In this document: positions 1 through 35,003 of the stretch, piece by piece
Numbering within the stretch: the stretch's first letter is position 1
How the letters are laid out: every line of letters starts with the position of its first letter
DNA from: Natrarchaeobius chitinivorans
GTDB lineage: Archaea; Halobacteriota; Halobacteria; Halobacteriales; Natrialbaceae
Assembly (NCBI RefSeq): GCF_003841505.1
Contig: NZ_REGA01000027.1
Span: 1-35,003 of the forward strand
Direction: 5' to 3'
DNA: 35,003 nucleotides
Notes under the pieces: model-generated
What the model was told of the DNA's origin: nothing
Databases searched by the model: none
Seen by the model: the letters and a program-made list of their open reading frames with translations, nothing else
Made by a program: the position numbers and the translations under genes

Positions 1-176
1 CCCAGTGCCTCAACCAGCGCATCCCTGACGCGGCGACACTCCGAACGGAGGTCGCCGCGTGGGAAACTGACCGTAACGAGGCTACCGTCTCGATCGACTG
101 GCAGTTCACTGCCGATGATGCCCGAACGAAGTTACTCCGGCTCTATCCAACTATCACGGAGAAAAAGCAGGACTAG
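1..176 (+). CDS. IS630-family transposase, C-terminal fragment
   Basis: Reading codons from base 3 gives about 57 residues up to a TAG at 174-176, including a WQFTADDARTKLLRLYP segment near the C-terminus that I recognise from haloarchaeal IS630-type transposases. In this family the DDE-type catalytic domain cuts and rejoins DNA at TA sites. The catalytic acidic residues lie upstream of the window, so activity cannot be assessed. The other IS630 transposase in this window, at the right edge, shows only its N-terminus, so the two cannot be compared directly. Confidence 0.75.
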   Translation, partial: QCLNQRIPDAATLRTEVAAWETDRNEATVSIDWQFTADDARTKLLRLYPTITEKKQD

Positions 177-199
177 GCTGTCCACACTTGCGAGCGCAC
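1..199 (+). mobile_element. IS630-family insertion sequence, right (3') end
   Basis: The window opens inside a transposon and holds only its 3' part. It contains the end of the transposase gene, followed by a terminal inverted repeat at 175-199 that overlaps the stop codon by two bases. The reverse complement of 175-199 matches the left end of the second IS630 element at 34770-34794 in 19 of 25 positions by hand count. A TA dinucleotide lies directly outside the repeat at 200-201, which agrees with the TA target preference known for IS630/Tc1-type elements. A palindromic repeat begins at 201. The left end lies outside the window, so completeness cannot be judged. Confidence 0.75.
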
Positions 200-200
200 T

Positions 201-286
201 AGTACCGTTCCAACCGTCGACTGCTGAGCGAAATCGGACCACATAGCACGATTTCGCTCGTTAGTTCCGGGTTGGACCGCCACTGA
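201..286. repeat. 86-bp imperfect palindromic repeat, copy 1
   Basis: This segment matches 34684-34769 in 72 of 86 positions with no gaps by hand alignment. It is built as an imperfect inverted repeat: the arm GAGCGAAATCG recurs as CGATTTCGCTC across a short centre, and GTTCCAACC is echoed by GGTTGGAC at the outer edge. It begins one base outside the IS630 terminal repeat. The rest of the spacer, 287-460, shows no gene or signal that I can support. It could be a MITE-like palindrome, a preferred IS630 target, or an outer part of the transposon itself. Confidence 0.7.
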
Positions 287-460
287 ACACCACTCCGCTG
301 GCGACCTCACTTTCCCCTCCGATTCGGACTGTTGTCGGTCATTTCCGGCGCATCCGCGACCGTCCTGGGGTGAACCGGTACATCGGGAGCCCGTATCGAC
401 GACCAACTCGTATCACTCGAGCGAGCGCTCCACGCGTGTTCGCAGTTCCAGAGTCGTCGC

Positions 461-814
461 CTACGCGCCCGGAACGCCGAACGCGCCGACACCGAGGCCG
501 AGAACTGCGTTGAGAACGAACAGGATCACGAGCGCGCTGACCCACGCGACCACGCCGACGAGGGCTGCATCGGTCCACCCACCCGGGTATCGCCAGTTGA
601 TCACCCAGATCCAGGCGACGAGTGCCACGAGCGGGCCGAAAAGCGGAATCCAGGCCGTCAGAGCCCACGCGATCGCACCGAACAACGCGGTGACGAGGGC
701 GCGTGTGTAGTCCTCGGTGTCCGTAATGAGAGCCGCGCCGAGGTAGATCGCGAGGCCACCGACGAGCAACGCGACGACGAACGCGACGACCGATCCGATA
801 AACGGGATCATCAC
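461..814 (-). CDS. Small multi-pass membrane protein
   Basis: This 117-residue protein is almost wholly hydrophobic, with about four predicted membrane segments at roughly residues 4-30, 38-56, 57-73 and 82-112, separated by short loops (TDTEDYTRA, RYPGGWTD). No catalytic motif is visible and I cannot assign a function; it looks like the conserved haloarchaeal small integral membrane proteins of unknown role. The start could be either of two adjacent ATG codons (MM). It runs in the same direction as the protease gene upstream of it, with a 90-bp gap, so the two could be cotranscribed. Confidence 0.65.
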   Translation of the reverse strand: MMIPFIGSVVAFVVALLVGGLAIYLGAALITDTEDYTRALVTALFGAIAWALTAWIPLFGPLVALVAWIWVINWRYPGGWTDAALVGVVAWVSALVILFVLNAVLGLGVGAFGVPGA

Positions 815-904
815 TCGAGCTTACCAGTCCACTCGGATATACACTGCGGTGGCCTGTTCCTCGAGGTACCAGACCGTTTCTTGCTCGATCGAATTCGAGC
901 CGAC

Positions 905-1912
905 CTACCGGCTGGGGGGATCGAACTCGGTCGATTCGGGCTCTGGAGGAGTTCCCGAATCGTCCCGTATCGAGGCGTAGGTTCGGCGGTAACGTACGAT
1001 CTTCCGGTAGAGGTAGTAGCCGATCGCGAGGTCGAACAGGATCACGTAGCCGATGAACGCGAACTCGGGCGAGATCGGATAGAACGCCACGAGGACGTCC
1101 GGGACGAAGCCGACGGTCGTGTTGTACGTCGCGTGGACGATCGAGGCGACGAGGAGTCCCTTGACCACCAGCGGGCCGGCGTACTGCGGATTGAACTTCG
1201 CGAGGCCGAGGTAGTACCCCGCGATCGCAGAGTAGATGACGTGGCCGGGGCCGACGAGCGCCCGGACGGTCGCGATTCCGGTCGCGGCGGTGAATATCCC
1301 CACTTCGGCCTCCGCGACGGTGCTTGCGATGTAGATGGCGTTCTCGATCGCGGCGAAACCGAGACCGGCGACCGCCCCGTACACCGCACCGTCGATGACC
1401 GCGTCGAACGTTTCGCTTCGATAGGCGAAGACGCGAACCGCGAGCAGTTTCACCGCCTCCTCGACGGGACCGACGATCAGGAAGAAAAACAGCGCCGTTC
1501 CGATCACGGGAATGACCTCGAACCACGGCCGCGTCAGCGAGTTAACGACCGCGGCGAACGTCGCAAACAGAACGGCGAGAACGAACGTGGCGACGAGCAG
1601 CCGAAGCGGTTCGCCGGTCGTGATGTCCGTGTACCAGATGAAAGCCGCGAGCAGTGCCGCCGGAACGATCGATAGTCCGAAGAAGACGCCGAGCAACGGC
1701 TGTTCGGCGACGAGGATTCCCGGCTGGACGAGCAGTGCGAGCGTGATCACGAGTGCGACCAGTAAGACGATCGCCCGCAATCCGTAGCTGATCCCGCTGT
1801 AAATGGCGTACGCGGCCCGATCGAGTGGTGACCGCGGCTCCCACGTCGAGACGTCGTAGAGATCGGTCGATTGCTGATCAGCTCGTTCGACCGGATCGCG
1901 CCGTCGAGACAT
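905..1912 (-). CDS. PrsW family intramembrane metalloprotease
   Basis: This 335-residue polytopic membrane protein carries the motif set of the PrsW group of the CPBP/Abi-like membrane proteases: EEAVK at residues 151-155, a Glu-Asn pair in GFAAIEN ending at 191, His224 in GPGHVIYSAIAGYYLG, and His260 in HATYN. In known family members these acidic and His residues line a metal site inside the membrane. The N-terminus, about 45 residues, is hydrophilic and cytosolic in character; eight or so hydrophobic segments follow; the C-terminal 30 residues are acidic and Pro-rich. In Bacillus PrsW cleaves an anti-sigma factor. Archaea lack such sigma factors, so the substrate here is unknown. The gene ends 90 bp before the small membrane protein gene. 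Confidence 0.85.
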   Translation of the reverse strand: MSRRRDPVERADQQSTDLYDVSTWEPRSPLDRAAYAIYSGISYGLRAIVLLVALVITLALLVQPGILVAEQPLLGVFFGLSIVPAALLAAFIWYTDITTGEPLRLLVATFVLAVLFATFAAVVNSLTRPWFEVIPVIGTALFFFLIVGPVEEAVKLLAVRVFAYRSETFDAVIDGAVYGAVAGLGFAAIENAIYIASTVAEAEVGIFTAATGIATVRALVGPGHVIYSAIAGYYLGLAKFNPQYAGPLVVKGLLVASIVHATYNTTVGFVPDVLVAFYPISPEFAFIGYVILFDLAIGYYLYRKIVRYRRTYASIRDDSGTPPEPESTEFDPPSR

Positions 1913-2126
1913 ACGTTTCGGTAGGACCTCCGGTCCGGTAAGCGTTCGGCGTCAGTTCCACTTAGGAGCGGGTAAGCGGAAGGTCCGTTCGAAGACGCGA
2001 CCATCGGACGACCGTCACCGACGCTCGAGTGCGATCGGTCTGGGAACTGGTCGCGCTGGCGGGCCGTCGCCACGGTTCGACGGCGGAACTCGGAATCCAC
2101 AAAGGGGTCGCGCCCCAACGGCCGGT

Positions 2127-2504
2127 ATGCACTTCGACCAGCGAACACAGCGGGCGCTGCGCGAGGTCGGTCTCGAGAACGACGAACTCCGGGCCGCCTC
2201 GGCGGCGGTCGTCGAGGCCGTCGAGGACGACGCGGCGGCGCTCGAGGCGTTTTTCGACGAGCACGGGACGGTGTTTTCGGACATGGACATGGCTCACTCG
2301 AGTGCCGACTATCCCGAACACGCGGTCGAGGGACTCGATCTAACGACGCACGCCGACGAGATGCGCGGCTGGCTCCGCTTCGATACGTGGGGCGTCTACG
2401 TCGAGGACGGGCGGATTCTCGAGGACGGATCGGTCGAACTCACGCTCGGGCCGACGATACACGACCGGGTTCGGTTCGCGCCCGACCGGGAGACGTTCCG
2501 GTGA
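2127..2504 (+). CDS. Conserved haloarchaeal protein of unknown function (DUF7532-like)
   Basis: This 125-residue soluble acidic protein has an alpha-helical, Ala/Glu-rich first half (residues 1-50) and a beta-rich second half (about 70-125), with a conserved-looking SSADYPEHAVEGLDLTTHA segment in the middle. There are no membrane segments, cysteines or nucleotide-binding motifs. I recognise it only as a short protein widespread in Halobacteria, probably the family labelled DUF7532, and I give no function. It stands 181 bp upstream of fau-1 on the same strand and could share a transcript with it. Confidence 0.65.
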   Translation: MHFDQRTQRALREVGLENDELRAASAAVVEAVEDDAAALEAFFDEHGTVFSDMDMAHSSADYPEHAVEGLDLTTHADEMRGWLRFDTWGVYVEDGRILEDGSVELTLGPTIHDRVRFAPDRETFR

Positions 2505-2634
2505 TCGCCGTGACGGGTCAGGACGCTCGAATGCGAGGGTCAGGAAACGATCGGAAACGGACGACGGCGGTCCGGGATCGGCCGATACCGAATCGGGACC
2601 GTTCGAACTCGGAACAGAACCGTTCGGCACCTGG

Positions 2635-2689
2635 CCGACGCGGAGGGGAGACGATGAGACGCCTGACCGACGCGGAGGGGAGACGATGA
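2635..2689 (+). repeat. Direct repeat duplicating a ribosome-binding site and start codon
   Basis: A 23-bp sequence at 2635-2657 recurs exactly at 2667-2689, an offset of 32 bp. Each copy holds a strong Shine-Dalgarno stretch, GGAGGGGAG (2642-2650 and 2674-2682), and an ATG three bases downstream (2654 and 2686). The second copy supplies the start of fau-1. Because the offset is not a multiple of three, the first ATG opens a different frame. Confidence 0.85.
2654..2689 (+). CDS. Possible 11-residue leader peptide before fau-1
   Basis: The upstream copy of the duplicated ribosome-binding site drives an ATG that reads MRRLTDAEGRR and stops at TGA 2687-2689, overlapping the fau-1 start as ATGA. 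This geometry would allow translational coupling. It may be only a by-product of the 32-bp duplication; no conservation can be tested here. Confidence 0.3.
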   Translation: MRRLTDAEGRR

Positions 2690-4128
2690 CGACCGTTCGC
2701 GTCCGTGGCATCTACACGACCGCCGTCACCCGGCTGCTCGCGGAGAACGGCCTCGAGGTCGTCCAGGCTTCCGACCCCATCCGCGAGCGGTTCGATCGGT
2801 CGTTCGACGTCGCCCCGGCCGACGCCACGATCTACACGACCCGTGATCGGCAGGGACTCGAGGTATCGGGAGATCCCGACGCGGTCGAGGCGATTCTCGC
2901 GGAACTCGAGGGGGTCGGAATCGACGCGTTCCGGTGGACCGCCGACGTTTCGCGGGGCGCGGTCTTCGACGCCGAGGTGCTCGAGGCTGGGGGTGGACAC
3001 GGCGCGGTCGTCGACCTCGGTGACGGCCGACGTGGCTACCTCCAGTACGACGACGTCGACGGCTACGTCGACGCCGGAAACCGGTATCGCGTTCGGGTGG
3101 ACGAGCCGACTCCGCCGTGGGACGACGACCGCCCGCGGGTCGAACCGACCATCGCGGTCGAGGGCGGCCTCTGTACGCTCTCGCGGGATCGAACCGGCGT
3201 CTCCGCCGCGCTCCGCGGTGAGCGGGCGGAAGAACTCGTCGGGATGACCGAGTTGCTCTCGACGGACGTCCCCGAGGGCTGGGGGTTGCGCTGGCAGCAG
3301 TCAGCGGCCGACGCCGACCTCGAGGCGATGGGTGACGCCCTCGATGGAGCTGTCGAACGGATCGAAACGCTCGAGGACGTACTCGGTGACGACCCCGACG
3401 AACCCGGCGATCCTGGTCGTCTCGTCCGACCGCGAACGACAGCGTGGCTCTGGTTCGGTCGGGAGTCGCGGTTCGCGCTGGACGATGCTCGCCGCAAGGT
3501 CGAGACGACGATGGTCGGCCACCATCGGACGAAAGCCGCCGATCGCGCGGCGAGCGCGGCGGTCGACTTCGCGGAGGCGGTCCGTGGATCGGCGTCCGCC
3601 GACTCGGAGTCGAGTACGGACGGCTCGTTTCCCTTCGGCGCGGTCTCGCGGCAGTTCGGCCCAGCCAGGGGTGACCGCCTCGAGATCGGCCACGGCAAAC
3701 CCGACGGGCGGCTGATCACGCTCGGCCGTGGGGAGGTCACCGAGGTCGACGGCGAGGGCAAACTCACCCTCGAGCGATCGATGCGCGGCGGCGGGAGCTA
3801 CGACGCGCTCGACACGCCGAAGGAGGACGGCGATACGGCGGTGACGAAGTTCCGCGAGGGTCGGTGGTGGTATCCGACGACGTACAGAGCCGCCGACGGC
3901 ACGTCGAAGGGGACCTACGTCAACGTCTGTACGCCGGTCGAACTCTTTCCCGAGACGGTCAGGTACGTCGACCTCTACGTCGACGTGATCAAACGGCCCG
4001 ACGGAACGGTCGAGGTCGTCGACGCGGACGAACTCGAGGACGCCGTCGCCGAGGGGACACTCGACGAGCAACTGGCCGAGAAGGCGAGCGACGTCGCGAA
4101 AGCGGTCGAACGCGCCCTCTCGAAGTGA
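2686..4128 (+). CDS. fau-1: FAU-1 family RNA-binding protein / probable ribonuclease with DUF402 domain
   Basis: This 480-residue protein matches the archaeal FAU-1 family in length and layout. An N-terminal region (about 1-80) with repeated beta-strand character is followed by an S1/OB-like section (about 85-130, with GAVVDLGDGRRGYLQYDDV), a middle helical region rich in Glu and Asp (200-310), and a C-terminal DUF402 domain (about 320-460) with GKPDGRLITLGRGEV, WWYPTTYRAADG and NVCTPVELFPETVRYVDLYV. The Pyrococcus homologue binds AU-rich RNA and has been reported to show RNase E/G-like activity; the role here is inferred from that. The start at 2686 is chosen because a strong GGAGGGGAG sits three bases upstream. 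A 27-bp tandem repeat begins three bases after the stop codon. Confidence 0.88.
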   Translation: MTTVRVRGIYTTAVTRLLAENGLEVVQASDPIRERFDRSFDVAPADATIYTTRDRQGLEVSGDPDAVEAILAELEGVGIDAFRWTADVSRGAVFDAEVLEAGGGHGAVVDLGDGRRGYLQYDDVDGYVDAGNRYRVRVDEPTPPWDDDRPRVEPTIAVEGGLCTLSRDRTGVSAALRGERAEELVGMTELLSTDVPEGWGLRWQQSAADADLEAMGDALDGAVERIETLEDVLGDDPDEPGDPGRLVRPRTTAWLWFGRESRFALDDARRKVETTMVGHHRTKAADRAASAAVDFAEAVRGSASADSESSTDGSFPFGAVSRQFGPARGDRLEIGHGKPDGRLITLGRGEVTEVDGEGKLTLERSMRGGGSYDALDTPKEDGDTAVTKFREGRWWYPTTYRAADGTSKGTYVNVCTPVELFPETVRYVDLYVDVIKRPDGTVEVVDADELEDAVAEGTLDEQLAEKASDVAKAVERALSK

Positions 4129-4131
4129 CCG

Positions 4132-4212
4132 GCGGGTCGGGTTCGCGCGTTCTTCTGTGCGGGTCGGGTTCGAACGATCCCTTGGGCTGGTCGGGTTCGA
4201 ACGGTCCCCTGA
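4132..4212. repeat. 27-bp tandem repeat, three units
   Basis: Three consecutive 27-bp units start at 4132, 4159 and 4186. Each opens with GCGGGTCGGGTTCG or GCTGGTCGGGTTCG and diverges in its second half. The array starts three bases after the fau-1 stop codon and ends 46 bp before the stop of the convergent Bat-type regulator gene. Its unit is a multiple of three, but no real reading frame spans it. Confidence 0.8.
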
Positions 4213-4258
4213 TGGGTCCGATCGGCCGCGGTTCGATCGACCCGAGCAGGCCTCGCGT

Positions 4259-4930
4259 TTACGCCCATCGCATCGGACCGTCTATCGCGGCATGGAGCAC
4301 GTTCGCCTCGCCTCGTCGTAGGTGTTCGGCAGCGGTGCTCGGCGCGCAGCCGATCTCCTCGGCGACGGCCTCGTGGTTGGCCTCGCGTGGCACCTCGTAG
4401 TACCCGACCTCGAGAGCGGTCTCGAGCGCCTCGCGCTGGCGATCGGTGACGCTCGATTCGACCGTTCCGGCGAGCGCGGAGAGACCGCTAACCGCCGAAA
4501 CCGTCACGTCGATCTGTGGCGGAAACCGCTCGAGGGCGCCCTGAATCTCGTCGGGCGGACCGAACACCGCGTACGAAACCGTCCCGTCGGCGTACTCGAC
4601 CGGCGGGAGGACGACCGCAGGACATCGCTGGATTGGGCCGAACATCTCCCGGACCGGTTCGGTGGTCGAGTCCCGAACGTACGCGTAGAACGATCCGCCG
4701 TCGTCCGGCGTGAGCGCGTAGTCGGTCACCTCCGGAATCCGCTCGAGTGTCTCACGGAACTGGCCACGACTTCCCTCGACGTAGTGCATCATTCCCAGCT
4801 CGTCGCCGACGAAAGTCCAGTGCAGCGCGAGGGCTCGGTCGACGTACGCCGCGTTGATCAGGACGTCGAACATCGGGTGGATTTCGGCCTCCTGACCGCC
4901 CGCGTCGAGGGTTAGCCGGACGTACTTCAT
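4259..4930 (-). CDS. Bat-type HTH_10 transcriptional regulator
   Basis: This 223-residue protein belongs to the bacterio-opsin-activator-like helix-turn-helix regulators that are expanded in haloarchaea. Residues 1-155 form a sensor-like domain with no recognised ligand site (HPMFDVLINAAYVDRALALHW near the start). Residues 161-215 form the HTH_10 domain: VTDRQREALETALEVGYYEVPRE, then the recognition-helix part EEIGCAPSTAAEHLRRGE. I choose the start at MKYV because a TATA box at 4952-4961 lies about 27 bp upstream; a longer reading would start inside that box. The gene diverges from the SDR gene at 5018 with only 87 bp between them, so it may control itself or that neighbour. Its target is not visible. 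Confidence 0.85.
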   Translation of the reverse strand: MKYVRLTLDAGGQEAEIHPMFDVLINAAYVDRALALHWTFVGDELGMMHYVEGSRGQFRETLERIPEVTDYALTPDDGGSFYAYVRDSTTEPVREMFGPIQRCPAVVLPPVEYADGTVSYAVFGPPDEIQGALERFPPQIDVTVSAVSGLSALAGTVESSVTDRQREALETALEVGYYEVPREANHEAVAEEIGCAPSTAAEHLRRGEANVLHAAIDGPMRWA

Positions 4931-4951
4931 AGACGACAGTCCTCCACCCAT

Positions 4952-4961
4952 CACTTAAATC
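4952..4961 (-). promoter_or_regulatory. TATA box of the Bat-type regulator
   Basis: GATTTAAGTG on the minus strand is centred about 27 bp upstream of the ATG at 4930, as expected for a leaderless archaeal transcript. It decides the start codon, because the longer candidate start falls within it. Confidence 0.6.
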
Positions 4962-5017
4962 CTCCAGACGGATCCGGCGACACCGACTCGGTCGAGAAAA
5001 CCCAATCCCGAGTCGGA

Positions 5018-5788
5018 ATGACTCGCGCACGTCGAACGCTCGTCACCGGGGCAACGGGAACGCTCGGTCGGGAGTTGTGCCCGCGGCTGCTCGAGGCGGG
5101 CCACGAGGTCAGGGCGGCGAGTCGGTCGCCGCCGACGGCGACCGAAGACGACCTCGACTGGGTCGAACTCGATCTGGTCGATGGAACCGGGCTCGAGCCG
5201 GCGCTTTCGGAGGCCGACGTCGTCGTCCACGCCGCCTCGGCACCGCGGGGAGACAGCGAGGCGGTCGACCTCCGCGGAACCGAACGCCTCCTCGAGGCGG
5301 CCGACGACGCGGGGGTCGAGAACGTCGTCTACGTGTCGATCGTGGGCGTCGACGAGATTCCGCTCTCGTACTACGAACACAAACACCGGGCCGAACGCGC
5401 CGTGGAGGCGAGTCCGGTCGAGTCCACGATCGTTCGCATCACCCAGTTTCACTCGTTCGTCTTCGAGTTGCTCGAGACCGTGTCGCGGCTCCCACTCTGG
5501 CCGCTGCCGACCCGGTTTCGCGTACAGCCGATCGAGACGGGCGAGGCGGCCGACGCCCTCGTCGAACACGCGATGCGAGAGCCGGCCGGCCGCGTCCCAC
5601 CCGTCGGCGGTCCGGAGCCGCGGACGATCGGCGAACTCGCTCGTGCGTACCGGGACGCGAAGGGGACGCGCCGGCCGGTCGTCCGCTGTCCACTCCCTGG
5701 TGCGGTCGCCGCCGAATTCCGTACGGGGACCGCGACCTGTCCGGATCGAACCGTGGGCGCGACCACGTGGGAGGCGTGGTTGCACTGA
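5018..5788 (+). CDS. NAD(P)-binding SDR/NmrA-like protein
   Basis: This 256-residue protein has a Rossmann fold typical of atypical short-chain dehydrogenases: GATGTLG at residues 11-17 binds the cofactor, strand motifs DVVVHAAS (67-74) and NVVYVSIVGV (102-111) follow, and Y118-x-x-x-K122 fits the catalytic pair. The family (NmrA/YwnB and complex I NDUFA9-like) includes reductases, epimerases and redox sensors, so the substrate cannot be named. The C-terminal third (PIETGEAADALVEHA onward) resembles the substrate-binding part of that group. It is divergent from the Bat-type regulator and shares its 87-bp promoter region. Confidence 0.85.
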   Translation: MTRARRTLVTGATGTLGRELCPRLLEAGHEVRAASRSPPTATEDDLDWVELDLVDGTGLEPALSEADVVVHAASAPRGDSEAVDLRGTERLLEAADDAGVENVVYVSIVGVDEIPLSYYEHKHRAERAVEASPVESTIVRITQFHSFVFELLETVSRLPLWPLPTRFRVQPIETGEAADALVEHAMREPAGRVPPVGGPEPRTIGELARAYRDAKGTRRPVVRCPLPGAVAAEFRTGTATCPDRTVGATTWEAWLH

Positions 5789-5989
5789 CCCGCCTGCAAA
5801 TCGGTGACCGGTACGCTCGATGCTTGCCGCTCGAGTTCGAACGCTGGGGAACACCGGGTCCCATATACTGTCGCCATCTCAACAGACATGTGATACATTC
5901 CTAATCTCTCTGTTGTGACAACTTCCGTCGGGGTTTTGATCGCCCAGTGAGTTGGGTAGACGCAGCGAGATGATACTGGCTTGAGTTGG

Positions 5990-7633
5990 ATGGTTTCGAT
6001 TCCGGTTCTCGTCGTCCTCACAAGCGGTATCATCGCTCTCCTGCTCGCGCTCGAGGCGATTCGAAACCGCCCCAACCCGATGGCGTGGCCGCTCTCGCTG
6101 CTGATGGTGAGTGTCGCCGCCTGGGCACTTCCGTACGGCGTGAGCATCGCCTCGACCGCGCCGGAATCGGTCCTCCTCTGGAACCGACTCCGCTATCCGG
6201 GGACCGTGGCCGTTCCAGTGGCGTACCTCGTGGTCGCGATGACGTACGCCGGAAAGGCCGAGTGGCTCTCGAGACGGGCGTGTGCGGCGCTAGCTGTCGT
6301 TCCGGCGGCTGTTCTCGCCAGCGTTGGGACGAATCGATACCACGGCTACTACTTCCGTTCGACCTCGGTGACGCGTGTCGAGGGGGCGTCGATCGTGGCG
6401 ATCGAACCGGGGCCGCTGTTCTGGACGAACGTCGCGTACTCCTACGCGCTGATCTGTGCGAGTCTGGTCGTTCTCGTCCTCGTCTTTTTCCGATCGGGAA
6501 CGATCTATCGGAAACAGTCCGGCCTGTTGATGATCGCCGGGGTCGTCCCGCTGGCCACGAACGTCGCCGTCAACGTTCTCACCGAACCGGGCTCGAGCAT
6601 CGACTTTACGACGACTGCGCTGACGATTTCCGGCGGGGCGTTCGCGATCGCGCTCTTTCACTTCGACCTCTTCGACCTCCGGCCCGTCGCACGCGACAAA
6701 CTGGTCGAAGAACTCGACGACGGAGTGATCGTCGTCGACCGCGAGGGGACCGTCGCCGACGTGAACGACCTCGCGAAACGCCTCCTCGACGGTCTCGAAA
6801 TCGGCGATACGATCGGCGACGTGCTTCCCGCCGACCTCGAGTCCGACGACGAGTTTACCGTTCGACTCGACGGTCGAATTCGCGTCTACCGCTATCGGTC
6901 GACGCCGCTTACGGACCAGTTCGGTCGCCGGTCGGGACGCATCGTCTACCTCGACGACGTCACCGATCTCGCCCAGCGGGAGCAGCGTCTCAGCGTCCTC
7001 AACCGCGTTCTCCAGCACAACCTCCGCAACGAACTCTCGCTGGTCATCGGTCACCTCGAGACCGCGATGGAGACCGCGACGGACCCGACGGACGAACACA
7101 TCGACGCGGCCAGAGAGAGCGCCACCGAGGTGGTAGCACTCGCTCGAAAAGCACGAACGCTCGAGCAAACGGTCGACGACCACGCGGCCTCCGACCCCGT
7201 CTGCGTCTCGACCGTCGTCGATCGCACCCTCGAGGATCTGGAAGGGGTACACCCCGAGGTCACGTTCGAGCGGGAGTGGCCGGAGGCGTCGAAGCCGACC
7301 GCAGCGGCCTCCGAACCGCTCTTCGAGGCGGCGGTCGAGAACCTCCTCGAGAACGCCGTCGTTCACAACGACGCCGACCAGCCGCGGGTGGCCGTCCGGA
7401 TCGAAACCCGCGACGACCGCGTCCGACTCTCCATCGCGGACAACGGACCGGGAATCCCCGACGCCGAGTATCGCATCCTCCACAACCGGGCCGAAACGCC
7501 CCTCGATCACGGGAGCGGCCTCGGACTGTGGATCGCGAAATGGACGGCGACTCTCTCGGACGGTGAACTCTCGGTTGCGGAGAACGAGCCACGTGGAACG
7601 GTGATCTCCCTTTCGCTCCCGCTCGCCGAGTGA
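5990..7633 (+). CDS. Membrane sensor histidine kinase
   Basis: This protein of about 547 residues starts with seven hydrophobic segments (about 1-225) like the 7TM N-terminal sensor module of haloarchaeal kinases. A PAS-like segment follows (about 235-325, LDDGVIVVDREGTVADVN). The phosphoacceptor is His343 in VLQHNLRNELSLVIGHLE. The ATPase domain shows the N box NLLENAVVHND, the G1 box DNGPGIPDAE and the G2 box GSGLGLWI. It should autophosphorylate and pass phosphate to a response regulator, but none is encoded nearby. The start is ATG 5990; an in-frame TTG at 5981 would add three residues. The signal sensed is unknown. Confidence 0.88.
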   Translation: MVSIPVLVVLTSGIIALLLALEAIRNRPNPMAWPLSLLMVSVAAWALPYGVSIASTAPESVLLWNRLRYPGTVAVPVAYLVVAMTYAGKAEWLSRRACAALAVVPAAVLASVGTNRYHGYYFRSTSVTRVEGASIVAIEPGPLFWTNVAYSYALICASLVVLVLVFFRSGTIYRKQSGLLMIAGVVPLATNVAVNVLTEPGSSIDFTTTALTISGGAFAIALFHFDLFDLRPVARDKLVEELDDGVIVVDREGTVADVNDLAKRLLDGLEIGDTIGDVLPADLESDDEFTVRLDGRIRVYRYRSTPLTDQFGRRSGRIVYLDDVTDLAQREQRLSVLNRVLQHNLRNELSLVIGHLETAMETATDPTDEHIDAARESATEVVALARKARTLEQTVDDHAASDPVCVSTVVDRTLEDLEGVHPEVTFEREWPEASKPTAAASEPLFEAAVENLLENAVVHNDADQPRVAVRIETRDDRVRLSIADNGPGIPDAEYRILHNRAETPLDHGSGLGLWIAKWTATLSDGELSVAENEPRGTVISLSLPLAE

Positions 7634-7699
7634 GTTCGACCGGTTGTCGGTGTCGTCTCCGGGGAGCGAGGAATCCACTCGGGACTGGCCACGATCGAC

Positions 7700-7780
7700 G
7701 CGATCAGTTCGCCTCGAGACGGACGAGAGACAGCGGTCAGTTCGTCTCGAGACGGACGAAAGGCGGCGATCAGTCTGCGG
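7700..7780. repeat. 33-bp tandem repeat, about 2.4 units
   Basis: Units start at 7700, 7733 and 7766; the first two are nearly identical (both contain CTCGAGACGGACGA) and the third is partial. The third unit overlaps the stop codon and last codons of the aldo/keto reductase gene (stop complement TCA at 7770-7772). The spacer units therefore look like divergent copies of the gene's 3' end. The array lies between two convergent genes. Confidence 0.75.
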
Positions 7781-8825
7781 CGAGTTTGTCCAGTCCAGCC
7801 GACTCGATGTCCTCGCCGCCGACGGACGACCGGAGCGCGTCCATGCCGTCGTCGCGGTCGATGTCGAAGTCGTTCCGGTACAGTTCGTCGACCCGGTCCA
7901 TCTCCTCGGCGGTGAGTTTCGGTACGTCGCTTGCGGCCGCCCAGTCGTCGATATCGTCGGTCGTCCGGAACGTCGGCGTGACGGTCGCGACCGGATCGTG
8001 TGAGAGCAACCACGCGATCGACGCCTGCCCCATCGTCCGCTCGCCGTCACGTTCCAAAAACCGCAGTTTCTCGAGTTTCTCCCAGCCGGTTTCGTACCAC
8101 TCGTCGGGACGGAACCCGCGGTGGTCGCCCTCGCCGAGTTCGGTCTCGGGCGTCACCTGCTCGTTCAGGATGCCCGAGGAGTGTGGCACCCGCGGGATCA
8201 GGCTCGTCGAGGAGCCGGTCTTCTCGATCGTCTCGAGGAAGTGGTTGCCGACCTCCTGTTCGAGCGCGTTCCAGACGAGTTGGACCGAGTCGAACTCCTC
8301 CTCGATCGCGAAGTCACCTTCGGCGAGCCAGCCGATCGAGGGGCCGAGCGCGAGCCCCGTCGCCTCGATCGTTCCCTCTTCTTCGAGTTCGTCGAGCAGT
8401 TCCAGAACGTCGGACGTGATCTCCTCGACGTTCGCGTTGTGCAACTGGAGGACGTCGATCGAATCCATCCCGAGGCGCTCGAGGCTCTTCTCGACGGCCT
8501 CGCGCAGGTAGTCCGGGTCCATCTCCTTCGGTAACTCGCCGTGGCCGGCCTGCGGGTTGTTATAGAAATCGTAGCCGACTTTGGTGGCGATCGTCACCTC
8601 GTCGCGAACGTCTGCCAGGGCATCTCCGATCAGTTCCTCGCTTCGTCCGTGGCCGTAGACGTCGCCGGTATCGAAGTACGTTACCCCCTGGTCGACGGCG
8701 TGGCGAATCATCTCGATCGCGTCCGCCTCCGTCCGGTCGCCCCACCAGTCGGTGCCGACGACCCACGCGCCGAAGCCGACCTCGCTGACCTCGACCCCGG
8801 AGTCACCCAGTTCGCTGTGTTGCAT
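7770..8825 (-). CDS. Aldo/keto reductase
   Basis: This 351-residue protein is an NADPH-dependent oxidoreductase of the AKR superfamily with a TIM-barrel fold. The catalytic tetrad is visible: Asp52 in YFDTGDVYGHGRSE, Tyr57, Lys82 in IATKVG, and His129 in VLQLHN. The C-terminal part has the usual cofactor-binding segments (ASIAWLLSHDPVATVTPTFRTTDDI). The start gives a standard N-terminus (MQHSELGDSGVEVSEVGFG), and a TATA-like sequence lies about 29 bp upstream. The substrate cannot be told from sequence; such enzymes reduce aldehydes, ketones or sugars. Its 3' end is involved in a 33-bp tandem repeat. Confidence 0.92.
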   Translation of the reverse strand: MQHSELGDSGVEVSEVGFGAWVVGTDWWGDRTEADAIEMIRHAVDQGVTYFDTGDVYGHGRSEELIGDALADVRDEVTIATKVGYDFYNNPQAGHGELPKEMDPDYLREAVEKSLERLGMDSIDVLQLHNANVEEITSDVLELLDELEEEGTIEATGLALGPSIGWLAEGDFAIEEEFDSVQLVWNALEQEVGNHFLETIEKTGSSTSLIPRVPHSSGILNEQVTPETELGEGDHRGFRPDEWYETGWEKLEKLRFLERDGERTMGQASIAWLLSHDPVATVTPTFRTTDDIDDWAAASDVPKLTAEEMDRVDELYRNDFDIDRDDGMDALRSSVGGEDIESAGLDKLAAD

Positions 8826-8977
8826 ACCCGCCCCTTCGAAGCGAGAGAACTTATGGCGTACGGAACGCTCAGGACGGCGATCCGAACCGGTTCGGTGTCT
8901 TTCCGTTCGATCCGCGCTGGCAGGGCCGTTCGGACTCGAGTCGAACCGTTCTTGAGCGGGCGCTAACTAGTTCGGAT

Positions 8978-9187
8978 ATGGACGACGCTCGTCGTCGATC
9001 CCACGGCCGAATCCTCCTCGGGATCGTCCTCGCCGTCGCGGTGCTCGTACCCCTCGCCGTCACACAGTTGGAAGTGCGGCCGGATCGGATCACGGTCGGG
9101 ACGGTCGTGGTAACAGTCCTGTTGGTGGCCGGTTCGATCGCGCTCCCCGCGTTCCTCTTCTCGCGGTGGCAGGCTGCCGAACGGTGA
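8978..9187 (+). CDS. Small two-helix membrane protein
   Basis: This 69-residue protein has two hydrophobic segments (about residues 12-28 and 39-62) joined by a short polar loop, LEVRPDRIT, and a basic N-terminus (DDARRRSHGR) suggesting that end stays in the cytosol. No family is recognised. Codon use and GC at third positions resemble the neighbours, which supports a real gene. It is alone between the divergent aldo/keto reductase gene and the acyltransferase gene. Confidence 0.55.
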   Translation: MDDARRRSHGRILLGIVLAVAVLVPLAVTQLEVRPDRITVGTVVVTVLLVAGSIALPAFLFSRWQAAER

Positions 9188-9296
9188 CGACCCCAGTGGC
9201 GACCGAAGGGACCGGTAACACTCGAGTCACCACCTGGAGTCGGCGAAACGGACGCACAACCGAACCCCTATCAACTCGGCGGGCAATACTCGAACC

Positions 9297-10196
9297 ATGA
9301 CGAAGCGGTACGTCTCGCTCCCCGACGACGCGGAGGCGGGAATGCGTGAGTTCATCGACGAGGTCGACCGGCGACTCGAAAGCGACGAGGATACCTGTTC
9401 CGTCGTCGAGGACGTCCTGATCGACCTCTCGGGCGACCGCGAGGCCTACGAGCGCTGGCAGGACGGCGAACCCGTCTCGCCGGCCGAACGAGTCCGGTTA
9501 CAGAGCTACGATCCCTGTAACACGACACTCGAGAGCGAGTACTACGCCGAAAAAGACGAGGATCGATTCCGGCGATCGAAACACCTTCAGTGGCTCTGGC
9601 GGCAGTTCGACAGCCTGCCGATCGCCGACAACGTCGAGTTCGCGCTTCGCTTCCGGCGGATGCTCGCACACCACCTCTTCGAGGAGTGCGGGGAGAACTG
9701 TCGATTTTTCAAGAGTATCTCGTTTACGTACGGTCACAACATCACGATCGGCGACAACGCGGTCGTCCACGACGGCGTCCACCTCGACGACCGCGGCAAA
9801 CTAACGATCGGCGACCGGGTGTCGGTCTCCGACGGCGTCCACGTCTACAGTCACGACCACGACGTCGTCGACCAGACCGAGGTCCGCAACTACCACACGA
9901 TCGTCGAAGACGACGTCAGACTCACGTACGACTCCATGGTCCGGGCGGGCAACAGGGTCGGCGAGAACGCCATCGTCGGTGCCCGCGGCGTCGTCCAGAA
10001 CGATGTCCCCGCACACCACATCGTCGTCGGCATGCCGGCACAGAGTGTGAAGATCAAACCCGGCTGGGAGTCGGTCGCGACGCCGATCGACGAGGCGGGC
10101 GTCAACCGCCAGGAACAGCGCCGAATCGAGTACGATCTGCCCGATGACCTCGAGGTGTTCGACGAGTTCGGTCGCGACCTTCACCCCCCGCGGTAA
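9297..10196 (+). CDS. Left-handed beta-helix (hexapeptide) acyltransferase
   Basis: This 299-residue protein has an all-alpha N-terminal half (1-140) and a hexapeptide-repeat domain (about 145-250) with turns such as ITIGDNAVVHDGVHL, LTIGDRVSVSDGVHV and VGENAIVGARGVVQNDVP. His186 in VYSHDHD matches the catalytic base position of maltose/galactoside O-acetyltransferases. It likely transfers an acetyl or other acyl group from CoA to a sugar or similar hydroxyl. The long N-terminal helical part is unusual compared with the simple 190-residue enzymes of the family and may help assembly or substrate choice. A TATA-like CCTATCAAC lies about 28 bp upstream of the ATG. Confidence 0.85.
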   Translation: MTKRYVSLPDDAEAGMREFIDEVDRRLESDEDTCSVVEDVLIDLSGDREAYERWQDGEPVSPAERVRLQSYDPCNTTLESEYYAEKDEDRFRRSKHLQWLWRQFDSLPIADNVEFALRFRRMLAHHLFEECGENCRFFKSISFTYGHNITIGDNAVVHDGVHLDDRGKLTIGDRVSVSDGVHVYSHDHDVVDQTEVRNYHTIVEDDVRLTYDSMVRAGNRVGENAIVGARGVVQNDVPAHHIVVGMPAQSVKIKPGWESVATPIDEAGVNRQEQRRIEYDLPDDLEVFDEFGRDLHPPR

Positions 10197-10270
10197 GTTT
10201 TTCCACCCTGACTGTCTCCGGTTCCTGATGCAGGGAACATCCAAGTACCTTGCGAACCTATGACACGGTG

Positions 10271-10594
10271 ATGGAGCTCTGGGGCTGGCTCATCGGCTAC
10301 GTGGTGCTGTTTGCCCTCCTTCATCTGGTACTGTACTACGTGTACGCTCGCCGCGAGGACGGCGAGAGCTCGAGTTCGCCGTCGTTTGCCGATCCGGATC
10401 GCGGCCGGACCTATCCCAGGTCCGGCACCGACCGCTACCCGCGTCCGCCGGACGGCACCGACGACGTCGAGGACCCAGAGGAGGACCACGAGATAGACGG
10501 CGAGTCGGTTCGCTGTCCACACTGTGGAGCCCACAACGCGGCGGATCAGACGTTCACGTACTGCTGGCGCTGTGTCTCCACGCTTCGCCACTGA
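10271..10594 (+). CDS. Membrane-anchored zinc-ribbon protein
   Basis: This 107-residue protein starts with one hydrophobic segment (about residues 3-25), continues with an acidic, Ser/Pro-rich disordered linker (28-80) and ends in a zinc ribbon with CPHC near residue 85 and CWRC near residue 100. Such small anchored zinc ribbons are common in haloarchaea and their role is unknown. I use ATG 10271; in-frame TTG 10250 and GTG 10268 are alternatives and would only lengthen the tail ahead of the membrane helix. Confidence 0.7.
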   Translation: MELWGWLIGYVVLFALLHLVLYYVYARREDGESSSSPSFADPDRGRTYPRSGTDRYPRPPDGTDDVEDPEEDHEIDGESVRCPHCGAHNAADQTFTYCWRCVSTLRH

Positions 10595-10662
10595 ACGCGG
10601 GCTTCCGCGGGTATTGAAACCGTCGGTGACAGTCACTCGAGCCGACGGTAATCGACGATTAC

Positions 10663-10671
10663 GCTTTTATT
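10663..10671 (+). promoter_or_regulatory. TATA box of HalOD1 gene
   Basis: GCTTTTATT is centred near 10667, predicting transcription from about 10693. This favours the ATG at 10708 over an in-frame GTG at 10678, which would lie upstream of the transcript. Confidence 0.5.
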
Positions 10672-10707
10672 GATGGGGTGCCGAGTGACGAGGGAAGACG
10701 AACAGGT

Positions 10708-11022
10708 ATGAACGGCTACCCATCTCCCGCCTCACACTCTCGCTCTCCATCGGTGTATCGTGCGTTTCACGATCCGGACGGACCGGCGACGCTCAGTACG
10801 ACCGTCGTCCACGCCCTGGCCGACTGTCTGGGCGTCGATCCGACCGACGGCCGAATCTCCCTGTACGACACTGTCGACCCCGACGCGCTCGATGCGCTCT
10901 TCCGACCGCGTCACGACGGCACTCCCCGCTCCGGCGGGACGCTCTCGTTCGTCGTCGAAGACCACTACGTCACGATCTACGGAAACGGCGAAATACTGAT
11001 CGAGCCGCCGACGACCCGGTGA
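10708..11022 (+). CDS. Stand-alone HalOD1 output-domain protein
   Basis: This 104-residue protein is essentially a single HalOD1 domain, a small fold found in Halobacteria at the output end of receiver and other signalling proteins. Supporting segments are STTVVHALADCLGVDPTDGRISLYDTVDPDALDALF and the strand pair LSFVVEDHYVTIYGNGEILI. It has no receiver or DNA-binding domain of its own. The mechanism is unknown; it is thought to take part in protein-protein signalling. A second, diverged single-domain HalOD1 protein lies at 27690-27980. Confidence 0.8.
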   Translation: MNGYPSPASHSRSPSVYRAFHDPDGPATLSTTVVHALADCLGVDPTDGRISLYDTVDPDALDALFRPRHDGTPRSGGTLSFVVEDHYVTIYGNGEILIEPPTTR

Positions 11023-11080
11023 GCCAGCCGAACGGGAACGAAACGTATAGTCCACCGGCAACCGGGGACAGTGATCCGTC

Positions 11081-11644
11081 TCAGCCGGTTTCGAGTTCCT
11101 TCACGACCCCCGCGGGGTTGCCCCCGACGACGACTCCCTCGGGTACGTCGTCGGTAACGACCGCGCCGGACGCGACGACAGAGCCGTCTCCGATCGTCAC
11201 GCCGGGGTTGAGAACCGCTCGCCCGCCGATCCACACGTCGTCACCGATCGAGACCGGTTCCCCGTACGCGAGCCCCCTGGCTCGATCGGCTGGATCCAGC
11301 GGGTGAGACGCCGTGTAGACGTGTACGCTCGGGCCGAAAAGACAGTTCCGCCCAATGTCGACCCGGCAGACGTCCAGGATAACGCAGCCGACGTTCGCGT
11401 AGAATCCCTCGTCGACGTGGACGTTGTACCCGTAATCACAGCGAAACGGCGGGTCGATCCAGCACGCCTCGGCGCACGTTCCAAAGAGTTCGTCCAGCAG
11501 ATCCAGTCGCCGTTCGTACTCGGCCCCCGAAATCCGATTGTACTCGGCGAGGAGCTCTCGAGCCCGCTTGGAATCCGCCAGGAGTTCGGGATCGGTGGGA
11601 TCGTACAGCTCCCCGTTTACCATCTTTTCCCGCTCGCTCGGCAT
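11081..11644 (-). CDS. Maltose/galactoside-type O-acetyltransferase
   Basis: This 187-residue protein has the size and order of the Maa/LacA family: an N-terminal helical Mac domain (MVNGELYDPTDPELLADSKRARELLAEYN at 8-36) and a left-handed beta helix (about 70-185). His114 in VYTASHPL is the expected catalytic base, and the C-terminal coil reads SVVASGAVVTDDVPEGVVVGGNPAG. It should move acetyl groups from acetyl-CoA to a sugar hydroxyl; the acceptor is unknown. The ATG at 11644 is supported by an A/T-rich TATA-like ATTTAATTA at 11663-11671. It is unrelated in layout to the longer acyltransferase at 9297. Confidence 0.9.
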   Translation of the reverse strand: MPSEREKMVNGELYDPTDPELLADSKRARELLAEYNRISGAEYERRLDLLDELFGTCAEACWIDPPFRCDYGYNVHVDEGFYANVGCVILDVCRVDIGRNCLFGPSVHVYTASHPLDPADRARGLAYGEPVSIGDDVWIGGRAVLNPGVTIGDGSVVASGAVVTDDVPEGVVVGGNPAGVVKELETG

Positions 11645-11710
11645 GGTCGATATCTCGCACGGATTTAATTAAGCATTGTTGGTAGGAACACCGGCGATGC
11701 TCGAGCGGGT

Positions 11711-11805
11711 CACGCTGACTGCAGCCCGATAGTACCGGTCCGAACCGACTGTACTCCGGTAGTACCGGTCCGAACCGACTGCAGCCCGATAGTACCGTTC
11801 CGAGC
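11711..11805. repeat. 30-bp tandem repeat, about three units
   Basis: Two complete 30-bp units at 11731-11760 and 11761-11790 share AGTACCGGTCCGAACCGACTG, with a partial unit before (11711-11730) and after (11791-11805). The repeat sits between the TraB-like gene and the promoter of the acetyltransferase gene, about 40 bp upstream of its TATA-like box. It could be a binding-site array, but no regulator is identified. The short start AGTACCG is also found at the edge of the palindromic repeat at 201, possibly by chance. Confidence 0.75.
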
Positions 11806-11867
11806 ATCGCCTGAAGGAGATCGTGGCCATCCAGCGGTCCCGCCGGGACGTCGGTACAGCAGCCACC

Positions 11868-12623
11868 TCACTCGAGCGCGCGTTCGGACAACGCGTCCTC
11901 GAGGGCCTCGAGGTGGTCGACGCCGACGACGGCGACGACGTCTCCCCGTTCTCGGATCTCCTCGAGGCGCTCGGCCATGCATCGCTCGCGGGTCTCGTCC
12001 CGGTAGGAGAGTGCCGTGCCGTCCGTCTCGACGCTGCCGAGCAGCGCCTGGACGGTGGCGACGTGCGAGCGCTCGTGGGCCGCCTGGCGCTCCGGCGGAT
12101 CCGCGGGTGTACAGTCGTACTCGATCGGGTCGTCCCTGGTCACCGTCATCGAGGTCGCGTGGGTCAGCGTCGCCGCGACCCGACAGGCCAGGGCTTCGCG
12201 AGTTGCACCGCCGAGACTCGAGGCCACGCGCCGTGCGGTCGCGGCCGAGGCGCGATCCGCGACCAGTCGCGTCACGAGTCTGCGTACGAACGACCAGTTC
12301 GGCGCGTCGATACCGACGACGTCGGCCGTCGCCGCGGCCCGGATCGCGGCGCTCATCTCGCCGCCAAAGCGCGGCGAGCCGTTGCCATCGGCCTCGTCGG
12401 CGTAGCTCCGGTACAGCGGGAGTGCGGCCGGGGGTAACTCGAGGGCGAGCACGTCGGGATCGACGGCGTCGACGACGCGCTCGACGCGCGCGACGCTCGC
12501 GGGGTGATCGTGTACGACGCCGAGGAGGGAGAGGTCGCCGGCCGGCCCGTCGATTCGTCGGCAAAACTGCTCGGTGATTCGGGGGTCGTCGAACGACGCG
12601 GGGAGGGACGGACAGTCGTCCAT
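11868..12623 (-). CDS. TraB-domain protein without membrane segments
   Basis: This 251-residue protein shows the hallmark strands of the TraB/PrgY/GumN group: LLGVVHDHPASV (33-44), PDVLALELPPAALPLY (56-71) and, near the C-terminus, VVAVVGVDHLEALEDAL. In that group the conserved His and Glu residues are thought to form a metal or catalytic site, and some members act in pheromone shut-down. Many archaeal TraB proteins are about twice this size and carry C-terminal membrane helices; this one has none. Its substrate is unknown. A TATA-like GGGTTATGCC about 29 bp upstream fits the chosen ATG. Confidence 0.7.
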   Translation of the reverse strand: MDDCPSLPASFDDPRITEQFCRRIDGPAGDLSLLGVVHDHPASVARVERVVDAVDPDVLALELPPAALPLYRSYADEADGNGSPRFGGEMSAAIRAAATADVVGIDAPNWSFVRRLVTRLVADRASAATARRVASSLGGATREALACRVAATLTHATSMTVTRDDPIEYDCTPADPPERQAAHERSHVATVQALLGSVETDGTALSYRDETRERCMAERLEEIRERGDVVAVVGVDHLEALEDALSERALE

Positions 12624-12922
12624 TACTCGAGCGGTAATACGTGACTACCGGCATAACCCTTCCGTTGTAAGCGTTCGTCGGCTCGGCTGACAGTCTCGTT
12701 CTGGAGAATCCCCGGGCTACCGCCGATCGTGGCGTCGACCGACCAGCCCTCGTCGAATCGGTTCGATCGACGATCGGAACGCGACGTAGGGGCCGATTAC
12801 GGACTGGAGAGAACCCCGTCCGAAAAGAGGTGAGTGGTCCACGGCGGAATCGAGGGACGATCGATCGGTCGTCTCTCGCTTCGGTCGAGTTGTCAACCGG
12901 AGAACTCCGATCGTGACGGCCG

Positions 12923-14281
12923 TCAGTCGCCCGTTCCAATCACCCTGATCGTTCGTTCGTCGGCGTCGTCGCCGGTGTCGACGACGACGGGGAACGCTGT
13001 CGTCTGTGCGGCTGGATACGTCTCGTAGCCGAGCGAGACCGTCCCCCTCTCGCCCGCCTCGAGTGCGACCGAAACCGAATCGACCAGCTGCGGATCGTGG
13101 CCGACCACGAGTTCGACGTCCCGGCTGATCGGCTGGTTTCCGACGTTTTCGACCCGCGCGGTTACCTCGAGCCGGTCGCCCGCATCGACGGGCGCGTTCG
13201 TCCCCTGGATGGAGACGTCGAGTCCCGTCGCGTCTCGAGCGAACACCTCGACGATCCGTTCGTCGGCGTCGTCGGCTCCCACGACGCGGACGGGGAATCG
13301 ATCGTCGTGCTCGACGGGGTACGTCTCGAACGCGAAGGTGACCCGTTCGGTCTCGGGCCAGTCGACGGCCACCGTCGCCGCGTCGACGACCGTCGGGTCC
13401 TCGCCAACCACGAACTCGAGTTCCTGCGTCGTGTCGCCGACCATCATCATGTCGCCGACGTTTTCGACTTCGGCGACGACTTCGAGCGTACCGCCGGCGG
13501 GGACCGGATCGTTCGTTTCGACGATCTCGATCGCGAGCGGCGGCCTGATCTCGGGACCGTCGACGCTTGCAGGCTCGCTCAGCAGTCCGATCTCCGAGAC
13601 GGCGATCGCAGTCGTCGGATAGCCGGCGCTCATCCAGCCCGGACGCTCGGGTGCGAGCGTCACGCTGTCCTGTTCGCCTTCGAGGTCCGATACCTCGGGG
13701 ACGGTCATGTTCTGTCCTTCGACCCAGATGAGGCGGTCGAGACGCCCGTCTCGAGTCGATGCGGTCGCCGTGAGTTCGACGGTGTCGTCGACGCCGATCC
13801 GTTCGTCCTCACCCGGATCGACCGAGAGGTCGACGGTCGGGGCGAGCGCTCCGTCGTCGTCGACGCGAACGGTCCAATCGGCCCGTAGTTCCCCGCTGTC
13901 GGGGTCGATGGCAGTTACCTCGTGCGTGCCGGTCGATTCGAACGTCCGAAACGCCGCCGGGACGCCGGCTGCGTACTCGTAGTCGAGGGCAAGCGGGGCA
14001 CCCCTGCCGCCGGGTTCGCCGTCGCCGTCCCACTCGACGTCGCCGGGTTCGAACTCGCGGGGCGGTTCCGCTTCGAACAACACCGTCGATTCCGGGACGA
14101 CGGTAACCTCCTGCGTCGCCGGTCGACGCCGCTCGAGGCCGGTTCCGACCGTGACGGCACGGCTCTCGAGCCACTCGCTCAGTTCGCTCACCACGCCGAT
14201 ACCGCTGCCGAAAAGCGCGCCGGACCAGCCGGCTGCGACCCCCTCGAGGACGGTCCGTCGGGCGGTCGTTCGATCTGGCAT
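12923..14281 (-). CDS. Secreted protein with two CARDB-type adhesion domains
   Basis: This 452-residue protein begins with RTTARRTVLEGVAAGW, a twin-arginine-like segment followed by a weak hydrophobic stretch, so export by the Tat route is plausible but not certain. A beta-rich, PKD-like part follows (about 75-170, FESTGTHEVTAIDPDSG). Two CARDB-like domains come last: one with ETNDPVPAGGTLEVVAEVENVGD and one with GTNAPVDAGDRLEVTARVENVGN. These extracellular beta-sandwich repeats usually serve binding or adhesion. There are no cysteines suggesting a lipid anchor and no C-terminal membrane helix, so the mature protein may be free or bound to the S-layer. The gene stands alone. Confidence 0.7.
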   Translation of the reverse strand: MPDRTTARRTVLEGVAAGWSGALFGSGIGVVSELSEWLESRAVTVGTGLERRRPATQEVTVVPESTVLFEAEPPREFEPGDVEWDGDGEPGGRGAPLALDYEYAAGVPAAFRTFESTGTHEVTAIDPDSGELRADWTVRVDDDGALAPTVDLSVDPGEDERIGVDDTVELTATASTRDGRLDRLIWVEGQNMTVPEVSDLEGEQDSVTLAPERPGWMSAGYPTTAIAVSEIGLLSEPASVDGPEIRPPLAIEIVETNDPVPAGGTLEVVAEVENVGDMMMVGDTTQELEFVVGEDPTVVDAATVAVDWPETERVTFAFETYPVEHDDRFPVRVVGADDADERIVEVFARDATGLDVSIQGTNAPVDAGDRLEVTARVENVGNQPISRDVELVVGHDPQLVDSVSVALEAGERGTVSLGYETYPAAQTTAFPVVVDTGDDADERTIRVIGTGD

Positions 14282-14364
14282 ACCCGCCGTTGCTGGGCGT
14301 ACGGCCGGAAAAGATCGGGGGAACGTTCCGGAAGAAACGTCGGCTTACCGATCGCTGTACCGAT

Positions 14365-15624
14365 TTACACGCCGGTCGAGTACCGCAAGAGTCCGGCGAA
14401 GCCGCCGAAGGCGTTGTAGAGCTGTTCGCCCTTCTCGAAGTCCGTCGAGATGAACTTCGTCTCGGTCCCGCGTTGTTCGGCGATCTCGATGAGGTGGTCG
14501 ATGGCGTCCTCGCGGTCTTCCTCGGTCGCCTCGACGTCGCTTCCGCACTCGCTGCAGGTGTGATCCGGCGTCGACTTCCGCCGGTCGATGACCTCGCGGT
14601 CGGTGTTGTCACACTCCTCGCAGTCGTACGTGACGACGTCCTTGCGGAGGTCCTCGCTGATCAGCAGACGGTCGACCGCCCCCATCATCAGGTTTCGGCG
14701 GGTCTGCTCGAACCCGTAGGTCGCGAGTTCGCCCGCGTTGAGTTCTTCGAAGAACTCCTCCATCTGCTGTTTGTCCTTCATCACCTCCGCGTCGGCGAGT
14801 GCGTCTTCGGCGTTGTCGACGAGGTCCTTCAGCCCCGACTCGTCGGTGTACGCGACGTCGAACTTGCCGATCACGCTATCCTGGATCTCGTGGTGGAGGT
14901 AATCGCCGTCGAGGAACTCGTCTTTCGTCGGCGACGGTCCGCCGACGAGGATGCCGTCGAGTTCGTGGCGTTTCGGGACGAACAGATCGTTCGCCATCCC
15001 CGCGACCTCCTGATAGAAGTTGTCGATAGCCTCGAGACGCAGGCGGGCGAATCGCTGGGCGGACTGGCCACCTTTTCGCTGCTTTCCGGGGACGAGCGAG
15101 GAGGCGGATTTGACCGGTTCGATGCGTTTGCCTTTCAGCCAGCCGACGTTGGCCTCGCGCCGGTCGAGGACGACCAGCCCGTACAGCCCCTTGTCCGCGA
15201 GCATCTCCTCTAGCGGCTCCGTCAGGAAGTCCGAATCACAGTGGTAGCGAAACGACTCGACGGGCTGGGGCGGACTCTCGAGGACGTTCGTCACCATCTC
15301 GGTCCGGCCGCCGCCGGAGTCGACGGCACCGGAAAACAACACCATCCCGTTTTCCGGCGGGAACGTGTCGTAGTAGCGCAACCGGTCTTTGATGCTGGTG
15401 AGCGCGTCCTGGACGTTCGTTCTGGTCTGCTTTGACTTGATGTTGGCCGCCTCACTGTGTTCCTGGGTGACGTGGGCGACGACGTCGCTTACCTGTCTGT
15501 CCTCGGGGACGTAGATCGTCACGAGTTGCGTGCCAGAACCCTCGTAGTTCTTGAGATCCTCGATGACCTTCCGGAACTCGTATTTCTTCCGGTCGGATTG
15601 CTCCTGCTCGCCCTCCTGGCTCAT
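14365..15624 (-). CDS. prf1: Peptide chain release factor aRF1
   Basis: This 419-residue protein terminates translation at all three stop codons in archaea. The stop-codon recognition domain carries NIKS at 61-64 and Y127-x-C129-x-x-x-F133 (YHCDSDF). The middle domain has the GGQ tripeptide at 185-187 (KGGQSAQRFARLR), which triggers hydrolysis of peptidyl-tRNA. The C-terminal domain holds a zinc-ribbon-like CEEC...CSEC segment. I choose the start MSQEGEQEQSDRKKYEF because a TATA-like box lies 28 bp upstream; a longer in-frame reading would start before it. The gene is divergent from the MinD-like ATPase gene. Confidence 0.97.
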   Translation of the reverse strand: MSQEGEQEQSDRKKYEFRKVIEDLKNYEGSGTQLVTIYVPEDRQVSDVVAHVTQEHSEAANIKSKQTRTNVQDALTSIKDRLRYYDTFPPENGMVLFSGAVDSGGGRTEMVTNVLESPPQPVESFRYHCDSDFLTEPLEEMLADKGLYGLVVLDRREANVGWLKGKRIEPVKSASSLVPGKQRKGGQSAQRFARLRLEAIDNFYQEVAGMANDLFVPKRHELDGILVGGPSPTKDEFLDGDYLHHEIQDSVIGKFDVAYTDESGLKDLVDNAEDALADAEVMKDKQQMEEFFEELNAGELATYGFEQTRRNLMMGAVDRLLISEDLRKDVVTYDCEECDNTDREVIDRRKSTPDHTCSECGSDVEATEEDREDAIDHLIEIAEQRGTETKFISTDFEKGEQLYNAFGGFAGLLRYSTGV

Positions 15625-15648
15625 TGGCCGTACAAAACGGTGCTGTGG

Positions 15649-15658
15649 GTAAGTATTC
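15649..15658 (-). promoter_or_regulatory. TATA box of prf1
   Basis: GAATACTTAC on the minus strand is centred about 28 bp upstream of the aRF1 start, suggesting a leaderless mRNA and ruling out the longer upstream reading of this frame. Confidence 0.55.
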
Positions 15659-15878
15659 TTTGACACGCTACCGCGGTAACGAACGGATGAGGGTGTGTAA
15701 CACGGGAGAGACTGCAAGAACCGAGTGTTCCGGGTGTCGTGACCACCCGGTAACCCGTGGTGGAGGCCGTCACCGAGGGTCGGCAGCTACGGGAGACGCT
15801 GGCGGCCAGCGACGAACCGCTCGCCTCGGGGTGACGATTTAAGGTGATGCCGTTCCACTGTCCGGACAGTATCCGAGT

Positions 15879-16763
15879 ATGTCCCACGAGACTGTCTATG
15901 CTATCGCGAGCGGGAAAGGCGGTGTCGGGAAGACGACGACGACTGTGAACCTCGGAACGGTTCTCGCACAGGCGGGCGAGCGCGTCGCGATCGTCGACAC
16001 CGACCTCGGGATGGCGAACCTCGCCGGCTTCGTCAGTCTGACACCCGATGCAACGACCTTACACGACGTTCTCGCCGGCGACGTATCGATCGAGGACGCG
16101 ACCTACCGGCTGGCGGACAACATCGTCGCCGTCCCGAGTGGAACCGATCTCGACGAGTACGCCAAGACGTCGCCCGAAGGCCTCCGCGAGGCCGTGTCGG
16201 AACTCCGTTCGACCTACGATTACGTCTTTCTCGACGTCGGTGCCGGCGTCAGCCACGAAACCGTGTTGCCACTCGGTCTCGCGGACTCCGTCGTCGTCAT
16301 CTCGACGCCCGAACCCGCAGCAGTACAGGATTCACAGAAAACAGTCGAGTTGACAGAGCGCGCCGGCGGCGACATCGCCGGTCTCGTCATCACTCGCACC
16401 CATCCAGGAAGCGACATCAGCTACGACGAGATTGCCGACCGTCTCGACATTCCGTTGCTCGGGACGGTTCCGGACGATCCGACCTCGCGCGAGAGCGTCT
16501 GTGCCGGGACACCCCTCGTCGTCTACGATCCACAGAGCCCGGCTTCCGACTCCTATCGCCGGCTGGCGGCCGACCTCTCGGGAATCGAGATCCCGACCCC
16601 CTCGAGCGAGGAGGAGACTGCCAAGTCGGCTGAATCGACAGAGACTGCCGACTCGAGCGACCCGACCGAACCGGCTACGGAGCCCGAACCCGAAACCGAC
16701 GAGCAAGAAGCCGCACACGACGACGTCTCGAGTGCGATCACGGAAGCCGAATCGGAACACTGA
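15879..16763 (+). CDS. minD: MinD/ParA family P-loop ATPase
   Basis: This 294-residue protein has a deviant Walker A motif, GKGGVGKTT, at residues 12-20, DTDLGMANLAG (switch I region, about 40-50) and DYVFLDVGAG (Walker B, about 114-123), as in archaeal MinD paralogues. In Haloferax such proteins position chemotaxis and motility machinery rather than dividing FtsZ rings; which job applies here is unknown. Residues 236-294 form a disordered tail of Ser, Thr, Glu and Asp, and I see no C-terminal amphipathic helix for membrane binding. It is encoded alone, divergent from prf1. A GATTTAAGG TATA-like site lies about 40 bp upstream. Confidence 0.87.
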   Translation: MSHETVYAIASGKGGVGKTTTTVNLGTVLAQAGERVAIVDTDLGMANLAGFVSLTPDATTLHDVLAGDVSIEDATYRLADNIVAVPSGTDLDEYAKTSPEGLREAVSELRSTYDYVFLDVGAGVSHETVLPLGLADSVVVISTPEPAAVQDSQKTVELTERAGGDIAGLVITRTHPGSDISYDEIADRLDIPLLGTVPDDPTSRESVCAGTPLVVYDPQSPASDSYRRLAADLSGIEIPTPSSEEETAKSAESTETADSSDPTEPATEPEPETDEQEAAHDDVSSAITEAESEH

Positions 16764-17272
16764 GACGGACCACTGCACGTCGTTGCCGGCGGGGACCGCG
16801 AGCCGCCTGCGGTCCCACCGATACCTCGTTTCGATAGACCGTACGAGACGCTTCTCGTATTCGAATCCGGGCCAACGGGACTGGCCGCTCGCGGTCGGCG
16901 GACGGCGACGATACGAGCGATACCGTTCCGCTCTCGCGGACGGGTCGGTCCGGGGCTGACCGACCGTCCCGAATCGAGGTGACAGCCCGCTACCGTCCCG
17001 GTAGGTGGTGCCTGTATCGTTGCGTTCGCCGGTCGAGGAGGCGACTTCTATCGAAAGCGATGACTACTTTCTCCTCGAGACCGTTCGGATTTCGAGACGG
17101 TATTCGATTTCGGACAAACTCGAGATCGAAAACGACCTGAAACGGAAACTTGACCCCTCACGAAGCCATTTTCCCCAACCACTCTGATGGAAATAACTGC
17201 AGTGAGCAGACGATTCAGCGGATCCAGGGTACGAGCTAATTACTAATCCGGACGTCTCTCGACCGCTCGAAC
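16764..17272. other. Gene-free spacer of 509 bp
   Basis: Between the MinD-like gene and the lipoprotein gene I see no frame with gene-like codon use. A 60-codon frame at 17005-17187 starts with GTG, lacks a ribosome-binding site and has no family features. The last 100 bp are richer in A and T, including GCTAATTACTAATCC near 17234-17248, a likely promoter of the lipoprotein gene about 30 bp upstream of its ATG. The rest holds nothing I recognise. Confidence 0.5.
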
Positions 17273-17803
17273 ATGGAGCGACGAAAAATCCTCCTTGGCA
17301 GTGGAGCCGCGCTCGCGACCGTACTCGCGGGCTGTTCGAGTAGTGAAACCGGCGAAGAAACCGACGACGATGGCGACTCGTTCGGCGACGACGACGGCGG
17401 TGATGACGGATACGACGACGGGTACGACGACGGCGACGACGGATACGACGACGATGACGACGAGATCCCTGGTTTCGACGACGGCGTCGAAACCGGCAGC
17501 GACAAACTGAGCGTCACGAGCGTCCACCGCGAGGGGAGAGACGTCGGCGTCATCGTCGAGACCGACACCACCGACAGAGACGAGTTGTACAAAGAACTCG
17601 AGGTGGTCGCACACGACCTCGCGTACGCGATCTCCGATCCCGATCACTTCAAAGACGAGATTGAGACCATCGAACTGGTCCTCGAGTACGACGGCGCGCA
17701 CGTACTCGGACTGTTCGTCGACGTCCAGTGGATCCTCGATTACCTCGACGACGAAATCTCGCGCGAGGAGCTGCGGAAGAAGATCGTCGAGGCCGAAGAG
17801 TAG
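17273..17803 (+). CDS. Tat lipoprotein with Asp-rich linker
   Basis: This 176-residue protein starts with ERRKILLGSGAALATVLAGC, a twin-arginine signal with a lipobox (LAG-C21), so Cys21 should become lipid-anchored on the outer face of the membrane. Residues 24-65 form a low-complexity linker of Asp, Gly and Tyr, containing repeats of GYDDGYDDG type. A globular domain of about 105 residues follows (SVTSVHREGRDVGVIVETDTTD through VDVQWILDYLDDEISREEL). I do not recognise that domain and assign no function. The linker probably spaces the domain away from the membrane through the S-layer. Confidence 0.75.
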   Translation: MERRKILLGSGAALATVLAGCSSSETGEETDDDGDSFGDDDGGDDGYDDGYDDGDDGYDDDDDEIPGFDDGVETGSDKLSVTSVHREGRDVGVIVETDTTDRDELYKELEVVAHDLAYAISDPDHFKDEIETIELVLEYDGAHVLGLFVDVQWILDYLDDEISREELRKKIVEAEE

Positions 17804-17902
17804 CAGCAGTCGGTCGATTTTCCGTACGGCGGCTCGGCCGTTTCGTCCCGCTGGTCCGTCTTCGACCAGTGCCGACCGCGGATACCGACCGACAGTCGTC
17901 GG

Positions 17903-19678
17903 TCACATAGACCGCGGTGGAGCCACGCCGAGGATCGAGAGAGCGTTCGCGACGGTGTGTTTCGAGGCGGCGACGAGGGCGAGTCGCGCCTGGCGGCGAT
18001 CGGGTTCGACGCCGTCGGCCAACACGGGACACTCGCGGTAGAAGGCGTTGAACCGATCCGCGAACTCGCGGGTGTACGTCGCAATCTGATGCGGTTCGAG
18101 GTCTCCGGCGGCCTCGTCGACGACCGCCGGGAGCCGTGCGATCGTCTCGAGCAACGCTCGCTCCTCGGGGGCCTCGAGTCGCTCCGCGTCGACGTCGACG
18201 TCCGGACATTCGCCGGCTTCGACGTCGAACCCTGCCTCCTCCAGAATGCCACAACAGCGAGCGTGGACGTACTGGACGTACGGTGCGGACTGGGCCTCGA
18301 AGTCGAGGGCCTGTTCCCACTCGAACGTGATCGCTTTCGTCGGCTGTTTCGAGACGATGTCGTATCGAACCGCACCGATACCGACCTGGTGGGCGATTCG
18401 TTCGATGTCGTCTTCGTCAAGATCGTCGTCACGAATGCGGTCGTCCAGTCGCTCCTCGACTTCCTCACGCGCACGATCGATCGCCTCGTCGAGCAGATCG
18501 TCGAGGTCGACGCCGGTGCCGCGTCGCGTGGACATCTTCCCCTCCGGCAGGTTGACGTAGGAGTAAAGCACCTGCCGAAGTTGCTCGGTGTCGTTTCCGA
18601 GCAGGTCGAGGGTGGCCCGGAGCTGTCTGGCCTGCAGTTTGTGATCCTCGCCGAGTACCGTCACCGCCCGATCGTAGTTGTCGAACTTCCACTCGTGGTG
18701 GGCCAGATCTCGCGTCGGATACAGCGAGGTGCCGTCCGAGCGAAGGAACACCAGATTCTTTTCGATGCCGAACTCCTCGAGTTCCAGTTGCCAGGCCTCC
18801 TCCTCGTAGACCGCCTCGTCGAGGTCTTCCAACCGGTCGACGACGTCGTCGGTGGAGCCATCGCGCATGAACCGCGTCTCCTTGACGAACTCGTCGAACT
18901 CCGCGGGGAGACGCTCGAGACACGTCTTCATGCCGGAGAGAACCTGATCGACGACCTCGCTGACTCGTTCGTAGGTCTGCTCGTCGCCCTCCTCTAGACC
19001 CTGCATGATCGCGTCGATTTCGGCTTCGGCCTCTGCGACCGCCGACTCGTCGGCGGTTTCCAGGTAAGCGTTACCCTTCCGGTAGTAGCGGACGAGGTCG
19101 TACTCCGTGCGGTCGCGCTCGGGGTCGTCCTCGAGGTCCGCCTCGTCGAAGGTCTCGTAGGCCCAGGTGAAGACGGCCATCTGCCGGCCGGCGTCGTTGA
19201 CGTAGTAGTGGCGGTCGACGTCGTAGCCGGCGAACGCGAGCAGGTTCGCGACCGCGTCGCCGATGATCGGATTGCGAGCGCGGCCGACGTGAACCGGTCC
19301 CGTCGGGTTCGCGCTCGTGTGTTCGACGACGACCGACTCGTTCCGGCCGTCGATGGAGCCGTACGCCTCGTCGGTTCCCGCCGCGAGCGTCTCCGAGAAG
19401 TAGGCCTCGCTCGGGAGGAAGTTGAGATAGGGACCCTGGGTCCGGACCGCGCCGACGTACGTCAGTTCGTCGACGTCGATCTCCGCGGCGATCCGGCTCG
19501 CGACCTGCGGCGGCGGCGCACCCGCTTCGTCGGCGAGGCGAAACGCCGCGCTCGAGGCGAGGACGCTCTCGACGTCCTCCGGCGGTTGTTCGATTCCGAG
19601 ATCGTCGGTGGGGAACGCGAGCGACGAGAGCGCCCCCTCGAGGGCGTCCTCGACCTCCGCGCGCAAAGACAGGAACAT
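17903..19678 (-). CDS. argS: Arginyl-tRNA synthetase
   Basis: This 591-residue class I enzyme charges tRNA-Arg. The N-terminal Add-1 domain (about 1-100) is followed by [18 protein letters not shown] (119-136) with the HIGH-type motif [15 protein letters not shown] near residue 380 stands at the KMSKS-like position. The C-terminal anticodon-binding DALR domain includes [28 protein letters not shown] and ends in [12 protein letters not shown], typical of ArgRS. The start [13 protein letters not shown] is the normal N-terminus, and a CCTTTAGTC TATA-like box lies about 26 bp upstream. The gene is essential in archaea. Its 3' end lies 99 bp from the convergent lipoprotein gene. Confidence 0.97.
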
Positions 19679-19718
19679 ACTCGCCCGTATTCAGGGGGCG
19701 ACTAAAGGAATGTCGGGT

Positions 19719-20555
19719 TCACGTTTCGAACGGGAGGTGGCCGAGGAAGCTGTCGCTCTGGTAATCGAGGTGGTCCAGTCGCGACCCCAGTAGTTCCCGG
19801 ACGAGGACCACCAGCGGGTTATCTTCTCCCTCCCCGACCATTCCGATTTCGCGTTTCGTCCCCGCCGTTTCCCGCCAGATGCCGACGACGACTCGGTTCC
19901 GGTCCGAGACGATGAGACGACTGACCGTCGGTGACGTCGACCGGTCGTTCATCCAGTCGAGTTGTGGCTCCCAGATCGTCGCCTCCGGCAGGTGATGGTG
20001 GAAGAACTCGCGGACGCTCGCGTTCTTCGCGCCAGCGTGGAAGTCGACGCCGCGCTGGAGCGCGTTCTCCGCGTTGGGGAGACAGTCTGCATCGAGCAAC
20101 TCCTCAGAGGTGTAGATCAGAAACAGCTCGTCTTCGGTTCTGTCGGCGAGTTCCCGGCCGTACTCGTACACTGCGTCTCGACCCTCGAGAACCGCGATTT
20201 CGTCGCCGGCGAACGCACTGACACCAGCGAGTAGATCGTCTCCCACCTCGATTTTCTCCCACTCCGAGTCGCCACCCGTCGTCGTACCTTCGGTGACGAG
20301 GTTCTCGTCGGCGTCGTAGTCGACCAGACCGAGCTCGTCGAGTCGTGGCAGGTGGTCGTGGTGTAACGAGAGTAGAGACCCCTCGAGTCGGGCATCGGAA
20401 TCGTCCGCTTGACAGACTGACCCGTCTCGAGCCACGAGTTCCTCGGCGATTACCGTCGCCGAAACCGATCCGTCGGCCTCGGACAGTACGTCGAGGACGA
20501 TCCGGTTAGTCGGGTCGGACAGTGCCCGAACGACCCGGGAATCGTGGGAGTCCAT
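19719..20555 (-). CDS. Winged-helix regulator with C-terminal sensor-like domain
   Basis: This 278-residue protein has an ArsR-like winged helix at 1-95 (RALSDPTNRIVLDVLSEADG, then LHHDHLPRLDELGLVDYD), the arrangement of many haloarchaeal DNA-binding proteins. Residues 105-278 form an alpha/beta domain with DELFLIYTSEELLDADCLP and ISDRN-like strands, similar in style to the sensor domains of TrmB-type and DICT-like regulators; the ligand is unknown. A 19-bp palindrome lies between its TATA box and the ATG (20561-20579), which suggests it represses itself. It is encoded just upstream of argS on the same strand, but argS has its own TATA box. Confidence 0.72.
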   Translation of the reverse strand: MDSHDSRVVRALSDPTNRIVLDVLSEADGSVSATVIAEELVARDGSVCQADDSDARLEGSLLSLHHDHLPRLDELGLVDYDADENLVTEGTTTGGDSEWEKIEVGDDLLAGVSAFAGDEIAVLEGRDAVYEYGRELADRTEDELFLIYTSEELLDADCLPNAENALQRGVDFHAGAKNASVREFFHHHLPEATIWEPQLDWMNDRSTSPTVSRLIVSDRNRVVVGIWRETAGTKREIGMVGEGEDNPLVVLVRELLGSRLDHLDYQSDSFLGHLPFET

Positions 20556-20560
20556 GACAA

Positions 20561-20587
20561 CCGTTCGGAGAGCGAACGGAATAAATG
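20561..20587 (-). promoter_or_regulatory. Promoter with operator-like palindrome
   Basis: The sequence holds a perfect 7-bp inverted repeat, CCGTTCG-GAGAG-CGAACGG (20561-20579), and a TATA-like box at 20579-20587 (CATTTATTC on the minus strand) about 28 bp upstream of the ATG at 20555. The palindrome covers the DNA between the TATA box and the start of transcription, where a bound repressor would block initiation. Autoregulation by the adjacent gene's product is my inference. Confidence 0.55.
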
Positions 20588-20797
20588 TGATTCATGAACC
20601 CAGAGATCGTACTGATAAATATTACGCCGGCACAGGTACGAGAGAGACAGTTCCCTCGAGACCGGCGTGGGTTCATACGGGTTGCTGTACGTCAGTTCCG
20701 GCGCACCCGCGACCCAGGCAGCGGCTGCGCCAGTACATCGACACAGCGATCCGTATCAGCGACCGGTTCGAACTCGATGGAGTCGCGGTCGATCCCG

Positions 20798-22561
20798 TCA
20801 GTAGGTCTCGCCGTGACCGATCGGGTACTGATCGCCGATCGCGACGGGGAGTTCTCCCCCAGGCTGATCACCGAAGAGGACCGAAACGCCGGCTCTGAGT
20901 GCGGTCGGATTCTCGCTTTGCCAGCGCTCGATCGCGTACGTCGCGACGGCCGCGTCGACCGCGTCGGGATACTCGCCGATGTCGTAGGGGAGCCCTGTCG
21001 ACAGTCCTACGACCGGCGTTCCAGTGTTCGCAACCGCCTCGAGGAGGTCGAGTTGCCCCGGCGGGATAGACGCCTGCGAGTACGTCTGGACGATTGCCGC
21101 GTCGGCCGCCGCCGCGAGCGAGGCCGCGTTGTTCGCTTCGATCGCCATCGGATCGTGTGAACTCGCCGCCATCTGTAGCGTCGTCGCGTCGGTCTCGGAC
21201 TCGACGGCTTCCCGGATCGTCCCGAGATCCTCGACGCCTGCGACGAGGATCGTATCGCTCGAGGAGAGGTCCAGTGGCAGGAGATCGCCGTCGTTGTGAA
21301 CCAGCGTGATGCCGTCCTGTGCGAGGTCTGCGGCGATGTCGAGGTGATCCGGATTGCCGACGGTTTCGATCGCGTTCGCCGGATCGACGGTAGGGTTGTT
21401 CATCACGCCGTACTCGAATTTCGCCTGGAGGACGCGGGCTACGGACTCGTCGATGCGTTCTTCGCTGAGTTCGCCGTCGTTGTACGCCTGGTGGAGCGCG
21501 TTGTACGTGTCGACCTGATCCTGCCAGGTACCGGTCGCCATGATGACGTCCGCGCCGGCCTCGACTGCGAGTCGGGTCCCGTCGCTGGTCCCCCACTCGT
21601 CTTCGATCGCGTCCATCGACATGGCGTCGGTGACGATGAGGCCATCGAATCCCATCTCATCGCGAAGGAGACCGGTGAGGACGTCCTTCGAGAGGGTCGC
21701 GGGCCGTTCGTCGTCGATCGCTTCGACGATGACGTGGGCGGTCATGATCGCGCTCGTGCCCGCATCGATCGCTGCCTGGAACGGCGGCAGGTGGACGTCA
21801 CGAAGCGTCTGTTCGTCGTAGGTGACGATGGGCAGATCGTAGTGAGAGTCGTGGTCCGTATCGCCGTGGCCGGGGAAGTGTTTCGGCGTCGCGATCACGT
21901 CCTTGTCCTGGTACGCTTCGACCATCGCCTCGGTGAACTCGGAGACGGTATCGGTCTCGCTTCCGAACGACCGGACGCCGATGACCGGGTTCTCCGGATT
22001 CGTGTTGACGTCGGCACCGGGATCGAAGTTCCAGGTGAACCCCATCGCTTTCATCTCCTCGGCGGTGACTTCGGCCGAGGTGACGGCGTTGTCGGTCGAT
22101 CCCGACGCCGCAAGCCCCATCTTTCGGGGATGGGTCGTTCCGCCGATGTCGATGTTGTGATCCGACCCGTACTCGAAGTCCGCACAGATCAAAAGCGGAA
22201 TCTCCGGATCCGCGTTCGTTGCCCACTCCTGAAGCTTGTTGTTGTACGTCGCCGCGTACGACGGCGAGCTCTGATTGTAGATGATCACCGATCCGACGTT
22301 GAGGTTTTGAATCGCCGTCTGGGTCTCACCCGGCGGCATCTCGTGAGGGCCCGTGATGCCGCGAGTGGTCACCATGACCATCTGCCCGATCTTTTCCTCG
22401 ATCGACATCTCGTCGAGATAGCCCTGGACTGCGCCGTTGGCGTTTACCGTCGCCGACGTCTCGCTCCCTGCCGCGACACCTGCCACCGATGCGGCAATCC
22501 CTGCTGTACCGATACCCTGCATGAATCGTCGGCGACTCGAATCACTCCAGTTTGATACCAT
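20798..22561 (-). CDS. Secreted GH3 beta-N-acetylhexosaminidase-like hydrolase (NagZ type)
   Basis: This 587-residue protein carries a Tat signal (SSRRRFMQGIGTAGIAASVAG, residues 8-28). The glycoside hydrolase family 3 barrel includes KHFPGHGDTDHDSHYDLP, whose Asp-Ser-His dyad is the acid/base of NagZ-type enzymes, and LIVTDAMSMDAI, whose Asp is the expected nucleophile. A second alpha/beta domain makes up the C-terminal 200 residues, as in the two-domain Bacillus enzyme. It should remove beta-linked N-acetylglucosamine from the ends of extracellular glycans. Haloarchaea have no murein, so chitin fragments or glycoprotein glycans are more likely substrates. I choose MVSN as start because GGAG lies seven bases upstream; a 22-residue extension upstream would bury the Tat signal. 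Confidence 0.87.
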   Translation of the reverse strand: MVSNWSDSSRRRFMQGIGTAGIAASVAGVAAGSETSATVNANGAVQGYLDEMSIEEKIGQMVMVTTRGITGPHEMPPGETQTAIQNLNVGSVIIYNQSSPSYAATYNNKLQEWATNADPEIPLLICADFEYGSDHNIDIGGTTHPRKMGLAASGSTDNAVTSAEVTAEEMKAMGFTWNFDPGADVNTNPENPVIGVRSFGSETDTVSEFTEAMVEAYQDKDVIATPKHFPGHGDTDHDSHYDLPIVTYDEQTLRDVHLPPFQAAIDAGTSAIMTAHVIVEAIDDERPATLSKDVLTGLLRDEMGFDGLIVTDAMSMDAIEDEWGTSDGTRLAVEAGADVIMATGTWQDQVDTYNALHQAYNDGELSEERIDESVARVLQAKFEYGVMNNPTVDPANAIETVGNPDHLDIAADLAQDGITLVHNDGDLLPLDLSSSDTILVAGVEDLGTIREAVESETDATTLQMAASSHDPMAIEANNAASLAAAADAAIVQTYSQASIPPGQLDLLEAVANTGTPVVGLSTGLPYDIGEYPDAVDAAVATYAIERWQSENPTALRAGVSVLFGDQPGGELPVAIGDQYPIGHGETY

Positions 22562-22689
22562 TTGATATCTCCAGTGATAATGTAATTTCAGATGGTAGAA
22601 AAGTACACGGGCTAATTGTTTAATCAATCCCTACCGATAGGCGAACCGTGCGTGGCGATGTCGACCGTCCTGCTCCGAGCGGTCGATCG

Positions 22690-22733
22690 AACGACTCCGT
22701 TACTGGCGGGATACCCGCTGTAATGGAGTCGTT
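22690..22733 (+). repeat. 44-base hairpin (inverted repeat)
   Basis: The arms 22690-22710 and 22714-22733 pair almost completely around a three-base loop ATA. By hand count there are 18 Watson-Crick pairs, two G-U pairs and one bulged T when read as plus-strand RNA. On the minus strand the two G-U pairs would be C-A mismatches. It is followed by TTAAAACGAG, not a T tract. It lies between divergent genes, where a terminator is not expected. Confidence 0.75.
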
Positions 22734-22921
22734 AAAACGAGTTACTCAAAGCTGGGGCTGGTAGTACGACTGCACCGATTGACACACCCATCGCCGACCA
22801 GTCTGGCGATCAGGTGTGCAGTGACTTCCAGTGGCTACTATATCTCGGTGTCCTTCCTAGAGGCCCGCTCGAGTGCGCTCGACCCGGCGTCGAGTGTCTG
22901 CTCGCGTATCCTCTTCCCGCA

Positions 22922-22930
22922 CTTATAAAT
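22922..22930 (+). promoter_or_regulatory. TATA box of thiolase-like/OB operon
   Basis: CTTATAAAT is centred about 28 bp upstream of the ATG at 22954. This fixes the start of the thiolase-like gene, since a longer in-frame reading would begin upstream of the promoter. Confidence 0.65.
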
Positions 22931-22953
22931 CACAGAGCCGAGTGCCGTACGAT

Positions 22954-24108
22954 ATGGAACGTGTTGCAATCATCGGGGGGTCTATGACCCAGTTCGGCCA
23001 GCGCGAGGACTGGATCGTAGACCTCCTCTCGGAGGCTGGCCTCGCGTGTCTCGAGGACGCGGGTGTGGAGGCGTCGGCCCTCGATCACCTGTACGTCTCG
23101 AACATGGCCAGCGGCGAGTTCGAAGGACAGACCGGCGTGATGAACGCACTCGCACACGACATCGACGCGATGCCGGCGTACACCCAGCGAATCGACCAGA
23201 CGAGCTCCAGCGGCGGTGCCGGCATCTACGCCGCGTGGCAGTCGATCGCAAGCGGGGCGAGCGAGATGACGATGCTCGTCGGCGGCGAGAAGATGACCCA
23301 CCGGACGACCGGCGAGTCGACCGACGTCATTGCATCGCTCACCCACCCGGCGGAGTACAAACACGGCGTGACGCTTCCCTCCTTTGCCGGGTTGACCGCC
23401 AGACACTACCTCGAGCGCTTCGACGCGCCGCGGGAGAGCCTCGCCAAAGTCGCCGTCAAGAACCACAAAAACGGCGTCGACAACCCACACGCCCAGTTCC
23501 AGAAGGAAGTCGACCTCGAGACGGTACTCGAGTCCCCAATCGTCGCCGATCCGCTGCGCCTGTACGACTTCTGCCCGATCACGGACGGCTCGGCCGCGCT
23601 GTTGTTCTGTCCGGAATCGGTCGCACGGGAGTACACCGACGAGTACGCCGTCATCGCAGGTATCGACGGCGCGACGGATACCCACGTCGTCCACGAGCGC
23701 GAGGATCCGACCGTGATGGGTGGCGTCGTCGAGAGCGGCGAGGGAGCCTACGAGATGAGCGGGTACGGCCCCGACGATATCGACGTCGCCGAACTCCACG
23801 ACATGTTCACCATCCTCGAGTTCCTCCAGATGGAGGGACTCGGCTTCGCGGAACAAGGCAAAGCCTGGAAACTCGTCGAGGAGGGATACACCGACAGAGA
23901 CGGCGAGTTACCGATCAACACGTCCGGCGGGCTCAAGTCGAAGGGACACCCGCTCGGAGCCAGCGGCGTCGCACAGGGCGTCGAGATCTACGAACAGCTC
24001 GTCGACGAGGCCGGCCCCCGACAGGTCGAGGCGGACGTCGGCCTCTGTTGTAACGTCGGTGGGTTCGGAAACTGCGTCATCACGACGATCATGGAGGCAG
24101 GACAATGA
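22954..24108 (+). CDS. Thiolase-like protein (SCP2-thiolase/acetyl-CoA acetyltransferase family) lacking the N-terminal catalytic Cys
   Basis: This 384-residue protein is plainly of the thiolase fold: MERVAIIGGSMTQFG at the start, GGEKMTHRTTGES near 110-122, ELHDMFTILEFLQMEGLGF near 280-298, and SGGLKSKGHPLGASGVAQG near 324-342 with the conserved His332. In standard thiolases the nucleophilic cysteine lies in an ACASGG-type motif; here the same place reads TSSSGG (83-88), so Ser84 replaces it. A Cys is present near the C-terminus (LCCNVGGFGNC, 364-374). The gene overlaps the OB-fold gene by ATGA, so they surely form one operon and probably a complex, as thiolase-DUF35 pairs do. Claisen chemistry is doubtful; a retro-aldolase role like Ltp2-DUF35 is an option. 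Confidence 0.82.
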   Translation: MERVAIIGGSMTQFGQREDWIVDLLSEAGLACLEDAGVEASALDHLYVSNMASGEFEGQTGVMNALAHDIDAMPAYTQRIDQTSSSGGAGIYAAWQSIASGASEMTMLVGGEKMTHRTTGESTDVIASLTHPAEYKHGVTLPSFAGLTARHYLERFDAPRESLAKVAVKNHKNGVDNPHAQFQKEVDLETVLESPIVADPLRLYDFCPITDGSAALLFCPESVAREYTDEYAVIAGIDGATDTHVVHEREDPTVMGGVVESGEGAYEMSGYGPDDIDVAELHDMFTILEFLQMEGLGFAEQGKAWKLVEEGYTDRDGELPINTSGGLKSKGHPLGASGVAQGVEIYEQLVDEAGPRQVEADVGLCCNVGGFGNCVITTIMEAGQ

Positions 24109-24497
24109 CGATGGAAGCCTATCGGTACGAAGACGGCTCGATCAGCTATCCCGGCCATCCCCGCGGGCCCGGTGGGACAGAACCCGTCGAGACGATCGAC
24201 CTGAGCGAGTACACGGCCGAAGTCGTCACCTGGACGACGAGTACGGCGACCCCGCCCGGCGTCCGCGAGCCGAACACGCTCGTGATCGTCGAATTCGACG
24301 TCGACGGGAGACAGAGCGACTCGGAAGGGGGAAGCGGCGACGAAACGGTTCGGGCGATCGGTCAGGCGACGACCGACGACCTCGAGACGGGCGATACTGT
24401 CCGGCCGGTCCACGTCGAGGAGCTCCGCGAGCCGGGTGCGGGTATCAGAGAACCCGACAGTCAGGAGTGGGACGGCTATCGATTCGAGCCGGTTTAA
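24105..24497 (+). CDS. DUF35-like OB-fold protein without zinc-ribbon cysteines
   Basis: This 130-residue protein follows the thiolase-like gene with overlapping stop and start codons (ATGA). The pattern of DUF35 proteins is visible: a short N-terminal arm (YRYEDGSISYPGHPRGPGG, 6-24) at the place of the zinc ribbon, then an OB-fold (about 35-120; EVVTWTTSTATPPGVREPNTLVIVEFDVDG, RAIGQATTDDLETGDTVRPV). DUF35 partners bind acyl-CoA and bridge thiolase-like enzymes to others. Here there is no cysteine at all, so no zinc is bound. The stop codon overlaps the stop of the convergent gene at 24494. An inserted acidic loop (residues 69-79) breaks the OB domain. Confidence 0.75.
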   Translation: MTMEAYRYEDGSISYPGHPRGPGGTEPVETIDLSEYTAEVVTWTTSTATPPGVREPNTLVIVEFDVDGRQSDSEGGSGDETVRAIGQATTDDLETGDTVRPVHVEELREPGAGIREPDSQEWDGYRFEPV

Positions 24498-25336
24498 TTC
24501 TCGTCTCCGGTCCCGTCGTCGTGTTTTTCACCGCTTTCACGATCGCCATCCTCAGTACCGTCGCGTGCACTACCGCTGGCATCATCACCGCCGTCGTCGA
24601 CGCCGAGGCGTTCGGGATCATCACCGCTCTCGGGACTCCCGGACCCGTCCCCGTCGACGCGTTCGTGATCGTCCGCTGGCTCGCTCGCGTCCGGCTCCTC
24701 GTCCGGCCCGTACTGGTCTTTTAACGTCTCGAGTTCGGCGTCGACGTCGACGGCGGACTCTCCCTCCGGACTCCCGCCGTCTTCGGTGTCCGATTCGTCG
24801 TTGGATCGGGGAGCACCGTCTCCGATGTCGATTTCGACCGGGGTCGTCCCCGTCTGCGTTCTACCGTCACCACTGTCGTCGGTCGCAGCCTGAAGCCGTT
24901 CGTCAACCTCGTCGCGAAGCGCTCGAGCGTCGGTGAGCAGGTCTCGCGCCCGGTCGTCCGCCGGGAGCGTTCCCTCGGACGCTGCCCGCTGAAGTTCCGC
25001 CAGCACCGTATCGAGTCGGGAAATGGTTGTCCGACGGAGTTCGTTCGCACGGTCGCTCGAGACGGCCGCGGCCTCACTCGTTCGATCCCTCACCTCGCGT
25101 TCGGTCCGCACGAGTTCGAGCCCGCGCTGGAACGCCTCGAGCGCCCGGACGCTCGACTCGAGGACGGCGAGTAGCGCAGGAATTGCGACCTCGTCGGTAA
25201 ACGAGAGGAGTTCGCGCGGCGTGGGCGGTCGAAGTGGCGGTCGACGCCGCGGCGTCTCGAGTTCGTCCGAAAGCTCGTCGATCGTCCGCGTCAGTTCACG
25301 GATCGCCTCGGCGAGTTCCTCGTCTCGGTCGGCCAT
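24494..25336 (-). CDS. Haloarchaeal protein with helical N-terminus and long acidic tail (DUF7547-like)
   Basis: This 280-residue protein has a helical N-terminal part (1-150), starting with EELAEAIRELTRTIDELSDELE and containing a Pro/Arg-rich RRRPPLRPPTPRELLSF patch (31-46) and a hydrophobic helix AIPALLAVLESSVRALEAF (51-69). Residues 150-280 are almost all Asp, Glu, Gly and Ser and must be disordered. I recall the N-terminal pattern as a conserved haloarchaeal family, probably DUF7547, with no known function. It is convergent with the OB-fold gene and their stop codons overlap. The disordered tail is typical of halophilic proteins but unusually long. Confidence 0.65.
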   Translation of the reverse strand: MADRDEELAEAIRELTRTIDELSDELETPRRRPPLRPPTPRELLSFTDEVAIPALLAVLESSVRALEAFQRGLELVRTEREVRDRTSEAAAVSSDRANELRRTTISRLDTVLAELQRAASEGTLPADDRARDLLTDARALRDEVDERLQAATDDSGDGRTQTGTTPVEIDIGDGAPRSNDESDTEDGGSPEGESAVDVDAELETLKDQYGPDEEPDASEPADDHERVDGDGSGSPESGDDPERLGVDDGGDDASGSARDGTEDGDRESGEKHDDGTGDEN

Positions 25337-25446
25337 ACGACTCTTACGAGGTCCCGTATGAAAAGGGAGACGATGACGGGGGGTGGTTATTTGTCCTCGT
25401 CCTCTGGTATTAAGATGGTACTCGATTTTTAAAAAATACGCTAGCC

Positions 25447-25460
25447 AAAATATTTATCTA
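25447..25460 (+). promoter_or_regulatory. A/T-rich promoter of the DUF7504-like gene
   Basis: AAAATATTTATCTA lies about 31 bp upstream of the ATG at 25485. A run of T and A (ATTTTTAAAAAAT, about 25424-25437) precedes it and could be a TFB-recognition or bent element. This spacer is clearly poorer in G and C than its surroundings. Confidence 0.55.
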
Positions 25461-25484
25461 ATTCTTTCCCCTGTATTGGGATGA

Positions 25485-26123
25485 ATGGAAAGCGAATTGG
25501 GGAATGTGGGGGCTGTACGTGCAACGTTCGCACACGAGTTGCGGACGCTCAAACATAAGGGGAGCAACCTGTTGCTGGTCGGAAGCGGTAGCGGCGCACA
25601 CGAAGCGGTCTGTCCGCGACTCTGTGGCCAGTCTGCCCACGAATCGCGGTATCGACTGTTCGTCACCGACGACGCGGCGAGATGCACGGATCACCGCGGG
25701 GATGGGCAGGTGAGAACGATCGAGTATACGGACCCGGCGTCCGGTACCGGCGGGAGCGACGGCGACCGGACGCCGCTTGGCTATCTCGGCACCGAAATAA
25801 TCGACACGATCGACGAGTTCGAGGAGGACGTCGGTGGATTCGAGCCGTCGGAACTTCGCGTCTGTGTCGACTCGCTGGTTCCGTTGTTACAGGAGTACGA
25901 CACCGAGGACGTATTTCGCCTCGTTCACGTGGTAACCGCTCGAGTCGAACAGGCGCGAGGGATGGGCCACTACCACCTGCCGGTTTCCCGGGACCACGAC
26001 GCCGTCGTGTTGCTGGAGCCGATGTTCGACGCCGTCGTCGAACTCCGGACCCGCGGAAACACGCACGAACAGCAGTGGCACCTCCGCGATCAGGATACGG
26101 AAACCGACTGGATTCGATTGTAG
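25485..26123 (+). CDS. DUF7504-like haloarchaeal signalling protein
   Basis: This 212-residue protein opens with FAHELRTLKHKGSNLLLVGSGSGAHEAVCPRLCG, the pattern of a haloarchaeal family (probably DUF7504) thought to be a RecA/KaiC-fold derivative without a good Walker A lysine. ESRYRLFVTDDAARC, LGYLGTEIIDTIDEFEED, LRVCVDSLVPLLQEY, and GMGHYHLPVSRDHDAVVLLEPMFDAVVELR follow the strand order of that fold. Such proteins often accompany HalOD1 and kinase proteins, so a signalling role is likely but unproven. ATP binding is doubtful given VGSGSGAHE in place of GxxxxGKT. Confidence 0.65.
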   Translation: MESELGNVGAVRATFAHELRTLKHKGSNLLLVGSGSGAHEAVCPRLCGQSAHESRYRLFVTDDAARCTDHRGDGQVRTIEYTDPASGTGGSDGDRTPLGYLGTEIIDTIDEFEEDVGGFEPSELRVCVDSLVPLLQEYDTEDVFRLVHVVTARVEQARGMGHYHLPVSRDHDAVVLLEPMFDAVVELRTRGNTHEQQWHLRDQDTETDWIRL

Positions 26124-26217
26124 CTCCCGGCGTCGCTCGCTGGCGCGACTTCCATCCTCGTTGATATTCGCCCTGGAAAGGATCATGGACCGGTCTCCCG
26201 TCGCGGTCGATCCAAGC

Positions 26218-26227
26218 GCTTTTTACG
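26218..26227 (+). promoter_or_regulatory. TATA box of YprB-like nuclease gene
   Basis: GCTTTTTACG is centred about 27 bp upstream of the GTG at 26249, supporting that start and a leaderless mRNA. Confidence 0.5.
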
Positions 26228-26248
26228 CTTTCGCACCCCTGAACGGGT

Positions 26249-27001
26249 GTGCGAATCGAGAACAGTTTCATCCCCGTTCGCGGCGTCGGAGAGGTTACCG
26301 AGCGGCGACTCTGGGAACACGGCATCACCCACTGGGAGGAGTTCGACGGCAGCGTCGTCGGCGAGACGCTCGCCGACCGAATCGACGCGTTCATCGAGGA
26401 GGGATGGACACATCTCGAGCGCGGGGACGTCTCCGTCTTCGCCGACCAGTTACCGTCGGCCAGTCGATGGCGACTCTACGAGAACGTTCGTGAGGACACC
26501 TGCTTTCTGGACATCGAAACGACCGGCCTCGACGCGACCCGAAACGACGTGACGACGGTCAGCCTCCACCGGGGCGGCGAGACGAAGACGTTCGTCAAGG
26601 GGCGGGATCTCACGTGCGACCGTCTCGAGTCCGAACTCGAGCGGTCGTCCTTGCTCGTGACGTTCAACGGCCAGCGATTCGACGTCCCGTTCCTCGAGAC
26701 GTGTTACGACGTGGACGTGACGGTGCCACACGTCGACCTCATGTACCCCTGCAAGAAACTCGGGCTCGACGGAGGGCTCAAAGCGATCGAGCGCGATCTG
26801 GGAATCGAACGCGATCTCCCCGACATCAGCGGACGCGACGCCGTCAGGCTCTGGCACGAGTACGAACGCGGCGACGACGCCGCACTCGAGACGCTCGTCG
26901 AGTACAACCGCGCGGACACGAAGAACATGGAGCCGCTTATGGAAATCGTCGCCGATCGGTTGCACCGCCGCGTTTTCGAAGCGGCCTGTAACGACCGGTG
27001 A
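26249..27001 (+). CDS. YprB-type ribonuclease H-like exonuclease
   Basis: This 250-residue protein starts with an HhH-like segment (SFIPVRGVGEVTERRLWEHGITHWEEF, 6-32) and continues with a DEDD-type exonuclease domain of the YprB family. The acidic residues appear in order: FLDIETTGLD (about 84-93), TFNGQRFDVPFLE (about 136-148) with VPHVDLMYPCKKLGL, and YNRADTKNM (about 222-230). It should bind two metal ions and degrade single-stranded DNA or RNA from an end; the natural substrate is unknown. GTG is the start because of the well-placed TATA box. The spacer just downstream contains an imperfect copy of the gene's last codons. Confidence 0.85.
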   Translation: MRIENSFIPVRGVGEVTERRLWEHGITHWEEFDGSVVGETLADRIDAFIEEGWTHLERGDVSVFADQLPSASRWRLYENVREDTCFLDIETTGLDATRNDVTTVSLHRGGETKTFVKGRDLTCDRLESELERSSLLVTFNGQRFDVPFLETCYDVDVTVPHVDLMYPCKKLGLDGGLKAIERDLGIERDLPDISGRDAVRLWHEYERGDDAALETLVEYNRADTKNMEPLMEIVADRLHRRVFEAACNDR

Positions 27002-27059
27002 CGGGCCAACGCCATCTGCCGACCGGTGACAGACGAACCGGCCCGTAACGATCGGCAGC
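26978..27059. repeat. Imperfect copy of a gene 3' end in the spacer
   Basis: The last codons of the YprB-like gene at 26978-27002 and the spacer segment 27035-27059 match in 19 of 25 positions by hand count, both containing a GTAACGA core. A further GACCGGTGAC occurs at 27020-27029. The pattern suggests an old local duplication. Confidence 0.5.
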
Positions 27060-27185
27060 GAAGGCGACGAGATGGCCGAGTGAACACCAGCGTCACCGGT
27101 CGAACGACCGACCAACGCTCGAAGTGACGTGACAGTCCCCCGATCAAACGGCAACCATACAGTGTTCGACGACGTTCACTCGAGC

Positions 27186-27575
27186 ATGAACGAGTACGCC
27201 TACGAGGTCGACGTCGACGTTCGGCTCCGCGACATCGACTTCATGGGCCACGTAAACAACGCGGTGTACGCCACGTACATGGAACAGGCTCGAGAACGGT
27301 ACTTCAGGGACGTCCTCGACGTCTCGCTGGTCGACGTCGATACCGTTCTCGCCAGTCTCGAGATCGACTACGTCCGCCCCATCGAGGCCGACCAGACGGT
27401 GACGGTCGCGCTCGAGGCCAGGGACCTCGGCGAGTCGAGTCTCCCGCTCGAATACGAGATCCGCGCTGACGGAAACCGAGCGGCCACAGGCCGGACGGTT
27501 CAGGTCGTCGTCGACACCGAAACCGGAGGGTCGAAGCCGCTCCCATCGGAGTGGCGCAGTCGAATCGAGAGCTGA
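27186..27575 (+). CDS. 4HBT-family acyl-CoA thioesterase
   Basis: This 129-residue protein has the hot-dog fold signature RDIDFMGHVNNAVYATYMEQARERYF (16-41), in which the first Asp after the loop is the usual catalytic residue, and the strands ASLEIDYVRPIEADQTVTVALEARDLGESSLPLEYEI. Members hydrolyse the thioester of acyl-CoA or acyl carrier protein. The substrate range is unknown. I choose the ATG at 27186 because the earlier in-frame stretch from 27129 lacks family similarity. It overlaps no neighbour, and a perfect hairpin follows directly after its stop codon. Confidence 0.9.
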   Translation: MNEYAYEVDVDVRLRDIDFMGHVNNAVYATYMEQARERYFRDVLDVSLVDVDTVLASLEIDYVRPIEADQTVTVALEARDLGESSLPLEYEIRADGNRAATGRTVQVVVDTETGGSKPLPSEWRSRIES

Positions 27576-27598
27576 TACTGTCGGATAGTCCGACAGTA
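27576..27598 (+). terminator. Hairpin directly after the thioesterase stop codon
   Basis: TACTGTCGGA-TAG-TCCGACAGTA is a perfect 10-bp inverted repeat with a three-base loop, starting on the first base after the TGA at 27573-27575. No T tract follows, so it may stabilise the mRNA 3' end or mark processing rather than terminate by itself. Confidence 0.55.
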
Positions 27599-27689
27599 GG
27601 AGGGAGTCACCCGTACGGACTGCTGGAGCGGTCTGCCGGTGGAGGAACGTACCGCCACAGCCTGTCGGAACCGACGGACGACGGCCCGA

Positions 27690-27980
27690 TTACTTCTGAT
27701 CGAGCTTATCGTGGACTTCGACGTCGCCTTCGCTGGTGACGACGACCCGATAGCCACAGAAGGGGAATTCGACGCGTCCGCGCGTGCGCGTCGATCCGTC
27801 GGCTCGAGGGGAAAACAACGAATCGAGAGCTTCGGGGTTTACCGCCTCGTAGAGCGCTTCGTACTCGGGCGGTTCGATGTCGGTCGGGTCGACGTTTTCA
27901 CGGTCTGCGATGGCAGCGATGACGTCGAAACTAATCGGGTGAGTCGAATCCGTCTGCGAGTGATCGACCGAGAGTAGCAT
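27690..27980 (-). CDS. Stand-alone HalOD1 output-domain protein (second copy)
   Basis: This 96-residue protein is one HalOD1 domain: SFDVIAAIADRENVDPTDIEPPEYEALYEAVNPEALDSLF followed by the strands RVEFPFCGYRVVVTSEGDVEV. It is similar in layout to the protein at 10708 but clearly diverged. It is convergent with the thioesterase gene. A strong TATA box 28 bp upstream supports the ATG start. It likely acts as a small adaptor in signalling; partners are unknown. Confidence 0.8.
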   Translation of the reverse strand: MLLSVDHSQTDSTHPISFDVIAAIADRENVDPTDIEPPEYEALYEAVNPEALDSLFSPRADGSTRTRGRVEFPFCGYRVVVTSEGDVEVHDKLDQK

Positions 27981-28003
27981 TGGCCGGATTCTTTATTCGG
28001 GTA

Positions 28004-28012
28004 GATATAAAT
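28004..28012 (-). promoter_or_regulatory. TATA box of second HalOD1 gene
   Basis: ATTTATATC on the minus strand, centred 28 bp upstream of the ATG at 27980, is one of the clearest archaeal TATA boxes in the window. Confidence 0.65.
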
Positions 28013-28183
28013 CCTCTGGCCTCAACCCAAGCTTGTAGTGTGTCGCTGGACATCAGAGACCAATGCTGTGCGTTGGTGTATTAATTGGTCGGGTCGGGGT
28101 TTCTAACATTAGTAAATTTATGCTCTCTGGACCGTTTCAAGAGGTGCATGCGGTTCGAAATGAGTGATTGAATCCAGGAAATA

Positions 28184-28257
28184 AGCCAGGGCGGGGATTT
28201 GAACCCCGGAAGTCTCGATTACAAGTCGAGTGCATGAACCGCCCATGCTCCCCTGGC
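28184..28257 (-). tRNA. tRNA-Thr (TGT anticodon)
   Basis: The minus strand folds into a 74-base cloverleaf: acceptor GCCAGGG/CCCTGGC, D stem GCAT/ATGC, anticodon stem CTCGA/TCGAG with loop CTTGTAA (anticodon TGT, reading ACA), a five-base variable loop, and T stem CGGGG/CCCCG with the standard loop TTCAAAT. No CCA is encoded, and there is no intron. By standard numbering the bases at 8, 14 and 21 are G, G and C instead of the usual T, A and A; G14 and C21 could extend the D stem to five pairs. Its 5' end lies 12 bp after the stop codon of the GNAT gene, so it may be cut out of that transcript or use a promoter inside that gene. Confidence 0.92.
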
Positions 28258-28269
28258 GCAGTCTGTGGG

Positions 28270-28776
28270 TTAGCGGTCCTCCTTTGAGTGTGTGTCGTTT
28301 TCCGACTGGTTCCCGAGCGGCCGTGCCATCGTCACTCGAAACGCCTCGTATCCCGAACGTCGATAGAACCGTCTCGCGTCGACGTTTCCGGCCATCACCT
28401 CGAGAAGCACGACGTCGACGCCGCGGTTCGCGAGCGAGACCTCGACGGCCTCGAGGAGCGCCGAACCGACGCCGCGGTCGCGGTAGGCCGGGCAGACGTA
28501 CAGGTTCGAAAGTACGCCCCGCTTCGAATCGAGTTCCAGAACGCCACGTTCGACGGAAAACGAGGCGAAGCCAGCGAGGTCGCCGTCGAGACGGGCGACG
28601 AGCAGACCGTCGCTGGCCTGGTGGGCCGCGAGCGTCTCGCGCATCGTCGCGCGATTTTCCCCGGCGCGAACGTGAGAATCGGACGAGCGCTGATCGCGGG
28701 CGAGGCGAACCCACAGTTCCGTGATGGCGTCGAGTTCGGCGGGCGTCGCGGGTTTGATTGTCGGGTCGGCGCTCAT
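28270..28776 (-). CDS. GNAT family N-acetyltransferase
   Basis: This 168-residue protein has the GNAT fold: ELWVRLARDQRSSDSH (about 21-36), strand SNLYVCPAYRDRGVGSALLEA (motif A with the acetyl-CoA loop RDRGVG), VDVVLLEVMAGNVDARRFYRRSGYE (motif B). It should acetylate an amine; the acceptor is unknown, and RimI-like protein or small-molecule targets are equally possible. I choose MSADPTIKPATPAEL as start because upstream in-frame residues do not resemble the family. tRNA-Thr follows 12 bp downstream. Confidence 0.88.
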   Translation of the reverse strand: MSADPTIKPATPAELDAITELWVRLARDQRSSDSHVRAGENRATMRETLAAHQASDGLLVARLDGDLAGFASFSVERGVLELDSKRGVLSNLYVCPAYRDRGVGSALLEAVEVSLANRGVDVVLLEVMAGNVDARRFYRRSGYEAFRVTMARPLGNQSENDTHSKEDR

Positions 28777-28849
28777 TCGTAATCTCCGTGGAACGGTCGT
28801 CGGTACTGACTCGGGGACGGTTCGAAAAAGGCGTTTTCCATCGAGGCGG

Positions 28850-29458
28850 TCACACGGTTCGGCAATCCGCACAGACCAGTTGGCCGTTCGCGTCCCAAAG
28901 CGAGTCGGCCAGCGAGCCGCAGGCTTCACAGACTCCCTGTGTGGTGTACTCGTCGCCGCCGTTTGGAACCGCTCGCTCGTCGTTCGTTCCGCCGAACCCA
29001 GAGACGAGTGGTTCTTCGTCCCTGGGCTCATCCTCGACCGACGGCTCGCTCGAGCGCGGCGGGGTCATCGTCGCCTGGAACGATCCCGCGGCGGCGATGA
29101 CGTCTCGCTGTGTGACCAGCCCCAGAACCTCGTCCTCGTTCTCGACGACGACGTTGCGAATGTTCTCGCGGGCCATCATCGTCGCCGCGTCGGCGAGCGA
29201 GCGGTCTGGACCGACCGAGATGACGGGCGTCGTCATCACGTCGTCGACGGTCGTCTCGACGGGGTCGGCTTCGTCGGCGACCATCCCGAGTACGTCCCAC
29301 TCCGTGACGATTCCGACCGGTTCGGAGCCGCGGACGACGAGTACGCAACTCGTACGCTCCTCACGCATGAGTTGAACGGCACCGATAACGGTGTCTGACT
29401 CGCTGACTCCGACGTATTCGGTCGTCAGGACGTCCCTGACCGACAGTTCCGATTCCAT
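28850..29458 (-). CDS. CBS-domain pair protein with C-terminal zinc ribbon
   Basis: This 202-residue protein carries two CBS motifs (about 5-60 and 70-125; MREERTSCVLVVRGSEPVGIVTEWDVLG and MARENIRNVVVENEDEVLGLVTQRDVI). Together they form a Bateman module that usually binds adenine nucleotides. After an acidic linker, a zinc ribbon follows with CEAC (178-181) and CADC (196-199). The mix of a nucleotide sensor and a zinc ribbon is common in haloarchaea and suggests a regulatory protein; its partner is unknown. A TATA-like GCTTTTAGC lies about 28 bp upstream. Confidence 0.85.
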   Translation of the reverse strand: MESELSVRDVLTTEYVGVSESDTVIGAVQLMREERTSCVLVVRGSEPVGIVTEWDVLGMVADEADPVETTVDDVMTTPVISVGPDRSLADAATMMARENIRNVVVENEDEVLGLVTQRDVIAAAGSFQATMTPPRSSEPSVEDEPRDEEPLVSGFGGTNDERAVPNGGDEYTTQGVCEACGSLADSLWDANGQLVCADCRTV

Positions 29459-29551
29459 GTGCGAACAATACCCACGGGCGGGCTAAAAGCTACTCCCGCC
29501 ACACTTAAGCGCTCACGCGACGAAGTTTTTCGATTCGGAGACGCGGTCCAG

Positions 29552-30313
29552 TTACCACTCGAGTTCGACTCTCGTTCCGTCGGCCCGACAGGTTTCGAGC
29601 GCGTGTTTCGCGTCGAAGCCGGCGTCGTGTGCGTTCGATCCGCGCCCGACGCCGACCTGGAGTTCGACGTCGACGGCGTCCTCGACGTGACGGATCGCCT
29701 CCTCGTAGTCGGCGGCCTCGAGATCCGGGCAGACGACGATGACGTTGTCCCCGCCGACGAAAAACGAGAGGCTGTCGTGGGCGTGGCGCATGTGACGCAT
29801 GAGTTCCGCATAGCCCTGTTCGATGTGGATGAAACTGTCGAATGCGTTGAGTTCGTCGGTGTACTGGCCCGTCGCGTCGATGACGTCGAAGTGGGCGATC
29901 TGGACGTCGTCGTCGGTGCGGTGTGGCTCGTCGACCGTCCGTCCCTCGAGACACTCCCGTCTGCTGTCGTCCTGTGCGCTGCCGGCGTTCTGGACGAGCG
30001 TCGTGGCGTCGGAAAGCGCCTGAACGGGCGAGGTGCCGGTCGCGACGCCGAGACTGAGTGTGACGGGATATCGGTTGCCGACCGACTCCTGGAGCAACTC
30101 GTGGTCCTCGAGCGTCAGGCCGTTCGTGACGGCGATCATGTTGTCGAAACGGGTGAAAAAGACGTAGCCGCCGCGGTTGCCGACGAACTGGGAGATGTCG
30201 GCGTAGAGCCGAGACTGCATCGTCTGAAGGTCGGCTTCCCGCCGGGGTTCCGGAGTCACCGTCCACGGCCCGTAGTTGTCGATCTGAACGAGCGAAACCT
30301 GCGTATTAGTCAC
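29552..30313 (-). CDS. gch3: GTP cyclohydrolase III
   Basis: This 253-residue protein matches the archaeal GTP cyclohydrolase III family (MJ0145 type), which opens the GTP ring to give the formamidopyrimidine FAPy nucleotide for riboflavin and coenzyme F420 synthesis. It holds two tandem copies of a nucleotide-cyclase-like fold: VSLVQIDNYGPWTV with GGYVFFTRFDNMIAVTNG in the first half, and HIEQGYAELMRHMRH with FFVGGDNVIVVCPD (GGDN motif) in the second, plus VGVGRGSNAHDAGFDAKHALE near the end. The start is GTG, and a TATA box CACTTATAC lies about 30 bp upstream. No other riboflavin genes are nearby. Confidence 0.92.
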   Translation of the reverse strand: MTNTQVSLVQIDNYGPWTVTPEPRREADLQTMQSRLYADISQFVGNRGGYVFFTRFDNMIAVTNGLTLEDHELLQESVGNRYPVTLSLGVATGTSPVQALSDATTLVQNAGSAQDDSRRECLEGRTVDEPHRTDDDVQIAHFDVIDATGQYTDELNAFDSFIHIEQGYAELMRHMRHAHDSLSFFVGGDNVIVVCPDLEAADYEEAIRHVEDAVDVELQVGVGRGSNAHDAGFDAKHALETCRADGTRVELEW

Positions 30314-30339
30314 GGTAGCCCACTCTTCCGAACGATTCC

Positions 30340-30348
30340 GTATAAGTG
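30340..30348 (-). promoter_or_regulatory. TATA box of gch3
   Basis: CACTTATAC on the minus strand, about 30 bp upstream of the GTG at 30313, supports that unusual start codon. Confidence 0.55.
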
Positions 30349-30445
30349 GTACGTAATCCAGATTCGTGACGTGTGTCTGGGTCGCACTCGAGCGGGAGAC
30401 GCGTCGAAAATCGGCGTCGAAATTCGGGTGCGTGGCGTCCGCGAA

Positions 30446-30769
30446 TCAGGCGGGTTTTTTCTCGGGATTCGATCCCGTCGGGTGGTACTCCCAGAAGTTC
30501 CCCTCCCGCATCGCCGCGCCGACGGCCTTGTGCATGTCCGTTATCGTTTCGAACTCCTCCCCGTCGACGTACTCGAAGATGTCGGCAAGCGCGACGACCG
30601 TCTGGTAGTTGATCCGGATCGGATCGTTCCCGTACTCGGCGACGAACTCGTCTCGCTCGAGGGGGAAGTCCTCCTCCTCGTCGACCTTCTTGGCGATGAT
30701 CGCCATGTCGTACTTGCGCATCCCCTCGCTTCCCTCCTCGCCGTCAGGGTCGTGTGGCCAGTCGCTCAT
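30446..30769 (-). CDS. DUF5785 family protein
   Basis: This 107-residue soluble protein ([55 protein letters not shown]...) looks like the conserved haloarchaeal DUF5785 family. The first 20 residues are acidic and flexible; the rest is a compact alpha/beta domain with a predicted helix [29 protein letters not shown]. Its function is unknown. I choose MSDW as the start because it has a TATA-like CCTTTTGC about 27 bp upstream. It is divergent from mutS. Confidence 0.75.
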
Positions 30770-31016
30770 GCCCGATGGTGTGCGTGGAGGGTGCAAAAGG
30801 ATTTCTTCTCGCGGTTATCGCGTTCGTCCGGAGTATCGACAATCTCGAGTGGCGACGGACGTGGCGGGGGACGAGTGCCCAATGGCGGCATCTGACTGGT
30901 TCGAACGGGATGTTCTGCAGCAGATCTTCCCTCCAGAACGTCCGAGTCCGGGCATCGTCCCGTCAATCCCGGTCGATCCAGCAAGCTATTTCCCCGTCGG
31001 GCGGCGGCATGTGGAT

Positions 31017-33833
31017 ATGGATCCGGCGCTTGGCCCTCCCGAAGAGATGGCCGAGAAACGAGACGAACTGACGCCGATGATGCGTCAGTACCACGACCTC
31101 TGTGCGCGCTACGACGACGCGCTCGTTCTCTTTCAGGTTGGCGACTTCTACGAAACCTTCTGTGGGGCCGCCGAGCGAACTGCACGGCTGCTCGAGATCA
31201 CGCTCACGAGCCGCGAAGACAGCACCGGCGAGTACCCGATGTCCGGCATCCCCATCGACAACGCCGAGTCGTACATCGAGACGCTACTCGAGGCGGGCTA
31301 CCGGGTCGCCGTCGCCGATCAGGTCGAAGAGCCCGGCGAGTCACCCGGCGTCGTCGAGCGGGCGGTGACTCGAGTGATCACCCCCGGGACGCTCACCGAG
31401 GACGAACTACTCGCGAGCGACGACAACAACTTCGTCGCCGCGGTTTCCCGTTGGGACGGCGAAACCGGCGCGAGCGGCGAAGACGACGAACTCGCGCTCG
31501 CCCTGCTCGACGTCTCGACCGGCGACTTCCTCGCGACCAGTTCGCGTTCGACCGACGCCATCGCCGACGAGATCAGCCGGTTCGATCCGGCGGAGGCGGT
31601 CCTCGGCCCCGACGCGCCGCGGGACGTCCTCCCGGACGATTGCATGGTCACGCCGTTCGACCGCGAGGCGTTCGACCGCGACCACGCGGCCGATCTGCTC
31701 TCCCGGTATTTCGGCCAGCCCGACGCGTTGCTCGCGAGCGACGTCGAGATCCGCGCCTGCGGTGGCCTGCTCGCGTACGCGGAGTACGTCCGGGGCGGCG
31801 AACACGGGTCGGACGGAGTTGACGGGAGCGTTTCCGGTCAGACAGACGCCGACGGGGACCGGGTCGACGAAGACGACGGAGGCGGCGAAACCGCACCCGC
31901 AAACGCGACGGTCGACCACGACGAGCGCAACCGACTCGAGTACCTCACGCGGCTCACCAGATACGACCCGCGCGAGTACCTGTTGCTCGACGCCGTCGCT
32001 TTGCGAAGCCTCGAGTTGTTCGAGCCGCGGGCCGTCCACGGGCGCGAGGACGCGACGCTCGTCGGGGTGGTAGACGAGACGGCGAGCGCGCTCGGTGGCC
32101 GGAAGCTCAGAGACTGGGTCCGACGGCCGCTGCTCGAACCGGGGCGAATCGAGTCCCGGCTCGACGCCGTCGAGGAGCTAATCGGAGCGGTACGGATTCG
32201 GGACGGACTCTACGACCACCTCCGGGACGTCTACGACCTCGAGCGACTGATCGGTCGGATCTCCCGCGGGCGGGCGAACGCCCGCGACCTGCGATCGTTA
32301 CGGGATACGCTCGCGGTCGTCCCCGAGATCCGCGACGTGCTCGCCGAAACCGACTGCGACCGCCTCGAGCGAGTTCACGACGATCTCGACCCGCTCGTCG
32401 ACGTCCGCGAGTCGATCGACGACGCGATCGTCGAGGCTCCGCCGATCGAGATCACGGAGGGCGGCATTATCGCCGACGGCTACGACGAGGATCTGGACGA
32501 GCTTCGGGCGACCGCCCGCGACGGCAAGCGGTGGGTCGACGACCTGGAGGAACGAGAGCGCGAGCGAACCGGGATCGACTCGCTGAAAGTCGATTACAAC
32601 TCGGTCCACGGCTACTACATCGAGGTGACGAACCCGAACCTCGAGTCGGTCCCCGACGACTACGAGCGCCGCCAGACGCTGAAAAACGCGGAACGGTTCG
32701 TCACGCCGGAACTCAAACGACGTGAGGACGAGATCGTCGGTGCCGAAGAGCGCGCGGACGAACTCGAGTACGAACTCTTCTGTGAGGTCAGACGCGCGGT
32801 CGCCGACGAAGTCGAACGGGTACAGGCGCTCGCGGACGCGGTCGCGACCCTCGACGTGTTCGTCTCGCTCGCGAGCGCCGCGGCCCAGTACGACTACTGT
32901 CGCCCGGAAATCGTCGACGAATCGGCCGGTGGAGAAGCGGGCGAAGTCTCCGACGACGATTCCCGCGGCGGACTCGAGATCGATATCGAAGGCGGTCGCC
33001 ACCCCGTCGTCGAACGAACTCAGGAGTCGTTCGTCCCCAACGACGCACGCCTCGAGGACGACCGGCGGCTGGCGATCATCACGGGTCCGAACATGTCGGG
33101 GAAGTCGACGTACATGCGTCAGGTGGCACAGATCGTTTTGCTCGCCCAGGTCGGCAGCTTCGTGCCCGCGCGGGCGGCACGGATCACCCCCGTCGACCGG
33201 ATCTTCACGCGAGTCGGCGCGAGCGACGACATCGCGGGCGGTCGCTCGACGTTCATGGTCGAGATGGACGAACTCGCGACGATCCTTCGGGAGGCGGACG
33301 AACGCTCGCTCGTTCTGCTCGACGAGGTGGGTCGCGGAACGTCGACCGCCGACGGACTCGCGATCGCTCGAGCGATCACGGAACACCTCCACGACGAGGT
33401 CGGCGCGCCGACGCTCTTTGCCACCCACCACCACGCGCTCACCGAACTCGCGGACGACCTCGAGGCCGCGTTCACACTCCACTTCGAGGTCGGGCAAGAC
33501 GACGACGAGGTCGTGTTCCACCACGAAATCGCCCCCGGTGCGGCGACCGGTTCCTACGGGGTCGAGGTGGCGACGGCCGCAGGGGTGCCGGGCGACGTCG
33601 TCGAGCGGGCGCGGGAACTGGTCGCGGATTCGGAAGACGGGGCTACGACGGATCAGAGTCAGGGAAGACCGTCAGCCATCGGGGGGACGGCCGGTTCCTC
33701 GAGCGCGACCACTGACGGCGGAGACGACCCGACCGACGTCGCAGCCGAACTGCGGGCGCTCGATCTCGCCCACCTGACCCCCGTCGAGGCGCTGACCGAA
33801 CTCGATCGGCTGAAGCGACTCCTCGAGGAATAA
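31017..33833 (+). CDS. mutS: DNA mismatch repair protein MutS
   Basis: This 938-residue protein recognises mispaired bases. The N-terminal domain shows GDFYETF at 42-48, with the Phe-x-Glu pair that wedges into mismatches. Connector, core and clamp domains follow. The ATPase has a Walker [10 protein letters not shown], from residue 690, the Walker [13 protein letters not shown], and [10 protein letters not shown]. An acidic disordered loop (about 260-303) and a Ser/Gly-rich linker near the C-terminus lengthen it beyond bacterial MutS. I set the start at ATG 31017 ([20 protein letters not shown]), the usual N-terminus; the open frame continues upstream but is unlike the family. A TATA-like GCTATTTCC lies about 31 bp upstream. 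No mutL is in the window. Confidence 0.96.
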
Positions 33834-33849
33834 GTCGGGTCCGGTTGCG

Positions 33850-34602
33850 TCACTCGGGGTCGGGCTCGAGCGAGACGAACTCGAGACCGTGTTCGGCCAG
33901 CAGCCGTTCGGCCCGCTCGGTGACCGAGGGAGCGACGAGAACGCCGCGAACCGCGGCGTCGGCGTGGAGGTCTCGAGCGAGTGCGTCGACGTATCGCCGC
34001 AGTTGACTCACCGCGTCCGGCCCCACGCGACGGCGTTTGAGTTCGACGACGACGGCCCGTCCCGCCGTATCCTCGCCGTAGATGTCGACGGCTCCCGCGG
34101 GGGTGTCGCGTTCGGTCGCGAGCGGCCGGAACCCCGGCTCGAGCAGGGTCGGCTCCTCGAGGATTCGCTGTCGGAGATCCTCCTCCGTTCCCGAAAGCGC
34201 GAGTTCGTTCTCGTCGGAGCCGGCGAACGACGACACCTGCAGGACGTCGCGGAAGCGGACGAGAAGCCGTTCTTCCGGCGTCTTCCGAACGCTCTCGAGG
34301 ACGAGCGCGTCGGTTCCTTTCTCGCGGACACACCGGACGTCGTGATCACAGCCGGGCGGCTGCCAGTTGACCGGCTGTTGGCCCTCGTCGGTGTGGACGA
34401 GCGTCGCGCCGTCCGGTTTGAGCATGACGTGGCGGTCGCCCTCCGCGAGTCGGCTCGAGGCCCGCCCCTCGTAATCGACGGTACACCGTCCGAAGACGGT
34501 GACGAGCGCTTCGCGCTCGGTCCCCTTTGCGATCGCCTCTCGGGCGGCCTCCGGGGACGGATCCTCGAGGCTCGAGACGGAGGCACGTTCGGTCGTCGTC
34601 AC
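33850..34602 (-). CDS. nucS: EndoMS/NucS mismatch-specific endonuclease
   Basis: This 250-residue protein cuts both strands around mismatches (EndoMS) and also acts on flapped or splayed DNA. The N-terminal DNA-binding domain has Arg47 (VDYEGRAS) and NWQPPG with Trp80, and the C-terminal nuclease domain has VDIYGED (Asp173), VVELKRRR (Glu187, Lys189) and QLRRYVDAL, which match known active-site residues of the family. I see no clear PIP-box for PCNA binding at the C-terminus, which ends EFVSLEPDPE. The start is GTG, supported by a TATA box about 27 bp upstream. It is convergent with mutS, with 16 bp between the two stops. Confidence 0.93.
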   Translation of the reverse strand: MTTTERASVSSLEDPSPEAAREAIAKGTEREALVTVFGRCTVDYEGRASSRLAEGDRHVMLKPDGATLVHTDEGQQPVNWQPPGCDHDVRCVREKGTDALVLESVRKTPEERLLVRFRDVLQVSSFAGSDENELALSGTEEDLRQRILEEPTLLEPGFRPLATERDTPAGAVDIYGEDTAGRAVVVELKRRRVGPDAVSQLRRYVDALARDLHADAAVRGVLVAPSVTERAERLLAEHGLEFVSLEPDPE

Positions 34603-34623
34603 TGAAAGAAGCTAGTTCTCGCC

Positions 34624-34633
34624 CGGATAAAAG
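34624..34633 (-). promoter_or_regulatory. TATA box of nucS
   Basis: CTTTTATCCG on the minus strand is centred about 27 bp upstream of the GTG start at 34602. Confidence 0.55.
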
Positions 34634-34683
34634 GGATACGACACGGGTGCACTGCGGCGGTGAGTGTGATGCTCCGACTGCTG

Positions 34684-34769
34684 AGTATCGTTCCAACCAT
34701 CGGCTGATGGGCGAAATCGGACCACACCGCATGATTTCGCTCATCAGTTCAGGCTTGGGACGCCACTGA
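34684..34769. repeat. 86-bp imperfect palindromic repeat, copy 2
   Basis: This copy has the same length as 201-286 and matches it in 72 of 86 positions. The outer parts pair (GTTCCAACC with GCTTGGGAC) and the inner arms GCGAAATC and GATTTCGC pair exactly. It ends at 34769, directly before the left terminal repeat of the next IS630 element. No TA lies at this border (the last bases are TGA). Confidence 0.7.
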
Positions 34770-35003
34770 GTGCACTTGCAAGCGTCGACTGCTTAGCTTA
34801 TCTCTTCTGAGCACCTCTCTATAGGGATGGGACGGAAAAAGCACATCGTCAACCTCTCTGACAAGGAACGAAGCGAACTTGAGGCGATTATCTCGACGGG
34901 TGAACATAGAGCAGAGGATATCACCCGCGCACGAATCCTGCTAAAGGCTGACGAGGGGCTCACAGATCCCGCGATCTGTGAGCACCTCGATTGTTCGATC
35001 TCT
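34770..35003 (+). mobile_element. IS630-family insertion sequence, left (5') end
   Basis: A terminal inverted repeat at 34770-34794 (starts GTGCACTTGCAAGCG) mirrors the right end of the transposon at the other window edge. A transposase gene starts at 34827 and continues past the window. The element is in the same orientation as the one at 1-199. Confidence 0.75.
34827..35003 (+). CDS. IS630-family transposase, N-terminal fragment
   Basis: The 59 visible codons begin MGRKKHIVNLSDKERSELEA, then HRAEDITRARILLKADEGLTDPAICEHLDCS, which is the N-terminal helix-turn-helix of IS630-type transposases that binds the terminal repeats. The frame runs off the window end. A CTATAGGG sequence just before the ATG may be part of its promoter. 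Confidence 0.8.
   Translation, partial: MGRKKHIVNLSDKERSELEAIISTGEHRAEDITRARILLKADEGLTDPAICEHLDCSIS

What the first reader, a model, noticed from the sequence alone, without database searches (positions are those of the whole stretch)
31017..34602. mutS and nucS encoded tail to tail
Seen: MutS (mismatch recognition) and EndoMS/NucS (mismatch-cutting nuclease) genes converge with 16 bp between stops; mutL is absent from the window. Established: MutS-MutL and NucS are independent mismatch-repair routes, and many organisms with NucS lack MutS; some haloarchaea have both. Inference: tight linkage could mean coordinated use, or antisense control where converging transcripts overlap.
Basis: partly seen in the sequence, partly recalled or inferred. 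Interest (0 to 1): 0.55.

Follow-up and report, generated by a model that had tools for sequence, protein, structure and literature searches.

The report
MutS paired with NucS, not MutL
In salt-loving archaea one of two copies of the DNA-mismatch sensor MutS is kept, tail to tail, with the DNA-cutting enzyme NucS instead of with its usual partner MutL, which suggests a mixed repair pathway that still has to be tested at the bench.

Summary
In detail: mutS1 (31017-33833 +) and nucS (33850-34602 -) converge with 16 bp between stops. It is not peculiar to this genome. This MutS ("MutS1b" here) is a second paralogue; the genome's only mutL lies elsewhere, near the other MutS (MutS1a). In 116 haloarchaeal genomes the MutS1b-nucS pair converges within 7 kb in 50 of the 62 that have both and belong to lineages without a second MutL. 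In the remaining lineages MutS1b carries a second MutL ("MutLb") in the slot where nucS sits. Of 391 genomes, 19 have MutS1b without NucS; 18 of these carry MutLb beside it, and the other is an 85%-complete assembly. Two genomes have MutS1b and NucS but no MutL. The NucS-linked MutS1b clade has lost the hydrophobic residue that aligns with E. coli MutS M759, a MutL contact. The linked NucS has lost the C-terminal clamp-binding tail (0 of 110). Best reading: MutS1b hands mismatches to NucS instead of MutL. The association is well supported; the physical hand-off is inferred. Antisense control is poorly supported, because the short gap is not conserved.

The parts
31017..33833 (+). mutS1b: MutS1 paralogue, 938 aa, mismatch-binding F-Y-E (residues 44-46), Walker [11 protein letters not shown]-terminal domain present
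   Evidence: F-x-E and Walker names recalled
33850..34602 (-). nucS (NucS1): EndoMS/NucS endonuclease, 250 aa, mismatch pocket Y44/R47/N79/W80 and catalytic-type D173/E187/K189 kept, no C-terminal clamp-binding tail
   Evidence: catalytic role of D/E/K recalled
33834..33849 (.). 16 bp between the two stop codons
33519..33521 (+). codon of MutS1b H835, aligned with E. coli MutS M759 (MutL interface 1); Leu in all MutL-paired haloarchaeal MutS1 examined
33429..33431 (+). codon of MutS1b H805 (aligned with E. coli residue 729): fixed His signature of the NucS-linked clade, Tyr in MutL-paired MutS1

Best explanation
MutS1b and NucS form a dedicated mismatch-processing module in haloarchaea, in parallel with the ordinary MutS1a-MutL module. 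Proposed mechanism: MutS1b binds a mismatch and, in its ATP-bound clamp form, brings in or licenses NucS, which cuts; NucS takes the place that MutLb holds in sister lineages. NucS no longer needs its own sliding-clamp tail because MutS1b recruits it. Shown: conserved convergent linkage, partner exchange MutLb/NucS, co-absence, genomes with this module and no MutL, loss of a MutL-contact residue, loss of the NucS clamp tail. Inferred: direct MutS1b-NucS contact, order of events, type of cut in vivo, and whether the main job is replication-error repair or control of recombination / gene conversion.
For: (1) Linkage: 75 of 80 nucS loci have this MutS in the fetched stretch, 74 on the opposite strand; 50 of 62 genomes with both genes in the non-MutLb lineages converge within 7 kb; across the Natrialbaceae/other boundary only nucS and mutS are shared by nearly all loci among neighbours. 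(2) Partner exchange: 19 of 19 fetched loci of the MutLb lineages have MutLb directly downstream of MutS1b on the same strand; 18 of 19 NucS-minus MutS1b-plus genomes have it. (3) MutS1b tree: NucS-linked clade 100*, MutLb-linked clade 99*. (4) 13 genomes lack both MutS1b and NucS; two genomes of one genus (G010, G221) have MutS1b plus NucS, no MutL, no MutS1a. (5) Site aligned with E. coli M759: Leu in 38/38 MutLb-paired and 13/13 MutS1a, non-Leu in 116/116 of the NucS clade, mostly H/D/E/R/Q. (6) Clamp tail: 0 of 110 linked NucS, against 8 of 9 NucS2 paralogues and 7 of 8 NucS outside the class. (7) In Halobacterium-like genomes linked NucS has also lost pocket residues Y and N (4/4) but keeps catalytic-type residues.
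Against: In Halobacterium salinarum deletion of mutS1A, of mutS1A and mutS1B together, or of mutL gave no mutator phenotype (PMC2816208, passages); a second NucS there (VNG_1986G, PMC9997560) could mask it, untested. 12 of 62 genomes have the genes far apart. NucS of family f4, which sits apart and coexists with MutS1b-MutLb, also lacks the clamp tail, so tail loss does not track linkage strictly. The M759 and tail changes are few evolutionary events, and enrichment of changed sites in MutL-related positions is weak (2 of 8, P = 0.04); the I597 equivalent does not differ and the P595 equivalent does not separate the clades. Co-loss of neighbouring genes can be one deletion. Convergent genes are not an operon. 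Four genomes keep a NucS of another clade without MutS1b (G208, G209, G236, G253), and one f4 genome too (G279).
Confidence: 0.6

Rival explanations
1. Relic of an ancestral mismatch-repair gene island: mutS1b, nucS, mutS1a and mutL once lay together and the pair simply has not been broken up; MutS1b works with the remaining MutL and NucS works alone.
For: In several genomes outside the Natrialbaceae-like f1, mutS1a and mutL lie about 5-40 kb from mutS1b-nucS (e.g. G035, G018, G031, G053, G058, G003).
Against: Other neighbours of the pair are not shared across families; partner exchange with MutLb; MutL contact site lost only in the NucS clade; G010 and G221 have no MutL.
Confidence: 0.22
2. 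MutS1a and MutS1b form a heterodimer (as MSH2-MSH6 do), and MutS1b lost the MutL contact because the partner subunit supplies it; linkage with nucS is secondary.
For: Eukaryotic MutS dimers are thought to split the two MutL interfaces between subunits (PMC4521584, passages); most genomes have both paralogues.
Against: G010 and G221 lack MutS1a; f5 and f11 genomes have MutS1b-MutLb only; MutLb-linked MutS1b keeps the contact residue although MutS1a is usually present; does not predict co-occurrence with NucS.
Confidence: 0.1
3. Antisense or overlap control: converging transcripts of mutS and nucS regulate each other.
For: Gaps of -4 to 42 bp in most of f2, in f6, f8 g42, f9 and part of f3, and 16 bp in the window.
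Against: 20 of 21 linked genomes of the window's family are 390 bp or more apart, with unrelated genes in the gaps inspected.
Confidence: 0.05

Closest known systems
Canonical MutS1-MutL mismatch repair
   Same: MutS1b is a full MutS1 with mismatch and ATPase motifs; a sister clade of it sits in an operon-like pair with an endonuclease-type MutL (MutLb).
   Different: The NucS-linked clade has no MutL of its own beside it, two genomes have no MutL at all, and the residue aligned with the MutL contact M759 is lost.
[quoted passage not shown]
   Same: Same enzyme family and, in most members, the same mismatch pocket and catalytic-type residues.
   Different: The known pathway works without MutS and uses a C-terminal clamp-binding tail; the haloarchaeal MutS-linked NucS lacks the tail and is tied to a MutS.
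nucS-radA operon of Thermococcus
   Same: Another genomic link of nucS to a DNA-repair gene (PMC7776575, PMC8228993, passages).
   Different: Partner is the recombinase, co-transcribed, conserved only in Thermococcus.
The two MutS1-MutL pairs of Haloferax volcanii
   Same: f4-type genomes here show two MutS1-MutL sets plus a free nucS, as described for H. volcanii (PMC7776575, passages).
   Different: Most other haloarchaeal families have nucS in the slot of the second mutL.

Membership tests
MutS1 (mismatch-recognition MutS) | Five MutS domains, score over the mutS1 cut-off, F-x-E motif, Walker A | tested here: met
EndoMS/NucS | NucS_N plus NucS_C, equivalog score, pocket Tyr/Asn/Trp and catalytic-type D/E/K residues | tested here: met
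Clamp-dependent NucS pathway | C-terminal PIP (clamp-binding) tail | tested here: not met
   window NucS ends 2 residues after the last aligned position, the T. kodakarensis and P. abyssi chains run on for 14 and 18; 0 of 110 linked NucS have a PIP-like tail
Canonical MutS-MutL repair | mutL encoded with or beside this mutS | tested here: not met
   the only mutL is on another contig, near MutS1a
Canonical MutS-MutL repair | MutL-contact residues (interface 1) kept in MutS | tested here: inconclusive
   M759 equivalent lost, I597 equivalent is Val as in MutL-paired MutS1, P595 equivalent is Ser; by alignment only, no binding data
Canonical MutS-MutL repair | MutL binding and endonuclease activation by this MutS | not testable with these tools
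   needs protein

The most novel reading that the evidence does not exclude
A third mismatch-repair arrangement: a MutS sliding clamp that loads or licenses NucS directly, without MutL and without NucS's own clamp tether, so that mismatch sensing by MutS is coupled to a double-strand-cutting nuclease in polyploid cells that can repair the break from sister genome copies.
Probability: 0.5. Interest if true: 0.88.

Novelty: new variant of a known kind. Interest (0 to 1): 0.77.

Why it matters
Reviews treat MutS-MutL and NucS as nearly mutually exclusive, convergent solutions and say that their interplay in the few organisms with both 'remains to be elucidated' (PMC5290159, PMC7776575, PMC8228993, passages). 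The comparison here gives a concrete answer to test: one MutS1 paralogue belongs with NucS, the other with MutL. It also suggests why the Halobacterium mutS/mutL deletions had no phenotype (a second, free NucS remains), and names the genes for a decisive double-deletion experiment in a tractable, harmless organism.

Tried and rejected
Rejected: that the adjacency is peculiar to this genome. Rejected: that MutLb lacks the nuclease and so needs NucS; the three MutLb scanned have MutL_C, and of the 19 MutLb 17 match DQHAX2EX4E and two only its HAAxE core. Rejected as NucS-specific: the conserved N-terminal peptide MDxALGPPEKM, which the MutLb-linked clade shares in weaker form. Looked for differences at the equivalents of E. 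coli Q211/Q212, P595, I597 and Y563: none separates the clades cleanly, except a partial one at 623 (A against mostly V) (equivalence of Q211/Q212 and Y563 read from the printed alignment). The first list of nine 'NucS present, MutS1b absent' genomes shrank on inspection: G365 has a MutS1b fragment at its contig start, convergent with nucS; G376, G286 and G389 matched only NucS2-like proteins; G208, G209, G236, G253 and G279 remain, with NucS outside the linked clade. G362 remains the one MutS1b-plus genome of the NucS clade without a NucS found. No structure prediction or fold search was run. A literature search with 'gene neighborhood' gave nothing; no paper seen comments on mutS-nucS adjacency (searches; open-access library only).

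Full report
What is there. The two genes are as described: mutS 31017-33833 (+) and nucS 33850-34602 (-), stops 16 bp apart; both are full-length members of their families by curated models. The window is a whole contig of a haloarchaeal genome; the nearest named match for nucS is Natrarchaeobius chitinivorans, 83%, so the host is taken to be a member of the Natrialbaceae. The genome has a second MutS1 on contig C3, 40-41% identical over most of its length, about 4 kb from the only MutL. I call the window's gene MutS1b and the other MutS1a; these labels are mine and were not matched to the names used for H. volcanii or H. salinarum.

Conservation of the pair. From 80 nucS loci of public genomes (the best 80 of 115 found, biased towards close relatives), 75 carry a MutS of this type in the fetched stretch, 74 on the strand opposite to nucS and one (L088) on the same strand; five have none. 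As a control I compared all ORF families within 8 kb between 40 Natrialbaceae and 40 other loci: nucS (by construction) and mutS (39/40 and 36/40) are shared, along with ORF families at their positions that I take to be antisense or out-of-frame readings of them (by position, not checked one by one); the other conserved neighbours of one group occur in 0 of 40 of the other, and the remaining shared families in the list are few and low in number: 14/7, 5/4, 1/8. In 116 genomes spread over the class, positions from three searches give 62 genomes with both genes in families f1, f2, f3, f6, f7, f9 and genus g42 of f8: 50 converge within 7 kb (gaps from -4 to 6707 bp between matches), 12 are more than 100 kb apart. 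Many gaps outside f1 are 0-42 bp; in f1 20 of 21 linked genomes have 390 bp or more, and in the ten gaps I inspected (chosen by hand, mostly long ones) the ORFs differ and look like ordinary chromosomal genes (read by eye).

The slot of the second MutL. In f4, f5 and genus g33 of f8 (47 of the 116) MutS1b is not near nucS: 43 have a nucS, none within 100 kb on the same contig, four have none. Instead, in 19 of 19 such loci fetched, a short MutL (about 550-610 aa, 'MutLb') follows MutS1b on the same strand, overlapping it or within 63 bp in 18, 774 bp away in one. MutLb is a real MutL: MutL_C in the three scanned, and the endonuclease motif DQHAX2EX4E in full in 17 of 19, in part in two. The MutS tree (63 rows, quick method) separates MutS1a from MutS1b, and within MutS1b a NucS-linked clade (33 rows, SH-aLRT 100) from a MutLb-linked clade (18 rows, 99), with the f5 row unresolved. 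Family f8 holds both types, and genera g69 and g73 of f3 carry MutS1b-MutLb while most other f3 genera seen carry MutS1b with nucS.

A prediction and its test. A larger sample of 391 genomes was searched with a MutS1b profile and a NucS profile: both 350, neither 13, MutS1b only 19, NucS only 9 (Fisher P = 1.7e-10, not corrected for kinship). I predicted that the 19 would have MutLb; 18 do (G021, G044, G073, G068; the other 14). The nineteenth, G362, is 85% complete in about 210 contigs and has no nucS within 12 kb of MutS1b. The 13 that lack both fall in seven genera: f1 g6 (4), f1 g2 (1), f2 g14 (2), f2 g46 (2), f3 g15 (1), f10 g67 (2), f8 g33 (1). Of the nine NucS-only genomes, G365 in fact has a MutS1b fragment at a contig start convergent with nucS, three (82-92% complete) have only NucS2-like matches, and five have NucS outside the linked clade. 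Two genomes of genus g18 (G010, G221) have no MutL and no MutS1a, but a convergent, touching MutS1b-nucS pair; both also have a NucS2 match.

What changed in the proteins. The MutS-MutL crystal structure places E. coli P595, I597 and M759 in MutL interface 1; the triple mutant P595A/I597A/M759D fails in repair and in MutL binding, while P595A/I597A and M759D alone do not fail in repair (PMC4521584, passages). In an ungapped HMMER block E. coli residue = window residue - 76, so H835 aligns with M759. At this site Leu stands in 38 of 38 MutLb-paired MutS1b and 13 of 13 MutS1a; in the NucS clade, 94 linked rows have H 35, D 21, E 18, R 8, Q 5, Y 3, S 3, N 1, and none of 22 further rows of the clade has Leu. 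Rows with 750 or fewer filled columns were dropped first (97 to 94, 23 to 22, 39 to 38). Site 805 is His in 116 of 116 against Tyr in all MutL-paired rows with a letter. As a wider check, 208 sites are conserved alike in the two MutL-paired groups; 8 are lost in the NucS clade, 2 of them among the 9 conserved MutL-related sites (P = 0.04); the reverse control loses 6 of 218, none MutL-related. This is suggestive, not strong, and rests on few evolutionary events.

NucS. Known NucS uses a C-terminal clamp-binding (PIP) tail, needed for activation in the cases studied (PMC8228993, passages). The window protein stops where the P. abyssi and T. kodakarensis chains run on. With one regular expression, 0 of 110 NucS next to MutS1b, 4 of 41 NucS1 not near it in the fetched stretch and 8 of 9 NucS2 paralogues have a PIP-like tail (rows cut by a stretch end and duplicate tails were dropped, groups split at 42.5% identity with one row, L124, placed by hand). 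The four are G250, G323, G209 (f8 g33) and G374 (f3 g69), genomes whose MutS1b is of the MutLb type or absent. Outside the class, 7 of 8 NucS loci have such a tail (read by eye from the printed ends; the eighth reading frame has stops) and none shows a MutS1 in the fetched stretch, so the tail is probably ancestral. f4 NucS lacks it too. The mismatch pocket (Tko Y41, R44, N76, W77; PMC6829318, passages) is kept in the 96 main linked rows (one row has a gap at Y and R), but in four Halobacterium-like rows Tyr is replaced by F/L and Asn by Ala while D173, E187 and K189 stay. Genomes of that genus in the samples have a second NucS match, tailed where the end was read. A division of labour follows as inference: NucS2 as the free enzyme, NucS1 as the one led by MutS1b.

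Reading. The most economical account is that MutS1b needs a nuclease partner and that this is MutLb in one clade and NucS in the other. That they work together is, in my judgement, likely; that MutS1b recruits NucS physically is a step beyond the data. The strongest published result against it is the lack of a mutator phenotype in H. salinarum after deletion of both mutS1 genes or mutL (PMC2816208, passages); that species has two nucS genes (PMC9997560, passages). In H. volcanii, whose described gene set resembles the f4 genomes, deletion of nucS and of a gene called mutS1b impaired gene conversion while mutS1a did not (PMC11276520, passages), so the module may serve recombination as much as replication fidelity.

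Novelty. Papers seen note that some haloarchaea have both systems and that the interplay is open (PMC5290159, PMC7776575, PMC9997560, passages). None seen remarks on the adjacency or the partner exchange, within the open-access library and the searches named in Tried and rejected. Locus tags VNG_0171 (NucS) and VNG_0172 (MutS) in PMC9997560 imply the same adjacency in H. salinarum.

Noticed in passing
L174, L175, L231, L232, L236-L239 and others: A second NucS (NucS2, about 40% identical) with a PIP-like C-terminal tail occurs in family f2 and some other haloarchaea, in a separate clade.
   Followed up: partly
L214, L216-L218, L220-L222, L234, L235: Genomes of f8 g33 and f3 g69/g73 carry a NucS clade apart from the MutS-linked one, some with PIP-like tails; G209 has three NucS matches.
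   Followed up: partly
G021 (f5), G218 and G382 (f11): These small genomes have MutS1b-MutLb as their only MutS1-MutL set: no MutS1a and no NucS found; G382 is 88% complete.
   Followed up: no
G286 (f11 g80), G389 (f3 g28): No MutS1 and no MutL found, only a NucS2-like protein; both assemblies are under 90% complete.
   Followed up: no
window 34828-35003: An ORF fragment at the contig end looks like the start of an IS630-type transposase (by eye, no search done), which may be why the contig ends there.
   Followed up: no
window 29552-30313 and 30446-30796, both minus strand: GTP cyclohydrolase III and a DUF5785 protein lie upstream of mutS.
   Followed up: no
G035, G018, G031, G053, G058, G067, G094: mutS1a and mutL lie within about 5-30 kb of mutS1b-nucS, hinting at an ancestral mismatch-repair island.
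   Followed up: partly
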